Origin: Thermococcus indicus
GTDB lineage: Archaea > Methanobacteriota_B > Thermococci > Thermococcales > Thermococcaceae
Reading direction: 5' to 3'
Length of the DNA stretch: 64,000 nt
Assembly (NCBI RefSeq): GCF_006274605.1
Contig: NZ_CP040846.1
Span: forward strand, 434,001-498,000
Positions 1 to 64,000 of this stretch are shown one piece after another (positions within the stretch are counted from its first letter, which is position 1; each line of letters opens with the position of its first letter). The position numbers were made by a program, and so were the translations under genes. The notes under the pieces were generated by a model that saw only the letters and a list, made by a program, of their open reading frames with translations, was not told the DNA's origin and searched no databases.

Positions 1-1058
<1,058 letters not shown>

Positions 1059-1079
1059 AACTGTCTAATTTCCGCTCGG

Positions 1080-1092
1080 ATAGGTTTATAAA
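1080..1092 (+). promoter_or_regulatory. TATA box of the GMP synthase ATPase gene
   Basis: The sequence TTTATAAATT lies about 40 nt before the ATG at 1126. Transcription would start about 25 nt downstream, near 1110-1115. That makes the in-frame upstream start at 1093 untenable and supports the start at 1126, which has a GGTGG ribosome-binding site. Confidence 0.6.
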
Positions 1093-1125
1093 TTGACGTC
1101 CGAATGGTTGGAAAAGGTGGTGCTC

Positions 1126-2049
1126 ATGTGGGAGAGGTTCATCGAGGAGAAAGTTGAGGAAATAAAGAAGACGGTCGGCGATGGTAAGGCGATAATAGCG
1201 CTCTCCGGCGGCGTTGACAGCTCCGTTGCGGCCGTGCTCGCTCACAAGGCCATAGGTGATAAGCTCCACGCGGTCTTCGTCAACACCGGCTTCATGCGGA
1301 AGGGTGAACCTGAATTCGTCGTCAAAACATTCCGCGACGAATTTGGACTCAACCTGCACTACGTCGATGCCAGCGAGAGGTTCTTCAGCGAGCTCAAGGG
1401 TGTCACCGATCCCGAGGAGAAGAGGAAGATAATAGGCAGGGTCTTCATTGAGGCCTTTGAAGAGGTAGCGAGGGAGATCGACGCCGGGTTCCTAATCCAG
1501 GGGACGATAGCCCCGGACTGGATCGAGAGCAAGGGCAAGATTAAGAGCCACCACAATGTTGGTGGACTGCCCGAGAGGCTCAACCTCAAGCTGATAGAGC
1601 CGCTCCGCGACCTCTACAAGGACGAGGTAAGGGAGCTGGGCAAAGAACTCGGTCTGCCTGAGAAGATATACAACCGCATGCCCTTCCCGGGGCCGGGGTT
1701 GGCAGTTAGGGTCCTCGGCGAAGTTACGCCGGAGAAGGTTGCCATCGTAAGAGAGGCGAACGCCATAGTCGAGGAGGAGATCGAGAAGGCCGGTCTAAAG
1801 CCCTGGCAGGCCTTCGCCGTTCTGCTGGGGGTGAAGACGGTCGGCGTTCAGGGCGACATAAGGGCCTACAAGGAAACGATAGCGGTTCGTGTGGTTGAGA
1901 GCCTTGACGGCATGACGGCCAACGCAATGAACGTTCCCTTCGAGGTCCTCCAGAGGATAGCCTTCAGGATAACGAGCGAGATACCCGAGGTTGGAAGGGT
2001 GCTCTACGACATCACCAACAAGCCCCCGGCAACGATTGAGTTTGAGTGA
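1126..2049 (+). CDS. guaAB: GMP synthase, ATP-pyrophosphatase subunit
   Basis: The PP-ATPase half of the archaeal two-subunit GMP synthase. It adenylates XMP and accepts ammonia from the glutaminase subunit to form GMP. The PP-loop LSGGVDSS is at about residues 26-33, followed by the XMP-binding and dimerisation C-terminal domain ending PATIEFE, as in GuaA. The protein has 307 residues, normal for the separate subunit. I chose the ATG at 1126 (MWERFIEEK) over 1093 because of the TATA position and GGTGG at 1117-1121. The partner glutaminase lies only 680 nt downstream, separated by a VapBC pair. Confidence 0.94.
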
Positions 2050-2056
2050 CTCGATA

Positions 2057-2068
2057 CCCTTATTTACA
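2057..2068 (+). promoter_or_regulatory. Probable promoter of vapB-vapC-guaAA
   Basis: ACCCTTATTTAC lies about 30-40 nt before the vapB ATG at 2098, just after the guaAB stop. It would allow the toxin-antitoxin pair and the downstream glutaminase to be transcribed independently of guaAB. Assigned by position and A+T-rich TATA-like character only. Confidence 0.4.
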
Positions 2069-2097
2069 TCTTGAGCGTAAAAAGAAACGGTGGGAGA

Positions 2098-2292
2098 ATG
2101 GGGGAGATTATCGAGGTGGTTTACGAGAACGGCGTGCTGAGGCCGCTGAAGCCCCTCAAGCTCAAGGAAGGGCAGAGACTCAGGGTGAGGATTCTGAGCA
2201 CTGGGTTGGCCGGATTCCTCAGGAGCGTCGAGGGGGAACTTGAAAGACCAGCGGAGGATCCCCTCGAAATCTTGGCACGGGTGAGGGAGTAG
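2098..2292 (+). CDS. vapB: AF2212-like (DUF104) antitoxin, VapB type
   Basis: A 64-residue protein with the DUF104/AF2212 signature: IIEVVYENGVLRPLKPL followed by LKEGQRLRVRI. Members of this family form a small beta-rich DNA-binding domain and act as antitoxins of PIN-domain RNases. The C-terminal part (residues about 37-64) is charged and probably wraps the toxin. The start is the ATG at 2098, preceded by GGTGGGAG; an in-frame upstream start at 2071 lies too near the TATA box. The vapC toxin begins 2 nt after the stop. The family is recognised with confidence; the cognate pairing is inferred from adjacency. Confidence 0.85.
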   Translation: MGEIIEVVYENGVLRPLKPLKLKEGQRLRVRILSTGLAGFLRSVEGELERPAEDPLEILARVRE

Positions 2293-2294
2293 TC

Positions 2295-2732
2295 ATGAGG
2301 TTCGTCGTTGACGCTTCCCTACTCATTGACGCTTTCTCCAAATTTAACGAGGAACGGCGAAGGCTTGCGCTGAAGGTCTTTGAAGCGATTGAAGGCCACG
2401 AGATCTACGTTCCCAGGATATGCATGATCGAGTTCGTGAACGTCCTGTCCAGGTTTACACCGGAGGAAAAGGTCAGGGGTTTCCTGGAGGTTTTCGATTT
2501 CTTTAACCTGGTTGGGGAAAGTGAGTTCTTTGACGAGGCCGTTGAACTGGCCTTTGGGCTTCATTCGAGGGCGGCTGACACTTACTACATTTCAACCGCG
2601 ATGATTGTTGGAGGCATTCTGCTGACCAATGACAGGAGAATGGTAGAGAATGCCAGAGGTTCAGGCCTTGACGTGTATTACATCCTCGAAGAATCCGATG
2701 CCTTCTTCAAACTCCTGGAGGTGAGCGGATGA
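2295..2732 (+). CDS. vapC: PIN-domain ribonuclease toxin (VapC)
   Basis: A 145-residue PIN domain, a Mg-dependent endoribonuclease of the VapBC class. The acidic active site is visible: the first Asp in [14 protein letters not shown], Glu in CMIEFVNVL, Asp in [12 protein letters not shown] and Asp in LLTNDRR. It follows its DUF104 antitoxin by 2 nt, as in typical modules. Its TGA (2730-2732) overlaps the ATG of the GMP synthase glutaminase gene (2729), so toxin and an essential biosynthetic gene are translationally coupled. That is unusual and is treated in the findings. Cellular targets are unknown. Confidence 0.88.
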
Positions 2733-3295
2733 TAGTCATAATGGACAACGGCGGGCAATACGTCCACAGGATATGGAGGACTCTGAGATACCTCGGCGTT
2801 GAGGCAAAGATAATCCCCAACACGACACCTCTCGAGGGGATAAAGGCAATGAAGCCGAAGGGCATAATCTTCTCTGGCGGCCCGGACATCGAGAAGACCG
2901 GCAACTGCTCCGCCATCCTGGAGCACTACGACGAGTTCAACGTCCCCATCCTTGGCATATGCCTCGGCCACCAGCTGATAGCGAAGCACTTTGGCGGGAA
3001 GGTTGGAAAGGGAGAAAAGGCCGAGTACAGCCTCGTTGAGATTGAAATCCTTGAGGAGAATGACCTCTTTAAGGGCTTCCCAGAGAGGCTCAGGGTCTGG
3101 GAGAGCCACATGGACGAGGTGAAGGAGCTTCCTGAGGGCTTCAGGCTCTTGGCCAGGAGTGAGACCTGTCCGGTCGAGGCCATGAAGCATGAGAGCCTTC
3201 CAATCTACGGCGTTCAGTTCCATCCGGAGGTTGCCCACACGGAGAGGGGGGCGGATATATACCGCAACTTTGCGGAGCTCTGCGGGGAGCTTTAG
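2729..3295 (+). CDS. guaAA: GMP synthase, glutamine amidotransferase subunit
   Basis: A 188-residue class I glutamine amidotransferase that releases ammonia from glutamine for the PP-ATPase subunit. The nucleophile is Cys78 in GICLGHQ; the His/Glu pair is H165 and E167 in QFHPEV; the oxyanion strand is IFSGGPD. This is the free-standing GuaA glutaminase found in Euryarchaeota. The ATG overlaps the vapC stop by ATGA, with no room for a separate promoter directly upstream, so expression depends on the vapBC transcript or on read-through from guaAB. A T6 run at 3354-3359 may end the transcript. Confidence 0.94.
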
Positions 3296-3352
3296 GCTCT
3301 GCTGGTTGGTACTCTCCTCATTTTTCAGCAACGGGTTCTCTCATCATCGCTT
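3296..3352 (-). ncRNA. Candidate C/D-box-like small RNA (weak)
   Basis: On the minus strand, ATGATGA (3341-3347) is followed by a 12-nt spacer, CTGA (3325-3328), a short linker, TGAGGA (3315-3320), a 13-nt spacer and CAGA (3298-3301). The order and spacing match an archaeal C/D-box guide RNA (C, guide, D', C', guide, D). However, C' deviates from TGATGA and D deviates from CTGA, and no terminal stem or rRNA match was established. It may be chance. Confidence 0.25.
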
Positions 3353-3353
3353 C

Positions 3354-3359
3354 TTTTTT
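3354..3359 (+). terminator. T-run terminator after the GMP synthase glutaminase gene
   Basis: An uninterrupted T6 tract lies 58 nt after the stop of the glutaminase gene and before the next promoter. Oligo-T tracts on the non-template strand terminate archaeal RNA polymerase. Confidence 0.4.
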
Positions 3360-3412
3360 CAGGGGCAGATGGTTGTTTAAACTTTACCACTTACTTATCC
3401 GAGTTTCAACTC

Positions 3413-3426
3413 CAAAAACTTTTTAA
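3413..3426 (+). promoter_or_regulatory. TATA box of the following small gene
   Basis: CCAAAAACTTTTTAAG is a good BRE/TATA combination. It is located about 40 nt before the likely TTG start at 3458. Confidence 0.5.
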
Positions 3427-3457
3427 GATTGTTTGAGTTACTATCTTGGGTGATAGC

Positions 3458-3733
3458 TTGGGACACACGGTGTACTACAGCACCAGGATTGAAAGGTGGA
3501 ATGAGTTCAGGGAGTTCCTGGAAAATGTCTGTGAGGGACTCGGCTTCCATTTCCTTGAGGGCGAGGATGCAGTCATAGTCCTCCCGGAATGCCACGGTGT
3601 CGAGCCCCTGGAGATAAAGAAAAACGGTGAGGGATTCGTCAAGACGAACCTCGTCGAGCCCTGCCACTCGGTATATCTCCTCGTGCTTCATTCGGTTTCT
3701 TCCTTCGGTTCGGTCGAGCTCTGGGAGGACTGA
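3458..3733 (+). CDS. Hypothetical protein (about 91 residues)
   Basis: A small cytosolic-looking protein that I do not recognise. It is rich in aromatic and acidic residues (YYSTRIERWNEFREFLENV near the N-terminus) and has a central VIVLPECHGVEPL segment. There is no membrane segment or signal peptide. The start is uncertain: TTG at 3446 is the longest reading, but GGTGAT at 3449-3454 is a strong ribosome-binding site for the TTG at 3458. A TATA box lies upstream at the right distance. The 3' end overlaps the convergent DUF2101 gene by 46 nt. It is probably a real gene because it has its own promoter and ribosome-binding site. Confidence 0.6.
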   Translation: MGHTVYYSTRIERWNEFREFLENVCEGLGFHFLEGEDAVIVLPECHGVEPLEIKKNGEGFVKTNLVEPCHSVYLLVLHSVSSFGSVELWED

Positions 3734-4431
3734 CCAAGGTATACTTCCAGTATCCTTACGGGTCTGGCGCTCCTGAAGGTTCTATCCTCTGCGAGAACCT
3801 TCACAACTCTTCCAGGCTCCGCTTCCTCGACCGCCGGGAGCCAGTAGAAGCCCGGCTTGATGTTGGCCGCTATGTCGTCGTGGATGAAGACCCTAACGAG
3901 GCCACCTTTAATCTCTTCAACGATGCCGTAGGTGTAGTCCCTCCCGTATTTGCTTTTGAAATAATGGCGGAAGAGAAAGACCGTGAGCGCGACGGCCACT
4001 ATGTAGCCGTAGTAATAGTAGATCCCGGGGGAGAGTTCCCTAAGCAGAGAATAGCCCAAGAAGGCGAGGAGAGATAAAAATGAGATAGTATAATAAAAGA
4101 ACCTGTATGGTTCTGGATCAACAAAAAATTCCCAATTTTTGACTATTATCAATCTAGTATACAAAAGATAGATGATGTAAATACCTAGCAACCAGTACCA
4201 CTTAAGCCCTATGAGGATTATAAGTAGGTTTAAGATAAGGTAAACAACAAAAGTCATTTGTAGATTCAGACTCAGTAGTTCATGGATGCTTAGCCCTTCC
4301 CTCATTAAGTGTCTTGTAACCCTAAAAGCTGATGGTTTTTCATTAGGGAATGGTTTGATAATCTCCATGATTCTCTTTGAGAGAACTTCTGCCCTTTCCC
4401 CAATGTTGTATAGAAATTCTAGGGGGTTCAT
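3688..4431 (-). CDS. DUF2101 family membrane protein
   Basis: A 247-residue integral membrane protein with four predicted hydrophobic segments (about residues 60-76, 79-95, 112-130 and 138-152). It is flanked by a charged N-terminal helix and a soluble C-terminal domain (about 160-235) rich in beta strands (VEEIKGGLVRVFIHDDI, GRVVKVLAEDRTF). I recognise it as DUF2101, a Thermococcales family of unknown function. It is the last gene of the surface-protein operon, 4 nt after the stop of the preceding gene. The N-terminal half is clearly A+T-rich while the 3' third has normal composition, as if a compositional boundary runs through the gene. Its role is inferred only from position: perhaps a membrane anchor or assembly factor. 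Confidence 0.75.
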   Translation of the reverse strand: MNPLEFLYNIGERAEVLSKRIMEIIKPFPNEKPSAFRVTRHLMREGLSIHELLSLNLQMTFVVYLILNLLIILIGLKWYWLLGIYIIYLLYTRLIIVKNWEFFVDPEPYRFFYYTISFLSLLAFLGYSLLRELSPGIYYYYGYIVAVALTVFLFRHYFKSKYGRDYTYGIVEEIKGGLVRVFIHDDIAANIKPGFYWLPAVEEAEPGRVVKVLAEDRTFRSARPVRILEVYLGQSSQSSTEPKEETE

Positions 4432-4435
4432 TTTA

Positions 4436-6583
4436 TCACCCCGTCGTTAGCAGATCGTTTGTCGCAGTAAGGTCGTTTCCGAATATTGCCAACGCTGTTT
4501 TCCGATCTATGTAGAAGTTGTTGTCTATCACGACGGTTCCCGCAGAGACTCCGTACATTTTGTATCCTTCCCGTTTTGCCAGAGGGTCGTTCTCTAAGTA
4601 ATATTTAAGGAAGTAATAGTCGAGACAACTCTGACCATCTGGATTTGGATTCTTAGGATCAAGTCCTGCAGTTGCTAGTATAAGCTTGATCTTATCCTGT
4701 GAGGGTAGGATAAAACTGACAAGTCCTATAGGATAGTGCTGTCCGTCGGTTGAGACTCCAAGGAGGTCTTGTGTTCTGTTGGCAAGCTCTTCGTATTCTC
4801 TATGTACCGCTGGATCAAAGTTTCCTTCCAGTCTCTCAAAGAATGAGGGGGCATTGTAGAGGCCGAAGTAATAGCCATTTTCAAGGCAGCTTACAAAGGA
4901 CTGGATGTCGTAGGCACGTGCGTTAGGTCCTGACGGCGTTTCAGAAGGTTTGACTTTTAGAGTGTAATTCACCACACTGGGAGCATGACTTAGATCGTTG
5001 GGATCGGTGGTTTTAAGTTTAAATTTTATTTGCCATGTGTATCCCTCTGGGAGATTTATATCGTACAGTGTTAATGAGTTGAATCCATTATGCAAATATA
5101 ATGGGGATGTCCAGTAGTCCATAACCTCGTCCCCGTTGGTGTCTACCCCTACTTCCAAATAGATTATCTCGAAATTGCCGATGGAAGTCGTAACGTTGAG
5201 GCTCTGTATCTGGGCTGGCCTGGTTAAGCGGGGATTCCAGACCTTTGATATCCATCCTCCGTTTGTGTAATATACATAACCAGTTATTACGTTGTTCTGT
5301 GTGTATCCAGTTGCAGTATCCAATCCGAATAGAGTGTCTCCCCTTAGAAATATATCTCTTTTAGAAGGGGTTTCAGTGAATTGGATAGTATGATGATCCC
5401 ACGTTGTCTTTTTAGTTGTAACCTCTACTTCCGATGATAGCTTTAATTTAATTCTCGCTTTGGGATTCCACCATTTTCTGTCCACCTTTAGCTCAGTGTC
5501 CCATCTATATTCTATCGCCTTTGGAATGGCCGGGAGGGTGATAATTCTGCGATATTTGTCCCCAGATACGTGGTAGAGGTTTGGATCGTTCCACAGCACT
5601 CTCCAATGTTTCCCAATGGTCAATCCTTCACTAAATATATTGTAATGGGTTCCCGAATCGGTGTTGTTCTCCCACTCATCTTGGGTTGTTACTGACCATG
5701 CCTTAGGACCCGTTGTTTCACCTATGTCATCAAATACTAAGACACCGGTGTCACCATTTTTGATAATTTCAGTGGGGTCTTGATCTAATTCTGTTATTGT
5801 CACCTGAATACCTGTGTCGCTATATGTCCATATGCGTGTCTCATTGAACTGAATAGTCTCTCCGTATATCCCTGTTATTATCTCTTGGGGACTACTACCG
5901 GTTCCATTAAGGCGTATAATTGGGCTTCCTGTTAACTCTGGATAAGGGAACATACAGGCTTTTATGAGCCTGTGATACAGGTCGTATGTCTCCCTGGAAA
6001 TGAATGTGTCTTCTACACCCTCGATACTGATGATGGCTGTTGCGTTTCTGTTACTTGGAATTGTCCCGCTATATATCACGCTACCTGAGCTGTCCATTAT
6101 AGTTATCTCCGGCAGTCTTGCTATTACTGCTACTCTGAATGAATCCAAAGGAGCAACTGTTATCGTCATTTCGGAGAGTATCTCACTGACTGAGGGAGAA
6201 ACTACAAATCCCTGCTTGGCGAGAATTTCTGTTATGTTGGATAACCAAATTTTGAGATTCTGGTCGCTCTCAATGCCAAGGGAGGATTGTCCCCAAACTA
6301 TGAGCTGTGCTATTGTATCGTTTGCTCTCTGTCCCTGAATAAAATCCTTAGTGGCAACGTATTCCGTTGTGGATATTATGGCCCTTCTAGCTGAAATCTC
6401 AAGGGCCTTTTTAAAGTCCGCTTCTAAGTACTCCAAAACTTGGGACGTACGGTCTATTTGGATTCTCTCCCCTTGGGCTTGAACTACCTGATATGACACC
6501 TCTTCATAGGTGGCCATGAGTAACATGAGAGGAATCAGGAGTATAAGTACGGATGAATTTATAAGGAAAGCTCGTCTTCTCAT
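4436..6583 (-). CDS. Large extracellular protein with pilin-like N-terminal membrane helix
   Basis: A 715-residue protein starting MRRRAFLINSSVLILLIPLMLL: basic residues, one hydrophobic helix, then a long coiled-coil-prone segment (about 30-75), the architecture of pilin-like surface proteins. Unlike the upstream members it lacks the usual Gly/Ala-Gln-x-x-x-Glu cleavage context. The remainder is beta-rich with many Asn-x-Ser/Thr sequons, suggesting a glycosylated exterior domain. The start at 6583 overlaps the preceding stop as ATGA and has GGAGG upstream; a longer start at 6598 is possible. The gene is A+T-rich with codon use unlike the neighbourhood. I cannot name a function; a tip or minor subunit of a pilus-like structure is an inference. 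Confidence 0.7.
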   Translation of the reverse strand: MRRRAFLINSSVLILLIPLMLLMATYEEVSYQVVQAQGERIQIDRTSQVLEYLEADFKKALEISARRAIISTTEYVATKDFIQGQRANDTIAQLIVWGQSSLGIESDQNLKIWLSNITEILAKQGFVVSPSVSEILSEMTITVAPLDSFRVAVIARLPEITIMDSSGSVIYSGTIPSNRNATAIISIEGVEDTFISRETYDLYHRLIKACMFPYPELTGSPIIRLNGTGSSPQEIITGIYGETIQFNETRIWTYSDTGIQVTITELDQDPTEIIKNGDTGVLVFDDIGETTGPKAWSVTTQDEWENNTDSGTHYNIFSEGLTIGKHWRVLWNDPNLYHVSGDKYRRIITLPAIPKAIEYRWDTELKVDRKWWNPKARIKLKLSSEVEVTTKKTTWDHHTIQFTETPSKRDIFLRGDTLFGLDTATGYTQNNVITGYVYYTNGGWISKVWNPRLTRPAQIQSLNVTTSIGNFEIIYLEVGVDTNGDEVMDYWTSPLYLHNGFNSLTLYDINLPEGYTWQIKFKLKTTDPNDLSHAPSVVNYTLKVKPSETPSGPNARAYDIQSFVSCLENGYYFGLYNAPSFFERLEGNFDPAVHREYEELANRTQDLLGVSTDGQHYPIGLVSFILPSQDKIKLILATAGLDPKNPNPDGQSCLDYYFLKYYLENDPLAKREGYKMYGVSAGTVVIDNNFYIDRKTALAIFGNDLTATNDLLTTG

Positions 6584-8955
6584 CCGTTCTCCCTCCAAAT
6601 CCTTAAGGTTACTTGAATTGGTGTATAAAGCGAGGGGACCCTCTGGAGAGGCACAACGTCCGAGACCGTTGAATCGAGTTTTATTGGAATGACTAGGTGG
6701 TGCCCGTTTTTTTCAATTCCACCGAGCTTTTGGAAGAGCCTGACTATGGCATCGTCCAAGGCGTATTTCTTATAGGTTCCATCGTTTATTATATCATCGA
6801 TATCTACATTGAGATATTTAACGTTGGTAACGTATGCGACTCCAATGAGAAGGTTGTCTGATCTTACTGTTCCACTTATGTCTTGATAATAGTAAGTTAA
6901 ATTGTATCCAGTATATCTGGGGTATTCCTGAAGCAGGTATGGGAAGATGTCCCCGTACGGAACATAGCTGTCCAGCAGGATAAGAGTTTCACCTATTGAA
7001 TTGTCTTTTGAGACGTAGAATCCATCTCCAAAGTCAAGGATGAACTTGTTTTCCCCGGGGGCCATAGTGGGTTTAACTATCGAACCGTCGTTTGCCCGTG
7101 TCCAGATGCCATAGCCCCAGTGATTGAAAGTTTCTATTATATCCCGTTGTGTATTACAGTCTGGAATATTGTAGCAGAACAAGTCTACGGTTCCTATCTT
7201 GCTGTTTGAAATTGAAACTCTCTGAGAAGTTGGATCCTTAGTTACATCGTGATAGTATGTAAACTGGAACTTTGTCCAGATCGGGGTGATATTCGGGGGA
7301 ACGTCAAACGAAAATTCTAAGTGTCTACAGTACTCTCCTTCAAGATCCACACCAGAATCAGCGTCACATTCGTTGGCATGTACCCTGATTGGTCTGGTGA
7401 GAGATATTGTGTGTATTGAGTATTGAACTTTGGGATTGTACTTGACTTCTACGTAGGACTCGTTGCCATAAAGTTTGAAATGGGTTTCAGGAAGTTCTTC
7501 GGGATTTGAAAAGTCTATCACAGGATACTTTAAGTACTTCTCTAATCCTACTCCTATGACTATCGAGAAGTATTGGTTAGTAAGATTAGGTAGCAGTGAG
7601 GTGGGTATTTTCCACATGAAGTAATCGCCAACCCCTGTTGGGTGTCCAATATCGATCGTTCTGTCCTTGATTTTGAGGAACAGTTTAACCTTGTTAGAAT
7701 CTACTCCGTCGATTTTTGCTCTAACGGTTATGTCTGTTATGTTAAATGGGATGAATATTGCTTTTTCTATTTGGGTGGGGTTTCCGTTTGAAACAACCGT
7801 GGGAAAGTAAAATCTATGGGGAAACTCCATTGTGTTAAATTTTGTTACATTGTACACAATTATCACATGGCTAGCACCGCTATCTCCGATTGCATAGAAA
7901 GGCAATGATATTCCTAAGAAGTTGATCTTATATGGCTCAACGTAGAATCTGAAAACATTTTGTTTCTGGATTATTTCGAGGAGATTATTTGTCTGGGGAT
8001 CTTGAAGACTATTGTCTGTTACCTTAAGATGGACAGACCCTATTTGCGTGGGTGATCCGTAGGATTTTCCGTTTACTATTAGAGGGTTCCCATTTATGTT
8101 CACTGAAATTTTGGTCTCAGATAGTTTAGACCCTAAGTAACCAAAGACATTTTCCAAAAGATCTTCTAAGAGGTTACATATCTGATTGCTACATATTTCG
8201 AATTTGACTTTAGTAAGCCTAAATGGTTCGAAAAGTAATGTACTGCTTACTTTATTTTGAGGGTCCGTTAGGGAGTTTATGTTGAAGCTGTATGAGAACT
8301 CAATGGGAGCTTGGTCAAACTTTGGGATTATCCCTAGTATCCATTCGCCAGTGAAATATGGATAACTCAACACCGCATCACTCATGTATATATATTCATC
8401 CTGCTTTGTTATTTGAGCTAGATACAATCTAGCCATAAAACCTGAAGGTGTTTTATTATATTCATATCCGCTTAGTGTTATAGTGGAGGCAGAGACATCC
8501 TCAGCTTGGTTATAGGTTTCTGTTCCTCTTGTCATAAATGGATTTGTCCAGTTGTTTATCAGAAGTTCATAGTTATAATCCCCGATGGTGGAATTCAGGA
8601 TGTATCCTAGTATTTTGGCTGCTTTCTCTTTGAACTTGCTACCATATATCGGAGTCACTGCCCAATAAGCGGAGGCTATATCAAGTGGGGTCATGTCGGG
8701 GCTTACAAGAGTTGTGTTAAGCGTTCCATCTTCGAGCCATTCATTGATAGTATTTGGCGGGACTAACTGATTCAATGGAACCGTCCGTAAAACGAGCAAC
8801 GTATCTTGGGCGAGGTTTTTGTTCTGTAACCGAGCAGACGTCTTATACACGGATTGGAGCTGGGATTGTGAGGCAACAATCCCTACTACAAATATTGAAA
8901 TCAAGACGAGTGAGAGTAAGGCGTCAAGCGTGAAGATGAATCCCCTCTTTTTCAT
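6580..8955 (-). CDS. Large extracellular protein with type III signal-like N-terminus
   Basis: A 791-residue protein beginning MKKRGFIFTLDALLSLVLISIF: two lysines and Arg-Gly, then an uninterrupted hydrophobic helix containing an acidic residue, resembling class III (prepilin peptidase) signal peptides with cleavage after Gly. The rest is a long beta-rich domain with numerous sequons and a few cysteines, consistent with secretion. The ATG at 8955 is preceded by GGGGATGAT; the in-frame start at 9015 lies inside the upstream gene and is rejected. Like its neighbours it is A+T-rich. It overlaps the next gene by 4 nt. No homologous enzyme family is recognised; a structural surface role is inferred from the operon. 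Confidence 0.72.
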   Translation of the reverse strand: MKKRGFIFTLDALLSLVLISIFVVGIVASQSQLQSVYKTSARLQNKNLAQDTLLVLRTVPLNQLVPPNTINEWLEDGTLNTTLVSPDMTPLDIASAYWAVTPIYGSKFKEKAAKILGYILNSTIGDYNYELLINNWTNPFMTRGTETYNQAEDVSASTITLSGYEYNKTPSGFMARLYLAQITKQDEYIYMSDAVLSYPYFTGEWILGIIPKFDQAPIEFSYSFNINSLTDPQNKVSSTLLFEPFRLTKVKFEICSNQICNLLEDLLENVFGYLGSKLSETKISVNINGNPLIVNGKSYGSPTQIGSVHLKVTDNSLQDPQTNNLLEIIQKQNVFRFYVEPYKINFLGISLPFYAIGDSGASHVIIVYNVTKFNTMEFPHRFYFPTVVSNGNPTQIEKAIFIPFNITDITVRAKIDGVDSNKVKLFLKIKDRTIDIGHPTGVGDYFMWKIPTSLLPNLTNQYFSIVIGVGLEKYLKYPVIDFSNPEELPETHFKLYGNESYVEVKYNPKVQYSIHTISLTRPIRVHANECDADSGVDLEGEYCRHLEFSFDVPPNITPIWTKFQFTYYHDVTKDPTSQRVSISNSKIGTVDLFCYNIPDCNTQRDIIETFNHWGYGIWTRANDGSIVKPTMAPGENKFILDFGDGFYVSKDNSIGETLILLDSYVPYGDIFPYLLQEYPRYTGYNLTYYYQDISGTVRSDNLLIGVAYVTNVKYLNVDIDDIINDGTYKKYALDDAIVRLFQKLGGIEKNGHHLVIPIKLDSTVSDVVPLQRVPSLYTPIQVTLRIWRENG

Positions 8956-8959
8956 GTTA

Positions 8960-10600
8960 TCATCCCCTTGGCCATATCCATATTTCAACCTTACCCACGA
9001 TGTATCTATACTCAAGGTATGGCTTAATTCCGTTGTCTATAATCCTCGCATTGGTGAAATATGTTCTATATAACCAAAGCTGGACAATAGAACTAGGCTT
9101 GCTGAATAAATCGCTCCAGGGAACTTTAACTGTTGATTCCCCTGTGTAGGTGTGTACTGCCCTTAAATCTCCAGAGGAATCAAAGGAGTATACAGTAACC
9201 TCCAGCTTGTTATCCGATTTGCTGATTAATATTGCGCTTGATTCTTCTCCGTTCACCGCAACTAAAATTGCGTATCCCTTTGTGTCATTGACCTCTATCT
9301 CAAAATTGACTGATGGCTGAATGGGATATTTTATTGACCCATCTAGGAGTTTGGTTCCATTTTTGATTAGTGGAATGGTGTTGTTGTATACTCTAGTGTT
9401 GATTACAATAATCCTGCGAGAATTAGTGACCCATGAGGCATTTTTAGTGTTCATTTTGCCTCCTAATGAGAACTTCCCGTTAATATACGAGAAGTTCCAT
9501 GTTGGCTTTGAAAAGTTTCCAACGGTTGGAATCTGAACTTTAACTGAGCTTATTGAGGTTGGAACTACCTGGCACGTTGGAAAATCAGATGGATTAACGA
9601 GCTTTTCAAATGTGCCTGCAACGGAGACCTTATATCCTTCGGCGATTGGATGCCCAAGTATGTAAACAATCCATGTTCCGCTAGCAACATTTACATCTCC
9701 TGAGGCATCAGCCCATTGATCTTGAATAAATTTGTACCAATGAGCTTGGGCTACATAAGTGTCTGCTCCTGAACTACTAACCGCAGCATACCAAGTTCCA
9801 TCGACGTTAACATAGAGGATACCTCTTAGCTGTATGGAATACGTCACGTCTCCTGGGGCTTGATTTTCTATCAGGGGGTATTCAAGATTGGAGTTTTTTA
9901 TTATTAAGTTACCTGTCGTTGCAATATGAACAGTTCCCCTTGAGTTTGGGGTTATCTTCAGTGAATCTGAGATAATTATGTTGTAAGGAGTGCTGAGTTC
10001 TCCTGTGTTAGGATCATACCCAACTTTGAGTTTAAACCCTGCAGTGGAAGAACTTTGCACGTATAATGATCCAGGGAGGAGACAGAGGTTCCCCTTAACG
10101 TAAAGAGTTACATCCCCATATGCCTGAAATGGGTCGCAGGTTAAACTCGTAGACTCATCAATAAAGGTATCTTTAGTGATGTTACAAAAACCTGATCCAC
10201 TGAAGTTGACTATAATAACAGGTTCGGGAATATAAATATTAACGTAAAAATTATTATTCTGGCTTAGATTTTTTAGAAAGTTATACTCGTTTTGGTTTCC
10301 CTTTTCCAAAAGTTCAATGAATCTCCTAATTTTAGTGCACGATACCTCATGTGAGTTATCTTCCCTCCATCCTGGATACTTCATTTCCTGAATGTTTTCG
10401 TCCCAATCCTCCGGCTCCCCTGGTGTCTTGGTAAGAACATCCAGCATATTGTCGGCTATGTTTGTTCTCCCGTACCAGCTCACCAGGGAGTTTATCTCGC
10501 TCCTCAGGCTCTCAGATGTTGCGGAGACGGTGCCGAGTATCATTATGACAAGAACCAGTGAGAGCAGGGCGTCCATAGAGAAGAGCTGGCCCCTCCTCAC
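8960..10600 (-). CDS. Extracellular protein with type III signal-like N-terminus
   Basis: A 546-residue protein starting MRRGQLFSMDALLSLVLVIM, similar to the next gene's N-terminus (both have G, then a hydrophobic run with DALLSLVL). Prepilin-peptidase-type cleavage after Gly4 is plausible. The exterior domain is beta-strand rich, with repeated short strands and sequons and a CxC-poor centre. The start overlaps the upstream stop by 4 nt (ATGA). The first 170 nt of the gene have local G+C content, whereas the rest is A+T-rich, so the secreted domain may have been exchanged by recombination while the export signal was kept. The function is unknown; a pilus-like surface protein is inferred. Confidence 0.72.
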   Translation of the reverse strand: MRRGQLFSMDALLSLVLVIMILGTVSATSESLRSEINSLVSWYGRTNIADNMLDVLTKTPGEPEDWDENIQEMKYPGWREDNSHEVSCTKIRRFIELLEKGNQNEYNFLKNLSQNNNFYVNIYIPEPVIIVNFSGSGFCNITKDTFIDESTSLTCDPFQAYGDVTLYVKGNLCLLPGSLYVQSSSTAGFKLKVGYDPNTGELSTPYNIIISDSLKITPNSRGTVHIATTGNLIIKNSNLEYPLIENQAPGDVTYSIQLRGILYVNVDGTWYAAVSSSGADTYVAQAHWYKFIQDQWADASGDVNVASGTWIVYILGHPIAEGYKVSVAGTFEKLVNPSDFPTCQVVPTSISSVKVQIPTVGNFSKPTWNFSYINGKFSLGGKMNTKNASWVTNSRRIIVINTRVYNNTIPLIKNGTKLLDGSIKYPIQPSVNFEIEVNDTKGYAILVAVNGEESSAILISKSDNKLEVTVYSFDSSGDLRAVHTYTGESTVKVPWSDLFSKPSSIVQLWLYRTYFTNARIIDNGIKPYLEYRYIVGKVEIWIWPRG

Positions 10601-11103
10601 GGTACCACCACCCAGTCTCCGTTCACGGTAACGTTGAACTCGACCTCTCTCCCGCCTTGGTACAGCTTCCCATCCCGCAGGGTGAAGTCCCGTGACAGGT
10701 CTAGATAGTCCACCATAAACTCCCCGATGGCGCCGGCTATCTTTTCGTTCTCACCCTCCGAAAGGTACAGGTCGTGCTCAAATTTTATGAGAAGAACGAC
10801 CTTCCCCTCAGTTTCGAGCTGGGTTTTCAGCCCCGCAAACCTGAAGGACACCGGCTTAAAGCCTGTGTAGTTCTCCATCACCTCGTTTAGGGGCGCGTAG
10901 ACGCTCCCGTCTACCTCAACGCCTGTGGAAATGTAAGCCGCCGCCCGCGAAGAGGCGTCCCTAACTCCGGCTATGAGGAGCGTGTCCGAGTTCTGTTTTA
11001 TGTATATTCTCATGGTAAAGACTACCCCTCCGAGTATTATGGCCAGTATGAACAGCACCTCCAGTGACGTTTGGGCCTTAAGGCGCCTCTCTGATCTCGA
11101 CAT
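10597..11103 (-). CDS. Pilin-like protein (class III signal peptide)
   Basis: A 168-residue protein with the N-terminus RRLKA, QTSLEVLFILAII. The Ala then Gln-x-x-Leu-Glu pattern, with Glu at +5 of the mature protein and a hydrophobic helix, is the classic archaeal type IV pilin signal for a prepilin peptidase. A globular domain of about 130 residues follows, ending VNVTVNGDWVVVP. I chose the ATG at 11103 (MSRSERRLKA), which has GAGAGG upstream; it overlaps the preceding gene by 26 nt. The annotated-longest start at 11130 is less likely. It is one of three small canonical pilin-like proteins in the operon. Confidence 0.8.
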   Translation of the reverse strand: MSRSERRLKAQTSLEVLFILAIILGGVVFTMRIYIKQNSDTLLIAGVRDASSRAAAYISTGVEVDGSVYAPLNEVMENYTGFKPVSFRFAGLKTQLETEGKVVLLIKFEHDLYLSEGENEKIAGAIGEFMVDYLDLSRDFTLRDGKLYQGGREVEFNVTVNGDWVVVP

Positions 11104-11521
11104 ACCTCTCACCGCTTGAATCCAATCCAACGACCACCCATAGACTGGTTCTCCCTGGAATTATTTGAACGGTCGTTGTCCTCTTCACCGGCACGGGGAT
11201 GCTCTCGTAGGTCACGTATCTTCTTCCGGAGATCAGTGCATCGACTTTAAGCATGTTGGAAGTAGCATTGAGGGTCACGGTAACGACATCGCTTCCGGCA
11301 AGGGGAATCGGGAAGTCCTTTCTCACCGAAAAGCCCGGGCCTGCCGAATACGCCTTCGTCACAGTGTCTCTTAGGTCGATGGCGAAAACCTTGAGCCTCG
11401 TCTGTTTGTCGAAGGTCTTCGCCCCCATTATTTCCTGATTGGACAGGTTTATGAGGCTCACCACGGTGAGCATGATGAGAGTTACCGCGAAGAGCAGGTC
11501 GAGGCTCAGCTGTGCCCTCAT
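11078..11521 (-). CDS. Pilin-like protein (class III signal peptide)
   Basis: A 147-residue protein beginning MRAQLSLDLLFAVTLIML. Only two residues plus Ala precede the Gln, and Asp sits at +5 where most pilins have Glu. The hydrophobic helix is followed by about 115 residues of beta-rich domain ending YVEIREAP. The ATG at 11521 lies just after the upstream stop (TAA 11523-11525) and has GGTGGAT as ribosome-binding site, so translation is probably coupled. It is likely a minor pilin or pseudopilin of the same assembly as its neighbours. Confidence 0.8.
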   Translation of the reverse strand: MRAQLSLDLLFAVTLIMLTVVSLINLSNQEIMGAKTFDKQTRLKVFAIDLRDTVTKAYSAGPGFSVRKDFPIPLAGSDVVTVTLNATSNMLKVDALISGRRYVTYESIPVPVKRTTTVQIIPGRTSLWVVVGLDSSGERYVEIREAP

Positions 11522-11522
11522 G

Positions 11523-12149
11523 TTATCCACCCGGATTGATGTTTATCCAGAGCGTTCCGCTCGTTTCGTTGTACTCCATATCGGCGGGTTCATCCGGGTT
11601 CCATTCAACGACTATCCTCAGGTCAGAGGGTATGTCAGATATTTTTGGGGTCCTTGTGTCCTCCTCCGAAAAGAACTTAACTTTTATCGCATTTCCGGTG
11701 TAATTGTAGAGCATTGGTGTGAAAAAGGCGTTTTTGTCGTCCCCACTTACTGCTGGCCCCTCCCTGTTTTCGGTCACCGATACTAGGATTCCGGCGGAAA
11801 TCCCCGACGGATTGTTTCTGTCAGATGCATTTATCATGAAAATCTTCACAATGGGCTGTTCGTAGCCGTAGGCTCTGCTTAAGTAGCTCTCCTTGTTTAG
11901 ATACGTAACCTTAACGTACGTCGTCGCCTTCGAACCAAGCCCCTGGGCGTAAACTTGGCTTATCGTGTTGGCTATGGCATTGGCCAGGCTTTTCTCCTCG
12001 AGGGCCACCTGAATACGAAGGTTCTCCACAGATGGCGAGCCCTCGCTGAATGAGGTATTCCTCACCGAGTATAGCAGCAGTATCGTGAGTAGCCCGAATA
12101 TGAACAGGAACTCCAGGGTAACCTGGCCCCTAACCTTTTTATTCCTCAT
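11523..12149 (-). CDS. Pilin-like protein (class III signal peptide)
   Basis: A 208-residue protein, MRNKKVRG then QVTLEFLFIFGLLTIL. Gly at -1, Gln at +1 and Glu at +5 make this the most canonical prepilin signal in the cluster. After the helix comes a soluble domain rich in beta strands and sequons, with the C-terminus NINPGG. A GTG start at 12158 overlapping the upstream stop as GTGA is the alternative; the ATG at 12149 has GGAGTG upstream. It lies between the operon's membrane protein and two further pilin-like genes. It could be the major pilin of the system, but that is inference. Confidence 0.8.
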   Translation of the reverse strand: MRNKKVRGQVTLEFLFIFGLLTILLLYSVRNTSFSEGSPSVENLRIQVALEEKSLANAIANTISQVYAQGLGSKATTYVKVTYLNKESYLSRAYGYEQPIVKIFMINASDRNNPSGISAGILVSVTENREGPAVSGDDKNAFFTPMLYNYTGNAIKVKFFSEEDTRTPKISDIPSDLRIVVEWNPDEPADMEYNETSGTLWININPGG

Positions 12150-12154
12150 CCCTC

Positions 12155-12814
12155 TCACTCCAAGAAATACTGGGTGGACGATATATTTAATGGTTGCTCC
12201 CTAGATTTGGCACCCACAACCGCAAAAATGCCGGCCGGCGTTTTGAAGATCTCAACGCCAAAGTAGTCCCCGCTGAATATCTTGAACTTGTACCTCTCCG
12301 GCTGAAGGGAGTGCTTCTCCACCAGCTCGGCCAGTTCGTCAATGAAGAACTGCGTCAGCTCGTAGTAGATTAAATCAAGCTTCTCGCGGGTGGAATCCCT
12401 GATCAGAAGAACCGCTGGCAGTATCGCAAGCCCGATGATTAAGTATGGCTGACCTGTGAGGAGGGACGCGAGCGCAGTCGCACCTATTGCTGCACCTATG
12501 GCGGCATACACGCCCTTCTCCCGCTTCTTTGCCTCTTTAATCTCCTTAACCTTCCCCTCCCAGATGTCAAGCAGTGAGGGGTTGTAGAAATCAAAGGCTG
12601 TGTGGCGCTTTCCCTTTGCCATTCTCTCCCGGATGAGGTCGTCCCAGTCGTCCTTGTAGTAGATGACCTCCCCGTGGAGCCTCGCCCTCTCGGCATCGAG
12701 GGAGGAGATTATTCTGATTATGTCCTCGGCACTCTCATGGGCGATATGGGCGTAGACCTCCTTCTCATCTAAGTCCAGAGCAACCTCGACGGAGTCCTTT
12801 ATCGGCTCAGTCAT
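12155..12814 (-). CDS. Hypothetical membrane protein between CetZ-like GTPase and pilin-like genes
   Basis: A 219-residue protein. An acidic N-terminal helical region (about 1-100) ends in a lysine-rich stretch, then two hydrophobic segments at about 104-121 and 124-138 form a membrane hairpin. A cytosolic C-terminal helical and beta domain (about 140-219) follows. There is no signal peptide. It overlaps the CetZ-like gene by 8 nt and the next pilin-like gene by 4 nt. The topology would put both soluble parts in the cytoplasm, suited to linking the GTPase to a membrane platform. That role is inferred; no known family is recognised. Confidence 0.72.
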   Translation of the reverse strand: MTEPIKDSVEVALDLDEKEVYAHIAHESAEDIIRIISSLDAERARLHGEVIYYKDDWDDLIRERMAKGKRHTAFDFYNPSLLDIWEGKVKEIKEAKKREKGVYAAIGAAIGATALASLLTGQPYLIIGLAILPAVLLIRDSTREKLDLIYYELTQFFIDELAELVEKHSLQPERYKFKIFSGDYFGVEIFKTPAGIFAVVGAKSREQPLNISSTQYFLE

Positions 12815-13976
12815 CCTTCTCCCTCCGGAGCCTCTTGCCTATACCTTCGATATCGGGGTACTCTCTGTAGGGGATTTCCTTCAGCTCACTCCCACCCTTG
12901 GCGTACACGTCATCGAAGTCGGGCAGGCCGCTCAGGAGCTCCTTCTTTTTGTTCTCCGCTTTCTCCTTCGCCTCCATGAAGGACCGGGCGTACCGCTTGG
13001 CGGTGATGATGATGTCCTCGATGCTCCTGCTCTCGTAGATGCCGCTGAGGAGGGTTACAACTTCCACCTCCCTCTCGCGCGGGTCCGGGTAGAAGCCGCG
13101 GAATATCTGCTTGCCCCTTATCTTGTTGGTGAGGTAGTTGAGCGCCTCGAATATGTCTGTGGCCTTCAGGACTTCAGGAGGGCCGTGAACCGCCACGAGT
13201 CCGTAAAGGGCGGACTCTATGTTGGCGTCAAGGTACAGGCCCTCGCTCTCGAAGGACCGGGTGATGAGCCTAGAGAGGCTTTTGACCTTGTTAGCGTCGG
13301 CCTTGGCGTAGCCGACGGTTGCAAAGCTTCCGAAGGCCTTGAGGACGAACTTTAAATCGCTGGCGTCGAGGGTCTGCTCTCCAGGAACGTCTACCAGGGC
13401 CAAAAGTGACGCTATCCTCTCAACGATAGTGTAGTTTATCCTCTCGTAGGCCCTGCTTATATCGTCGGAGCCTTCCTTGAGTTTGTTGTTGTCTATGGCT
13501 ATTATGGAATCGGCGATCTTTGAGAGCTTGTCGATGGTTATGGCTGCGTTGATGGTAGGCCTTATTCCCTCCTCCCTGAGGGGGAGCGCTCCGATGGCCA
13601 CCACCAGGGAATCGGGGTACTCTTCCTTGAGCGCCTCGGCCAGAACTGGAGTTCCTCCGGCGCCGGTTCCGCCGCCGAAGCCGAAGGTCAGGAAGAATAT
13701 GTCCACGTCCTCGTAGCCGATTATTGAGCCTATCTTGCGCATGACGAGGGGCAAATCGCGCTTCATGGCCTCCCTGCCGAGTATTGGGTTTGCATTGACC
13801 CCCTTGCCGCCGGTCAGGTTCTCTCCTATGAGTATCCTCCTCTCGGGGGGGACATGCTTGAGGTACTCCAGGTCGCCCCTGGATGTGTTCAGGGCGAGCG
13901 CCTCAAAATCGACGAGGGAAAAGAGGTCGGCGATTTTAGTCCCGCACTGGCCGACCCCTATGATTAGAGCCCTCAC
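12807..13976 (-). CDS. Tubulin/FtsZ-superfamily GTPase, CetZ-like
   Basis: A 389-residue GTPase of the tubulin/FtsZ superfamily. The N-terminal nucleotide loop is GVGQCGTKIADLF (residues 7-19), the tubulin signature GGGTGAG is at 101-107, and the catalytic T7-type acidic loop LDASD is at 203-207. The GQCG start and the divergence from FtsZ1/FtsZ2 point to the archaeal CetZ group, which in haloarchaea shapes cells and supports motility rather than division. A charged C-terminal tail (about 340-389) may bind partners. It lies 7 nt downstream of the toroid gene and overlaps the following membrane-protein gene, so it is co-transcribed with pilin-like proteins. A cytoskeletal scaffold for pilus placement is my inference. 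Confidence 0.85.
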   Translation of the reverse strand: MRALIIGVGQCGTKIADLFSLVDFEALALNTSRGDLEYLKHVPPERRILIGENLTGGKGVNANPILGREAMKRDLPLVMRKIGSIIGYEDVDIFFLTFGFGGGTGAGGTPVLAEALKEEYPDSLVVAIGALPLREEGIRPTINAAITIDKLSKIADSIIAIDNNKLKEGSDDISRAYERINYTIVERIASLLALVDVPGEQTLDASDLKFVLKAFGSFATVGYAKADANKVKSLSRLITRSFESEGLYLDANIESALYGLVAVHGPPEVLKATDIFEALNYLTNKIRGKQIFRGFYPDPREREVEVVTLLSGIYESRSIEDIIITAKRYARSFMEAKEKAENKKKELLSGLPDFDDVYAKGGSELKEIPYREYPDIEGIGKRLRREKDD

Positions 13977-13983
13977 CTTCCTA

Positions 13984-16227
13984 TCACCCCGCGTCCAGGA
14001 GCTTTATCTCGTTGGGGTCAATGACGCCGTTTCCGTTGGAGTCCTTCGCCTCGAGCACCAGGTATTTTCCGTGGAAGTATTTGAAGAGGCCGGAGGTAAA
14101 TACGAGCTCCACGGCCCCGCTGCTCTGCTCGGCGAAGAGAACCATCAGCACGTGGCCGTCCTGAGTCCTGCCGGGTATTATGACTATGGTGCTGGCCAGG
14201 GGATACGTTCTGCCGTTTACCGTCACCAGCTGCCCCCTGACCTTGAGGGTTACCTCGCCGTTGTACCTCGAGACGTTGATGTCGCCGGGGGCGGCTAAGA
14301 AGATGTGGTTTCCATCTTCCACCTTGGAAACTCTCCCCTTCAGGTCCACACTCGATCCGAGTTCCTCGAGCTGGGGTGCGATGGTCTCGGCGACCGTCTG
14401 GTATTCCCCGGTGTAGTGAAGTTCCCACAATCCACCGCGGAGGGCGGTTATGGTCTCGTAGAGGGTTACCTCCGGCAGGAACTTGACGTCTTTGATGAAC
14501 TCAAGGGCAAGGGCGGTGTCCACGGTCGTTTTCGTCCCGTTGTGGAGGTTGTCAATGACCCACTTTAGGGCGTCGTTCTTTACGTCGTATCCAAGGGCGT
14601 CAAGGATCTCCGCGGCCCGGACTGTGTACTCCATCGAACCCACACCGTATGAGACCTCCCCCAGGATGTTTTCACTTCTGCCAAAGTGTCCCCAGGAGCC
14701 GTCGTCGAGTCTCTGGGCCATCAGCCAGTCCGAGTGCGGGCGCAGCTTTTCAATATCCGCGACCCTAATGAGGGACTCCAGAGCCTCCACCGTGGTTGGG
14801 ACGTTCTTTCCGACCATGACGCCCAGCAGGTGGTTGAGTATTATGCCCCATCCGTCCGGGGTCACGGAGAGGAGCCACTCCCCGGAGGCGTTTATGTCGT
14901 CTCCCTTCGCGCCGAGCTCCAGCAGCAGGTCAAGGCCCATTGCCGTTTCGTACGGCTGGGGTATGGAGAAGTACCCGGCCCACCTGCCAGGAAAGACCTC
15001 CATGGAGCGTGTGAAGTTCAGGAGTTCCTCCTTTTCGTCGTCGCTTAAATCGCCAAACTCCGCGAGAAGTTTGACCGTGTAGTAGTACTCCTCGGTCACT
15101 GTCCCGTGGAGTACCGCATCGTCCTTGGCATCTGTAAGGTGCTCCCGCGCCCATTCTATGGCCCGATCAACACCTTCCGGCACGGGGGTGCATGTCTTCA
15201 GCGCCCGAACCGCGTAGTAGGTTGCCTTTGCCGATCCGTGGGTTCCGGGGTGGATTCCCCAGCTTCCGTCGGGGTTCTGGCCTTCGGCCAGCGCTGAACA
15301 CAGCTCCCCCTTGGGGTTGGTGAAGTTCCCTGAGAGCCTGTCGGCCACGCTGGAGAACGCCATAACCGCGTAGGCGGTGGGGGTGATGGAGTCCGTATCG
15401 AGGAACGGGCCCTCCTTGCTGGTTAGATAATACGTCCCGTTGTCGTTGCCGGTCAGTTCGAGAACCGTCAGGGCCCGGCCGGTGTCAAAACTCAGCGGCT
15501 CGTAGAGAACCAGGGCGTACGTGAGCATGGCCCTCTCCCTTTCGTTGAGTCCGGCGGAGGACAGGAGTTCCTTGCACCTCTCCAGGTCCGCGGTTACGTT
15601 TCCGTAACCAATGGCTTTAAACGCTATGAGCCTGAGAGCGAGGTAGTCCGGCCTCAAATCCCTGGCTCTCTCCAGGTATTCGGCCCCGGCTTCGACCGCG
15701 ATGCTTTTCTCGGGCGTTAGACCCGTGGTTCCAAGCGCCCAGAGTGAGAGTGCGGTCGGGTAGAACTCCGTGGGGGAGTCCGCCAGGTATCCCCATCCCT
15801 CCCCATTGAACGCTGTTAGAAGATACGTCCTGCCATCCCTGATCGCTACTTCAATGTCGTTTTCGCTGATTCCGGTAGGGTAATCCTTTATAAGCTCCAT
15901 AACGGCCCCAAGGGCAATCAGAACGGTTGCAGTATCCTGGGGGGTACTCACCTCACCCCGGTAGTGGCCCCAGCCCCCATCCGGGTTCTGGATTTCGAGA
16001 AGCTCCTTCGTGACGTCCATCACAGTTGAGAGTGCGTCGGTACTGTTTCGGGCCTTCCCGACTGTGGAAACGAGGGCAGTTAAGAGCAGGGCCTTTTTTG
16101 GAATCTCGTTTGTGTCGGCCACCGTGTAACTGATGAATCCAAGGGACTCGTCTATTACACTCGCGGCACTGGTATATGGGAGCACAAGGAGCATGAACAG
16201 AATTACAGCGGTTAACGTCCTCTTCAT
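13984..16227 (-). CDS. Secreted alpha/alpha-toroid (terpene-cyclase-like fold) repeat protein
   Basis: A 747-residue protein with a Sec-type signal peptide (MKRTLTAVILFMLLVLPYTSAA) and repeated helical hairpins carrying QW-like motifs: QNPDGGWGHYRG, NGEGWGYLADS, QNPDGSWGIHP, LDDGSWGHFG. These are typical of the prenyltransferase/squalene-cyclase alpha-alpha barrel. No DxDD catalytic motif was found, so binding or structural use is more likely than cyclisation. The last 120 residues are beta-rich, and the end (DSNGNGVIDPNE) is a perfect EF-hand/dockerin calcium loop. It is the first gene of the surface operon, with a TATA at 16263-16277 and GAGGTG before the ATG. Its role is unknown, perhaps an extracellular adhesin or scaffold. 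Confidence 0.82.
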   Translation of the reverse strand: MKRTLTAVILFMLLVLPYTSAASVIDESLGFISYTVADTNEIPKKALLLTALVSTVGKARNSTDALSTVMDVTKELLEIQNPDGGWGHYRGEVSTPQDTATVLIALGAVMELIKDYPTGISENDIEVAIRDGRTYLLTAFNGEGWGYLADSPTEFYPTALSLWALGTTGLTPEKSIAVEAGAEYLERARDLRPDYLALRLIAFKAIGYGNVTADLERCKELLSSAGLNERERAMLTYALVLYEPLSFDTGRALTVLELTGNDNGTYYLTSKEGPFLDTDSITPTAYAVMAFSSVADRLSGNFTNPKGELCSALAEGQNPDGSWGIHPGTHGSAKATYYAVRALKTCTPVPEGVDRAIEWAREHLTDAKDDAVLHGTVTEEYYYTVKLLAEFGDLSDDEKEELLNFTRSMEVFPGRWAGYFSIPQPYETAMGLDLLLELGAKGDDINASGEWLLSVTPDGWGIILNHLLGVMVGKNVPTTVEALESLIRVADIEKLRPHSDWLMAQRLDDGSWGHFGRSENILGEVSYGVGSMEYTVRAAEILDALGYDVKNDALKWVIDNLHNGTKTTVDTALALEFIKDVKFLPEVTLYETITALRGGLWELHYTGEYQTVAETIAPQLEELGSSVDLKGRVSKVEDGNHIFLAAPGDINVSRYNGEVTLKVRGQLVTVNGRTYPLASTIVIIPGRTQDGHVLMVLFAEQSSGAVELVFTSGLFKYFHGKYLVLEAKDSNGNGVIDPNEIKLLDAG

Positions 16228-16262
16228 TCCCGTACACCTCTAACTGTCCACTAGGGGATGAA

Positions 16263-16278
16263 AATAAATAAACTTTTT
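16263..16278 (-). promoter_or_regulatory. Promoter of the surface-protein operon
   Basis: Minus-strand AAAAAGTTTATTTATT lies 36-50 nt before the ATG at 16227. It is the only good TATA element seen ahead of the ten tightly packed genes down to 3688. Confidence 0.55.
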
Positions 16279-16310
16279 CCATATTCCTGCGGAATAAAAA
16301 GAAAGGACGG

Positions 16311-17312
16311 TCAGTGCTTTATGAATCTGCCGCCGATTCTGGTTCCGTGGGAATCGACGTCGTCGCGCATTATGAGAACGACCCTGCTCGGCTCGTACTC
16401 GTCCTCGATGTGGTAGCCGGGCAGGTGCTTCACCAGCTCCTCTGCAAAGGCTCTGATCTCCTCGTGCCGCGGCATGTTGTTGATGGTGAGCCTGTTGCGG
16501 GAGAAGCCCACGAACATGTAAGCTTTCGCCTCGACGAACATCGGGTTGGCGAGCTTTATCAGCTCCGCGTAGCCCTCTGGGTTGGTCATGTTCTCGCCCT
16601 TGACGAGGGTGAGCCTTATCACCGTCCTGGTCTGGGCGTCGTTCATGAGCCTGAGCGTCTCCTTTATCTTCTCCCAGCCGTCGGGAATCATCGGGACGTT
16701 CACACGGTTGTAGGTCTCGAGGTCCGGGGCGGTGAGGGAGACGTAGAGCTGGCTCGGCAGCTTGTCCTCTTTCTTCATCTCCTCGAGTCTCTCCGGAACG
16801 GTTCCGTTGGTGACGATGAAGGTCGTGAAACCGCGCTTGTGGAACTCCTCAACCAGGTCGCCCATGTAGGGGTACAGCATCGGCTCGCCGGAGAGACTTA
16901 TAGCGGCGTGCTTCGGGTTCCATGCCTCCTCGAACTTCTTCATGTTTATGCCTGGCATGCCCTTGTAGCCGACGAGGAGCTTGCGCTGGGCCTTTATGCT
17001 CTCCTCGACGATGAAGGCCGGGTCGTCCCATGGCTCCGGGAGCTCGGTTCCGAGGAAGCCCTCCATCGGGCGCCAGCAGAATATGCAGTTGTGGGTGCAC
17101 CACGCCGTAACCGGCGTCATCTGCAGGCAGCGGTGGGAGTGTATGTTGTAGAACTTCTGCTTGTAGCAGAAGCGGTCGTGCTTTATGCTCTCCTTGAGCC
17201 AGTGGCAGAGCTTTACCGAGCTGTGCCTGCCAACGAGAGCGTAGTGCTGCTTCCTGAAGAGACTCGCTATCTCCTCCGGCATGTTGGGGTTGGACTTGAA
17301 CGTTAACGCCAT
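16311..17312 (-). CDS. taw1: tRNA 4-demethylwyosine synthase (Taw1/TYW1)
   Basis: A radical SAM enzyme that condenses pyruvate with N1-methylguanosine-37 of tRNA-Phe, forming the tricyclic core of wyosine bases. The radical SAM cluster motif CTHNCIFC is at about residues 72-79. Three further cysteines at about 36, 49 and 62 (LCHW, FCYK, RCLQ) match the second [4Fe-4S] cluster of archaeal Taw1. The 333-residue length is normal. I prefer the ATG at 17312 because GGTGAGG sits 3-9 nt upstream; the GTG at 17321 is part of that site. A TATA (CCTTTTTAAAAGG) lies at 17355-17367. Confidence 0.95.
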   Translation of the reverse strand: MALTFKSNPNMPEEIASLFRKQHYALVGRHSSVKLCHWLKESIKHDRFCYKQKFYNIHSHRCLQMTPVTAWCTHNCIFCWRPMEGFLGTELPEPWDDPAFIVEESIKAQRKLLVGYKGMPGINMKKFEEAWNPKHAAISLSGEPMLYPYMGDLVEEFHKRGFTTFIVTNGTVPERLEEMKKEDKLPSQLYVSLTAPDLETYNRVNVPMIPDGWEKIKETLRLMNDAQTRTVIRLTLVKGENMTNPEGYAELIKLANPMFVEAKAYMFVGFSRNRLTINNMPRHEEIRAFAEELVKHLPGYHIEDEYEPSRVVLIMRDDVDSHGTRIGGRFIKH

Positions 17313-17425
17313 TAGCCTCACCTAATTCATCTCTCCGGGTTGGCTTTGGGCGAGCCTTTTAAAAAGGTGATGGGTCGGGTGTGTGGATATTTTATCGTCG
17401 AAAAACACTTCGGCAATGTGCGAAA

Positions 17426-17435
17426 ACTTTAAAAG
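17426..17435 (+). promoter_or_regulatory. TATA box of a 45-codon gene
   Basis: ACTTTAAAAG lies 22-31 nt before the ATG at 17457. That spacing predicts transcription starting at or within a few bases of the start codon, i.e. a leaderless transcript. Confidence 0.5.
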
Positions 17436-17456
17436 CTGCCCGTTGATTCTACCTCC

Positions 17457-17594
17457 ATGTTTGGACACATAAAACCGCGCCAGGAGATTAAGGCAAGGGA
17501 GATTGAAATAGACTTCTTCGAGGAGGATGTGGGCTTCCCTGAGAGGCCGAAGGTGAAGCTCCTCTTTGAGATCAAACGTCACCGCCTCGCGTAG
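17457..17594 (+). CDS. Small charged protein, 45 residues, probably leaderless
   Basis: An ATG-initiated reading frame of 45 codons starting MFGHIKPRQEIKAREIEIDF and ending EIKRHRLA. It is highly charged, with no hydrophobic segment. Codon choice (AAG/GAG/AGG, third-position G/C) matches local coding genes. A good TATA box is placed so that the mRNA would begin near the ATG, and no ribosome-binding site is present, consistent with leaderless translation. It ends 23 nt inside the 3' end of the convergent methyltransferase gene. No family is recognised. I am moderately confident it is real. Confidence 0.55.
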   Translation: MFGHIKPRQEIKAREIEIDFFEEDVGFPERPKVKLLFEIKRHRLA

Positions 17595-18162
17595 TGGCGT
17601 TTATCAGCACTATGTCCTCGAAAAAGACGTGCACCCTAGCGGCTATTTTTCCCCTCAATCCAGCTTTCTCCAGCCTTCTCAGCGTTTCTTCCACTCCGGT
17701 TATCGAGCTCTGAACTATCTGGACGGTTCCGCCGGGCTTGAGATACGCTGGAACTTCCCGGATAAACCTGTCGAGAACTTCCCTGCCGCCCTCGCCTCCA
17801 ACCAGCGCCAGGTCTATCGGCTCCTCCGGCTCGCCGGGCAGGTAGGGGGCGTTGAAGGTTATCACGTCGAACTTTCCGGAAACGTTCTCGAAGAGGTCGC
17901 TCACGCGAAACTCGACGTTTTTGATGCCGTTTATCCTCGCGTTCTCCCCCGCCAGCTCAACGGCCAGCGGATTGATGTCCACTCCCAGGACGGAGCGGGC
18001 TTTTCTTGCCATCAGGAGTGCTATAAGCCCAGTTCCAGTGCCGACGTCGAGGGCCAGGTCGCCTTCCCTAACCGCGAGGTTCTCGGCAAGGAGGAAGGTG
18101 TCCTCCGCCGGCTCGTAGACCTGGGGGTGGAGCTTGAGCTTGATGCTGTAGTAGGTGGGCAT
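17572..18162 (-). CDS. HemK2/Mtq2-type protein N5-glutamine or RNA methyltransferase
   Basis: A 196-residue class I SAM-dependent methyltransferase. Motif I is DVGTGTGLIALLMA (about 39-52), an acidic SAM-ribose residue lies in GVDINPLAVE, and the NPPY-type catalytic motif appears as FNAPYLP. The N-terminal VYEPAEDTFLLAENL is the signature of HemK2/PrmC-related enzymes, which methylate the glutamine of the GGQ motif in release factor aRF1; the Asn-Ala-Pro-Tyr variant is seen in that group. It is 70 nt downstream of rps27ae on the same strand, so it may belong to the translation-gene operon. The substrate is inferred. Confidence 0.85.
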   Translation of the reverse strand: MPTYYSIKLKLHPQVYEPAEDTFLLAENLAVREGDLALDVGTGTGLIALLMARKARSVLGVDINPLAVELAGENARINGIKNVEFRVSDLFENVSGKFDVITFNAPYLPGEPEEPIDLALVGGEGGREVLDRFIREVPAYLKPGGTVQIVQSSITGVEETLRRLEKAGLRGKIAARVHVFFEDIVLINATTRGGDV

Positions 18163-18231
18163 GGTACCATCTACCGCAACGTCCCTTTTGATGTTAACGG
18201 GGGTGTAGAAAAGCCGGAGGAAGGAGAAAAA

Positions 18232-18405
18232 TCACTTCCTCTTCCACTCGGTGTAGCCGCAGCGGCCGCAGCTCCAGCGGTCCTTGTGCTCGGCCATGAA
18301 GACGCCCGGACCGCAGCGCGGGCAGAACTTGCCCTTCCTCTTGACCTTTCCGCCCTGAACCTCGTAGAGCTTCCACTTCTGGCTGGTCTTCTTGCCCTTA
18401 GCCAT
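18232..18405 (-). CDS. rps27ae: 30S ribosomal protein S27Ae
   Basis: A 57-residue zinc-ribbon ribosomal protein, [16 protein letters not shown] near the start. Its zinc site comprises CPRCGPG (Cys28, Cys31) and CGRCGYTEW (Cys46, Cys49). The archaeal protein lacks the ubiquitin fusion of eukaryotes. The ATG at 18405 follows GAGGTGG and lies 10 nt after the rps24e stop. It is the fifth gene of the rpoE-spt4-dephospho-CoA kinase-rps24e-rps27ae run, a conserved archaeal arrangement. Confidence 0.95.
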
Positions 18406-18415
18406 CTAAACCACC

Positions 18416-18712
18416 TCACTCCTCCTCCTTCTGAATGAGGCCGTCCCTAACGAGAATGTATTCCGGCTCGATGTAGAGCATTCTCTCCCTGCTCTCGTAG
18501 GCCTTGGCGTAGCCCCTGCTGACGCGGCTACCGAAGTAGCTCCTTATGTACTGGAGCACGACCGTCTCCGGGTTGAGGTCGAGCATGGCAACGAGCTTGC
18601 CCTTGACGTCGGCCCTGCTCGGCGTCGGCTCGCCCTCGTGGATGACATCGAAGTATATCTCCTTCCTTCCGAGGAGCTTGTTCTCCCTTATCTCGGTAAC
18701 CTTAATCTCCAT
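18416..18712 (-). CDS. rps24e: 30S ribosomal protein S24e
   Basis: A 98-residue ribosomal protein of the small subunit. The family pattern is clear: [31 protein letters not shown] and the basic [14 protein letters not shown] segment. The length is normal for archaea. The start overlaps the end of the dephospho-CoA kinase gene by 11 nt, and rps27ae follows 10 nt later, so the genes are co-transcribed. Confidence 0.95.
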
Positions 18713-19235
18713 CGTGAATCACCTCCATCTTCGACATGAGCTTTCCACACTTGAGCTTGCATTCGGGGGTTACCTTTATAAGCACTACTCCCTCGTCCGG
18801 CTGGCCGTAGAGCACGAGGGTGCCCTCTGGGGCGTAGAGCACGGCGGGAATCGCCGCCAGGTCCTCCTCTCCGTACACCTTTATGTAAACACGCCTGCCC
18901 CTCGCGGCCAGTCCAAAGCCCTTTCTGATTGCGTTTAATAAAGCTTTCGTTATGGTTCCGGCCGGGTTCTGGACGGTCATCACGACCGAACCCGTCTCGA
19001 TATCCGGGTTGTACTCGTGCCTTTTGGTTCTGTGGTCGTATATGGCTATGCTCGGCCTTATCCCGAGCCTGAGGACGTTCTCCGTGACGACATCGCCTAC
19101 AGTAACGACGTGCCCGGCCCTCTCAAGCTCACCCTTAAGCCGGATGTACGGCTCGGGAATCTCCCCCCGGATGAGCTCTCCGAGGGGGTCTTTGAGTTCC
19201 CTTCTAAGCTCTGGCGTTAGTACGAACCTCATCAT
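18702..19235 (-). CDS. GTP-dependent dephospho-CoA kinase (DUF359)
   Basis: A 177-residue protein of the DUF359 family, shown in T. kodakarensis to phosphorylate dephospho-CoA with GTP, the last step of archaeal coenzyme A synthesis. Visible features: [45 protein letters not shown] and [14 protein letters not shown], which are hallmark segments of the family. Two adjacent ATGs (19235, 19232) are possible; the first overlaps the spt4 stop as ATGA. A frame extending to 19454 runs through spt4 and is not used. Its position between transcription and ribosomal genes is a conserved neighbourhood. Confidence 0.92.
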
Positions 19236-19420
19236 CTGACCCTTATGGCGTACTTTCCGGGGACTTTGACCCCCAGCTTCTGCGCTATCCTCGACTTCTC
19301 GGGCTCGGTGATTATGACGAGGTCGAACCACTCGTCGCTGAGGTCCCTGCTGCCGCAGACCGGGCAGCGGTCCTCGGTCGTTATGTAGTGGCAGTGCCTG
19401 CAGGCGCGCTCCTTCGCCAT
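19232..19420 (-). CDS. spt4: Transcription elongation factor Spt4 (RpoE'')
   Basis: A 62-residue zinc-finger protein, partner of Spt5 in the archaeal elongation complex that binds the RNA polymerase clamp. Zinc ligands are visible in CRHCHYI (Cys7, Cys10) and CPVCGSRDLSDEW (Cys19, Cys22). The remaining beta sheet ends PGKYAIRVR. It shares one base with the rpoE stop and overlaps the kinase gene by 4 nt, so translation is tightly coupled. Confidence 0.95.
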   Translation of the reverse strand: MAKERACRHCHYITTEDRCPVCGSRDLSDEWFDLVIITEPEKSRIAQKLGVKVPGKYAIRVR

Positions 19421-19980
19421 TACTCCTCAGCCTCCCTGCGCTTTTCCTTCTCAACCCAGTCTCTCTTTCCGAGGCCCGGCTGGCGCATGGTGAGGCCTAT
19501 CTTGTTCTCCCTGATAACGCGGCTCTTGACGCTTACGGCTATTATCCTCGCCCTGGCCTCGTCGCCGAGCTTGAGGATCCTGTTGGTCTCCTTGCCGATG
19601 AACTGCTTGTTCTTCTCGTCGAAGACGACGTAGTCGTCCATGAGCTGGCTGATGTGGACGAGACCGTCCATCGGGCCTATCCTGATGAAGGCACCGTACG
19701 GGGCGACGTCTATGACCTCGCCCTCCACGACCTCGTGCATCTCGGGCTTCCAGACGAGGACGTTAAAGACGACCTCGTGGTACGTGGCGCCGTCTCCCGG
19801 AACGATGACCCCCTGCCCGATGTCCTCAACGTCCATGACCGCTAAAACAACGCCCTCGTCGCGGTCGTAGATACCCTCGTAGGTCTCGCGGAGGACGAGC
19901 TTTGCGGCCTCCTTGGGCTCCATGGTGAACATCCTGGGCGGAATCCTAACGACGTCCTTAATCTTGAGGAGCTTGTACAT
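19420..19980 (-). CDS. rpoE: DNA-directed RNA polymerase subunit E' (Rpo7)
   Basis: A 186-residue subunit of the Rpo4/Rpo7 stalk. The N-terminal RNP-like domain (MYKLLKIKDVVRIPP, about 1-80) is followed by an S1 RNA-binding domain (VVEGEVIDVAPYGAFIRIGPMDGLVHISQL, about 82-160, shown here only as its start and end residues V82 and L112). It is the first gene of the operon containing spt4, dephospho-CoA kinase and two ribosomal proteins. A GGAGGTTAAGG site precedes the ATG. The pyrophosphatase gene lies 37 nt upstream on the same strand and may share the transcript. Confidence 0.95.
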   Translation of the reverse strand: MYKLLKIKDVVRIPPRMFTMEPKEAAKLVLRETYEGIYDRDEGVVLAVMDVEDIGQGVIVPGDGATYHEVVFNVLVWKPEMHEVVEGEVIDVAPYGAFIRIGPMDGLVHISQLMDDYVVFDEKNKQFIGKETNRILKLGDEARARIIAVSVKSRVIRENKIGLTMRQPGLGKRDWVEKEKRREAEE

Positions 19981-20017
19981 GCCTTAACCTCCTTGGGGGA
20001 ATAAGAGGGAAAAGAAA

Positions 20018-20554
20018 TCACTCCTTCTTGCCGAACTTCTCCCTGTAGAGCTCGATGGCTCTGAGGATCTCCTTCTTGGCCTCCTCGGCGTTGCCCCAGC
20101 CCTCTATCTGGGTGACCTTGCCCTGGAGCTCCTTGTACCTCTGGAAGAAGTGGGCAACCTCATCGAGGAAGGCCTTCGGGACGTCGTCTATGTCCTTCCA
20201 GTCGTCGAAGTACGGGTCCTCAACGGGGACGGCGAGGACCTTCCAGTCTTTATCGCCAGAGTCTTCCATCTTCATTATGCCTATTGGCCTCGCCTCTATG
20301 AGGGTGAGCGGGTAAACCGGCTCGCGCATGATGACCATGATGTCGAAGGGATCTCCGTCGTCGTACCAGGTCTGCGGGATTATTCCGTAGTCGACCGGGT
20401 AGAAGAACGGGCTGTAGAGCACTCTATCGAGCTTTATAAGGCCGGTCTTCTTGTCGAGCTCGTACTTGTTCCTGCTTCCCTTCGGAATCTCTATGAGAGC
20501 GTAAACGACCTCTGGAACCTCCGGTCCGGGCTCAAGCTCGTGGAACGGGTTCAT
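20018..20554 (-). CDS. ppa: Inorganic pyrophosphatase (family I)
   Basis: A 178-residue cytosolic soluble pyrophosphatase hydrolysing PPi to phosphate with Mg2+. Family signatures are visible: [17 protein letters not shown], the active-site [20 protein letters not shown] segment (acidic residues at about 67-72), and [14 protein letters not shown]. The length equals that of bacterial and archaeal type I enzymes. A TATA (ACTTTAAAAG) lies at 20609-20619 and GAGGTGG precedes the ATG. Confidence 0.95.
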
Positions 20555-20606
20555 CTCTAACCACCTCTTACCTCTTTAAGAACCTCTAGCTTAGGCTTTC
20601 GAATAG

Positions 20607-20619
20607 GGCTTTTAAAGTT
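20607..20619 (-). promoter_or_regulatory. Promoter of the pyrophosphatase (and rpoE) transcription unit
   Basis: Minus-strand AAAACTTTAAAAG lies about 55-65 nt before the ppa ATG. No equally good TATA was seen between ppa and rpoE. Confidence 0.5.
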
Positions 20620-20662
20620 TTGGTTAAGGAAATTGGAAAAAAGCGGGAGAACGGGAAAGGCC

Positions 20663-21664
20663 TCAGTTGGCCTCCCTCCCTTCCCCTGGCAGGGGTTTCC
20701 TGTACTCATAGATTACGTCTCCGTCCACTATGGCGTAGACGTCCTCGTCACCCTGCCTGTAGTGGACTATTGGCTTATCGACTAGGTCGAACACTTTCTC
20801 CAGATCCTCAACTGACTCAAGGTTCACCGGGTCGATTGCGCCGATATCGCTTGGGACCCCTTCGACTATGAACTTTCTGAGTCCCTTCAGCTCGTCCACC
20901 TTTCTCTCCCTGGAGAAGTACGCGAACCCGAGCGGTGGTATGATGAAGAGCACTGCCATTGCCGGGAAAACGGTTCTGGCGGTTGAGACGTTGACTTCCT
21001 TTCCGAGGAAGTTCACTGTATTGACCGTGGTGTTGACGTGCCTCACGACTTTCTGGTATTCTTTCTCGGTGCCTCTTAGGGTAAGCATTCCCGTCGTATC
21101 ACTGGCCAGGGATATTCTCTGGGTGAATTCATCTCTCCCATTGGATGAAACCCTTACCAGGAGATAGACATCGGCATTTGCCCGGTACAGTCCAGTTCCT
21201 TCACGTATCTGTTTGAGGGATTTCTCCATGTCTGTGATGTTGAACGTGACTGGAACTGAGAACGTACCTGGGAAATCACCTTCCCCGAGGGCCTGGCTCG
21301 TGTTTACTATGTATATCTTCTCCTTACCGGAGGTTACGTAATAATCCGTTTTAAGGGTTAGTTTGTAGTGTGCGGCCACTTGGGGCTTCGTCGAGTATAC
21401 GTAGTTTCCCGTTATGTAGTCCGTTATTTTCTCTGGGTAATACTCAAGGCTCGTTCCGTTCATGTATACTGACTCGTTTGTGAAGAATCCCATGTGGGTT
21501 AGTTCCCCCTTTTCCACGTACGCGGTTTCGTAGGACGCATCAATGGTCGTCGGTTCGCGGGTGTATGCTAAACCCGAGTACGCCATGAATAAAATGGCCA
21601 GCCCCAGTGAGACTGCGATTGCCCCCTTGAATATTTTCTTCCGGTTGATATCATCCATCCTCAT
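20663..21664 (-). CDS. DUF5305 family membrane protein
   Basis: A 333-residue protein with an N-terminal membrane helix (about 11-32), a long beta-rich exterior domain with many sequons (YETAYVEKGELTHMG onward to about 230), a second membrane helix (about 234-253, VFPAMAVLFIIPPLGFAYF) and a cytosolic tail of about 80 residues. I recognise the exterior part as DUF5305, a family that travels with SipW-like signal peptidases and DUF1102 proteins in archaea. It is the last gene of the filament-type operon, 20 nt after the previous stop. A role as membrane anchor or assembly platform is inferred. Confidence 0.78.
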   Translation of the reverse strand: MRMDDINRKKIFKGAIAVSLGLAILFMAYSGLAYTREPTTIDASYETAYVEKGELTHMGFFTNESVYMNGTSLEYYPEKITDYITGNYVYSTKPQVAAHYKLTLKTDYYVTSGKEKIYIVNTSQALGEGDFPGTFSVPVTFNITDMEKSLKQIREGTGLYRANADVYLLVRVSSNGRDEFTQRISLASDTTGMLTLRGTEKEYQKVVRHVNTTVNTVNFLGKEVNVSTARTVFPAMAVLFIIPPLGFAYFSRERKVDELKGLRKFIVEGVPSDIGAIDPVNLESVEDLEKVFDLVDKPIVHYRQGDEDVYAIVDGDVIYEYRKPLPGEGREAN

Positions 21665-21684
21665 ACAAAATCATGCCTCCCAAT

Positions 21685-23055
21685 TCAGCCTCCGTCCATC
21701 CCGGGGCAGGTGCCCTCGGTTTGGGCGTCGCAGCTTTCGGTGTTGTTCAAAATACTCCCTTCCGTTTCCCCGTCTGAGATTCCAGAATGACAGCCACATC
21801 CCTTGGTGACCATCACATGAATGGGGTCCGCTGTACACCCGCAGCCCGCCACGTAAACTTTACTGGTTACCAATACCGGTCTGGGGTGTCCGCAGACTGG
21901 TATCCCGCTGGTGTGCTCGTATAGGTCAAGGAACTCGGCATCTCCAGGGGATAGGTGGAACGTCCATGTCACAATCGTTCCCCCTGTGAAGGCTGGTTCT
22001 ATGGTTACATTTCCCCTGCTGGGGCTGTAGCCGGTTAATGTGAAATATCTGCCAATGTACTGCTTTATCACAACCGTCTTTTCTCCACCTGTGTTTTCCA
22101 CGGATATTCTGGTGTGGTAGTCTGCGGGGGTATTGGCCGTTAAACGTCCGGGTCCGCTTACCTTAGTGTTCATCACGTCGAGAAGGCAGTCGTTTCCCTC
22201 ACAGGTTGCCCGAACCACGATGCCGTTGCTGGTGACGTTGTACCCGACTATCTCGGCCCCATCGTTCAGGATGTAGTCTCCACACGATGTAAACTCCTGC
22301 TTTCCCGCGGGGTTGAGTTTGGTGTGTATCGTCACGTCCATGTATGCTGTTTCGCCTGCGTTCAGCTCGATGTTCCATACGATGTGGTGGGCCGCTCCAG
22401 TCTGGGTTACTGTGTAGCTGCCGGTGCTTGGAGTTATGGAATCTATCTCGAACTCCCCCTTTACGGCGTCCTTTATCGTAAGATTTCTGGCGATTCCCGG
22501 GTTTGTGACTCTTATCCTGAATGTCCATTCCTGATACGTGTGTGCGGGTACCTCGGTATCTCCGGAGATCAGTTCTTTCTCTATCGTTGGCCCCCCGCTG
22601 AACGTTACGTTTATGGAGCACGCCTCTATCCTCGCGTCTCCCCCGTCCCATTCGGCGTATACAACGACCGGTATTTCGTAGGGTCCGCCGCTTGCAAAGG
22701 GTGCGCTTTCGATGTTGCCCCTGAACTGGGCTATCTCTCCAGGGTTGAGGATTTTTATCGTGTCCTCAACGTTTCCCACGGCCCCCACCGGCAGATTCGA
22801 GAAATCCGCAGCTATGTGGACGGAAATTTGGGTGTTCATTTTGTTCTCCACGGTAACTGCCACGAATTCCACACTGGAACCGGCATCGATGATCAACGGG
22901 TTTTCGATACACCGGTATGCAATGTACGAGTCGTCCCCGCTGACCACCTTCACCCATGCCTCTCTGTCCGAGGTGTAGGTTCTAAAATTACCGCTGGAAC
23001 CGATGATCAGAAGTGCCCCCATAACAAACGCCGCCATGAAAAATAATATCCTCAT
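21685..23055 (-). CDS. Secreted DUF11-type repeat protein of the filament operon
   Basis: A 456-residue protein with a short signal segment followed directly by SGNFRTYTSDREAW, the motif that also follows the signal peptides of the two DUF1102 proteins in the operon. The body contains immunoglobulin-like/DUF11 repeats (NPGIARNLTIKDAV..., SVENTGGEKTVVI...) and a Cys-rich C-terminal region (CGC, GCGC, several further Cys) that probably forms disulfides. It overlaps the signal peptidase gene by 4 nt. Its size and repeats suggest an adaptor, anchor or capping subunit of the filament. That role is inferred; secretion is well supported. Confidence 0.78.
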   Translation of the reverse strand: MRILFFMAAFVMGALLIIGSSGNFRTYTSDREAWVKVVSGDDSYIAYRCIENPLIIDAGSSVEFVAVTVENKMNTQISVHIAADFSNLPVGAVGNVEDTIKILNPGEIAQFRGNIESAPFASGGPYEIPVVVYAEWDGGDARIEACSINVTFSGGPTIEKELISGDTEVPAHTYQEWTFRIRVTNPGIARNLTIKDAVKGEFEIDSITPSTGSYTVTQTGAAHHIVWNIELNAGETAYMDVTIHTKLNPAGKQEFTSCGDYILNDGAEIVGYNVTSNGIVVRATCEGNDCLLDVMNTKVSGPGRLTANTPADYHTRISVENTGGEKTVVIKQYIGRYFTLTGYSPSRGNVTIEPAFTGGTIVTWTFHLSPGDAEFLDLYEHTSGIPVCGHPRPVLVTSKVYVAGCGCTADPIHVMVTKGCGCHSGISDGETEGSILNNTESCDAQTEGTCPGMDGG

Positions 23056-24128
23056 AGCAAACCATCCCCCAGTATCTTGCTTATGATGCTTCCTCTTCTG
23101 ACTCTAACTCTCACTATTTCCCCCTCACCAATACCCGCCAGGTAATAGAATGCAATCATTAGCACGGCCAGTTCAATGGAGTATAGGAGGAGGGGTAGGT
23201 AAGGGGTAACGTCGTATGCCCGGCTGATAATGCCCAACGGCAGAATTGCGGGGTACGAATGAACCTCGATTTCCTCTCGATATATCCTGGTCTCCTTGGG
23301 CACGGACACCCTTAGAAGAACGCTGTGACTTTCGCCCCCCGGGATCCGGAATGTGTCTCCGTTAAGCAATTCCATTCTTTTACTATGTGGTTCTATGAAA
23401 TAGTAGAATGGATACACCGCGTGGTTCTCGACGCTGAGATTCTTTTCAAAGGTGGTTCCTGGGAGATACCAACCGTCCTTTTGCCCCCCCGCCAGAGTTG
23501 ACGAGTAGGTAAACGCCAGGGTGCCCCATGATGCCATCGTGACGAACAGAAACCCTGCTATTATCAGCACGGACACCGCAGCGTACACGGTTCTCATCGA
23601 CACCCTAAAGAACTTCTTTTTTGATTTTTTGTGGTGTTTTCTGCCCGCTCCTCCGGAAAACGTTAGAATAGCGCCAACAATTATCAGGGCACCGACAACG
23701 TACACGTTGGTCACCTTTGAACGGAGACCTTCGATGAAGCTCCCACCGCCTCTTATAACAAGGGGGTGGCCCTGAACCGTCACGACCTTCCCAATGATGT
23801 CGTTTTTAGTTACGGGTGGATACGCACCGTCCTGCTGGTCGGTCGCCACGTTGTTGTCCCCTTTTGTGATGTATCCCTCATCGGTTATTGCGTACACTCG
23901 ATGAACGGTCCATCCATCCCGCCGGTGGAAGACTATTATATCACCGACGTCTCCCGTCTTTGAGAGGGGATTTATGAAAAAGAGGTCGCCTTTATCTATC
24001 GTCGGCGTCATGCTCTCGGAGTATGCGTAGGAAACCAGAACAGGCCTATCTAGGATGAACCCGGCTATTGAGGTTGCCAGGAATATGAGCATAACGACTA
24101 TCACCATGTTTTCAATCAGTTTCTTCAT
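23052..24128 (-). CDS. Signal peptidase I (SipW-like) with fused C-terminal exterior domain
   Basis: A 358-residue membrane protease. The catalytic Ser39 is in SESMTPT, and His76 in GWTVHRVYA replaces the bacterial lysine, i.e. the ER/archaeal Ser-His type. The downstream box YITKGDNN is also present. The first helix is at about 7-26. After the catalytic domain there is a helix (about 127-147), a basic cytosolic loop, another helix (about 175-195), an exterior beta domain of about 110 residues and a final helix (about 318-340). The catalytic half alone would suffice, so the extra half is distinctive. It sits between DUF1102 substrates and the DUF11-type protein, all sharing one post-signal motif. 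Confidence 0.88.
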   Translation of the reverse strand: MKKLIENMVIVVMLIFLATSIAGFILDRPVLVSYAYSESMTPTIDKGDLFFINPLSKTGDVGDIIVFHRRDGWTVHRVYAITDEGYITKGDNNVATDQQDGAYPPVTKNDIIGKVVTVQGHPLVIRGGGSFIEGLRSKVTNVYVVGALIIVGAILTFSGGAGRKHHKKSKKKFFRVSMRTVYAAVSVLIIAGFLFVTMASWGTLAFTYSSTLAGGQKDGWYLPGTTFEKNLSVENHAVYPFYYFIEPHSKRMELLNGDTFRIPGGESHSVLLRVSVPKETRIYREEIEVHSYPAILPLGIISRAYDVTPYLPLLLYSIELAVLMIAFYYLAGIGEGEIVRVRVRRGSIISKILGDGLL

Positions 24129-24179
24129 TGGTATCCCTTCTCAAAGGCTAAAATGGGGCAAATGCCCCCTAGAATGAAA

Positions 24180-24725
24180 TCACTGCTCACAGGCTCCGGC
24201 ATATGCCTCAAAGCTGAGCTGGAACTGCTCTCCGTCCTGGTCACTGAGCTCCATTCCTGTGCTGTTGAATATCATTCCAATGGGCACGGGGTTGCCATGC
24301 TCGACGGTGAACTCAATGTTCTGGGCGGGTCCGGCTATCATGTTGTCGTAGTCCCCAGCGAAGAGCAGGACGTTGTCGTGGGCGCTCTTGATCTTGACAC
24401 ATATCGGGTAGTCGGTCTGGTTGTTCTCCCAAAGCTCGTTGCTGACCTCGAACATCTCCTCAAAGACATAGGTTGTGTTCGGGCTGAGTCCGATTCCCGC
24501 TCCGTCTGGGTAGTTCGGGTTGTCCTGGCTTATGTCCACGTATATCTTGCCCTCATCGTAGGTCACATAGGGCTGGAGTGCGGTGAGGTCAATCAGCTCG
24601 TTATCGTCAGAGACGACATCGAACGAGGCAGTCCTGTCTGCGGAGTAATACCTGAAGTTGGCTCCAGCGCCGACGGCCAGGAGCATTCCAACCATCAATA
24701 CAGCCAATCCAAATAGTTTGTTCAT
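24180..24725 (-). CDS. DUF1102 (TasA/camelysin-like) secreted protein
   Basis: A 181-residue secreted protein. The signal peptide ends at about residue 22 (MVGMLLAVGAGA), followed by NFRYYSADR and a beta-rich domain with DDNELIDLTALQPYV, DNPNYPDGAGIGLSPNTTY and FEVSNELWEN. I assign it to DUF1102, related to the TasA/camelysin family whose members polymerise by donor-strand exchange. It is a paralogue of the gene immediately upstream, sharing most of these segments. It ends in ACEQ with one further Cys near the centre (PICVKI). A structural filament subunit is inferred, with its own GGGGCG ribosome-binding site 14 nt after the previous gene. Confidence 0.8.
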   Translation of the reverse strand: MNKLFGLAVLMVGMLLAVGAGANFRYYSADRTASFDVVSDDNELIDLTALQPYVTYDEGKIYVDISQDNPNYPDGAGIGLSPNTTYVFEEMFEVSNELWENNQTDYPICVKIKSAHDNVLLFAGDYDNMIAGPAQNIEFTVEHGNPVPIGMIFNSTGMELSDQDGEQFQLSFEAYAGACEQ

Positions 24726-24739
24726 CTTTCACGCCCCCT

Positions 24740-25342
24740 TCACGGACCGCCCTGGCCGCACTGACCGACCAGCTCTGCCGGCTCGGTACCGAGCCTGAAT
24801 GCCTCTATGTGTACTGCCGCGCTCTGGGTGGTTCCAGGTGCGTCGTTCCCAACCGTGAAGTCCATCCCTATCTTCACGGCGTCTCCGTTCTCCACCACAA
24901 AGCAGACGTCGTTCTTGGCGTTGTCCGATGAGTACACCGGTGCGCCGGTGTTCACGCTGTAAACATCGTGGTCCGCTCCGTAGAACTGTATGGCCGTGTT
25001 GTCGCTGGTTATCCTCACGACGATGGTCATGTTCTCTTCCCAGAGATCGTTGCTGACCTCAAAGACCTCGTCGAAGTTGTACTCCGAGTTCGGGCTCAGG
25101 CCGTCTCCGTAGCCCGGATAGTTCGGGTTGTCGGGGCTTATATCGACGACCAGAACCCCGCCATCGTTGATGTATGCATAAGGCTGGATGGGAGTCAGGT
25201 CGATCAGCTCGTTGTCGTCCGCGACAATAAACCAATGGACGCTCCTGTCAGCGTTGTAGTCCCTGAAGTTGGCTCCCGCTCCCAACACGAGACCGAAGGC
25301 CACTACCAGGCCAAAAATTCCAAGGGCAATATTCTTCCTCAA
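24740..25342 (-). CDS. DUF1102 (TasA/camelysin-like) secreted protein, first gene of operon
   Basis: A 200-residue secreted protein, paralogous to its downstream neighbour: the signal peptide ends at GLVLGAGA, then NFRDYNADR, DDNELIDLTPIQPYAY, DNPNYPGYGDGLSPNSEYNF and FEVSNDLWEEN. I place the start at TTG 25342 because AGGAGG lies 9-14 nt upstream, giving a short basic N-region (LRKN) before the hydrophobic core. The frame extends to 25477 but the extra residues are not signal-like. The ribosome-binding site is buried in a 17-nt perfect hairpin, suggesting translational control. It probably encodes a major filament subunit. Confidence 0.8.
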   Translation of the reverse strand: MRKNIALGIFGLVVAFGLVLGAGANFRDYNADRSVHWFIVADDNELIDLTPIQPYAYINDGGVLVVDISPDNPNYPGYGDGLSPNSEYNFDEVFEVSNDLWEENMTIVVRITSDNTAIQFYGADHDVYSVNTGAPVYSSDNAKNDVCFVVENGDAVKIGMDFTVGNDAPGTTQSAAVHIEAFRLGTEPAELVGQCGQGGP

Positions 25343-25349
25343 TTTTTTC

Positions 25350-25366
25350 GCCTCCTTCGAGGAGGC
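25350..25366 (-). promoter_or_regulatory. Hairpin enclosing the ribosome-binding site of the filament operon
   Basis: The sequence GCCTCCTTCGAGGAGGC (plus strand) is a perfect 7-bp inverted repeat with a 3-base loop. On the minus-strand mRNA the 3' arm is AGGAGGC, the Shine-Dalgarno site of the TTG start at 25342. In folded mRNA the site would be hidden. A temperature- or protein-dependent switch is possible. Confidence 0.55.
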
Positions 25367-25513
25367 ACTGTGGGACAACAGTGAACAGGCCCATCGAGCA
25401 TGTGGGGGACGATACCTAACCACGAACACCCAATCAACACTGTCTACTGGAATCAACGCAGTGCCCCTTGAGGGCAACCCATCAGGGTTGCTCCACGTCC
25501 CATTTGAACGTTG

Positions 25514-25528
25514 TGCTATATAGTAAAT
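25514..25528 (-). promoter_or_regulatory. Promoter of the DUF1102 filament operon
   Basis: Minus-strand AATTTACTATATAGC is a clear TATA element. Transcription would start near 25490, leaving a leader of about 150 nt before the TTG at 25342. That is unusually long for Thermococcus, and it contains the hairpin at 25350-25366. Confidence 0.55.
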
Positions 25529-25713
25529 TCCGAGTTACTGAGTGGTAACGATACATTACCAACGATGAAGTCTTATTACCTTTTTCTTTTGAAAGCCTCG
25601 CCGTTCACGGGGGATGCAATAATCAACCCACTAGGCATTAATCAGTCGAAACCCTTAAATGTCTTCCCGTTTAATAAGGGTCTCGAAGAGGCCACCGTAA
25701 GGTAACCCTATGA

Positions 25714-25998
25714 AACGAGGGGTTCACGTTACCACTCCACCTTGGAGTTGTTGACGCCGTAAGGAGTCCTTTCAAGGCTGTCCGTTGTGGCAGTCAAAAA
25801 CTCTCAATGGTGGCCTTTGAGACAATAACCCCAATCCGCTCTGCGGTAGGGGTAATGGGCCTTAGACCGGGCCTGCGGGCTGAACCGAAACCGGTGACGG
25901 GAGTAGGTGATGGGCCTGCAAACCGAACCGCCCGTTAGCGGGGGGTTAATCCTTCCAAGGCGGGGAGGAGGTCAGAATCAGAACAGAGGCAGTTTTAA
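25714..25998 (+). mobile_element. Remnant resembling the 3' end of an IS200/IS605 tnpB element with omega-RNA-like fold
   Basis: One plus-strand frame is open from 25714, interrupted only by a TAG at 25936, and runs on to a TAA at 25996. Its translation (for example MGLRPGLRAEPKP, VGDGPANRTAR, stop, RGVNPSKAGRRSE) looks like the C-terminal tail of archaeal TnpB proteins. The RNA is strongly structured: ACCCC/GGGGT enclosing CCGC/GCGG (about 25830-25853), ACCG/CGGT, CCCG/CGGG, and a terminal TCCTTCC/GGGAGGA hairpin (about 25950-25970). No tnpA or intact tnpB is present. The relic interpretation is from pattern memory and needs a database search. Confidence 0.45.
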
Positions 25999-26009
25999 GC
26001 CCCGTTTGA

Positions 26010-26444
26010 TTAAATCAGCCTGCTTATCTTTCTATGGTGCACCACGCTAATGGCCAGGTACACGATGGCCGCGAGAAACAGGGGCGGGTTCTCCAGATAC
26101 CAGCCTGCCGCTATGAATATCAGCGAGGTACCCATGTAAAAGGCGCTCCAGCTGATGTCGTGTTTGTTCACCACTTCCATGTACACGGTAACATCGTCGG
26201 GTATTTTCAGGAGCGTAACGACGCCGTGGTTGAAGGCTATAACCCCTTCCCTCTCCAGTTTCGGTATGTGGGTCTGCACCAGGCTGACGTACACGCTTTT
26301 CCTGTGCCGTCTATCTGTGTCCCCCTCTTTCTCTGCTATATACTCGACTATGTCCCGCAGTTCCGCATGACCGTCCCTCTCCTGGAGGAACGTTATCATG
26401 AGCATCCGTCTGTCGTTCCCGAGTATTGCAGTCGTTGCCCCCAT
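26010..26444 (-). CDS. Winged-helix (DUF7344-like) protein with C-terminal membrane helices
   Basis: A 144-residue protein. An N-terminal winged-helix domain (about 5-75: AILGNDRRMLMITFLQ, HAELRDIVEYIA, VYVSLVQTHIPKLEREGVI) resembles DUF7344 of archaeal regulators. Two hydrophobic segments follow (about 97-114 and 117-135) with a basic tail. I choose the ATG at 26444 because GGTGAT lies 4 nt before it, overlapping the stop of the upstream HTH gene; the longest frame to 26516 would overlap that gene by 68 nt. It is probably a membrane-tethered transcription regulator. Its proximity to the filament operon makes that operon a candidate target, by inference only. Confidence 0.72.
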   Translation of the reverse strand: MGATTAILGNDRRMLMITFLQERDGHAELRDIVEYIAEKEGDTDRRHRKSVYVSLVQTHIPKLEREGVIAFNHGVVTLLKIPDDVTVYMEVVNKHDISWSAFYMGTSLIFIAAGWYLENPPLFLAAIVYLAISVVHHRKISRLI

Positions 26445-26448
26445 GCTA

Positions 26449-26664
26449 TCACCGTAACCTGTAGTGCTTGCGCTTATTTCCATTCGTGTAGAATGCTTCA
26501 ACCTTTTTTTGTTCAACCATTTTCCTCAGGGTTCTCTCCACCTTCTGCCGCGTGCAATCAAGTCCCATCTCGTTGAGGAACCTGGTTATGAACGCTACGC
26601 TTAGTGAACCGTGAACCTTGAGCAGGTTGGTGATTTCACTCTCCAAGCTGATGGTGCTGCTCAT
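26449..26664 (-). CDS. Small winged-helix DNA-binding protein
   Basis: A 71-residue protein consisting almost wholly of a winged helix-turn-helix: LESEITNLLKVHGSLSVAFI, then the recognition region CTRQKVERTLRKMVEQKKV and the wing AFYTNGNKRKHYRLR. There is no sensor domain. It is co-transcribed with the membrane winged-helix gene, whose ribosome-binding site includes this gene's TGA. A palindrome, CACTTTAAAAGTG, covers its TATA box at 26702-26714 and could be an autoregulatory site. The regulon is unknown. Confidence 0.75.
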   Translation of the reverse strand: MSSTISLESEITNLLKVHGSLSVAFITRFLNEMGLDCTRQKVERTLRKMVEQKKVEAFYTNGNKRKHYRLR

Positions 26665-26701
26665 GCCTTCACCTCCATGTTAGGCAATCTGTGTGTAACA
26701 T

Positions 26702-26714
26702 CACTTTAAAAGTG
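26702..26714 (-). promoter_or_regulatory. TATA box inside a palindrome (CACTTT-A-AAAGTG)
   Basis: The 13-nt inverted repeat CACTTTAAAAGTG lies 38-50 nt before the ATG at 26664 and contains the best TATA candidate. A repressor bound here would block TBP. Confidence 0.45.
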
Positions 26715-27069
26715 GGACGGCACTCTATTTAAGGGTTCCTGAAAAGTTTGATTTTTGGATTTTCGGCATTTTGGTGCCATATTCGGCTGAAAATCCTCCT
26801 GCTAGTTGCTGAAACCCTTACACATATTGTTTCCACTTGTTTTCAGCCCTCGTTTCCGCGGGCCATTTTGGATATAATCCAACTCCCCGAACTCCTTCCA
26901 AGAATATGAGGAGAGTTTCAACTTTGTTTTCACGAAACCTCACAAATCATCTGTTGATTCTCTGTTCCGACGACGGTACGTGATACGACCTGGGGTATAA
27001 GTTGAGGTTCGAAAAGGGAACTCAGAAGTGGAAGGAAGGTGGGGTTCGAAGGTCTGGAGCCCAGTTGAA
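26715..27069. other. Intergenic stretch without recognised gene
   Basis: About 355 nt, A+T-richer than its surroundings, between the regulator promoter and the tRNA gene. It contains short partial repeats of GCTGAAA (near 26789, 26808 and 26844) and no frame with a ribosome-binding site. I see no RNA fold or gene that I can defend. Confidence 0.5.
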
Positions 27070-27145
27070 TGGTAGCCCCGCGGGGATTCGAACCCCGGTC
27101 AAGGGATCCAGAGTCCCCTATGCTTGGCCGCTACACCACGGGGCT
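27070..27145 (-). tRNA. tRNA-Gln (anticodon CTG)
   Basis: Minus-strand AGCCCCG pairs with CGGGGCT as acceptor stem, followed by discriminator A and an encoded CCA (27070-27072). The anticodon loop reads CTCTGGA between GGGGA and TCCCT, giving anticodon CUG for codon CAG. The T arm has CGGGG-TTCGAAT-CCCCG. No intron is present. Confidence 0.95.
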
Positions 27146-27252
27146 GTACCCGTTGATAGGTTCCGGGATGGATTTATAAATTTTATCCTTCTGAGGCGCC
27201 CCTTCACAAAGCTTATAATCTTCCTCACCCAAAATAGTAACCGGTGGAACCG

Positions 27253-27510
27253 ATGGACTTCGCCCTCTTCATGGAGAGGTACGGTTACAGGATTCTGGTG
27301 CTGGTTTTTGGTGCTGCAATACTCGGAGTAATGCTCTCCCCCTTTGTGATGACCTTCTGGGCCTTCAGCAGCGGCGGCATTGCGGCCGCGGTTATAGCGG
27401 TGCTGGTGCTCGCAGTGGGCGTTGCGCTGATGGTCGTTCCGAAGTTCTGGAATTTCGCCGACAAGATGCGGCAGTCCCATGTCGTTGAAGACTGGAACGA
27501 GGAAGGCTGA
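27253..27510 (+). CDS. Small membrane protein
   Basis: An 85-residue protein starting MDFALFMERYGYRILVLVF. It has two predicted membrane helices (about 14-36 and 39-61) separated by SSGG and a hydrophilic C-terminus (NFADKMRQSHVVEDWNEEG). The ATG at 27253 follows GGTGGAACCG; the in-frame upstream start at 27244 is part of that site. A TATA-like CTTATAAT lies at 27211-27218. I do not recognise a family. It stands alone between the tRNA gene and the DtxR-type regulator. Confidence 0.65.
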   Translation: MDFALFMERYGYRILVLVFGAAILGVMLSPFVMTFWAFSSGGIAAAVIAVLVLAVGVALMVVPKFWNFADKMRQSHVVEDWNEEG

Positions 27511-27590
27511 CGTGGAAAATGGGACATCAAATTCTGCGCCGCGGAGGTTGATTTGAGAGTCCTCACCGTCCCGAAAACTACTTAAACATT

Positions 27591-27604
27591 TTTGGGTAGC
27601 CTAA
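27591..27604 (+). promoter_or_regulatory. Candidate DtxR-family operator in the regulator's own promoter
   Basis: TTTGGGTAGCCTAA is a near-palindrome of the form TTAGG-N4-CCTAA with one mismatch. It lies directly after the TATA box (ACTACTTAAAC, about 27577-27587) and before the start codon. A perfect version occurs upstream of the endonuclease IV gene at 35170-35189. Confidence 0.45.
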
Positions 27605-27617
27605 TCAGGTGAGGTCG

Positions 27618-28055
27618 TTGGAGGTAAGCAAGAGGGAGGAGGAATACCTAGAGACCATGTACATTCTCCACAAGAACAAGGGGATCATCCGCGTCAAGGA
27701 CATCGCCAAGATGATGCGCGTCAAGCCGCCGAGCGTTGTCGATGCCCTGAAGAAGCTCTCGGAGAAGGGGCTGGTGGAGTACGAGAAGTACGACAGGATT
27801 CTGCTGACCGACGCGGGCAGAAAGATAGCCGAGGCAACCTATTCGAAGCACTTGCTCCTCACGCAGTTCTTCATCGACATCCTCGGCATCCCGCCCGAAA
27901 TAGCGGAGCACGACGCCTGTCAGTTCGAGCACTACGTGAGCGAGATAACCGTGCAGAGGATAAGGGAGTTTGCCCAGTACATACAGGAGCAGTGTCCCTA
28001 CGTTCTCAAGCAGTTCATCAAAGAGAAGCTGGCCGAGAACGCGGAGTCTGAGTGA
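27618..28055 (+). CDS. DtxR/MntR-family metal-dependent transcriptional regulator
   Basis: A 145-residue regulator. The N-terminal winged helix has the family start VSKREEEYLETMYIL, VKDIAKMMRVKPPSVVDALKKL and a wing YDRILLTDAG. The dimerisation and metal-binding domain includes EHDACQFEHYVS, whose Glu, Asp/Cys and His residues are the usual ligands. It ends without an SH3-like domain, as in archaeal short forms. I prefer the TTG at 27618 because GGTGAGG (27609-27614) is its ribosome-binding site; the GTG at 27609 lies within that site. It probably senses Fe2+ or Mn2+; the metal is not decided by sequence. Confidence 0.88.
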   Translation: MEVSKREEEYLETMYILHKNKGIIRVKDIAKMMRVKPPSVVDALKKLSEKGLVEYEKYDRILLTDAGRKIAEATYSKHLLLTQFFIDILGIPPEIAEHDACQFEHYVSEITVQRIREFAQYIQEQCPYVLKQFIKEKLAENAESE

Positions 28056-28096
28056 TGCTCCCTTTTTGCTCTTCTTGTCTAATAAAATGAAAGAAC

Positions 28097-29434
28097 TCAG
28101 AAGGCCCCGCCCAGGTAGGCGAAGTAGGCCAGGAAGATTATCGAGAGGGCGTACATCAGCGGGTGTATCTCGTCCCTTCTGCCGCTGAAGAGCTTGAGTA
28201 TCGTGTAGCTGATGAAGCCGATGCCTATTCCGTCGGCTATCGAGTAGGTGTATGGTATGGTTATGAGCACGAGGAAGGCCGGGATGGCCTCGGTGTGGTC
28301 GGCAAAGTTCACATCCTTTATGGCGCTGAGCATGTAGTAACCGACTATGACGAGGGCAGGGGCGGTTGCGAAGGCCGGTATGGCCTGAGCGAGGGGTGCT
28401 ATAAAGAGGCCTATGCCGAGGAAGAGCAGACCGGTGACGAGGGCCGTCATCCCCGTCCTTCCGCCCTCCTCTATACCCGCGGCACTCTCGATGTAGGTTG
28501 TAACGGTGGAAGTTCCGAGAACCGCTCCAACCGTCGTTCCTATCGCGTCGGTGAGGAGAACCTTCTCGGCATCGGGAACCTTTCCGTCCTTCGTGATGAA
28601 GCCTGCCTTGGCGCTCAGACCCGTAACCGTTCCCAGTGTGTCGAAGAAGTCCACCATGAAGAATGCGAAGACAACTCCCAGCGCCCCTACGTTGAGGAGG
28701 CCCTGGAGGTCCATCTGCATGAATGTGTAGCTGATGTCGGGGGTCGAGAACAGGTGCTCGGGCCAGGGGGCGACGCCGGTGATCCAGCCGATGACGCTCG
28801 TAGTTATGATGGATATCAGGAGCGAGCCCTTAACGCGGAGCGCGATGAGAACCATCGCGAGGAAGAGGCCGAAGAAGAACAGCAGTATGTCACCGTTGGC
28901 CAGGGCGGAGGCGTTGAGCCCGGTGAACTGAAGCACTCCGGAGTCGTTCACGACCGCCGTGAGAAGGCCGACATCGTTGAGGCCTATGAATGTCAGGAAA
29001 AGGCCTATTCCAGCACCGACCGCGTACTTCTGGCTGAGCGGTATCGCGTGGATTATCGCGCTCCTGACCTTTGTGACGCTGAGGACTATGAAGATGAGAC
29101 CCTCAACGAAGACCGCCGCGAGGGCGACGCGCCAGTCGTAGCCCATTCCGATGACGACGCTGTAGGCGAAGTAGGCGTTTAACCCCATTCCCGGGGCGAG
29201 GGCGAAGGGCTTCTTGGCATAGAGGCCCATCAGAATGGTCGCGAAACCGGCGGAAAGGGCAGTAACGGCCACGAGTGAATTGAAGGCCTCCTTACCCATG
29301 GCATCGCTGAGTATCGAGGGGTTCACGAAGAGAATGTAGGCCATGGTCATGAAGGTCGTGAGGCCAGCAAGAATCTCGGTCTTCATATCCGTGCCGTGCC
29401 TATCAAACTCGAAGTAATTCTCGAACCATCCCAT
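28097..29434 (-). CDS. NCS2/AzgA-type purine (adenine/guanine/hypoxanthine) permease
   Basis: A 445-residue membrane transporter with about 12-14 hydrophobic segments. The AzgA/PbuG hallmark N-terminus FENYFEFDRHGTDMKTEILAG, GLTTFMTMAYILFVNP, and the substrate-site segments APGMGLNAYFAYSVV and VDFFDTLGTVTGL are present. The family imports purine bases by proton symport, fitting a salvage role beside the de novo purine genes elsewhere in the window. The ATG at 29434 has GGGGTGA 5-11 nt upstream; the GTG at 29443 is part of it. The TATA CTTTAAAAAACC lies at 29475-29487. Confidence 0.93.
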   Translation of the reverse strand: MGWFENYFEFDRHGTDMKTEILAGLTTFMTMAYILFVNPSILSDAMGKEAFNSLVAVTALSAGFATILMGLYAKKPFALAPGMGLNAYFAYSVVIGMGYDWRVALAAVFVEGLIFIVLSVTKVRSAIIHAIPLSQKYAVGAGIGLFLTFIGLNDVGLLTAVVNDSGVLQFTGLNASALANGDILLFFFGLFLAMVLIALRVKGSLLISIITTSVIGWITGVAPWPEHLFSTPDISYTFMQMDLQGLLNVGALGVVFAFFMVDFFDTLGTVTGLSAKAGFITKDGKVPDAEKVLLTDAIGTTVGAVLGTSTVTTYIESAAGIEEGGRTGMTALVTGLLFLGIGLFIAPLAQAIPAFATAPALVIVGYYMLSAIKDVNFADHTEAIPAFLVLITIPYTYSIADGIGIGFISYTILKLFSGRRDEIHPLMYALSIIFLAYFAYLGGAF

Positions 29435-29559
29435 GAGCTTCACCCCTTGGTTTGACTTGTTCCTGCCTAATAACTTGGTTTTTTAAAGATTTTTTTGACG
29501 GAAAAATGTTAAAAAGAAAGGGAAGATGGGGCGTGGGCACTGTTTGGACGGGCGGAACC

Positions 29560-30459
29560 TTAACCCTCACCGCCCACCGCGGTGAAGCCTTCCGCATAGG
29601 CCTTCACGACTCCCTCATCCTCGCCGAGTATCATGAGAACCCTGACCAGGTCCAAGCCCTTCACCCGGGCGAACTCGACGTAGAGGTAATCGTCGCCTCT
29701 GCGGTATAGCTTGACGCTGAGGGGCTTAAAACAGTCGTTTCCCTCGGGCGTAGCCCAGAGCTCGGTCTCTTCGAAGCTTTGGGCTTTAATGGAAGCCTCA
29801 AACCTCTCGGCCAGCGTGTCTATAGGGCAGGTGCAGGTTGCTTTAAGCTCCACAGGAGTCTCGAAGAAGATGTGGTAGTCCCTGAAGTCCGTCCAGGTCT
29901 TGGTCGGCGTCAGGACGGTGAGTTTCCAGGTTGCGTTGGCCGTTGGAATGAACTGGACCGCGAAGTAGGCCTTTCCCGGCGGCAGTTCCAGCCACCGCCC
30001 GTTTCCCTCTCCCCAGCAGTCCCTCGTGTGTTTCGGAGGGGTTTCGTTCCTTAAAACCGCCTGGTAGAAGGATTCCCCGCTCTCCCTGCCCACAAGGGCC
30101 ATTGTAAAGCCGCCCATGGAGCACGGCACCGTCAGGTTGAACTTCTCCGGCCAGTAGATGAGGTAGGCGTTCCAGCCCTCCGGCGGGGAGGTGAGGTTCA
30201 TGTGGGGGTAAACGACGAACCAATCCTTTAGCGTAATCTCGGAGCCGTTGGTCACCTCGGTAATTCTGCCGTCTATCCACCCGCCGATTAGGGCGTTTTT
30301 CGGGGTCTGGAAACTGACATTGAGGGAGCATTCAACGTCCGAGTGGTTCATCGGTGAGTTTTCCTCCCGTGCGCTTGGGGAGAAGCTATCCCCTGCCAGA
30401 ACTGCCATGATCGCCAGCGCAAGAACCAGTAATAACGCGCCAGCAAGGGCCCTCTTCAC
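29560..30459 (-). CDS. Hypothetical membrane-anchored exterior protein
   Basis: About 299 residues with an N-terminal membrane helix (KRALAGALLLVLALAIMAVLAG). The beta-rich exterior domain has several sequons and six cysteines, including CTCPI and a later NDC. The C-terminal GLDLVRVLMILGEDEG and a short tail follow. The family is not recognised. I place the start at GTG 30459, preceded by GGTGGGAATA; a TATA (GATTAAATAG) near 30489-30498 makes the longer ATG start at 30510 unlikely. It stands between the purine permease and ABC transporter genes on the same strand, with separate promoters. Confidence 0.65.
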   Translation of the reverse strand: MKRALAGALLLVLALAIMAVLAGDSFSPSAREENSPMNHSDVECSLNVSFQTPKNALIGGWIDGRITEVTNGSEITLKDWFVVYPHMNLTSPPEGWNAYLIYWPEKFNLTVPCSMGGFTMALVGRESGESFYQAVLRNETPPKHTRDCWGEGNGRWLELPPGKAYFAVQFIPTANATWKLTVLTPTKTWTDFRDYHIFFETPVELKATCTCPIDTLAERFEASIKAQSFEETELWATPEGNDCFKPLSVKLYRRGDDYLYVEFARVKGLDLVRVLMILGEDEGVVKAYAEGFTAVGGEG

Positions 30460-30551
30460 TATTCCCACCGGCTTTATGTTCGGGGCCCTCCTATTTAATC
30501 CTTTCCACATCTGAGGGTGAAAGTTTTAATGGCACTGAGTTAAATCGCATC

Positions 30552-31562
30552 TCATTCCGCTTCGAGCACCGAGAAGCTCCTCACCTCGACATCTACCCTC
30601 TCCGGCATCTCCTCGACGCCGAAGGGCAGTTCATCGAGGAAGCGCTCCGCGAGAATAACACTGCCTTCGATTTCAAGCTTGAGCCTTATCCTCCCTGGCA
30701 GAAGCTCGTAGTCAAGAACCTCCACCGCGTCGCCGGGCCTCACGTAAACGCTCTCGGGCCGGAAGAAGATTCTCACCTTTCCCTCTCTTCCGACGTCGAA
30801 GCACAGCCCTCCGAGACAGGCCCTTCCATTCTCGGCTTTAAGCTCCAGTATGTTGCTCAAGCCCAGAAAACGCGCCACGAACTCCGTCTTCGGGCGGTAG
30901 TAGAGCTCCAGCGGTTTCCCCACCTGCTCAACGTGGCCGACGTTCATGACGGCTATCCTGTCGCTTACCGCCATTGCCTCCTCCTGGTCGTGGGTGACGT
31001 AGACCGTCGTAATCCCCAGCTCGCGCTGGATTCTCTTTATCTCCCCCCTAAGCCTCTCCCGTATCTTGGCGTCGAGGTTGCTCAGCGGCTCGTCAAGGAG
31101 TAGCACATCGGGCTCAACCACCAAAGCCCTTGCGAGGGCAACGCGCTGCTGCTGGCCACCGCTCAGCTGCTCTGGATAGCGGTTTTCGAGGCCTTCCAGA
31201 CCGACCAGCTCAAGCGCCCATCTTACCCTCCTCTCGATTTCCGCCCTTGGAAGCCCTTTCATCTCAAGGCCGAAGGCGATGTTCTTGAAAACAGTCATGT
31301 GTGGGAACAGCGCGTAGTCCTGAAAGACTATGCCTATACCGCGCTCGTAGGGCGGCAAATCGTTCACCGGCCTTCCGTCGAAGAGTATCTCACCCCTCTC
31401 GGGCTTTTCAAAGCCCGCTATCATTCTGAGCGTTGTGGTCTTTCCGCAGCCGCTCGGGCCGAGAAGCGTGAGAAACTCGCTGTCTTTGACCTTCAGCCTC
31501 TCGATACTCAGCCTGAAATCCTCCCACTCCTTGAGGACTCCCTTCAGTTCTACCCTCACCAT
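30552..31562 (-). CDS. ABC transporter ATP-binding protein (iron/thiamine/sulfate-type importer)
   Basis: A 336-residue ABC ATPase: Walker A GPSGCGKTT (about 33-41), Q-loop FQDYALFPH, signature LSGGQQQRVALA, Walker B VLLLDEPLSNLDA and H-loop VYVTHDQEEA. A C-terminal TOBE-like beta domain (about 240-336) is present. This organisation is typical of importers for iron(III), thiamine, putrescine or oxyanions. It overlaps the permease gene by 7 nt. No substrate-binding protein gene lies next to the pair, so the substrate cannot be decided here. Confidence 0.88.
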   Translation of the reverse strand: MVRVELKGVLKEWEDFRLSIERLKVKDSEFLTLLGPSGCGKTTTLRMIAGFEKPERGEILFDGRPVNDLPPYERGIGIVFQDYALFPHMTVFKNIAFGLEMKGLPRAEIERRVRWALELVGLEGLENRYPEQLSGGQQQRVALARALVVEPDVLLLDEPLSNLDAKIRERLRGEIKRIQRELGITTVYVTHDQEEAMAVSDRIAVMNVGHVEQVGKPLELYYRPKTEFVARFLGLSNILELKAENGRACLGGLCFDVGREGKVRIFFRPESVYVRPGDAVEVLDYELLPGRIRLKLEIEGSVILAERFLDELPFGVEEMPERVDVEVRSFSVLEAE

Positions 31563-33181
31563 GCCTCCTCACCTACCCTCTCGATTATCAGGAAACTGAG
31601 CGTTGAAACCGCCATCAGGAGAACGGCCAAGGCCGATGCAGAGCCGAACTGCCTCGCCCCGAGGAACTTGTATATCGCCACCGTCATGGTGGTGTATTCT
31701 GGCTTTGCCAGCATATAGGTCGCACCCAGCTCGGCTATGCTCATTGCGAAGGCGAATATCGCGCCGACGATGACCCCACCCAGAGCCAGCGGAAGCTCTA
31801 CCCGCAGGAATGCCTTCCACTCCCTCGCGCCGAGGCTTAACGCAGCCTCCCAGAGGTTGGGCCTTATCTTCTTCAGGGACGTTGAAACGGCGCGGAGCAC
31901 GAAGGGGTAGGCTATGACCGTGTGTGCCGCCACGATTATCCAGACCGTGTAGTAGAGCGGCGTGCTGTGGAAGACCCTTATGTAACCCAGACCGAGGGTT
32001 ATGGCTGAACTAGCCAGCGGGAGCATTACAAGGACGTCGAAGAGCCTCTTGGCTTTAAAGTCCCAGCGGTGAAGCGCGTAGGCTATCGGGAGGGCTATGA
32101 GGACTGATAAGACTATCGTTGCCAGACCGAAGGTCAGGGAGTTCCTTATCGCGTCGAGCGTAGTTGTGCCAAACATCGGGTTGTACTCGGTCGAGAATAT
32201 CCTCCTGTACCATTCGAGGCTCCAGGCGTCGTTGAAGCGCAGGGAGTCGTAGAGGACAGCTAAGAGCGGGGAAACGATGAAGAGGAAGACGATCAGGGAG
32301 TAGACCCCAACGAGCAGCCCCTTTAGGCTCAGCCAGTCGCGCCTCGTGAAGGGAACCGGCTTTTTGAAAACCCTCTGCTCCTCGCGCTTGGCGTAGGCAT
32401 CGAGCGCCCTCAGGTAGAGGTACATGAAGCCCATGCTCAGGATTATCTGGATTATGGCCAAAGCTGAGCCCGTCTTGAAGTCGAGAAGAACCATTATCGA
32501 GGTGAATATGTCCACCTCTATCGTGGCGTACTGGTAGCCGCCGATTATGAGGGGAATCGAGAAGCTCAGGAAGCAGAAGACGAAGGTGAGCATCGCGGAG
32601 GCGAATATTGCGGGAGAAATCATCGGCAGGGTAACCTTACGGAAGAGCGTCCAGCCCCTCGCCCCCAATGCCATCGCGGCCTCCTCGTAGTGGGGATTAA
32701 CACGCTGCCACAGCGACGAGACCATGCGGATAACTATGGGGAAGTTGTAGAAGGCGTGGGCGAGGAGGATTCCCTTCCAGGAGTAGATTATGCCCAGGTC
32801 ACGGCCCAAAAGCTGGGTCACGAAGCCGCTCTTTCCGAAGAGAAGGATGTAGCCGAGGGCCACCATCACGCTGGGCATGACGAACGGGACTGTTAAGACT
32901 GCCTTTATGGTTCCCTTTCCCGGGAAATCATAGCGGGCGAATATGTACGCCCCTGGAAGGCCGAGTGCCAGGGTGAGGAGCGTCGAAGCTATCGCCTGCC
33001 CTATCGTGAAGAGGATAACCCTCCTGTGGTAGTCGTTGGCCAGAACGGCGGAGATGTGTTTGAGGGTGAGGCCGTTCACCCAGAGGCCGGTTTTTAGAAT
33101 ACTAACTAACGGGACGTAGAAGAAGATGATCAGGAAGGCCAGCGGGATGAGCAGGAAAAGCTTTGAGAGCCTTGACCCCAT
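31556..33181 (-). CDS. ABC transporter permease, two fused BPD domains (ThiP/AfuB type)
   Basis: A 541-residue inner-membrane permease with about 12 hydrophobic segments and two copies of the binding-protein-dependent inner-membrane motif: EEAAMALGARGWTLFRKVTLP (about 165-185, first copy) and EAALSLGAREWKAFLRVELP (about 440-460, second copy; both truncated here). Fused permeases of this size are typical of iron(III) and thiamine importers. The start has a GGGGTCA-like site. It is divergently oriented from the P1 peptidase, with a 36-nt (or longer) shared promoter region. The substrate is unknown. Confidence 0.88.
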   Translation of the reverse strand: MGSRLSKLFLLIPLAFLIIFFYVPLVSILKTGLWVNGLTLKHISAVLANDYHRRVILFTIGQAIASTLLTLALGLPGAYIFARYDFPGKGTIKAVLTVPFVMPSVMVALGYILLFGKSGFVTQLLGRDLGIIYSWKGILLAHAFYNFPIVIRMVSSLWQRVNPHYEEAAMALGARGWTLFRKVTLPMISPAIFASAMLTFVFCFLSFSIPLIIGGYQYATIEVDIFTSIMVLLDFKTGSALAIIQIILSMGFMYLYLRALDAYAKREEQRVFKKPVPFTRRDWLSLKGLLVGVYSLIVFLFIVSPLLAVLYDSLRFNDAWSLEWYRRIFSTEYNPMFGTTTLDAIRNSLTFGLATIVLSVLIALPIAYALHRWDFKAKRLFDVLVMLPLASSAITLGLGYIRVFHSTPLYYTVWIIVAAHTVIAYPFVLRAVSTSLKKIRPNLWEAALSLGAREWKAFLRVELPLALGGVIVGAIFAFAMSIAELGATYMLAKPEYTTMTVAIYKFLGARQFGSASALAVLLMAVSTLSFLIIERVGEEAW

Positions 33182-33265
33182 GGTGACAACTCGGTTTTTG
33201 CTCTTTATAAGCGTTGATTGGGCAAGGTTGTTAAATCCGGCATGCTATCTATAATTGGTGATACC

Positions 33266-34312
33266 ATGAAGGCCCCCGAGCTGGGAATAAAGATAGGCCG
33301 TTATGAGCACGGGAAGAGGAACTCCATTGCCGACCTGGGCGTTAGAGTTGGTCATTCGACGATAATCGAGGGGGACGATATCAGAACGGGAGTTACAGTC
33401 CTCGTGCCACCGGTGGCGAATCCCTTCAGGGAGAGGCTTTTCGCCGGAGTTTACACCTTCAACGGCTTTTCCAAGCCGATTGGGTTTATCCAGGTGGAAG
33501 AGCTTGGCTACATCGAAACTCCAATAGCTTTAACCAGCACGCTCAACGGCTACCGCGTTGCGGACGCGCTGATAAGCCTCTGGGCGGAGGAAAATCCTGA
33601 GGGAATATCGGTAAACCCGCTCGTAATGGAGTGCAACGACGGCTACCTCAACGATAACAAAAAGCGTGCCGTTAAGGAGGAACACGTCTTTGAGGCTTTC
33701 AAGAGCGCCTCCCTTGACTTTGAAGAGGGCTCCGTTGGAGCAGGCACCGGAATGAGCGCCTTCGAGTTCAAAGGCGGAATAGGCTCGTCCTCAAGGGTGG
33801 TCGAGATTGGTGGCGAGGAGTACACCGTTGCGTCGCTTGTCCTCAGCAACTTCGGCAAGAGGGAGGATTTGGTCATAGCGGGCGTTCCCATCGGCTGGGA
33901 GCTGAGGGACTATCCGGGCAGGGGGCTTTCCATGAGGGGGAGCATCTCGATAGTCATAGCAACCGATGCGCCTCTGAATTCCCGCCAGCTGACCAGACTG
34001 GCGAGGAGGGCAATCCTTGGGCTTGCGAGAACGGGTTCCTACGGCCACAACGGGAGCGGGGACATAGTGCTGGCGTTCTCTACGGCTCAAACCGTTCCGA
34101 GCGGCAAGGAGGTCCAGTCCGTAGGTTTTCTGCCCGACGATGCACTCAATAGACTCTTCATAGCGGTCGCCGATTCCACGGAGGAAGCGATAATCAACTC
34201 TCTCCTTCAGGCGAAGACAATGAGTGGAAGAAACGGAAGGACGCGCTACGCTCTGCCCGTCGAGAAGGTTCTCGAAATCCTCGAGAAATATGGGGGGCTT
34301 GAGAGGGCTTAG
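33266..34312 (+). CDS. P1-family peptidase (DmpA/BapA-like aminopeptidase)
   Basis: A 348-residue member of peptidase family S58 (P1), N-terminal nucleophile hydrolases that autoprocess at a Gly-Ser bond. The conserved GSVGAGTGMSAFEFKGGIG is followed by SSSRV at about residues 170-180, containing the nucleophile Ser. NPLVMECNDGYLN and SGDIVLAFSTA also match the family. Substrates are N-terminal or beta-amino acids of small peptides. The ATG at 33266 follows GGTGATACC; the longest frame to 33218 has no such site. Its stop shares four bases (TTAG) with the convergent endonuclease IV gene. Confidence 0.9.
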   Translation: MKAPELGIKIGRYEHGKRNSIADLGVRVGHSTIIEGDDIRTGVTVLVPPVANPFRERLFAGVYTFNGFSKPIGFIQVEELGYIETPIALTSTLNGYRVADALISLWAEENPEGISVNPLVMECNDGYLNDNKKRAVKEEHVFEAFKSASLDFEEGSVGAGTGMSAFEFKGGIGSSSRVVEIGGEEYTVASLVLSNFGKREDLVIAGVPIGWELRDYPGRGLSMRGSISIVIATDAPLNSRQLTRLARRAILGLARTGSYGHNGSGDIVLAFSTAQTVPSGKEVQSVGFLPDDALNRLFIAVADSTEEAIINSLLQAKTMSGRNGRTRYALPVEKVLEILEKYGGLERA

Positions 34313-35154
34313 ACCTTTATCTCCTCGTATTTCTTCTTCATCAGGATTGCATCGCCCTCGATGTTCGGGCTCTCGCTTATGACGACACCTTTGACCCTGA
34401 ACTCCTTGAGAACCCTCAGCAGGTCTTCCCAGTTCATGTCGCTTTCCTGGAGGTTCAGGTGGTTCCTCTCGCCCTTCGAGGTGTAGTTTATGCCGCTTAT
34501 GTGGATGTGCATGTTGTCGAGCGCTTCCCTTCCGAGCCTGTCCTCCATCAGGGAGAGCATCCCGCGCCACTCCTCGGTGGTGTTGCACTCCCCAGCGTGC
34601 CTCGCGTGGGCGTGGGCGAAGTCTATCGTCGGCAGGACCATCTCAATCTCTTCGCTGAGCTTCACGAGCTCTTTCAGGTCTCCGAACTGGGTCGGCTTGC
34701 CGGTCAGTTCCGGTCTTATCCATACCTCGATGCCCCTGTCCTGGAGGTTCTTTACGATATCCTTAATCTCGCCCTTTATCCTCTCGTAGACCTTCTCCGG
34801 GTCCTGTTTGAGGTAGTAACCGGCGTGGAAAACGACACTCCAGCCGCCGGCGTCGTACAGGCGCTCGGCGCTTTGGATTATCCTCTTCTTGCTGGCCTCG
34901 ACCTTGGCCTTTTCGGCCGCGTTTAGGTTGATGTAGTACGGAGCGTGGGCTGTCAGCAGGATATCGTGCTTTCTGGCTACGTATTTTATCTTCTTGGCCA
35001 GCTCGGGCTTGATGTTGACCCCTCGGACGAACTCAAGCTCCATCGCATCGAGGCCGAGGTTTCTCACGTGGATTATCCCGTCCATAGTTGAGCGCTTTGG
35101 GGTTGAGATTGGTATTCCGGCGGTGCCGAATCGAAGCCTGTCAACTTTAAACAT
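34309..35154 (-). CDS. nfo: Endonuclease IV-type AP endonuclease (Nfo)
   Basis: A 281-residue TIM-barrel enzyme of the xylose isomerase/endonuclease IV group, which cleaves DNA 5' to abasic sites in base excision repair. Metal-binding segments are visible: LLTAHAPYYINL, VVFHAGYYL, IRPELTGK, PTIDFAHAHA and MHIHISGI. The ATG at 35154 has GGTGGTGAG upstream. A perfect 20-nt palindrome, matching the TTAGG-N4-CCTAA pattern, lies at 35170-35189 over the predicted promoter, so metal-dependent or other repression is plausible. It overlaps the P1 peptidase stop by 4 nt. Confidence 0.9.
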   Translation of the reverse strand: MFKVDRLRFGTAGIPISTPKRSTMDGIIHVRNLGLDAMELEFVRGVNIKPELAKKIKYVARKHDILLTAHAPYYINLNAAEKAKVEASKKRIIQSAERLYDAGGWSVVFHAGYYLKQDPEKVYERIKGEIKDIVKNLQDRGIEVWIRPELTGKPTQFGDLKELVKLSEEIEMVLPTIDFAHAHARHAGECNTTEEWRGMLSLMEDRLGREALDNMHIHISGINYTSKGERNHLNLQESDMNWEDLLRVLKEFRVKGVVISESPNIEGDAILMKKKYEEIKV

Positions 35155-35169
35155 GCTCACCACCCAAAA

Positions 35170-35189
35170 GAATTAGGGGAGCCTAATTC
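35170..35189 (-). promoter_or_regulatory. Perfect palindrome GAATTAGG-GGAG-CCTAATTC upstream of nfo
   Basis: GAATTAGGGGAGCCTAATTC is an 8-bp perfect inverted repeat with a 4-nt spacer. It overlaps the region just downstream of a TATA-like GGTTTATGAAT (minus strand, 35186-35197) and ends 16 nt before the nfo ATG. Its core equals the DtxR-type element in the promoter at 27591-27604. Confidence 0.55.
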
Positions 35190-35195
35190 ATAAAC

Positions 35196-36257
35196 CTATC
35201 GCTCTATCGATTCACCCAGGGCTGCTTCGAGCCTGGAAATTGCCTCGTCCAGCTCCTTCTCGAGGTGCTCCAGCTTGCTCCTGAGCTTTTTGAGTTCCGC
35301 CTCCCTTTCCTCGACGAGTCTCTGGAGCTCCCACAGCTCCTTTTCCATGTCCTTGACGCCGGTTAGAACTTCGTCGCGCCTCTCTTCCAGCTCTGCCAGC
35401 TTTTTCCTTTCTTCTTCTATCCTCCGCGCCCTCTCCTCAAGGTTGTCGATGAGCCACTCAGCGGTCTTCCGGTACTTCCCTTCCAGGCCAGGGTGTATCT
35501 TTTTCACAAGGGAAAGGAACTCCCCTGGCTTTCTGAGCGCGACGGAGCTGTCCCCGACGAATTCTTGGGCGATGGCCTCGTGCAGGCGCATTCTCTTGAC
35601 CGGTTTCTGGAGCTTCGATGCTTTTGAGCGTACTTCCGTTTCTTCGCTCCGTATCCTGGCCGAGAGACTCTTTATCTCCGTCTCCAACTCTTTCAGGTCG
35701 TGTAGGCGGCGCGATTCCTCAATCCCCGCCCGCTTCTTTTCGGCCCTCTCCCGAAGCGTGCGGATCTCATCCGTGAGTTCTTCAATGCTTCTCCTGAGGG
35801 TTTTCTTCTCAGATAGAATCTCCCGTATTCTGAGGTCCTCCAGCCCCTTCTCCGCCAGCTCGTTGTAGTACCTCACGTAGTCCTCGTTCAGCTCCTTCAA
35901 CAGGCGGTTTATTGCGTAAACGTCCTTCTCGAAGAGGATTATGAGGTACCTTCCGTGCCCAACGTGGAGCTTGGCTAAATCTGGGAGGCGCTTTCCCAGG
36001 TCGTCCATATCGCCGATGCTCTCCAGGGCGTTTCTCAGCGCCGTTACGTAGTTCCTTCTCTCGGCGGTCACGATCTTCCTGATGTTTTCGTCCACGTTCT
36101 TCGGGATTTCCTTCCTTTCGAGGGAGTCTATCCTCTTCAGAACCTCCCGCAGCTTTTTCTCCAGGCGTTTGTTGTACTTTTTTCTTATTTTCTCGGCCTC
36201 TTTCGCGGCCTTCTTTCTCCTCTTATCGTACTCATCAAGCGCTTGCTCCAGCCTCAA
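35196..36257 (-). CDS. Coiled-coil protein
   Basis: A 353-residue, extremely Lys/Glu/Arg-rich protein with long heptad-repeat helices (about 1-60, 140-225 and 265-350). They are separated by a short, better ordered middle segment containing KLHVGHGRYLIILFEKDVYAI. No nucleotide-binding or membrane motif is seen. The family of archaeal coiled-coil proteins of this type has no assigned function; SMC-like or scaffold roles are guesses. It overlaps the upstream DUF373 gene by 23 nt, so the two are co-transcribed. Confidence 0.8.
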   Translation of the reverse strand: MRLEQALDEYDKRRKKAAKEAEKIRKKYNKRLEKKLREVLKRIDSLERKEIPKNVDENIRKIVTAERRNYVTALRNALESIGDMDDLGKRLPDLAKLHVGHGRYLIILFEKDVYAINRLLKELNEDYVRYYNELAEKGLEDLRIREILSEKKTLRRSIEELTDEIRTLRERAEKKRAGIEESRRLHDLKELETEIKSLSARIRSEETEVRSKASKLQKPVKRMRLHEAIAQEFVGDSSVALRKPGEFLSLVKKIHPGLEGKYRKTAEWLIDNLEERARRIEEERKKLAELEERRDEVLTGVKDMEKELWELQRLVEEREAELKKLRSKLEHLEKELDEAISRLEAALGESIER

Positions 36258-37368
36258 CTCTCTCCCATCCTCTAACTTTTCCCCTCATGTAGATTCCAAC
36301 CAGAACCGCCACCGCGACGTCCCCCAGCGCAAACAGGAGCTTTGTGAAGACCTCTATGTCGGAGAGCGTCAGTATGGCCATCGCGTAGCGGGTGGTGAGG
36401 TCTATCGTCACCCACAGGGCCGGCATCATGAGCAGCGTTGATGTGTAGTACCAGATGTGGTGGTCCTTCCTCAGGTAGGACTGTATCACCTTACCGGTTA
36501 TCATGACCGCTACCCCTATTATCAGGGAGGGATTGAGTGCGTTGATGTAGATCAGCATCGCGAGGAGCGGCGTTCCTGGATAACTGCCTATCAGCTCCAG
36601 GGAGTACTCCTCAAGCCGGAAGTAGGCGTTTATCGCACCTCCTATGATGATCAGCGCTCCGGCTATGACCGAGATGACGAAGACGAACTGCTTGGCTATG
36701 GTCTCACGGACGTTGAATCTGAAGCCCTTGGTGAAGAAGTAGCCGCCGATGAAGAGCAGTATCGTGCCGGTTATCGTGGCGGAGATTATCTTAACGCTCT
36801 CCGGATACCAGACGCCGATGAGGCGTGCTATCCCGTACAGCAGGAGTATCATTCCGGGAATACCGAGGACTACCTTCGCCACCTCGGGGTCACTCAGTAT
36901 CTCCTTCAAATACCGGTAGATGATGTAGTATGTCGTCTCTATACCCTCGCTCTGCTTGACCACGACGCGGTGGGAGCTTATTATCGGTACCTTCGATGTG
37001 ATTATCGGGAATATCTGCTCGTCCTCGGCCCCGTCGGTGACGGTGATGACACCATCCGCGGGAAACCTCCCAAGGACGAGCTCCAGCTGCCTGGCGAGCT
37101 CCAGGTCGCTCTTGACACCCACCTTCGGATGGCCGGTTATGAGGGCCACCTGGACGTCATCGAACTCCCCGCTCTCGCGCAGACCGTCGTAGAGTTTGAC
37201 GGCTGCATAGACAACGTTGGCGTCGCTGTCCTCCGGGTCGGCCAGGCTGAGTTTTAGGGCGGCGTCGATGCAGGCGTCTCGTCCGATGACCGGCCCTTCC
37301 ACGCCCGCCTTCTGCCCGAAATCGTCGTCGCGGTCTATAGCGAGAATCAGTGCTTTGATATCAACCAC
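36235..37368 (-). CDS. DUF373 family membrane protein
   Basis: A 377-residue protein. The N-terminal soluble domain (about 1-135) begins VDIKALILAIDRDDDFGQKAG and contains ALITGHPKVGVKSDLELARQLE and VITVTDGAEDEQIFPII, the DUF373 signature. The C-terminal half has about seven membrane helices (about 150-370). It starts with GTG at 37368, 7 nt inside the end of the upstream gene, where GGTGAGG serves as ribosome-binding site. DUF373 is archaeal and its function is unknown. Confidence 0.85.
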   Translation of the reverse strand: MVDIKALILAIDRDDDFGQKAGVEGPVIGRDACIDAALKLSLADPEDSDANVVYAAVKLYDGLRESGEFDDVQVALITGHPKVGVKSDLELARQLELVLGRFPADGVITVTDGAEDEQIFPIITSKVPIISSHRVVVKQSEGIETTYYIIYRYLKEILSDPEVAKVVLGIPGMILLLYGIARLIGVWYPESVKIISATITGTILLFIGGYFFTKGFRFNVRETIAKQFVFVISVIAGALIIIGGAINAYFRLEEYSLELIGSYPGTPLLAMLIYINALNPSLIIGVAVMITGKVIQSYLRKDHHIWYYTSTLLMMPALWVTIDLTTRYAMAILTLSDIEVFTKLLFALGDVAVAVLVGIYMRGKVRGWERVEAGASA

Positions 37369-37663
37369 CCCTCACCTTCTCCATCACCGATTTTACCTTG
37401 TCCTCCATGCCCCTGTCCTTGTCGCGCCGATCGTCTATTCTCACGGTTGTTGAAACCCTCTCGGCTCCCATTTTGAAGATCAGCTCATGGGCCTCCTCGA
37501 TTATTGCGAACGCTTCCCGCACCGTCGGAACCTCTATGATAGTCGCCATCGGCGTCAGTTGATATTTAACTCCCTTCCTCTCTAAAAGCTTTACCACTTC
37601 TGCGACGTACCTGCTCAGGCTCTTCTCGCCGAGGGGAACGATGACGAACTCAACGATGACCAC
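37361..37663 (-). CDS. MTH1187-family (thiamine-binding-type) protein
   Basis: A 100-residue ferredoxin-fold protein of the MTH1187/YkoF-like family: VIVEFVIVPLGEKSLSRYVAEVV at the start, YQLTPMATIIEVPTVREAF in the middle and RVSTTVRIDDRRDK towards the end. Members bind thiamine-related or hydroxymethylpyrimidine compounds. I place the start at GTG 37663, matching the family's N-terminus; the frame runs open to 37912 across a TATA (GCTTAAAAAATTG, about 37693-37705) and overlaps AMMECR1, so the longer version is rejected. It is followed by DUF373 with an 8-nt overlap. Confidence 0.82.
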   Translation of the reverse strand: MVIVEFVIVPLGEKSLSRYVAEVVKLLERKGVKYQLTPMATIIEVPTVREAFAIIEEAHELIFKMGAERVSTTVRIDDRRDKDRGMEDKVKSVMEKVRGG

Positions 37664-37757
37664 TTTCGACACCCGACTTAACTTCCTTCGGCAATTTTTT
37701 AAGCTTTGCGGGAAAGCTAAATAACCCTTCCCACCGTAGGAGCCAAGGGTGAGGGCG

Positions 37758-38375
37758 ATGTACAAAATTAAGGACGAATGGGGTGAGTTCCTCGTCAGGC
37801 TCGCGAGGAAAGCCATAGGGGAGTACGTTAGGAACGGGAGAACGGTAAAGCCTCCGGAGGACACCCCACCGGAGCTCTGGGAGAAGATGGGCGTCTTCGT
37901 TACACTCAACAACAGGCACGCGCCGCCCCAGATGGCCCTGCGCGGCTGTATCGGGTTTCCGCTCCCAATCTATCCGCTCGTTGAGGCCACGATAAAGGCC
38001 GCCATCTACGCCGCCGTCGATGACCCCCGCTTTCCACCGGTGAGGGAGGGCGAGCTGGACGACCTGGTTATCGAGGTGAGCGTTTTGACTCCGCCAGAGC
38101 TCATAGAAGGCCCTCCAGAGGAGAGGCCGAGGAAGATAAAGGTGGGCAGGGACGGGCTGATAATCGAGAAGGGCATCTACTCCGGCCTACTCCTCCCGCA
38201 GGTGCCGATAGAGTGGGGCTGGGACGAGGAGGAGTTCTTAGCTCAGACCTGCTGGAAGGCGGGCCTTCCGCCCGACTGCTGGCTCGACGAGGACACGAGG
38301 GTTTACAAGTTCACAGCGGAGATTTTTGAAGAAGAAAAACCGGGTGGGCCTGTCAAGAGGAAGCCGCTGGTTTAA
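37758..38375 (+). CDS. AMMECR1 domain protein
   Basis: A 205-residue protein of the conserved AMMECR1/TIGR00296 family found in archaea and eukaryotes. The signature ALRGCIGFPLPIYPL (about 63-77) and VEVSVLTPPELIEGPPEERP are visible. The biochemical role is not established; a link to radical SAM and Memo-type proteins is known only from gene context. The ATG at 37758 (MYKIKDEWG) follows GGTGAGG and is preferred over the GTG at 37749. The stop overlaps that of the convergent methyltransferase gene by 4 nt. Confidence 0.92.
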   Translation: MYKIKDEWGEFLVRLARKAIGEYVRNGRTVKPPEDTPPELWEKMGVFVTLNNRHAPPQMALRGCIGFPLPIYPLVEATIKAAIYAAVDDPRFPPVREGELDDLVIEVSVLTPPELIEGPPEERPRKIKVGRDGLIIEKGIYSGLLLPQVPIEWGWDEEEFLAQTCWKAGLPPDCWLDEDTRVYKFTAEIFEEEKPGGPVKRKPLV

Positions 38376-39727
38376 CCCTTTCTCATCTTCGCTATGAAAA
38401 ACGAGTTGCAGTCGTGCTTATGAGTCCAGGCCCGGAAGACCCTGTCCCCGACTTCGAGGAAGCCCCTCTCGCCCCAGCTGAAGGGATAGTCTATCAGTTC
38501 AAGCCCTACCCTCTCAACCGCGAAGAGGACGTTCTCCTCGTCTTCGTCAACCCTGATTGAGCACGTCGAGTATGTCATCTCTCCTCCGACTCTGAGGTTC
38601 TCGTAAGCATTGCGAAGCATGTTCCTCTGGACGTTTATGATGCGCTTAATCTTGTTCTCGTCAAAGCGCCACTTCACCTCCGGAAACTGCCGGTAGGTTC
38701 CGGAGCTTGAACAGGGAGCATCGAGGATTATTTTGTCGAACTTGGCCTTGTCCTTAAAGCTCTGGCCGTCCGCGTGGACGAGCTTAACGTTTTTGATTCC
38801 GAGCGATTTCATTTTCTCCTTCATGCGCATGAGCCTGTCGTAGGAATAATCAACCGCCACTATCTCGCCCCGGTTCTCCATCAGCGCCGCCGCGTGGAAG
38901 GTTTTGCTCCCCGGTGCGGCCGCTAAATCGAGAACCCTCTCGCCGGGTTCGGGGGCCAAAACGTGGGCGACGTAAGCGCTCGCCAAATCCTGAATCACGA
39001 ACTTTCCCTCTTTATACCAGTCGAGCCTTGTCACGGGTGTTTTGTAGTCGAGGACCTTGAGAACGTCCGGAACCGGTGTTAAGGCCGTCCTAACTCCGTT
39101 CTCTTCAAGGTAGTCCCTCAGCGAGTCCACATCAACCTTGAGGATGTTGGCCCTAACGTAGTATCTCTGAGGCCGATTGTTGCTGAGGAGCAAACGAACT
39201 GCTTCATCGTAGCCGAGGAGCTCAACAACGTATTCCACGTACCAGCGGGGGTGGGAGAAGCGGACCGAGAGCCACTCGATTCTGTCACGCTCCTTGAGTT
39301 TCTTCAAAGCCCTCTCAACGTCGAACTTCTCTATCGAGTGCATGAGGGCGTTGACGAACTTGGCCCTCGAGAAGTCAAAGCGCTCCTTAACGACGCGGAT
39401 TATCGAGTCGGTCGCTATCGCCGGAGGAACCTTCCGGAAGTGGATTTCAAACGTTCCTATGCGGAGGAGGTTGGCCAAGTAAGGGTCCAAGTCCTCAACC
39501 TTCGAGCCCTTCAAAACCGAGTTGATTATGAAGTCTATCTTCGCCCTCCACTTCTCAATCTCGAAGACGTAGGCATGAGCTAATCCCCGCGCCTTCTCGC
39601 GGTCTTTTCCCGTAACTTTCCTGAAAACCCTCTCAAGAGCGTGCTTGGAAGAGAGCTCGCGCTCCTCAACGAGGCCTAGAGCGTCGGCAACCACTTCCTG
39701 AAAGCTTACCCTATAAAACAGCTCCAT
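38372..39727 (-). CDS. NOL1/NOP2/Sun-family RNA m5C methyltransferase with NusB-like domain
   Basis: A 451-residue enzyme. The N-terminal NusB-like RNA-binding domain (about 1-160) is followed by a Rossmann methyltransferase with DLAAAPGSKTFHAA (SAM loop, about 262-275). The two catalytic cysteines are in DAPCSSSGTYR and YSTCSIR. This is the RsmB/NSUN arrangement. In archaea such enzymes methylate cytosine-5 in tRNA or rRNA; the target site cannot be read here. GGAGG-like GGAGGGCAGAG precedes the ATG at 39727. Confidence 0.92.
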   Translation of the reverse strand: MELFYRVSFQEVVADALGLVEERELSSKHALERVFRKVTGKDREKARGLAHAYVFEIEKWRAKIDFIINSVLKGSKVEDLDPYLANLLRIGTFEIHFRKVPPAIATDSIIRVVKERFDFSRAKFVNALMHSIEKFDVERALKKLKERDRIEWLSVRFSHPRWYVEYVVELLGYDEAVRLLLSNNRPQRYYVRANILKVDVDSLRDYLEENGVRTALTPVPDVLKVLDYKTPVTRLDWYKEGKFVIQDLASAYVAHVLAPEPGERVLDLAAAPGSKTFHAAALMENRGEIVAVDYSYDRLMRMKEKMKSLGIKNVKLVHADGQSFKDKAKFDKIILDAPCSSSGTYRQFPEVKWRFDENKIKRIINVQRNMLRNAYENLRVGGEMTYSTCSIRVDEDEENVLFAVERVGLELIDYPFSWGERGFLEVGDRVFRAWTHKHDCNSFFIAKMRKG

Positions 39728-39807
39728 GCTCTGCCCTCCGGGTGGTTGTTTAAAAACCTGGCGGTGAGGTTTATTAAGTTTGAACGCGACTCCATATCGG
39801 TGGGAGC

Positions 39808-40080
39808 ATGGAAGAGGTTGACAGGCTCGTGTTTAACTTTCCCCTTTTCAAGGACTACCGCGAGAAAGAGCGGTTCCTGAAGGTTGTTGGACTACTAGTA
39901 AGCCACCAGATAACCTTTGAGAAGGCGGCGGAGCTACTCAACATGAGATTGGATGAGCTCGCATTTCTCCTCGACAAGTTGGGCGTTGAGTACTCCCCCC
40001 TCGATGAAGAGGAGGCGAGATTAGAAAAGGAAGAAGCAAAAAGAATCTTGGAGGAGCTGAAACGTGAGGGTCGTCTTTAA
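39808..40080 (+). CDS. UPF0175-type antitoxin
   Basis: A 90-residue helical protein. FLKVVGLLVSHQITFEKAAELLNM and RLDELAFLLDKLGVEY match the helix-turn-helix pattern of UPF0175 proteins, which pair with DUF3368 PIN-like toxins. It ends in a very charged helix ([20 protein letters not shown]). It overlaps the toxin gene by 17 nt. A ribosome-binding site GGTGGGAG precedes the ATG. The family assignment is good; function as antitoxin is inferred from the partner. Confidence 0.82.
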   Translation: MEEVDRLVFNFPLFKDYREKERFLKVVGLLVSHQITFEKAAELLNMRLDELAFLLDKLGVEYSPLDEEEARLEKEEAKRILEELKREGRL

Positions 40081-40540
40081 TTCTTCTCCCCTGATAGTTC
40101 TCGGTAAGCTGGGTTATCTGGATATCGTGGTGAGTCTCTTTGAAGAAGCACTGGTTCCCGAAGGTGTTTTGGATGAAATTATGGCAAAGGAGGATAAGGT
40201 CAGCTTAGAAGTCTCAAACTTGATTAACATGAAAGCTCTTGAGGTTCGGGAACCTAAGAAGGGTTTAATCCCCAACTATTCGGGCCTTCATCGTGGAGAA
40301 CTCGAAGCGATAGCGCTTGCAAAAGAAATGAATGCCATTGTTGTTCTTGACGATTTAAAGGCAAGGAAAGCCGCGAGGCTTGAAGGTTTGCGGGTCACTG
40401 GAACTTTGGGCATATTGAAGGTTCTGAGGGATGGTGGACTCATTGAAGATAACCCTAAGGAGCTCTTGAATAAACTGAACCATGTGGGGTTTAGGATTCG
40501 CCCAGAGCTGTTTTACGAGGTTATGGGTGGTGAAAAATGA
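40064..40540 (+). CDS. DUF3368 PIN-like toxin
   Basis: A 158-residue protein of the DUF3368 family, PIN-fold nucleases acting as toxins. [21 protein letters not shown] at the N-terminus replaces the first PIN Asp with Asn-Ser-Ser, as usual in this family; [13 protein letters not shown] and [13 protein letters not shown] supply the acidic site. It starts with GTG inside the antitoxin gene. Its TGA overlaps the polB ATG (ATGA, 40537-40540), which couples its translation to that of the replicative-type DNA polymerase. Confidence 0.85.
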
Positions 40541-43500
40541 TTCTTGACACAGACTACATCACCGAAGGTGGAAAACCCGTCATTAGAATCTTCAAGAAGG
40601 AGAACGGGGAGTTTAAGATAGAATACGACAGGACCTTCGAGCCCTACTTCTACGCCCTCCTGAAGGACGACTCGGCAATCGAGGACGTCAAGAAGATAAC
40701 TGCAAAGAGACACGGGACAGTAGTTAAAGTCAAGCGTGCCGAGAAAGTGCAAAAGAAGTTCCTCGGCAGGCCGATAGAGGTCTGGAAGCTCTACTTCACG
40801 CACCCTCAGGACGTGCCGGCAATCCGCGACAAGATTAGAGAACATCCAGCTGTTGTCGACATCTACGAGTACGACATTCCCTTCGCGAAGAGATACCTCA
40901 TAGATAAGGGCCTTGTCCCGATGGAGGGCGATGAAGAGCTCAAAATGCTGGCTTTTGATATCGAGACGCTCTACCACGAGGGCGAGGAGTTCGCAGAGGG
41001 ACCTATACTCATGATAAGCTACGCCGACGAGAATGAAGCGAGGGTAATAACGTGGAAGAAAATCTATTTGCCATACGTTGACGTCGTTTCCACCGAGAAG
41101 GAGATGATTAAGCACTTCCTCCGGGTTGTCAAGGAGAAGGACCCCGATGTTCTCATCACTTACAACGGCGACAACTTCGACTTCGCCTACCTGAAGAAGC
41201 GCTCCGAGAAGCTCGGAATAAAGTTCGTTCTCGGGAGAGATGGCTCCGAGCCGAAGATACAGCGCATGGGGGACAGGTTTGCGGTCGAGGTGAAGGGAAG
41301 GATACACTTCGACCTTTACCCAGTAATAAGGCGCACGATAAACCTTCCAACATACACCCTGGAGGCCGTCTACGAGGCTATCTTCGGAAAGCCGAAGGAG
41401 AAGGTTTACGCTGAAGAGATAGCACAGGCCTGGGAGAGTGGAGAGGGGCTGGAGCGCGTTGCGCGCTATTCGATGGAGGACGCGAGGGTTACCTTTGAAC
41501 TCGGAAGGGAGTTCTTCCCGATGGAGGCCCAGCTTTCCCGATTAATCGGCCAGAGCCTCTGGGACGTTTCGCGTTCAAGCACCGGGAATTTAGTTGAGTG
41601 GTTTTTGCTCAGAAAGGCCTACGAGAGGAATGAATTGGCTCCGAACAAGCCCGATGAGAGAGAACTCGCGAGAAGACGGGAAAGCTACGCGGGTGGCTAC
41701 GTCAAGGAGCCGGAGCGTGGATTATGGGACAATATTGTGTACTTAGATTTTAGGTGTCACCCGGCTGATACAAAGGTCATCGTTAAAGGAAGGGGAGCCG
41801 TCAACATAAGCGAAGTCAGAGAAGGAGATTACGTACTTGGAATAGACGGCTGGCAGAGGGTTAAGAAGGTCTGGGAGTACGATTACGATGGAGAGCTAAT
41901 CAACATTAACGGCCTCAGGTGTACCCCCAACCACAAGCTACCAGTAGTTGGCAAAAACGAAAGACAGACGAGAATAAGGGATAATCTGGCCAAATCGTTC
42001 CTCACGGGTAAAGTCAAGGGCAAGCTGATAACGACACCACTTTTTGAAAAAATTGGAGAACTTGAAAAGGAAGAAGTACCCGAAGAAGAGATACTAAAAG
42101 GTGAGCTAGTGGGAATACTCCTTGCGGAGGGCACGCTTATAAGGAGAGATGTCGAGTACTTTGACTCTTCAAGGGGCAAGAAGAGAATCTCCCACCAGTA
42201 TCGGGTCGAAATAACCATTGGGAAGCACGAAGAAGAGTTCCAGAAGAGGATAATCTACATTCTTGAGAAGCTTTTCGGTGTAAAGCCAAATATCTCCCAG
42301 AAGAAAGGAACGAACGCTGTAACCATCAAAGTTGCGAAGAAGGATGTTTATCTTAAAGTCAAAGAACTTGTGGACAACGTTGAGAACTTACATGCCCCCT
42401 CTGTACTCAGAGGGTTCTTCGAAGGGGATGGAACAGTCAATAAAGCCCGCAGGACAATAGTTGCAAATCAGGGTACCAAAAACAAATGGAAAATCGATAT
42501 TATTTCAAAGCTCCTTGAAAGGCTGGGAATTCCTCATAGTATGTATACATACGAGTACACAGAAAAAGGAAAGCCCTTGACAAGGTACCTTCTTGAAATC
42601 ACGGGCAGGGATGGCCTTATACTGTTTCAAACGTTGGTTGGATTCATAAGCACAGAAAAGAACCAGGCCCTCAGCGAAGCGATTAGGAGCCGAGAAATGA
42701 ACCGCCTTGGAGATAACGCCTTCTACCATCTTTCAGATTTCAAAGCAACAACGGAGTACTACAAAGGCAAAGTTTATGACCTGACTCTTGAAGGAACTCC
42801 ATACTACTTCGCCAACGGCATTTTAACTCACAACTCGCTGTACCCCTCGATCATCATCACCCATAACGTCTCGCCGGACACGCTCAACAGGGAGGGCTGT
42901 AGGAAGTACGACACCGCCCCACAGGTCGGCCACCGCTTTTGTAAAGACTTTCCGGGCTTCATTCCGAGCCTTCTCGGAGACTTGCTTGAGGAGAGGCAGA
43001 AGATAAAGAGAAAGATGAAAGCCAGCATAGACCCGCTGGAGAGGAAGCTTCTCGATTACCGCCAGCGCGCCATCAAGATTTTGGCCAACAGCGTCCTTCC
43101 CGAGGAGTGGATTCCAATAGCTGAGAACGGAAGAGTCAAGCTCCTCAGGATTGGCGAGTTCGTTGATGGGCTTATGGAGAACGAAAAGGGAAGGGTCAGA
43201 AGGGAAGGGGACACTGAAGTTCTTGAGGTCTCGAAAGTTCAGGCAATTTCCTTCGACAGAAAGACAAAGAAGGCCCGCACAATGCCCGTGAAGGCCGTAA
43301 TAAGGCACCGCTATTCCGGAGACGTTTACGAGATAGTCCTCAGCTCGGGAAGGCGGATAAGGATAACAGGGGGACACAGCCTCTTCGCCTACAGAAACGA
43401 CGAGCTTGTCGAGGTTACGGGAGAGGAAATCAAACCTGGCGACTTTTTAGCTGTTCCAAGGCGTGTAAACCTGCCCGAAAGAAGAGAACGGTTCAATTTA

Positions 43501-45555
43501 ATTGAACTGCTCCTCGAACTGCCGGAGGAGGAAACAGAGGATATCGTTATGACGATTCCCGTGAAGGGTAGAAAGAACTTTTTCAGAGGAATGCTGAGAA
43601 CCCTCCGCTGGATTTCTGGGGAAGAGAAGAGGCCAAGAACGGCCAGACGCTACCTGGAGCACCTTGAGAAGCTCGGCTACGTGAGGCTCAAGAAAATCGG
43701 CTACGAGGTTCTTGATTGGGGCGGGCTTGAGAGGTACAGAACGCTGTACGAGAGGCTCGTTGAAGCGGTTCGGTACAACGGTAACAGGAGGGAGTACCTG
43801 CTTGAATTCAACGCCGTTCGCGACGTTGTTTCTTTGATGCCAGAGGAAGAGCTGAAGGAGTGGAAAATCGGAACCAGAAACGGCTTCAGAATTGGCCCGT
43901 TCATTGACGTTAACGAGGACTTCGCAAAGCTCCTCGGCTACTACGTTAGCGAGGGCTACGCACGCAAGCATAGGAACCAGAAGAATGGCTGGAGTTACAC
44001 AGTAAAACTTTACAACGAGAACCAGAGGGTTCTAGATGACATGGAGAGGCTCGCGAGAAAGTTCTTCGGAAGGGTGAAGAGGGGCAGAAACTACGTTGAA
44101 ATCCTGAGGAAAATGGCGTACATCATATTTGAGAACCTCTGCGGAACGCTGGCGGAAAACAAAAGGATTCCAGAGGTTATTTTCACTTCCCCCGAAAGCG
44201 TTCGCTGGGCCTTCCTTGAGGGATACTTCATAGGCGACGGCGACGTTCACCCGAACAAGAGGGTCCGCCTTTCAACCAAGAGCGAGCTTTTGGTAAATGG
44301 TCTTGTTCTTCTGATCAACTCCCTCGGCGTTTCTGGGGTAAAGATTCGCTACGATAGCGGAGTTTACAGGATATACGTGAATGAAGAACTCCCTTTCACG
44401 GATTACAGCAAGAAAAAGAACGTCTACTACTCGCACGTCATACCCAAAGAGGTGCTTGAAGACACGTTCGGCAAGGCCTTCCAGAGGAACATGAGCCATG
44501 AAAAGTTCAGGGAGCTCGTTGAGAGCGGAAAACTCAATGGAGAGAATGCAAAGCGCATCGAATGGCTCCTAAACGGAGATGTTGTTCTTGACAAAGTTGG
44601 GGAAGTTAGGAAACTGCGGTACAGGGGCTACGTTTACGACCTGAGTGTTGAGGAGGACGAGAACTTCTTGGCGGGCTTTGGATTCCTCTACGCGCACAAT
44701 AGCTATTACGGCTACTACGGCTACGCCAGGGCAAGATGGTACTGCAAGGAGTGCGCCGAGAGCGTTACGGCGTGGGGACGGGACTACATCGAGATGGTAA
44801 TCCGCGAGCTTGAGGAGAAGTTTGGTTTTAAAGTCCTCTATGCCGACACCGACGGTCTCCATGCCACCATTCCCGGAGCGGACGACGATAAGGTCAAGAA
44901 AAAGGCAATGGAGTTCTTAAAATACATCAACCCCAAACTCCCGGGACTTCTCGAACTCGAATACGAGGGCTTCTACCTCAGGGGCTTCTTCGTCACCAAG
45001 AAGAAGTACGCCGTCATAGACGAGGAGGGCAAGATAACGACGCGCGGGCTTGAAATCGTCCGGCGTGACTGGAGCGAGATAGCCAAGGAGACGCAGGCGA
45101 GGGTTTTGGAGGCCATACTGAGGCACGGTGACGTTGAGGAAGCTGTGAGGATAGTCAAGGAAATCACCGAGAAGCTGAGCAAATACGAGGTTCCGCCGGA
45201 GAAGTTAGTAATCCACGAGCAGATCACCAGGGAGCTGAAGGACTACAAGGCTACCGGCCCGCACGTGGCCATAGCGAAGCGCCTCGCGGCGATGGGAATA
45301 AAGATACGCCCCGGGACTGTCATCAGTTACATCGTTCTCAAGGGCTCCGGAAGGATAGGCGACAGGGCGATTCCGTTTGACGAGTTCGACCCGACGAAGC
45401 ACAAATACGATGCAGAATACTACATCGAGAACCAGGTCCTGCCCGCTGTTGAAAGGATTCTGAAGGCCTTCGGCTACAAGAAGGATGACCTGCGCTACCA
45501 GAAGACCCGGCAGGTCGGTTTGGGGGCGTGGCTGAAGCCGAAGGGGAAGAAGTGA
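40537..45555 (+). CDS. polB: Family B DNA polymerase with two inteins
   Basis: A 1672-residue precursor that would splice to a 775-residue polymerase of the KOD/Pfu type. The N-terminal uracil-sensing domain, the 3'-5' exonuclease ([11 protein letters not shown] with the DIE motif at 141-143, and [11 protein letters not shown]) and the polymerase motifs are all present. Motif A (DFR/SLYPSI) and motif B ([12 protein letters not shown]) are each split by an intein. Motif C, YADTDG, is intact. The C-terminus is [14 protein letters not shown]. The polymerase synthesises and proofreads DNA. The ATG overlaps the upstream DUF3368 toxin stop; a VapBC pair follows. Confidence 0.96.
41755..42834 (+). 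other. Intein 1 of PolB (motif A site)
   Basis: A 360-codon intein, residues 407-766. It begins with Cys ([10 protein letters not shown]) and ends with FANGILTHN before Ser of SLYPSI. The splicing block B is [11 protein letters not shown]. Two DOD-type homing endonuclease motifs are present: [11 protein letters not shown] and [11 protein letters not shown]. The site is in the invariant catalytic motif A. Confidence 0.95.
43090..44700 (+). other. Intein 2 of PolB (motif B site)
   Basis: A 537-codon intein, residues 852-1388. It begins with Ser ([10 protein letters not shown]) and ends FLYAHN before Ser of SYYGYYG. Block B is [10 protein letters not shown]. Endonuclease motifs are [11 protein letters not shown] and [11 protein letters not shown]. 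The insertion is in polymerase motif B, so the polymerase is inactive until splicing. Confidence 0.95.
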
Positions 45556-45565
45556 CCCCCATTCG

Positions 45566-45582
45566 AAACCTTTTTATCTCTG
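45566..45582 (+). promoter_or_regulatory. Promoter of the vapBC pair downstream of polB
   Basis: CGAAACCTTTTTATCTC combines a BRE-like GAAAC with TTTTTAT. It lies about 35-45 nt before the ATG of the antitoxin, so this pair has its own transcription start. Confidence 0.5.
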
Positions 45583-45612
45583 TATTGCAAACTGTATTTC
45601 GAGGTGTATTAC

Positions 45613-45834
45613 ATGGCCATCGTTACCGTTCGCGTTCCCGACGAGCTGAAGCTCAAGATGAAGGAGCTCAATATCAACTGGAGCGAGGAGATAAGGGAGT
45701 TCATAAGAAGGCGCATAGATGAGATAGAAAGAAAGAGACGAATACAGGAAGCCTTAGAGCTTGCAAAGGCCAGCGGAAGCGTGGGCAGGGGTTTCGCAGC
45801 GAAGTCAGTGAGGGAGGACCGTGATAGTCGTTGA
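45613..45834 (+). CDS. vapB: Ribbon-helix-helix antitoxin (VapB)
   Basis: A 73-residue antitoxin. The ribbon AIVTVRVPDELKLKMKEL and the helices NINWSEEIREFIRRRIDEIE form a ribbon-helix-helix dimerising DNA-binding domain. The C-terminal tail (about 50-73) would bind the toxin. The ATG at 45613 is preceded by GAGGTG; upstream in-frame starts at 45604 are part of that site or lack one. It overlaps vapC by 14 nt. Confidence 0.88.
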   Translation: MAIVTVRVPDELKLKMKELNINWSEEIREFIRRRIDEIERKRRIQEALELAKASGSVGRGFAAKSVREDRDSR

Positions 45835-46213
45835 TGCCTCGGCCCTTGTGAAGGTCGTCCTGCAGGAACCGGGCTGGAAAGAAGTTCCAGCGGAGCCGAA
45901 CGTGGCAACGCTCGACTATGCACTCGTTGAGGGCATGAACGCAATCTGGAAGGCAGTGCGACGTGGAGAGCTAACCATTGAGCAGGGAAAGGTTAAGGTA
46001 ATCGTTCTTAAGACGTTAGGGAGCTCGATAACACTCTTTGAGGCGCAAAACTTCTTCGAGAGGGGGCTGGAAATAGCATTGGGTGAGAACATCACGATCT
46101 ATGACGCCCTTTACATAGCCTTGGCCGAGGCACTGAACGCGGATTTTCTAACTGCTGACGAGAAGCAGTATCTCGTCGCTAAAAATTATGTAAATGCCCA
46201 GTTCCTTCGCTAA
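45821..46213 (+). CDS. vapC: PIN-domain ribonuclease toxin (VapC)
   Basis: A 130-residue PIN domain: MIVVDASALVKVVLQE (Asp5), an acidic residue in YALVEGMNAIW, Asp in ITIYDALYIALAE and Asp in FLTADEKQYL. It starts with GTG inside the antitoxin gene and ends with a TAA sharing four bases (CTAA) with the convergent HAD gene. It is the second toxin-antitoxin pair touching polB, here downstream. Confidence 0.88.
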   Translation: MIVVDASALVKVVLQEPGWKEVPAEPNVATLDYALVEGMNAIWKAVRRGELTIEQGKVKVIVLKTLGSSITLFEAQNFFERGLEIALGENITIYDALYIALAEALNADFLTADEKQYLVAKNYVNAQFLR

Positions 46214-46920
46214 CTCTTCTTTTCTATCCTTCCCAGCACCTCCAAAATCCCCTCGACACCCGGAACTTCAAAGCCCCTCTCGTGGATTCTCCTAGTCTCC
46301 TCGGCCTCGGGGTTTATCCAGACCGCCCACATGCCAGCTCTCAGCGCACCCTCGAAGTCCTCCGCGTAGGTGTCGCCTATGTGAACCGCCTCGTCCGGCT
46401 CGACCCCAAAGAGCTCCAGCGGTTTCCTGAACATCTCCGGCATCGGCTTGTACGCGAGAACCTCGTCTGCGAAGAAGGTCTTGTCTATAAAGTTCATGAG
46501 GCCGAAGCGCTCCAGCAGGAGACGGGTGTAGGAACCGGGCCAGAACATCACGTTGCCGGTCACGGTGACCTTCAGGCCCTTTCTCTTAACGCCTTCCAGG
46601 GCCTCATTTGCCCCCGGGAGAACTATCTCGTCATCGACCTTCAGAACTGCTCTGGCGGCGGCCCTCTTCACGAGTTCGACGTCTATGCCGAGGAGTTCCG
46701 CCAGCATCTCCTGGCTCTCTTCGAGGGCCCTGGCTGGATTTCCTGCGGTTTTGGCCCTCATTCGCTTTATCCTCTCGCGGGTGAGCATCATTCCCTCGAC
46801 GACGTCTATTATGCACGCCCCCATCAGTTTGGAGAGCTCTACGGCCATCGCGTCGAGCATGACGTTGATGTCCAGGAGGGTGTTCCAGACGTCGAATGAA
46901 ACGAGCTTCACCTTCACCAC
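46210..46920 (-). CDS. HAD-superfamily hydrolase
   Basis: A 236-residue hydrolase of the haloacid dehalogenase superfamily. Motif I is SFDVWNTLLD, where Trp replaces the usual second Asp. The Thr/Ser motif II is VTVTGNVMFW, Lys is in AYKPMPEMF, and motif IV is HIGDTYAEDFEGA. A helical cap domain lies at about 20-95. The substrate is probably a small phosphate ester but cannot be read from the sequence. It starts with ATG 46920 after GGTGGTGAAGG. Confidence 0.85.
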   Translation of the reverse strand: MVKVKLVSFDVWNTLLDINVMLDAMAVELSKLMGACIIDVVEGMMLTRERIKRMRAKTAGNPARALEESQEMLAELLGIDVELVKRAAARAVLKVDDEIVLPGANEALEGVKRKGLKVTVTGNVMFWPGSYTRLLLERFGLMNFIDKTFFADEVLAYKPMPEMFRKPLELFGVEPDEAVHIGDTYAEDFEGALRAGMWAVWINPEAEETRRIHERGFEVPGVEGILEVLGRIEKKS

Positions 46921-46951
46921 CAGCTCGGTTTGGGCAGGGGAAAATAAAAAC

Positions 46952-47989
46952 TCAACGCCTCCCTTCCTTCTCCCTACCCGCGAGATAAATGAGCCCGTTC
47001 ATCAGCCCTGCCTCCCTCAAGACAGCCTTGAGGTTTCTGAAGCGTGAGCGCATGACGAATAGCTCGTAGAATCCCTCTAAGTTGCCCCAGTGGCCGTAGG
47101 CGGAAAGGGCGAGGTACATGACCTCCTTGGGCTTGAGTTTCCTCCCAAGGCTTTCGTTTAGGGCCTTGAGCCCGGGCTTTATCCTCTCCAAAAGTCCCTC
47201 CCTCGCTATGAGGTGGAGCATCAAGTCCTCGACCGTCGGCTTCTTCCACTCTACGGTTTCATCCTCGAAGGGAAGGCCGATTATCAGCGGAACCACCTCG
47301 GTTTTTCCTACAATGTAGCCCATGGATGTTTTTCTGTGCTCGAAACCAGAGAGCTTTCCGGCTATCGAGGCCAGAGCCGCCTCCCTGTCCTCGTCGATGT
47401 CGATGGCGACTCCGATTCTTTCCACTGCAAAGTCAAATACGTCCATCGCCCTGAGGAAGTTGCCGAGGTTCCTTATGACGCCGGAGTTTCCTTCGCTCGG
47501 CAGCACCGCGAGATAGTAGTTATCCTCCTCTCGCTTCAGCAGGTCGAAATTGTCGCGCTCAAACACTCTCTCAATGAACCTCAGGCTGTAAGGTGCCTCC
47601 CTGCTCTCCTTGAACTCGAAGAGCTTCTTGAATACTGCCTTGAAGAACTTGGAGTCCGTTTTTCCCTCGACGAAGAGGACGCTTGTTCTTGCCTTTTCCC
47701 CGGAAAAGCCACCGCGGACGTCGAAATCGAGGTACTTCCTCAGCTCGTAGGTTTCCTTCATTGTGAGGCTCTTCCCCGTGTCGGAGTATATCAGGGCGTT
47801 CTCCTCGCCCCTTCGGAACTTCCAGGCGATTAAATCGATGAGCTCAAGGCTCGCGGTTACGACGGTTTCCTCCCCTGTCAGGGAATCCACGAAATCGATG
47901 AGTTCGTCGCGGTTTTTCCTGTATTCGGGGAATAGGATGGCCCTCTCATCTGCGAAGGCCTCGAAGCGGTTTCCGGTTACAATCCTCAT
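46952..47989 (-). CDS. DUF3226-like TOPRIM-fold protein
   Basis: A 345-residue protein. SVLFVEGKTDSKFFKAVFKKL (about residues 108-124, shown in part) supplies the TOPRIM Glu, and GVAIDIDEDREAALASI the acidic DxD pair, as in DUF3226 proteins related to OLD-family and primase nucleases. The N-terminal 100 residues form a separate domain; the C-terminus is helical. The catalytic chemistry is unknown. The ATG abuts the stop of the upstream membrane-protein gene (TGAATG), so the pair is coupled. Confidence 0.72.
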   Translation of the reverse strand: MRIVTGNRFEAFADERAILFPEYRKNRDELIDFVDSLTGEETVVTASLELIDLIAWKFRRGEENALIYSDTGKSLTMKETYELRKYLDFDVRGGFSGEKARTSVLFVEGKTDSKFFKAVFKKLFEFKESREAPYSLRFIERVFERDNFDLLKREEDNYYLAVLPSEGNSGVIRNLGNFLRAMDVFDFAVERIGVAIDIDEDREAALASIAGKLSGFEHRKTSMGYIVGKTEVVPLIIGLPFEDETVEWKKPTVEDLMLHLIAREGLLERIKPGLKALNESLGRKLKPKEVMYLALSAYGHWGNLEGFYELFVMRSRFRNLKAVLREAGLMNGLIYLAGREKEGRR

Positions 47990-48526
47990 TCACTTCACCA
48001 TGTCAACGGTTATGGCACCTATCACCGCGAAGGTGCTTATAAGTATGGTTGCGTTGACGTACTGCCCGGGTGTGAAGTCGGCCAGGCTGTTGATTCCGTA
48101 CACGTATATCAGAACGGCCGAGATTAGGTAGGCTATTCCAGTGACGGTTAGGAGTCGCTTGGGGATATGGAAGAGTTCCTCCCTCTTCAGGTTTCCTATC
48201 CGGGATTTGGCTATGAACAGGTACGCGACTCCAAGGGTCATGAGGAGTACCGCGATTGAGCGTTCAACCGAGATGTCCTTTGCTATCTCCCAGAGCTCCG
48301 CGGTGAACAGGAAGGGGAGCGCAAAGGTCACGGCACCGACGATCTCCTGGGCTATGTCGTCCCATCCCAGCTTGTCTGGGGTCTTTCTCATCTCGTTCTC
48401 TCTTTTCAGCTCCTCGATGCTGGAGTAAAGCTCCTCAAGCTGTCTCTCCATTTTGGTTCGCCATTCGTTTTTAATCGGGTGCTCAGGTTCGGGGTTCATC
48501 ATCCCGTCAGCATTGGATTCACTCAT
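47990..48526 (-). CDS. DUF2391-like membrane protein
   Basis: A 178-residue protein: a charged, coiled-coil-prone N-terminal cytosolic segment (about 1-55) then four membrane helices (about 62-80, 90-107, 123-142 and 153-175). This resembles the DUF2391/TIGR02587 integral membrane family, of unknown function. Alternative starts at 48529 and 48526 are adjacent ATGs. It is followed with zero spacing by the TOPRIM-like gene. Confidence 0.7.
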   Translation of the reverse strand: MSESNADGMMNPEPEHPIKNEWRTKMERQLEELYSSIEELKRENEMRKTPDKLGWDDIAQEIVGAVTFALPFLFTAELWEIAKDISVERSIAVLLMTLGVAYLFIAKSRIGNLKREELFHIPKRLLTVTGIAYLISAVLIYVYGINSLADFTPGQYVNATILISTFAVIGAITVDMVK

Positions 48527-48597
48527 CATCGCGGGGAGGGTTTCTTCAGGAAATATTATAAACGTTGAGCTTTAATCTGAACCTGGTGGTAAGAGGT

Positions 48598-50061
48598 ATG
48601 AAAAATGTCCTAGTGGTTGTTACGGTCATCATGATTTTGGGATTGGCCATTGCGCCCATCAGCGCAGAGGTCGCATGGATTAACTCAGCCAACACGGTAA
48701 TAGTCCTCCCCACCACCAAGATAGTTAACGGGACGCCTTTGCACATAGGAGAAGACGCAATAAGCGGGTCGAGATTGGGGGCGTTCCTTGTTCTTCAGGG
48801 GATAACCATCGGAAAGTACACCTCAGTCGCTTCCGTACCGGTTGAATACCATAGCGTCCTTATCCCGGACGAGAACCAGGTCTACCTGCTGAACGAAGAG
48901 GATATGCCGGACGTGGGAATCAACGTCAGCGATCAGCCCGTGGGCGATGCGGTGGTTGTTCAGGTGAACTTTTCCCGGGTGGGCTTCAACCTGACTCGGG
49001 GCTCGGTGGAGTTTCTAGATAGGAGTGTTGAGGTGACGTTTAACGAGAACACGACCCCTCTCAACGTTAGCGAGGATTATAAGATTGTGTCAACCACCGT
49101 TGATGGAAAGGATACGATGTTTCTGTACTCCCACGAGGTCGCTGATTCAAAACTCACATCCCTCGGCGACTCGATAACGGTCGGCGGGTGGAAGCTCAAG
49201 CCCCTGGACATAAACATCAACGCCTCAAAGATGCTGGTTGAGCTGACTTATCCGAGCGGCATCATCAAAACCAAGGCCATGGCACGGGGCAGGTACTACA
49301 TCATGTACATGACCGCCAATGGTGAGGAGGACTTTGAAGAATACGACAGTTATCCGGTTTCCAGGCTCAGCGAACTCTTTGAGGCGGGGGCGGATAAAGT
49401 GTTCCTGTTTTTCCCGACTGACTTCTTTATCGGGGTGAGTGGATCCAAGACCGTCATCTATGGCCACGAATACTATGAGAAGGTTGGACGGTATCAGGAT
49501 GGGGATATCTACAGTGGCCAGTGGGTCTGGGATATAGACCCCGAGCACGGGCTCTACACGCTTTATCTCCACGTGGGGGGTGAGAACTTCCCGCGGGTGT
49601 TCGTGGCTCCCGGGAGGTCCCTCTCGATCCCGACGGGATGGAACCTGAGCATTGTCCCCTCCTTTGCCCGAAATGACCAGGGGGATATCGTCGGTGTGAG
49701 CGGTTACCGTTTCGTGCGTAGGGTCTCCGTGACCAGACAGGTCTCCATAACCGCTCCCAAGGTTCAGGCGACCGAGGATGTCTACTCCTTCATAATAAAC
49801 GACACCCAGCTGACAGCCCTCCCAAGCGATAAAAACGTTATCATCGTAGGGGGCTGGGTCAGCAACGGCGCCTGGGCTCTCCTGGAGAGAGTCTACGGGA
49901 AGGATGTTGTGGAGTCCATAAAGCGGGAGATACTGCGCAACGGCTACGTCGTGAAGAACCTTCCCAACCCGAACAACAGCAGGTACCGGGTCATAATACT
50001 GGCCGGCAGGACCCACGTGGAAACTGGTAAGGCGGTTGAGGAGTTCATGGCCGGCCCGTGA
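48598..50061 (+). CDS. S-layer-like secreted protein
   Basis: A 487-residue secreted protein. The signal peptide MKNVLVVVTVIMILGLAIAPISA is cleaved before EVAWINSANTVIVLP. The N-terminal half has beta strands and sequons. The C-terminal segment NVIIVGGWVSNGAWALLERV and YRVIILAGRTHVETGKAVEEF has the Rossmann-like pattern found at the ends of Thermococcales S-layer proteins (VLVGGP..., VVAG...). It is shorter than the main S-layer protein (about 600 residues), so it may be a minor paralogue. GGTGGTAAGAGGT precedes the ATG. Confidence 0.78.
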   Translation: MKNVLVVVTVIMILGLAIAPISAEVAWINSANTVIVLPTTKIVNGTPLHIGEDAISGSRLGAFLVLQGITIGKYTSVASVPVEYHSVLIPDENQVYLLNEEDMPDVGINVSDQPVGDAVVVQVNFSRVGFNLTRGSVEFLDRSVEVTFNENTTPLNVSEDYKIVSTTVDGKDTMFLYSHEVADSKLTSLGDSITVGGWKLKPLDININASKMLVELTYPSGIIKTKAMARGRYYIMYMTANGEEDFEEYDSYPVSRLSELFEAGADKVFLFFPTDFFIGVSGSKTVIYGHEYYEKVGRYQDGDIYSGQWVWDIDPEHGLYTLYLHVGGENFPRVFVAPGRSLSIPTGWNLSIVPSFARNDQGDIVGVSGYRFVRRVSVTRQVSITAPKVQATEDVYSFIINDTQLTALPSDKNVIIVGGWVSNGAWALLERVYGKDVVESIKREILRNGYVVKNLPNPNNSRYRVIILAGRTHVETGKAVEEFMAGP

Positions 50062-50159
50062 ACTTTTCCATTCTATATGGCTTTTCTGCCCCTTCGAGAG
50101 TGGGGTGGATTTGGTGTTTGATGCCAAATGATTAACTGCACCCAACCTTTGGTTTGCGA

Positions 50160-50173
50160 CAAGGTTATATACT
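50160..50173 (+). promoter_or_regulatory. Promoter of the MFS gene
   Basis: ACAAGGTTATATAC is a good TATA. Its distance of about 25-30 nt to the ATG at 50195 suggests a leaderless mRNA; no ribosome-binding site is visible. Confidence 0.5.
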
Positions 50174-50194
50174 CAAATCGCGGTCTGAACGTTC

Positions 50195-51352
50195 ATGTCA
50201 CTGCAGAACTACCGCGGGTTCGGGAGGGATGCATGGCTGCTCGTTGCCTACTCCTTCGCCTCCGCCTTCGGGGGCAACATAGCCTGGTTTATTTTTCCGT
50301 TCTACCTCAAATCACTCGGCTTCGACTACACCAACATAGGCGTGGTCTTCTCGCTCTCAACGCTGGCCCAGGCGGCGGTTCTGCTGTTCTCGGGCCCGTT
50401 CGGCGCGAGGGTGGGCTACAAGAGAACCGTCCTCCTTGGAGTGGGCATGATGTTCCTCGGGAGGCTCGCCCAGGTTCTCCACCCGACCCTCTGGATGCTC
50501 GCCCTGGGCGGCGTTCTGATAGGGATGGGCATGGCGCTGGAGTCGCCCTCCTTCATGGCGCTGCTCAGCGGGGAGGTGGAGGACGGAAAGAGGCACTACC
50601 TGTTCAGTCTCTCCTCCGGAATCGGCACGATAGCGTCTGCCCTCGGAATACTCGTCGCGGGCTTTCTCTCGCGCTGGCTGAGCTATGGAGGGGTGTTCTC
50701 CCTGGTTCTCGTGGTCATACCGATTCGGTTCGCGATAGTTCTCTTCGTCAGGCCCGTGCTTGAGAGGCACTCCGGCGGGCTGAACTTCGATAGGAGTCTT
50801 CTCGTCAGAATAGGCCGTTTCGCCCTCCCGGGGGCACTGATAGGTCTGGGCGCGGGAATAGCGATTCCCTACATGGGGCTCTGGTTCAACCAGCGCTTTG
50901 GAACGAGCCTGGAGAGCATCGGCTGGCTCTTCGCCTTCCAGCAGTTCATAATGGGGATCGGTATGTTCCTGCTGCCCATGATAGCCGACAGGTTCGGCAG
51001 CGTTAAGACCATCGTCTCCTTCAACGGGACGGCAAGCCTCCTCATAGGCGCCCTTCCGTTCTCGCCGGCCTTCCCGGTTGCCGCGGTCATATACATCCTC
51101 AGGACGATACTGATGAACATAGTTAACCCGATATGGAACTCCTTCATGATGGGTTTCTTCGAGGAAGAGGAGCGCTCCACCGCGATGGCGCTCAACAGCC
51201 TGGCATGGACCGCGACCTTTGGGGTGGGCCAGTACGTGGGTGGCGTTCTCTTCGACATGTCCCTGGTCTGGCCGTTCCTGATAACCGCCCTCCTGTACGG
51301 CCTCTCGATGGCCGTGTTCTGGGGCTTCTTTGGAAAGATGAGGGATGGATGA
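50195..51352 (+). CDS. MFS transporter
   Basis: A 385-residue major facilitator with about 12 membrane helices. The loop 2-3 motif is FGARVGYKRTVLLG (variant of GxxxDRxGRR); the second-half counterpart is MIADRFGSVKTIV. The substrate is unknown; the closest functional group is probably drug or metabolite efflux. The ATG is 22-33 nt after a TATA, so translation may start on a leaderless transcript. It converges with the chemoreceptor gene with 18 nt between stops. Confidence 0.88.
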   Translation: MSLQNYRGFGRDAWLLVAYSFASAFGGNIAWFIFPFYLKSLGFDYTNIGVVFSLSTLAQAAVLLFSGPFGARVGYKRTVLLGVGMMFLGRLAQVLHPTLWMLALGGVLIGMGMALESPSFMALLSGEVEDGKRHYLFSLSSGIGTIASALGILVAGFLSRWLSYGGVFSLVLVVIPIRFAIVLFVRPVLERHSGGLNFDRSLLVRIGRFALPGALIGLGAGIAIPYMGLWFNQRFGTSLESIGWLFAFQQFIMGIGMFLLPMIADRFGSVKTIVSFNGTASLLIGALPFSPAFPVAAVIYILRTILMNIVNPIWNSFMMGFFEEEERSTAMALNSLAWTATFGVGQYVGGVLFDMSLVWPFLITALLYGLSMAVFWGFFGKMRDG

Positions 51353-51370
51353 AAGAATAGGTATAGAGAT

Positions 51371-52621
51371 TCAGAGCCTGAACTGTTCAACGTTCTGGCG
51401 AAGACGCTTGGCGATTTCCCTGAGTTTCCTGGCCTCTGAGCTGAGCGTCTCAATTTCCGCTCTCTGCTCCTGCATGGCGGAGTTAACCTCCTCCGCGCTG
51501 GCGGTGGTCTCCTCTGCACTTGCGGCGAGGTTTTCCAGGGCTTGGAGTGCTTTCTCGACCTCCTCCTGCGTCCTTATGGTCTGCTCCCTTATCTCCTCGA
51601 CTTTGGTGCCAACGTTCCCTATCATTTCGGCGATGTAGCCGAGATAGCCCAGGCTCTCACTCAGGGTCTCCGTTGAACTGGCCACGTTTCTTACTCCCTT
51701 CTGGGTCTCTTCCACTGCCTTCTGAACTTTCTCGTCCATCTCATCTATGATGTCCCTTATCGTTTCCGCGGCGCTCTTGCTTTCCTCCGCCAGTCCCCTT
51801 ATCTCCTGGGCAACGACCGCGAAACCCCTGCCAGCTTCCCCAGCCCTCGCCGCTTCGATCGCGGCGTTCAGGGCAAGGAGGTTTGTTTGCTCAGCGATGT
51901 TGCTTATAGTATGGGTTATCTCGCCTATGCGTTTGCTCATCTCACTGACCGCGTTAACTGCCTCCTCTATGAAGTCCATGGAGCGTTTGATGCTCTCAAT
52001 GTCCCTAACCGCTTCGTCTCCCTTCTCCCTTCCCTCCTGTGCTATTCTGACGACTTCATCGATAGCCCTCTCGAACTCATCCATGATGTTGGATGTCTCT
52101 GAGGTGGTGTCCGAGACGAGGCGCATTCCTTCGGTTATCTCGTTTATGTGCTCCTGCTGGCGCTGGGCCTCGATGCTGACCTGTTCTATTGCTTCGCTGA
52201 CCTGGTTGGTCGAGTTTCTGACGTGGGTCGCTATATCCGCCAGTTCCCGGGCCTGCTCGTCCAGGGTCACTCCAATCTCCCTGATGTTTCCGATGAGGGC
52301 TTTCATCTTGGCTGAGGTCTTTTGGAGCGCGGTTATTATGTTCTGGAGGTCTCCCTGGGCCCTGGCGTCTATGGTGTAGTTCAGCCGGCCCTCTGCCATG
52401 GCTTCGAGCTTGTCGATAACGCCGTTGAGGGTGCCTATGACGTCGGCGGATATGGCCTCGAAAGCGGTTATCAGTTTTCCTATCTCATCGTCCCTGTGGG
52501 GGTAGTCTATCGAACCAACCACTTCCCTCGCATCCTCAAGCCTGCCCGCCGCTATGAACTCCGCCGCGTTCGTGAGCTGCGATATTGGCTGCAGCGCCCT
52601 CTTTAGGTATCTGGCACTCAA
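51371..52621 (-). CDS. Methyl-accepting chemotaxis protein, C-terminal part (frameshifted gene)
   Basis: About 416 residues: a HAMP domain ([20 protein letters not shown], about 10-60), a second HAMP-like stretch, the long methyl-accepting coiled coil, and the signalling tip [21 protein letters not shown] (about 240-262). It contacts CheA/CheW. It opens in the middle of the second membrane helix ([13 protein letters not shown]) with only a TTG start and no ribosome-binding site. It is therefore the 3' part of a receptor whose 5' part lies in another frame just upstream; see the G6 run at 52641-52646. Confidence 0.85.
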
Positions 52622-53598
52622 GAGTACAAGCCCCCCGCCACCAATATTGTTACCGTCATCCCGTACAGGAGTTCCTTTGATGCGTCCGTCTTCGCTTCGT
52701 CCAGCGCGGTTACAAGCCCGCCGATGAGCTCGTTCTCCGGTGCTGCGGCGGCTATAGTCCAGTTGGTTGTTTTACTCCTGGCGAACGAGATCACCATCTT
52801 TGTTCCATCCAGCTCTACCTCTACAACGCCCTCCTCCGAGTTTTTCATTGCCCTCGCCAGTGCCGCGTACCTGCCGTCCTCGAAGACGTTCAGCTTTCCA
52901 ACGACCTCCGGGTCGGGATGGATTATGACGGTTCCGTTGGGGCTGATGACGAAGAGGTATCCCGTTTTACCCACCCTGGTGTTCACAATTTCATTTGCCA
53001 GGTATGAGAAGTCAACGTCTATTCCAAGAACGCCCTTCACGGCCCCTTTGTACTTCACGGGAGTGACGTAGGTTATCACGGTCTTATTCGTTATTATGTC
53101 TGTGTAGGGCTCCATCCAGAATGCTCCCCTGGAGACCGCTCCCCGGTACCAGGAGGATTTTGTGGCGTTGTACCCCTCGGGAAGTTCGGCTCGGGGGATT
53201 ATTATCACTTTTCCGGTTTCATCCGCGTAGTAGGCGTTTATTATATCCTCATTTGAGTTCTTTAAGTCCCCGAGTCTGCTGAAAACACTGGCGCCGAAGA
53301 TTGGTGTTCGCGAGTAGCCCGGTTCGACTTCGTCCCTCACGTAAAGCGACCCTATCGAGTTTGCGTAGGAGTTCGTGACGACGATCAGGGGTCTAAGTCT
53401 TTCGTCTATCATCACTGCGTATTTCTGGCTCTCTAGGAGTGCTATCTGTTTTGCGTGCTCCGCCATGGTGGGGGCCACGTTTTCCTCTATCTTCTGCCCC
53501 ATTCCCTCTATCGTCCTGAACTGGATTAGTGACGTTATCAAAATGACCATCAGGACCGTTCCTAGGAGCGCGGTGTAAAGCTTCTGACGGAATTTCAA
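52618..53598 (-). CDS. Methyl-accepting chemotaxis protein, N-terminal sensor part (frameshifted gene)
   Basis: About 326 residues: membrane helix 1 ([18 protein letters not shown]), a double Cache ligand-binding domain (about 40-295, including [20 protein letters not shown] and [16 protein letters not shown]) and the first half of membrane helix 2 ([11 protein letters not shown]), then YS and a stop. One extra base at the G6 run would continue as [13 protein letters not shown] in the downstream frame. I place the start at TTG 53598 after a GGGGGG run; ATG at 53613 is the alternative. The ligand is probably a small acid or amino acid; this is not decidable here. Confidence 0.82.
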
Positions 53599-53765
53599 GT
53601 CTATTCCCCCCATTGAGGCGTTTTATCATTTTTAACAAAATCTTTTTGTTGCATTTATTCATGATTTTGTGTTTTTTAAGCGCTTTGTGTAGGGTATGGG
53701 GTAGGTTCTAACTGCAAACCTTAATTTGAATAATTACTCATTCATTTTGTTTGGGTGTGTTCATT

Positions 53766-53778
53766 AATGTTTTTAAGC
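53766..53778 (+). promoter_or_regulatory. Promoter of the DHH phosphoesterase gene
   Basis: ATGTTTTTAAGCC lies about 30-42 nt before the ATG at 53808 and is the best TATA in the region between the divergent chemoreceptor and DHH genes. Confidence 0.5.
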
Positions 53779-53807
53779 CTCCTTGATAACCCACCGCGGT
53801 GATGCTC

Positions 53808-56033
53808 ATGGTGGTTAAGGACTGTCCCGAGTGCCACGGAACCGGGAAGGTTAAGGTTGGCGAGAAGGAGTGCCCCGTTTGTGAGGGCTGGGGTTACGTT
53901 CCTGCCGATTTCAAGGTTGGGGAGAAGCTGAAGGGCTATCGCAACCTCGACTACATCGGCGTTGAGGATGAGGTTGACGAGATACCCTGTCCAGAGTGCC
54001 ATGGGAAGGGTGTAGTGCCGGTTTACGACACCTGCCCGACCTGCGGTGGAACCGGCCGAGTCCTGGCCTGCGACATCTGCGGCAAGGTGAAGGGGCCCTG
54101 GGAGCCTGGTATGGAAACCACCTGGGTCTGCCCGGACTGCATGCGCAAGTACAAGGTCGTTTACGTTCTCGACAAGACCTGCGACGTTGAGGATATTGAG
54201 ATTGGGGGCGTTTACAAGGGCACAATCGACCGCGTCGAGCGCTTTGGTGTCTTCGTCAAACTCAATCCGCACGTCAGGGGCCTTATACGTAGGAAGGACC
54301 TCCTCGGCGGGAGGGATTACAAGCCTGGAGACGGGATACTCGTTCAGGTTCTCGATGTAAAGCCCGACAGGGGCGAGGTGGACTTCATAGAGTCCGCCCT
54401 CAAACACTACAAGGAGGTAGTCGTCAGAAAGGAGCTCCCGGTAACGCTCATCGGCGACCTCCGCAAGGACATGGCGGGCCAGACGGTCAGGCTTCGCGGC
54501 AAGGTCACCCAGATACAGGTTACCGGCGGGCCGACGGTCTTCACGATAACGGACGGGACGGGCATAACATGGGCCGCGGCCTTTGAGGCTCCGGGCGTCA
54601 GGGCCTACCCGAACATCAACGTCGGGGACATCGTGGAGATAATCGGGAAGATAGCCTTCCACTCCGGCGAGATTCAGATCGAGACCAGCGACATGGCGAG
54701 GCTCTGGGGGCCGGAGGCTGCCGAGGTCAAGAGGCGCATAGAGGAGGAGCTCGACAGGCGCGCCCAGCCCAAGGATGTGGGCTTTCTGGTCGAGAGTGAA
54801 GTGCTCGAGGCCCTGAAGCCGAGGATAATGAAGGCCGCGTCCACGATACGCCGTGCCATCCTTGAGGGCAGGCCTATTCTCCTGAGGCATCACGCCGACG
54901 CCGACGGCTACACCTCCGGTCTGGCCCTCGAGTACGCGATAGTTCCGCTGATAGAGCAGGTTTCGCCAGATTCAGGGGCAAGATGGAAGCTCTTCAAGCG
55001 CAGACCTAGCAGGGCGCCCTTCTACGAGCTGGAAGACGTCCTCAAGGACATAATCTTCATGGTCGAGGACCACGAGAGGTTCGGCGACCCCCTGCCGCTT
55101 TTGGTTATCGTCGACAACGGCGGAACGAGCGAGGACATTCCGGCCTACAAGCGCATAAGGGCCTTTGGCGTTCCGATAGTCGTAATAGACCACCACGACC
55201 CGCGCGAGTGGGTGAGCGAGGACAGGGCAAAGGTGGACGACTACGTCGATGTTCATGTCAACCCGCACCACATAAAGCGCGGCTACTACGAGTTAACGGC
55301 TGGAATGCTGGCAACGGAAGTGGCGCGCTTCATCAACCCCGATGTTGAGGACAAAATCAAGCACCTCCCCGCCATAGCCGGAACCGGCGACAGGAGTAAG
55401 GCTCCGGAGTTCTACCAGTACCTCGAGATAGCGAAGAAGGCCAAGGGCCTCGACGAGGAGGACCTCAAGAAGATAGCCGAGGTGATAGACCACGAGGCCT
55501 ACTTCTGGAAGTTCATGGACGGGCACGGCGTAATAGACGAGATACTCCTCCTCACAGGCAACCTACAGAGGCACCGCGAGCTGATAAACGCGATTTATCC
55601 AGAGGTCAAGGAGAAGCAGGAGAAGGCTTTGAAGGCCTCTCTGCCGCACGTCAAGAGCGTCGTCCTGCCGAACGGGATAAGGTTCAACACGATAGACATC
55701 GAGCTCTTTGCCCCGAAGTTTTCTTATCCGTCCCCAGGTAAGCTCTCCGGTCTGATACACGACCACTTCAAGGAGAAGTACGGCGAGGACGCGCCGATAC
55801 TCACCCTCGCCTATGGCCCGGACTTCGCGGTGGTCAGGGCCGCGGATGGAATGGCAGCTTACGGCTTCGACCTAAACGAGATAATTCCAAAGCTCCAGGA
55901 GGCTCTGCCAAGCGCTGGAATCGAGGGCGGCGGCCACAGCTACGCCGGCTCGATAAAGTTCTTCGAGGGCATGCGCAAGGAGGTGCTTGAGGAGTTCGCC
56001 AAGCAGGTCGTCAAGCTGAAGAAGGTCGGCTGA
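53808..56033 (+). CDS. Multidomain DHH phosphoesterase (DnaJ-like zinc, S1, OB, DHH/DHHA1)
   Basis: A 741-residue RecJ-superfamily protein. Residues about 6-110 contain DnaJ-type zinc repeats (CPECHGTG, CPVCEGWG, CPECHGKG, CPTCGGTG) and two further CxxC pairs. An S1 domain follows (about 125-195), then an OB fold (about 205-300). The DHH domain has HHADADG (about 363), DNG and IDHHDP (about 463). A DHHA1 part ends with GGGHSYAGS (about 707). Archaeal members are nucleases acting on RNA or DNA ends; the precise substrate is unknown. The ATG at 53808 has GGTGAT upstream. Confidence 0.88.
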   Translation: MVVKDCPECHGTGKVKVGEKECPVCEGWGYVPADFKVGEKLKGYRNLDYIGVEDEVDEIPCPECHGKGVVPVYDTCPTCGGTGRVLACDICGKVKGPWEPGMETTWVCPDCMRKYKVVYVLDKTCDVEDIEIGGVYKGTIDRVERFGVFVKLNPHVRGLIRRKDLLGGRDYKPGDGILVQVLDVKPDRGEVDFIESALKHYKEVVVRKELPVTLIGDLRKDMAGQTVRLRGKVTQIQVTGGPTVFTITDGTGITWAAAFEAPGVRAYPNINVGDIVEIIGKIAFHSGEIQIETSDMARLWGPEAAEVKRRIEEELDRRAQPKDVGFLVESEVLEALKPRIMKAASTIRRAILEGRPILLRHHADADGYTSGLALEYAIVPLIEQVSPDSGARWKLFKRRPSRAPFYELEDVLKDIIFMVEDHERFGDPLPLLVIVDNGGTSEDIPAYKRIRAFGVPIVVIDHHDPREWVSEDRAKVDDYVDVHVNPHHIKRGYYELTAGMLATEVARFINPDVEDKIKHLPAIAGTGDRSKAPEFYQYLEIAKKAKGLDEEDLKKIAEVIDHEAYFWKFMDGHGVIDEILLLTGNLQRHRELINAIYPEVKEKQEKALKASLPHVKSVVLPNGIRFNTIDIELFAPKFSYPSPGKLSGLIHDHFKEKYGEDAPILTLAYGPDFAVVRAADGMAAYGFDLNEIIPKLQEALPSAGIEGGGHSYAGSIKFFEGMRKEVLEEFAKQVVKLKKVG

Positions 56034-56120
56034 GGCTTTTCCTATCCTCCTTTCCTCCAATGCCAACCTTTTTAACGTCGTCGGTCTAATGGCTTATGAG
56101 CAATATTCGGAGGAATGTTG

Positions 56121-56375
56121 ATGAAAATCGTTCTTGAGGTTACCTTTAGAATGGGCGGTGTTTCCTACCGCGGCCACCGCTGGGAGGGCGATGCCCTTGT
56201 TTTTGAGTTCGAGCGCCTTGGAGATGCCTTTATCCAGGTTCTCAGCAGGAGGAATGTGGAGGAAGAGGTCGAGCGCGAGCCCTCTGCCGTGATCGTTGAG
56301 CTGAAAACGAAGGAAGGCGGGAAGATATTCGAGGCTGTCAGGGAAGGGGACGTTTACCGGGCGATGGAGCCTTAG
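56121..56375 (+). CDS. Hypothetical protein (84 residues)
   Basis: A small alpha/beta protein, MKIVLEVTFRMGGVSYRGHRW at the start (first 20 residues shown as MKIV to HRW), with ALVFEFERLGDAFIQVLSRR and VIVELKTKEGGKIFEAV. There is no membrane segment. The ATG follows GGAGGAATGTTG. It precedes another small gene on the same strand with a TATA in between (TTTTTATACC). I do not recognise a family. Confidence 0.6.
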   Translation: MKIVLEVTFRMGGVSYRGHRWEGDALVFEFERLGDAFIQVLSRRNVEEEVEREPSAVIVELKTKEGGKIFEAVREGDVYRAMEP

Positions 56376-56414
56376 GTTTTTATACCTCTCCCCCAATTCT
56401 CTACGGTGATGCCC

Positions 56415-56630
56415 ATGTACATGGCGGAGTTCAAGCTTCGCTTCGGCGACAGGAAGTGGTACGTCAGGAGGCTCGTTGAAGCTTCGAGCGTTGAGGAGGC
56501 CGAGGAGAAGGCGAAGCGCTACGCCGAGGCCATGAACCGCGGAGAGGTTAAATGGGAGTTCAGTTACGTTATCGAGGCTGAGAGACCCCTAATTATAGGC
56601 GACGAGGAGCTCGAGAAGCTCGGCGCTTGA
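56415..56630 (+). CDS. Hypothetical protein (71 residues)
   Basis: A small protein with the pattern MYMAEFKLRFGDRKWYVRRL, SSVEEAEEKAKRYAEAMNRG and WEFSYVIEAERP: a beta-alpha-beta unit like small DUF4911-type or ribosome-associated folds, but I cannot name it. The ATG at 56415 has GGTGAT 4-9 nt upstream, and a TATA (GGTTTTTATACC) lies at 56372-56383. Confidence 0.6.
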   Translation: MYMAEFKLRFGDRKWYVRRLVEASSVEEAEEKAKRYAEAMNRGEVKWEFSYVIEAERPLIIGDEELEKLGA

Positions 56631-56695
56631 TTTTATCCCTTTTGCTGACTTCTTCTGACCGCTTCCGGGTCTGGGAGGAAAAACAAAGAGAAGAG

Positions 56696-57877
56696 TCATT
56701 GCTCCCTCACGAAGGCCATGAGGACCATGGCAACGACATTCATCAGGGCTGCGAAGGTGAAGGCGTAGGCCAGGGAATAGCTCCCCCAGAGCCAGCCCGC
56801 TATCACCGACGCCGGGAAGACGAAGACGCCGAAGACGGTGTGGTAGGCCCCGATTATTGTCCCCTTCTCGTATTCCCTTGCCAGGTCCGCCATGTACGCC
56901 CTGGGTATCGTGTCTTCGATGGCGATGTAGATTCCGTAGAGCACGAAGGCCGCTATGAGAGTGTAGAAGTCCCTCGCGTATGCGAAAGCCAAAGCCGCTA
57001 AAGCCGCAACGCCGAAGCCCAGGGTTATCATTCTCTTCTTGCCGAAGGTGTCGGAGTAAACCCCCAGGGGATAGGCCGAGAGGGCGTAGATCAGGTTGAA
57101 TAGGGCGTAGAATGCCATGCTCTGGACGACGGAGTAACCGAGCTCCTGGGCCTTCCACATCGTGAAGGCGTAGCTGTACCTTCCGAGGGCGCCAATGGCA
57201 ACGACGGCAAGGAAAAGCTGAAGGTTTCTGTTTTTCAGCGTGGATATGCCCTTTATCTTCCTCTTGACCTCACCGCCCCTGTCCTTCACGAAGAGGATTA
57301 TAACGAACAGAGATATCGCCCCGGGAACCGCGGAGAGCAGGAAGATGTAGCGGTAGGCCGTTTCCGCCGGAAGGCTCTTCAGGAGCTCGATGAGGCCTAT
57401 GGCAACGAGCGGACCGGCGACGGCTCCGAGGGTGTCCATCATTCGGTGGAAGCCGAAGGACTTTCCGGTCTTCCCCTTCTCGGTAGATTCGGCTATAAGC
57501 GCGTCCCTTGGGGCGGTTCTTATTCCCTTCCCTATCCTGTCCAGGGCGCGCAGGAGGAGGAAGTCCCACCAGTAGCGGGTGAACGCTAAGGCCCCTTTGG
57601 CGAGGGTTGATAGGGCGTAGCCCGCGAAGACGAAGGCCTTCCTCTTTCTAAAGCGGTCGCTCACGTAGCCGAAGGCAACCTTAAACAGCGAGCTCATGCT
57701 CTCTATCGCGCCCATGACGGAGCCGCTGAGCAGCTTTCCGGCGTCGAGAACCTCCATCAGGTAGCTCGGCATTATCGGCATTATCATCTCGCTGCTCATG
57801 TCGTTGAGGAAGCTGACGATTCCAAGCAGGAAGACGTTCCAGCTTATCCCGAATATCTTCTTTTTCCTTTCTTCCAT
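56696..57877 (-). CDS. MFS transporter, PadR-linked
   Basis: A 393-residue major facilitator with about 12 helices. FGYVSDRFRKRKAFVFAGY is the conserved loop 2-3 motif; IGKGIRTAPRDALIAEST also marks this subfamily of MFS exporters. It is 3 nt after the PadR-type regulator, so the two form a regulator-exporter operon. An efflux role with PadR sensing the substrate is inferred; the substrate is unknown. Confidence 0.87.
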   Translation of the reverse strand: MEERKKKIFGISWNVFLLGIVSFLNDMSSEMIMPIMPSYLMEVLDAGKLLSGSVMGAIESMSSLFKVAFGYVSDRFRKRKAFVFAGYALSTLAKGALAFTRYWWDFLLLRALDRIGKGIRTAPRDALIAESTEKGKTGKSFGFHRMMDTLGAVAGPLVAIGLIELLKSLPAETAYRYIFLLSAVPGAISLFVIILFVKDRGGEVKRKIKGISTLKNRNLQLFLAVVAIGALGRYSYAFTMWKAQELGYSVVQSMAFYALFNLIYALSAYPLGVYSDTFGKKRMITLGFGVAALAALAFAYARDFYTLIAAFVLYGIYIAIEDTIPRAYMADLAREYEKGTIIGAYHTVFGVFVFPASVIAGWLWGSYSLAYAFTFAALMNVVAMVLMAFVREQ

Positions 57878-57880
57878 CGT

Positions 57881-58171
57881 TCATTCCCCCAGCAGTTCGA
57901 GGCAGAGCTCCCTCAGCCTCTCCTTGCCCTCGTCGAGGGTTCTCCGGCCGGTTTCCGTTATCTCGTAGACCCTAACCCGTTTGCCGTCCTTTACCTCCCA
58001 GTGGCTTTTGAGGAGGCCCTCTCTCTCCAAGGAGTGGAGGAGCGGATACATGGTGCCCGGACTGATGCGGTAACCGTGTCTCTCAAGTTCTCTCATCAGA
58101 AACGAGCCTGTAACTGGTCCTTCACTCGCATGGTGGAGTATGTGCAAAGATAGGAAGTCGCGGTACTTCAT
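57881..58171 (-). CDS. PadR-family transcriptional regulator
   Basis: A 96-residue winged-helix regulator: FLSLHILHHASEGPVTGSFL, then RHGYRISPGTMYPLLHSLEREGLL, the family signature, followed by a wing (VKDGKRVRVYEITETGRRTL) and a C-terminal dimer helix. I give ATG 58171 as start; GTG 58180 is possible because the transcript may start near 58183. A palindrome (ATATCG-N5-CGATAT) covers the predicted start site. It controls the MFS gene 3 nt downstream and probably itself. Confidence 0.9.
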   Translation of the reverse strand: MKYRDFLSLHILHHASEGPVTGSFLMRELERHGYRISPGTMYPLLHSLEREGLLKSHWEVKDGKRVRVYEITETGRRTLDEGKERLRELCLELLGE

Positions 58172-58199
58172 ATCGAACACCGATATCGAAATGCGATAT
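58170..58199 (-). promoter_or_regulatory. Operator of the PadR-MFS operon
   Basis: ATATCGAAATGCGATAT (58183-58199) is a 6-5-6 inverted repeat. A further ATATCG copy occurs at 58170-58175, and CGATATCG at 58181-58188 is itself palindromic. The TATA (TTTTTTAAATCC, minus strand) lies at about 58203-58215, so the sites cover the transcription start. Confidence 0.6.
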
Positions 58200-58220
58200 T
58201 TGGATTTAAAAAATTTTGGC

Positions 58221-58607
58221 TCATTCGAGCACGTGCTTTTCTAAGACGTAGCAGTGGAAGGTTCCCTCGAAGACCTTCTCGTTCCTCTCGTTGAAGACCT
58301 CTGCCTCCACAACCTTCTTCCTCCCGAGATCTTCACTCACCTGGGCCTTAGCAATCAGCTTTTCACCCGCCTTAACCGGCTTCAGGAACTTGACCTCGGC
58401 CTTTCCGAGAACCACCGTCGGCTCGTTTACAGCCAGCATCGCCGCGTAGTCAGCCAAACTGAACGTGAAGCCGCCGTGAACGAGCCCGTACTCATCAACC
58501 GCCATCTCTTCCGTCGTCTCCAGGATGACTTCCGCGTAGTTATCTTCGATTTTCACGGGCTTTCCAACCAACCTTTCAGAGGTCAGCCTGTGTGTCCTCT
58601 GCTCCAT
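58221..58607 (-). CDS. PaaI-like hotdog-fold thioesterase
   Basis: A 128-residue acyl-CoA thioesterase-type hotdog protein. The core is YGLVHGGFTFSLADYAAMLAVNE (about residues 42-60, shown in part), with the HGG motif at the helix start and catalytic acidic residues nearby. VKFLKPVKAGEKLIAKAQV is the family beta strand pair. The ATG at 58607 follows GGTGAAAGTC; the GTG at 58619 is part of that site. The acyl substrate is not identifiable. Confidence 0.85.
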   Translation of the reverse strand: MEQRTHRLTSERLVGKPVKIEDNYAEVILETTEEMAVDEYGLVHGGFTFSLADYAAMLAVNEPTVVLGKAEVKFLKPVKAGEKLIAKAQVSEDLGRKKVVEAEVFNERNEKVFEGTFHCYVLEKHVLE

Positions 58608-58661
58608 GACTTTCACCAAAGGTTTATTTATTCCGGTGCCCTAAAAAGGTTGGGTGGTCGC

Positions 58662-59060
58662 GTGAACCCTCTAAAGCGCGCGGTTGAGCACAAGGGATCG
58701 GCCGAGTTCACCAGGAGCGAGCTGGTGGGGATACTGGCCTTTACCCTTCGCCTGATGGACGTGAAGGCCGCGAAGGAACTCATAGCGAGGTCCCTGGAGG
58801 AGGGCCTCCTGGAGGAAAAGGACGGCCTTCTGGTTGTCAACAAAGCCCTACTGGAGGAAGAAGAGGCAGGGGAAGATCTCTTCAACGAGATGGTCTCTTA
58901 CATGGCCGAGTCCCTTGGCTGGGAGAGGGAGGAGGTTCTCGAGGGCATCAAATCGATGCGCGAGCGCTACGGCGACCTCGACGAAAAGGTTCTGGCGTAC
59001 CTCTTCGGCATGGACAAGGGGCTGGATATGTCGAGGTTTAAGGACAGGATTGACGTTTAG
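58662..59060 (+). CDS. DUF2240 family protein
   Basis: A 132-residue protein with an N-terminal winged-helix-like half (AEFTRSELVGILAFTLRLMD, EGLLEEKDGLLVVN) and an acidic helical C-terminal half (FNEMVSYMAESLGWEREEVL, MRERYGDLDEKVLAYLFGMD). This pattern is DUF2240, an archaeal family without known function. It starts with GTG after GGTGGTCGC. Its stop shares four bases (TTAG) with the convergent vapC. Confidence 0.8.
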   Translation: MNPLKRAVEHKGSAEFTRSELVGILAFTLRLMDVKAAKELIARSLEEGLLEEKDGLLVVNKALLEEEEAGEDLFNEMVSYMAESLGWEREEVLEGIKSMRERYGDLDEKVLAYLFGMDKGLDMSRFKDRIDV

Positions 59061-59494
59061 GGGGAGTATATCGAGACGTTCTCAGCCTTGGATGGAGCCT
59101 CAAAATCTGAGTCCAGCGTTGCAAGTGACATACCATAGACTTTGGCAGTGGCGAGGATAATGGCATCGTTTGGGAGGAGACCATGATTTTTGATAATTTC
59201 CGATGCTGTTTGAAGGACGACATCGTTTATCTCAGCAACTTTAAACTGGCCGAGAAGGGCAATTACTTTTCCGACCCCGCTGTTGGTTACCACCGTGGGC
59301 TTCTTTTTCAGAGTAAATGCCGAGAGACCCGTTGTTTTTGACAGGAACAGGAAAACAACTTCTGAGTACACTATCGCGTTTATGAAAAGTTCGTAATCGC
59401 CGGAGAGAAGTGAGATGAGCATCTCCATGGCTTTGGGATTTCCTTTCAAGTATTCAATAAAAACGTTGGAATCAATAAGCACCCGCCTGGTCAT
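59057..59494 (-). CDS. vapC: PIN-domain ribonuclease toxin (VapC)
   Basis: A 145-residue PIN protein, MTRRVLIDSNVFIEYLKGN (Asp8), NAIVYSEVVFLFLS (Glu), LLPNDAIILATAK (Asp) and LATLDSDFE (Asp). The ATG at 59494 lies inside the antitoxin gene (overlap 23 nt); the frame is open to 59545 but without a better start. It is probably a Mg-dependent RNase held by the upstream antitoxin. Confidence 0.86.
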   Translation of the reverse strand: MTRRVLIDSNVFIEYLKGNPKAMEMLISLLSGDYELFINAIVYSEVVFLFLSKTTGLSAFTLKKKPTVVTNSGVGKVIALLGQFKVAEINDVVLQTASEIIKNHGLLPNDAIILATAKVYGMSLATLDSDFEAPSKAENVSIYSP

Positions 59495-59648
59495 ACGTCT
59501 CTCCCTCAAGTTCTCTCCAGGATTCCTTGGTTTTGAGGGCCCCATACAGCTCGCTAAGGAGCAACTCCATCTCTATAATCTTTTTAAGTTTCTTTCTCAG
59601 AAGTTCCTCGTTAACCCCTGGAGGAAGCTTCACGGTAATCTCGGACAT
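59472..59648 (-). CDS. vapB: VapB-type antitoxin (58 residues)
   Basis: A 58-residue antitoxin: MSEITVKLPPGVNEELLRKKL at the N-terminus (first 20 residues to K20), then a long helix IIEMELLLSELYGALK and an acidic tail ending TYDQAGAY. The strand TVKLPPGV with the following helix is typical of archaeal VapB partners. A TATA (AGCTTTAATAATG, minus strand) lies at 59666-59680. Translation of vapC begins before this gene ends. Confidence 0.8.
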   Translation of the reverse strand: MSEITVKLPPGVNEELLRKKLKKIIEMELLLSELYGALKTKESWRELEGETYDQAGAY

Positions 59649-59730
59649 GGTTGCATTTACGCGGGACTCATTATTAAAGCTTGTGGGTAAGGATTTAAAC
59701 CGGGAACTCGGAGGAATTAACGGTGATACC

Positions 59731-60267
59731 ATGCCCGAGGAGGCGCTGATAGTTGTGGACATGCAGAGGGATTTCATGCCCGGGGGAGCTCTGCCGGTTC
59801 CGGAGGGCGATAGGATAATCCCCAGGTGCAACGAGTACATCGATGAGTTCAGGGGGAAGGGAGCGCTCATCGTCGCAACGAGGGACTGGCATCCCGAGAG
59901 CCACATCAGCTTCAGGGAGCAGGGTGGTCCGTGGCCGAGGCACTGCGTTCAAAACACCCCCGGGGCGGAGTTCGTCGTTGAACTTCCCGCCGATGCTGTG
60001 ATAATCTCGAAGGCGACGGAGCCGGACAAGGAGGCATACTCCGGATTCGAGGGGACGGACCTGGCTGAGATACTGAGGAGAAACGGCGTTAAGAGGGTCT
60101 ACATCTGCGGCGTGGCAACTGAATACTGCGTTAGGGCGACGGCCCTCGATGCGGCAAAGCAAGGCTTCGAGGTTTACCTCCTCCGCGATGCCGTTAAGGG
60201 CATCGTTCCTAGGGACGAGGAGAAAGCCCTTGAGGAGATGGGGAAAGCCGGTGTGAAGGTTCTTTAG
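59731..60267 (+). CDS. pncA: Nicotinamidase
   Basis: A 178-residue cysteine hydrolase converting nicotinamide to nicotinate for NAD salvage. The catalytic triad Asp10 (VVDMQRDF), Lys94 (ISKATEPDK) and Cys133 (TEYCVRAT) and the metal ligands Asp52, His54 and His71 (RDWHPESH, PRHCVQ) match the Pyrococcus horikoshii enzyme. The ATG at 59731 follows GGTGATACC. The 3' end overlaps the convergent AI-2E-type gene by 59 nt. Confidence 0.93.
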   Translation: MPEEALIVVDMQRDFMPGGALPVPEGDRIIPRCNEYIDEFRGKGALIVATRDWHPESHISFREQGGPWPRHCVQNTPGAEFVVELPADAVIISKATEPDKEAYSGFEGTDLAEILRRNGVKRVYICGVATEYCVRATALDAAKQGFEVYLLRDAVKGIVPRDEEKALEEMGKAGVKVL

Positions 60268-61243
60268 AGACGGACCTTTTCCATTCTTTCAGGAGAACCA
60301 GGAGGAGGTTGAGCACTATCGGGCCTATTATGAGTCCCTTTACTCCCATGGCCCAGGTTCCGCCGATCATTCCGATGAAGACCAGGGTCTCGTCGAGGTC
60401 CGTGTCCTTGGCGACCATCATCGGTCTTATCGTGTAGTCCGGCATCGGGGAGACCAGGAGGAAGCCGTAGATCGCTATCCCTGCCGCGTGGAGATAAGAG
60501 CCGTTCATGGCGAAATAGGCAGCTGCGATGGTCCATATCATCCAGCCCTCGAAGAGGGGCACGAAGCTGAAAAGGAACGTAAGGAAGCCCGCCACTATCG
60601 CCGTGTAGAGATCTGAGACTCCAAACAGGAGGAACCCAAACGTCATGAGGACGCCTTTTATGACGTTCAGAACCAGCCAGGCCCTTACCAGTGCTCCAAG
60701 GGTCCTGTTCAGGCTCTCCAGGATCCTCTCACCAAGCTGGCGGTTCTTTCCGGGTAGGGACAGGTGTACCTGCCTTGAAATCTCCTCTGCGTATGCGAGG
60801 GAGTAGTAGAACGTCAGCAGGAAAACGATGAGCTGGAGGATGTAGAGGGGGAGCGAGAGGGTCTCCTGGGATATATACTCCGAGACCCTTGGTATCAGCT
60901 GGTCAGAGAAGCGCTCGAGGAAGGCCAGAACCTCCGGCGGCAGCGGCTGGTTCATAAGCCAGTCAAAGAACTCGACGATGCTCCCGTAGAAGGATGACGC
61001 CACCTTGACGGATATCATCAGCAGCTCGAAGGTCACCGCGCCTCCGAGGCCGACGGTTCCAACTGTGAGGGCCGCGGCGGACTTCTTCCTGCCCACCCTG
61101 CCACTCAGCAGGCGATGGATTGGGTATGCGGCGTACGCCAGGACGATGCCGAAGAATATCGGGGTGATGAGTGGACTGACCGTTTCCCACGCGAGATACG
61201 TTATTATGAGCACCGCCGTCCAGGCGATTAGTTCCGCCCGCAT
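60209..61243 (-). CDS. AI-2E family transporter-like membrane protein
   Basis: A 344-residue membrane protein with about seven or eight helices, of the AI-2E/PerM family: FGIVLAYAAYPIHRLLSGRVGRK at the start (first 20 residues to G), LGALVRAWLVLNVIKG, GVSDLYTAIVAGFLTFLF and KGLIIGPIVLNLLLVLLKEW. Members export small molecules or act as Na/H antiporters; the substrate here is unknown. The C-terminal tail SVSKEPSHRLSPSPQGLSPRP is low complexity, and its coding sequence lies entirely within the convergent pncA gene. Confidence 0.85.
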   Translation of the reverse strand: MRAELIAWTAVLIITYLAWETVSPLITPIFFGIVLAYAAYPIHRLLSGRVGRKKSAAALTVGTVGLGGAVTFELLMISVKVASSFYGSIVEFFDWLMNQPLPPEVLAFLERFSDQLIPRVSEYISQETLSLPLYILQLIVFLLTFYYSLAYAEEISRQVHLSLPGKNRQLGERILESLNRTLGALVRAWLVLNVIKGVLMTFGFLLFGVSDLYTAIVAGFLTFLFSFVPLFEGWMIWTIAAAYFAMNGSYLHAAGIAIYGFLLVSPMPDYTIRPMMVAKDTDLDETLVFIGMIGGTWAMGVKGLIIGPIVLNLLLVLLKEWKRSVSKEPSHRLSPSPQGLSPRP

Positions 61244-61298
61244 GGTCCCTCGACAGGTTTATTAGTCTCTCCCTTATAAACCCTGTGTGGTGAAGCGG

Positions 61299-61622
61299 AT
61301 GGAGAAAGAGCTTGCCGAGAAGGTTTCGGCCTACATAGCCCGCGCGGAGCGTTACGCCGGGGAAAGGCGCTTTGAAATGGCGCACGGTGCTTACATGGAC
61401 GCCCTGTACGCAATCGGGGCATACCTGATATACCGTGATACCGGAATGCTCCTCCCCGCGGGCCAGCTCGTTGAAGTGCTGAGGAGCAGGTATCCCGAGG
61501 TTTACGACGTCATAGCGCGCCACGCTGGAGCGACGCACTTTGATGAGGAGACGGTAACCGCTTTAAGGGAGGACGTTGAGAGGCTCAGGGGTATGATGAC
61601 TTTGCCGAGTCCTGAGCGGTGA
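61299..61622 (+). CDS. Hypothetical helical protein (HEPN-like?)
   Basis: A 107-residue, all-helical protein: EKELAEKVSAYIARAERYAG, HGAYMDALYAIGAYLIYRD, QLVEVLRSRYPEVYDVIARH and an acidic last helix. The size and helix pattern resemble HEPN or four-helix proteins, but no catalytic RxxxxH motif is seen, so I do not assert it. The ATG at 61299 follows GGTGAAGCGG; a TATA (CTTATAAACC) lies at 61273-61282. Confidence 0.65.
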   Translation: MEKELAEKVSAYIARAERYAGERRFEMAHGAYMDALYAIGAYLIYRDTGMLLPAGQLVEVLRSRYPEVYDVIARHAGATHFDEETVTALREDVERLRGMMTLPSPER

Positions 61623-61628
61623 TGAGGT

Positions 61629-62024
61629 TCAGCGGCTGACCCCTTCGCACGCCCTTACCGCATCCCTTAGCGTCCTCGCCAGTTCCGCGTTTCCGTGGAG
61701 GGTAACCACTATTGAACCGTCGCCTTCGGCGGGGAAGACCAGCTCTATGGTACCGCTGAGCCTGTCGTAGCTCATGTCTGAGGGAGCCGTCCTCACCATG
61801 AACGCCCCCTTCTCCATTCGGCCCCACACTGCCGTTATCTCGATGAGGCCGTGGGAGTAGAAGATGTTCATGAATGGAAGGGGGTCTTCCGTTGGCGTCA
61901 GGGGATGAGCTCTTTCCCCATAGAAAACGGCCTTTCCCCGGGCCGTGCCAAGGTAGATGGAACCGCAGAGGTCATCGATGTAACGACCCAAAGTTTCATA
62001 AACTACATTAACCGAGTCACCCAA
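61629..62024 (-). CDS. Hypothetical protein (131 residues)
   Basis: An alpha/beta protein with no membrane segment: VNVVYETLGRYIDDLCGSIYLGT, FMNIFYSHGLIEITAVWGRM, TIELVFPAEGDGSIVVTLHG and AELARTLRDAVRACEG (first one shown to T20 only in part). The start is probably TTG 62024, with AGGTGAT 4-10 nt upstream; GTG at 62033 is part of the site. It is divergent from the DUF4152 gene. The family is unknown. Confidence 0.6.
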   Translation of the reverse strand: MGDSVNVVYETLGRYIDDLCGSIYLGTARGKAVFYGERAHPLTPTEDPLPFMNIFYSHGLIEITAVWGRMEKGAFMVRTAPSDMSYDRLSGTIELVFPAEGDGSIVVTLHGNAELARTLRDAVRACEGVSR

Positions 62025-62090
62025 CGCTATCACCTGGGTATACTTTGTCGTGGGATGTATATTGGTAATTGCCCGTTAACGGTGGTTTCC

Positions 62091-62774
62091 ATGAAGATCG
62101 TTGCAGCTGACACTGGTGGCGCACTGCTCACGGAGGACTATGAGCCGGTTGGCCTGATAGCGACGGCGGCGGTGCTCGTTGAGAGGCCCTACAGGACCGC
62201 GGCCCTGAGCGTGGCCCGCTACGCGGATCCGTTCAACTACGATATGAGCGGCAGGCAGGCGGTAAGGGACGAGGCTTTCCTGGCCGTTGAACTCGCGAGG
62301 GAGGTCAAGCCCGACGTGATACACCTCGACTCGACGATAGGTGGAATCGAGGTACGGAAGCTCGACGAGCCGACGATAGATGCACTGACGATAACCGACC
62401 GCGGAAAGGAAGTGTGGAAGGACTTGGCCAAGGACCTTCAGCCCTTAGCGAAGAGATTCTGGGAGGAGACCGGGATAGAAATGATCGCCATCGGCAAGTC
62501 CAGCGTCCCGGTTAGAATAGCGGAGATCTACTCGGGCCTGTACACCGCCAAGTGGGCGATTGACTACGCGAGGGAGCACGGCAAGGCCATCGTCGGTCTG
62601 CCGAGGTATATGAAAGTTGAAATCCGTCCCGGAAAAATCTACGGCGAGAGCCTCGACCCGCGCGAGGGCGGCCTCTTCGGGGAAATTGAGGCGGAAACGG
62701 GAGGAATCGGCTGGGAGCTCTATCCAAACCCGCTCGTGAGGCGCTTCATGGTGCTTGAGGTTTGGAGGGAGTGA
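62091..62774 (+). CDS. DUF4152 family protein
   Basis: A 227-residue archaeal protein with the N-terminus MKIVAADTGGALLTEDYEPV, DVIHLDSTIGGIEVRKLDEP, IEMIAIGKSSVPVRIAEIYS and GGIGWELYPNPLVRRFMVLE. These match DUF4152, a ribonuclease-H-like or actin-like fold of unknown function in Thermococcales. The ATG at 62091 follows GGTGGTTTCC; the frame extends upstream to 61851 but through the divergent gene. Confidence 0.8.
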   Translation: MKIVAADTGGALLTEDYEPVGLIATAAVLVERPYRTAALSVARYADPFNYDMSGRQAVRDEAFLAVELAREVKPDVIHLDSTIGGIEVRKLDEPTIDALTITDRGKEVWKDLAKDLQPLAKRFWEETGIEMIAIGKSSVPVRIAEIYSGLYTAKWAIDYAREHGKAIVGLPRYMKVEIRPGKIYGESLDPREGGLFGEIEAETGGIGWELYPNPLVRRFMVLEVWRE

Positions 62775-62778
62775 GGGG

Positions 62779-64000
62779 CTAAGCCCCCCTCTCCAGCTCG
62801 CTCGGGAACTTTATGGCATCGAACGGGCATGTCTGGTTGCAGACGCCACAGCCGGTGCAGAGCAGGTTGTCTATCCTGACCTTGTTGGTTTCTGGGTCGT
62901 AAACGAGCGCCGGACAGCCTGTGAGGAGGATGCAGGCCTTACAGCCGGTGCACTTCTCCTCGACGACAACCGGTATCTCCCCTATCTCGCCGCGCCTTAT
63001 GACAGGGATGACGCACTCCTGCTTGGCTATTATCACCGCCGGCCCTTCAACCTGCATCGCTTCCTTTATGGCCTCCCTCGTGGCCTTGAGGTCGTAGGGA
63101 TCGACGGTCTTGACGTACTTGACGCCCAGAGCCTTGACGAGCGCCTCTATGTCGATCTCGTTGAACTTCCTGCCGGTTTCGCTTCCTCCGGTTCCCGGGT
63201 GAGGCTGGTGGCCGGTCATTGCAGTCGTTCTGTTGTCGAGTATCATCACCAGAACGTCGAGGTTCTTGTAGACCGCATCGACCAGAGGCTGGATTCCGTT
63301 GTGGAAGAAGGTAGAGTCTCCGATGGTCGCTATGACCTTCTTCTTCATCGCCACGCTCTGGCCGTTGGCGAGGCTTATGCTCGCGCCCATGACGAACTCG
63401 GTCCAGATGGCTTCGAGCGGCGGGAGGAGCGATAACGCGTAGCAGCCTATGTCTCCGTGAATCGGGACGCTGAACCTGCCTAGCTTGAGGTCCCTCAAAG
63501 CGTCGAGGGCTGCTCTGTAGCTCCCCCTGTGCGGACAGCCTGGGCACATCACAGGGGGTCTCTTCGGGGCGAGGCTTTCGGCGTATTTGACCTCCTCCGG
63601 CTTCTCGTAGGTCTCCCCCTCCTCGCCGATGAGTCTTAAGAGTGCGTTCCTGACGAGGCTCGGCGTCAGTTCGCCCTCGAGCGGGAAGTGGCCGGTTCTC
63701 TTGCCGTAGATTGGGACGTTGAGACCAGCCTCGTAGGCCGCTATTTTCACCTCCTCCTCGAGGAAGGGCGCACCGTCCTCAACCACTATCGCGAAGTCCA
63801 CGCCCTTGAGGAACTCAACGACGAGCTTCCTCGGAAGCGGGTGCGGCGTTGAGAGCTTGAGAACCTTGAAATCACCCTCGATCTTCGGGAGAACCTCACG
63901 CACGTAGTTGTAGGGCGCTCCCTCAACGATGATTCCGATTCTACCGTTCCCTTCAACCCAGTTGAAGGGCATCGAGTTGAACTCCTCCTCTATCTTAGCC
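62779..64000 (-). CDS. iorA: Indolepyruvate ferredoxin oxidoreductase alpha subunit (5' end beyond window)
   Basis: The 3' 407 codons of the large IorA subunit, which with IorB oxidises aryl-2-oxoacids to aryl-acetyl-CoA using ferredoxin in aromatic amino acid fermentation. Visible: the TPP-binding segment GDSTFFHNGIQPLVDAVYKN with LDNRTTAMTGHQPHPG, and a C-terminal pair of [4Fe-4S] clusters, CTGCKACILLTGCP and CTGCGVCNQTCPFDA. The frame continues to the window edge, so the ATG at 63972 is internal and not the start. The stop is 4 nt from the convergent DUF4152 stop. Confidence 0.93.
   Translation of the reverse strand, partial: AKIEEEFNSMPFNWVEGNGRIGIIVEGAPYNYVREVLPKIEGDFKVLKLSTPHPLPRKLVVEFLKGVDFAIVVEDGAPFLEEEVKIAAYEAGLNVPIYGKRTGHFPLEGELTPSLVRNALLRLIGEEGETYEKPEEVKYAESLAPKRPPVMCPGCPHRGSYRAALDALRDLKLGRFSVPIHGDIGCYALSLLPPLEAIWTEFVMGASISLANGQSVAMKKKVIATIGDSTFFHNGIQPLVDAVYKNLDVLVMILDNRTTAMTGHQPHPGTGGSETGRKFNEIDIEALVKALGVKYVKTVDPYDLKATREAIKEAMQVEGPAVIIAKQECVIPVIRRGEIGEIPVVVEEKCTGCKACILLTGCPALVYDPETNKVRIDNLLCTGCGVCNQTCPFDAIKFPSELERGA

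What the first reader, a model, noticed from the sequence alone, without database searches (positions are those of the whole stretch)
3688..16227. Ten-gene surface operon pairing pilin-like proteins with a tubulin-superfamily GTPase
Ten minus-strand genes are packed with short gaps or overlaps of 4-26 nt: a secreted toroid protein, a CetZ-like GTPase (GGGTGAG and LDASD visible), a hairpin membrane protein, three canonical small pilin-like proteins, three large proteins with pilin-like N-termini, and DUF2101. No assembly ATPase (PilB) or PilC platform is in the window. Known archaeal type IV pili need those, while CetZ proteins act in cell shape. A dedicated cytoskeletal GTPase in a pilin operon could mark a pilus or adhesin machine positioned by tubulin-like filaments. 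The structure is seen; the function is inference.
Basis: partly seen in the sequence, partly recalled or inferred. Interest (0 to 1): 0.75.

Follow-up and report, generated by a model that had tools for sequence, protein, structure and literature searches.

The report
Known archaeal pilin operon with CetZ
This is the type IV pilus minor-pilin and tip-adhesin operon that Thermococcales archaea carry, already published as containing a tubulin-like CetZ gene; what I add is that the CetZ gene always sits next to one hairpin membrane protein, a good candidate for its membrane anchor.

Summary
Ten tightly packed minus-strand genes lie at 3688-16227: secreted toroid, CetZ, hairpin membrane protein, three small class III pilin-like proteins, three large pilin-like proteins, DUF2101. 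One conserved BRE/TATA promoter precedes gene A. The association is not new. Makarova 2016 (citing Szabo 2007) reports this GTPase and 'squalene cyclase' in clade 1 type IV pilus loci of most Thermococci; Brown & Duggin 2023 found all 15 Thermococcales cetZ regions pilus-linked.

New here: over 94 Thermococcales genomes, CetZ and the hairpin protein occur in the same 89 and are adjacent in all 89; the absences are draft assemblies. The motor exists: PilB and two TadC proteins lie about 285 kb away, and never closer than 31 kb in 45 genomes. Eleven of twelve good genomes without the archaellum ATPase keep CetZ, hairpin and PilB, so this is not an archaellum accessory. Gene I carries the PilY-like DUF2341 domain in 10 of 10 relatives, but not here. 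CetZ ends in an invariant LLxGLPDF[DE]DxY peptide; the hairpin has a near-invariant N-terminal domain.

Best reading: minor pilins and tip adhesin of a clade 1 pilus, with membrane-tethered CetZ as cytoplasmic scaffold (inferred). Interest is moderate.

The parts
16265..16280 (-). BRE/TATA promoter element GGAAAAAGTTTATTTA upstream of gene A
   Evidence: same element (GGAAAA[GC]TTTATTTA or close) at a similar distance upstream of the toroid gene in most of 18 relatives
13984..16227 (-). A: secreted alpha/alpha-toroid protein, 747 aa (the 'squalene cyclase' of the literature)
   Evidence: SQHop_cyclase_N E 4.5e-7; hydrophobic N-terminus; no DxDD cyclase motif here or in 6 of 7 relatives, the single DLDD lying at the extreme C-terminus of its protein
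12807..13976 (-). B: CetZ, tubulin-superfamily GTPase, 389 aa, with C-terminal LLSGLPDFDDVY peptide
   Evidence: Tubulin 1.7e-29 and CetZ_C 4.5e-16; GGGTGAG and the two T7-loop Asp (LDASD) invariant in 21 sequences
12155..12814 (-). C: hairpin membrane protein, 219 aa: conserved N-terminal domain (about 5-91), hydrophobic hairpin (about 92-146), C-terminal domain
   Evidence: adjacent to CetZ in 89 of 89 genomes; conservation 0.86 / 0.47 / 0.73 by segment; helical AlphaFold model, pLDDT 80
11523..12158 (-). D: small pilin-like protein, class III signal VRG|QVTLEF
   Evidence: Class_IIIsignal E 1.1e-4; motif kept in 20 of 20
11078..11530 (-). E: small pilin-like protein, MRA|QLSLDLLF
   Evidence: motif kept in 20 of 20
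10597..11103 (-). F: small pilin-like protein, LKA|QTSLEVLF (start corrected to 11103)
   Evidence: Class_IIIsignal E 0.0012; motif kept in relatives
8960..10600 (-). G: large pilin-like protein, RRG|QLFSMDALLSL
   Evidence: N-terminus conserved, body variable
6580..8955 (-). H: large pilin-like protein, KRG|FIFTLDALLSL (start corrected to 8955)
   Evidence: 49-residue N-terminal helix then beta-rich domains in a low-confidence model, pLDDT 62
4436..6583 (-). I: large pilin-like protein, probable pilus-tip adhesin (start corrected to 6583)
   Evidence: orthologues in 10 of 10 relatives carry DUF2341, best E 1.5e-22; this copy does not
3688..4431 (-). J: DUF2101 membrane protein
   Evidence: PF09874 E 8e-73; 7.1-10.0 kb downstream of CetZ in 75 of 76 genomes

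Best explanation
This is the minor-pilin and tip-adhesin operon of the clade 1 archaeal type IV pilus in Thermococcales. Shown: gene content, gene order, conserved promoter, class III-type N-termini, CetZ and toroid identity, and a separate PilB-TadC-TadC motor operon plus stand-alone pilins elsewhere in the genome. Inferred: prepilin peptidase cleaves D-H and probably I; the motor works in trans; proteins D-H prime or decorate the pilus and I sits at its tip; secreted toroid A binds at the surface. CetZ polymerises in the cytoplasm. The hairpin protein C tethers it to the membrane, probably by binding the invariant C-terminal peptide of CetZ with its conserved N-terminal domain, so that the pilus base is placed or held at one site.
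For: CetZ and C present together in 89 of 94 genomes and adjacent in 89 of 89, gap -5 to 98 nt. Full order kept in 20 sampled loci. DUF2341, the domain of PilY-like tip adhesins in clade 1 loci per PMC4858521, in 10 of 10 relatives of gene I. PilB and two TadC in own genome, PilB in 93 of 94. CetZ operon kept in 11 of 12 good genomes without archaellum FlaI. Conservation falls from inside to outside: CetZ 81-94% > C 51-87% > pilins 26-45%. Invariant CetZ C-terminal peptide and near-invariant N-domain of C. Haloferax CetZ1 affects archaellum assembly and placement (PMC11621097).
Against: No interaction, localisation or pilus has been shown. PilB lies on average about 250 kb away, so motor and pilins are linked by inference. 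PilB and CetZ are both near-universal, so their co-occurrence is uninformative. This window's gene I lacks DUF2341. Part of the CetZ C-terminal motif (D/E-D/E-I/V-Y) is also in Methanothrix (Methanosaeta) thermophila CetZ, so it may serve another purpose.
Confidence: 0.6

Rival explanations
1. CetZ has a general shape or envelope role in Thermococcales, and the pilin genes are only co-transcribed with it.
For: CetZ1 of Haloferax has a general shape role (PMC11621097). CetZ is far more conserved than the pilins.
Against: Order and one conserved promoter kept across six genera; independent CetZ2-pilus linkage in haloarchaea (PMC9856176).
Confidence: 0.2
2. The pilin-like proteins build a short pseudopilus or surface-adhesin complex, not a pilus filament.
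For: Three of six pilin-like proteins are very large with beta-rich bodies; the major-pilin candidates are elsewhere.
Against: Clade 1 pili of Methanococcus have several minor pilins plus a stand-alone major pilin (PMC4858521).
Confidence: 0.13
3. CetZ and the hairpin protein belong to the archaellum, for example to the unidentified polar cap (PMC5517150).
For: Polar cap proteins are unknown; CetZ1 in Haloferax affects archaellum placement.
Against: 11 of 12 good genomes without FlaI keep CetZ and the hairpin (against 21 and 24); no archaellum gene in the operon; in Pyrococcus the polar cap is seen only in cells with archaella (PMC5517150).
Confidence: 0.07

Closest known systems
Clade 1 archaeal type IV pilus loci (Makarova et al. 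2016, PMC4858521; Szabo et al. 2007)
   Same: class III pilins, DUF2341 adhesin gene, PilB plus two TadC in the genome, FtsZ-family GTPase arCOG02202 and squalene-cyclase-like arCOG03396 in most Thermococci
   Different: PilB and TadC are in a separate operon 285 kb away in this genome; this copy of the adhesin gene lacks DUF2341
Thermococcales cetZ gene neighbourhood (Brown & Duggin 2023, PMC9856176)
   Same: pilin families around cetZ in all 15 Thermococcales examined there; scaffold role for CetZ proposed there
   Different: the constant hairpin partner, its distribution and the independence from archaella are added here
Haloarchaeal cetZ2 - pilB2/pilC2 regulon (PMC9856176)
   Same: CetZ-family gene beside type IV pilus genes
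   Different: that regulon contains PilB2 and PilC2, a different ATPase clade and CetZ subfamily
FtsZ membrane anchors ZipA and SepF
   Same: expected logic: a membrane protein binding a conserved C-terminal peptide of a tubulin-family filament
   Different: hairpin protein C shows no sequence match in Pfam or NCBIfam and no fold match in PDB; binding not shown

Membership tests
CetZ family | Tubulin/FtsZ GTPase domain plus CetZ-type C-terminal domain | tested here: met
   PF00091 1.7e-29, PF21011 4.5e-16, both above cut-off
CetZ family | catalytic GGGTG(A/S)G and T7-loop aspartates | tested here: met
   GGGTG and the two Asp of LDASD invariant in 21 sequences
CetZ family | filament formation in the cell | not testable with these tools
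   needs microscopy or biochemistry
clade 1 archaeal type IV pilus | several class III signal pilins | tested here: met
   D-H conserved motif; D and F near Pfam cut-off
clade 1 archaeal type IV pilus | assembly ATPase and two TadC platform proteins in the genome | tested here: met
   G000:C1:158225-163709, T2SSE 1.6e-45, T2SSF 2e-23 and 6e-17
clade 1 archaeal type IV pilus | ATPase belongs to clade 1 by phylogeny | not tested
   inferred from the tandem TadC arrangement and from Thermococci being in clade 1 (PMC4858521)
clade 1 archaeal type IV pilus | DUF2341 tip-adhesin protein | tested here: inconclusive
   10 of 10 orthologues of gene I have it, the window copy does not
clade 1 archaeal type IV pilus | prepilin peptidase | tested here: met
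   one A24/Arc_PepC peptidase at G000:C1:1844903-1846117
squalene/terpene cyclase (gene A) | catalytic DxDD motif | tested here: not met
   absent in the window copy and 6 of 7 relatives; so filed as a toroid fold, not as a cyclase
archaellum | co-occurs with archaellum motor genes | tested here: not met
   11 of 12 good genomes without FlaI keep CetZ

The most novel reading that the evidence does not exclude
Gene C is a dedicated membrane tether for CetZ, so Thermococcales have a two-part, membrane-bound tubulin-type scaffold devoted to building or placing a type IV pilus.
Probability: 0.45. Interest if true: 0.65.

Novelty: already known. Interest (0 to 1): 0.4.

Why it matters
If the tether model is right, it is a concrete, genetically testable case of a tubulin-family filament serving a pilus, in genetically tractable archaea (Thermococcus kodakarensis), and it names the missing membrane partner of a CetZ. 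If it is wrong, the operon is still the known pilus locus and the finding is ordinary.

Tried and rejected
Archaellum or polar-cap role: rejected as main reading because the operon persists in genomes without FlaI. Enzymatic terpene cyclase for gene A: rejected, no DxDD. Pilus motor truly absent: rejected. Fold relatives of the hairpin protein: none credible (best PDB E 0.31). Fold search of H: only generic beta-sandwich matches with TM below 0.15 on a low-confidence model, not used. Homologues of the hairpin outside Thermococcales: weak C-terminal similarity in three genomes of the same phylum (E 2e-4 to 0.01), in a different neighbourhood and without the N-terminal domain; not treated as orthologues. 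Halorussus and Salinigranum plasmid CetZ regions show no pilus genes and no similar partner. Defence families: none. I found no paper reporting mutants of this operon in the library searched.

Full report
Check of the observation. The GTPase matches Pfam Tubulin (1.7e-29) and CetZ_C (4.5e-16) above the curated cut-offs, and its best PDB sequence matches are 4b46, 3zid and 4b45, which from my own knowledge are the CetZ structures. Starts supported by relatives are 8955 for H, 6583 for I and 11103 for F, which gives gaps of 4-7 nt or overlaps of 4-26 nt. A BRE/TATA element GGAAAAAGTTTATTTA at 16265-16280 lies in the gap behind the wyosine-type radical SAM gene, and the same element stands before the toroid gene in most of 18 relatives. 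I take genes A-J as one transcription unit; this is inferred from spacing and promoter, not measured.

Prior knowledge. Makarova et al. [quoted passage not shown] 2007 (not read here). Brown & Duggin 2023 (PMC9856176) found all 15 Thermococcales cetZ regions they examined to be pilus-associated, with conserved order, and proposed that CetZ may scaffold type IV systems. The central claim of the finding is therefore known.

Distribution. Among 94 Thermococcales genomes the CetZ orthologue (at least 81% identity) is in 89; the five without it are fragmented drafts. The hairpin protein is in exactly the same 89, and the two are adjacent on one strand in all 89, gap -5 to 98 nt. DUF2101 lies 7.1-10.0 kb downstream in 75 of 76 genomes; in the exception (G008) genes A-I are intact and only DUF2101 has moved. 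In 20 sampled loci of six genera the order is kept, with one toroid and one F not detected. CetZ_C is absent from the 21 non-Thermococcales genomes of the phylum.

The motor. The window's genome has PilB (1162 aa) with two tandem TadC proteins, preceded by DUF515, at about C1:155.9-163.7 kb, an archaellum locus near 1.85 Mb, one A24 prepilin peptidase and two stand-alone small pilins near 1.06 Mb. I saw no pilin gene in the PilB locus. PilB is in 93 of 94 genomes. In 45 genomes with both on one contig it is never closer than 31 kb to CetZ (median about 253 kb; circular distances approximate for some genomes). So pilins and motor are separate transcription units that must work in trans if they form one machine.

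Archaellum control. FlaI is missing in 20 of 94 genomes, 12 of them of high quality. All 12 keep PilB and 11 keep CetZ and the hairpin. The twelfth is a 210-contig draft. The CetZ operon is thus not an archaellum accessory.

The large proteins. Gene I has the DUF2341 domain in 10 of 10 relatives, best E 1.5e-22. Makarova et al. regard this as the PilY-like tip adhesin of clade 1 pili. The window copy has conserved ends but a different middle (about residues 300-560) without DUF2341, which suggests domain replacement at an exposed adhesin. H models as a 49-residue N-terminal helix with beta-rich domains, at low confidence. The toroid A has a hydrophobic N-terminus and lacks the DxDD motif of cyclases.

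CetZ and the hairpin. CetZ residues 1-320 are on average 91% conserved in 21 sequences. The C-terminal peptide LLxGLPDF[DE]DxY is at 90%, ahead of a variable tail. The hairpin protein has an N-terminal domain at 86% and a C-terminal domain at 73% around a hydrophobic hairpin at 47%. Its model is helical (pLDDT 80, pTM 0.73) with no PDB fold match. The pattern of conserved cytoplasmic parts, variable membrane part and variable exterior, and the fixed pairing, fit a membrane tether of CetZ. Binding is inferred. The [DE][DE][IV]Y end of the peptide is also visible in 3zid, so only part of the motif is special to Thermococcales.

Mechanism. Most likely CetZ polymers on the inner face of the membrane, held by protein C, organise the base of a clade 1 pilus whose minor pilins and tip adhesin come from the same transcript, while PilB/TadC and the major pilin come from other loci. 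Shown: gene content, linkage, distribution, motifs. Inferred: polymerisation, tethering, pilus placement, tip role of I, surface role of A. Precedent: CetZ1 in Haloferax has been implicated in archaellum assembly and positioning, under MinD control (PMC11621097).

Verdict. The system is already known; the hairpin partner and the archaellum control are modest additions that I did not find in the papers read, though their supplements were not available. Interest 0.4.

Noticed in passing
G000:C1:158225-161713 (locus L011:8226-11714): The PilB ATPase carries an in-frame intein of about 521 aa (residues ~477-997) with a LAGLIDADG endonuclease domain (Intein_splicing 7.5e-23); many relatives lack it, with flanks joined at 476|998.
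   Followed up: partly
2071-2732: An AF2212-like antitoxin and PIN toxin pair sits between the two GMP synthase subunit genes (1093-2049 and 2729-3295).
   Followed up: no
4436-6598: The central third of gene I differs from all 10 relatives examined and lacks DUF2341, as if an adhesin domain had been exchanged.
   Followed up: partly
L084:6135-6836, L085:6640-7380, L086:7179-8081: Non-Thermococcales of the same phylum encode a membrane-hairpin protein with a similar C-terminal part beside an amino-acid permease-like gene; function unknown.
   Followed up: partly
G000:C1:1711500-1713200 (locus L014:7500-9207): A repeat array that looks like a CRISPR, seen as repeated FNSPRVLLQ-type ORFs.
   Followed up: no
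L056:13339-15795: A relative of gene G shows a weak bactofilin-like match (E 2.9e-4, below cut-off), suggesting a beta-helical repeat.
   Followed up: no
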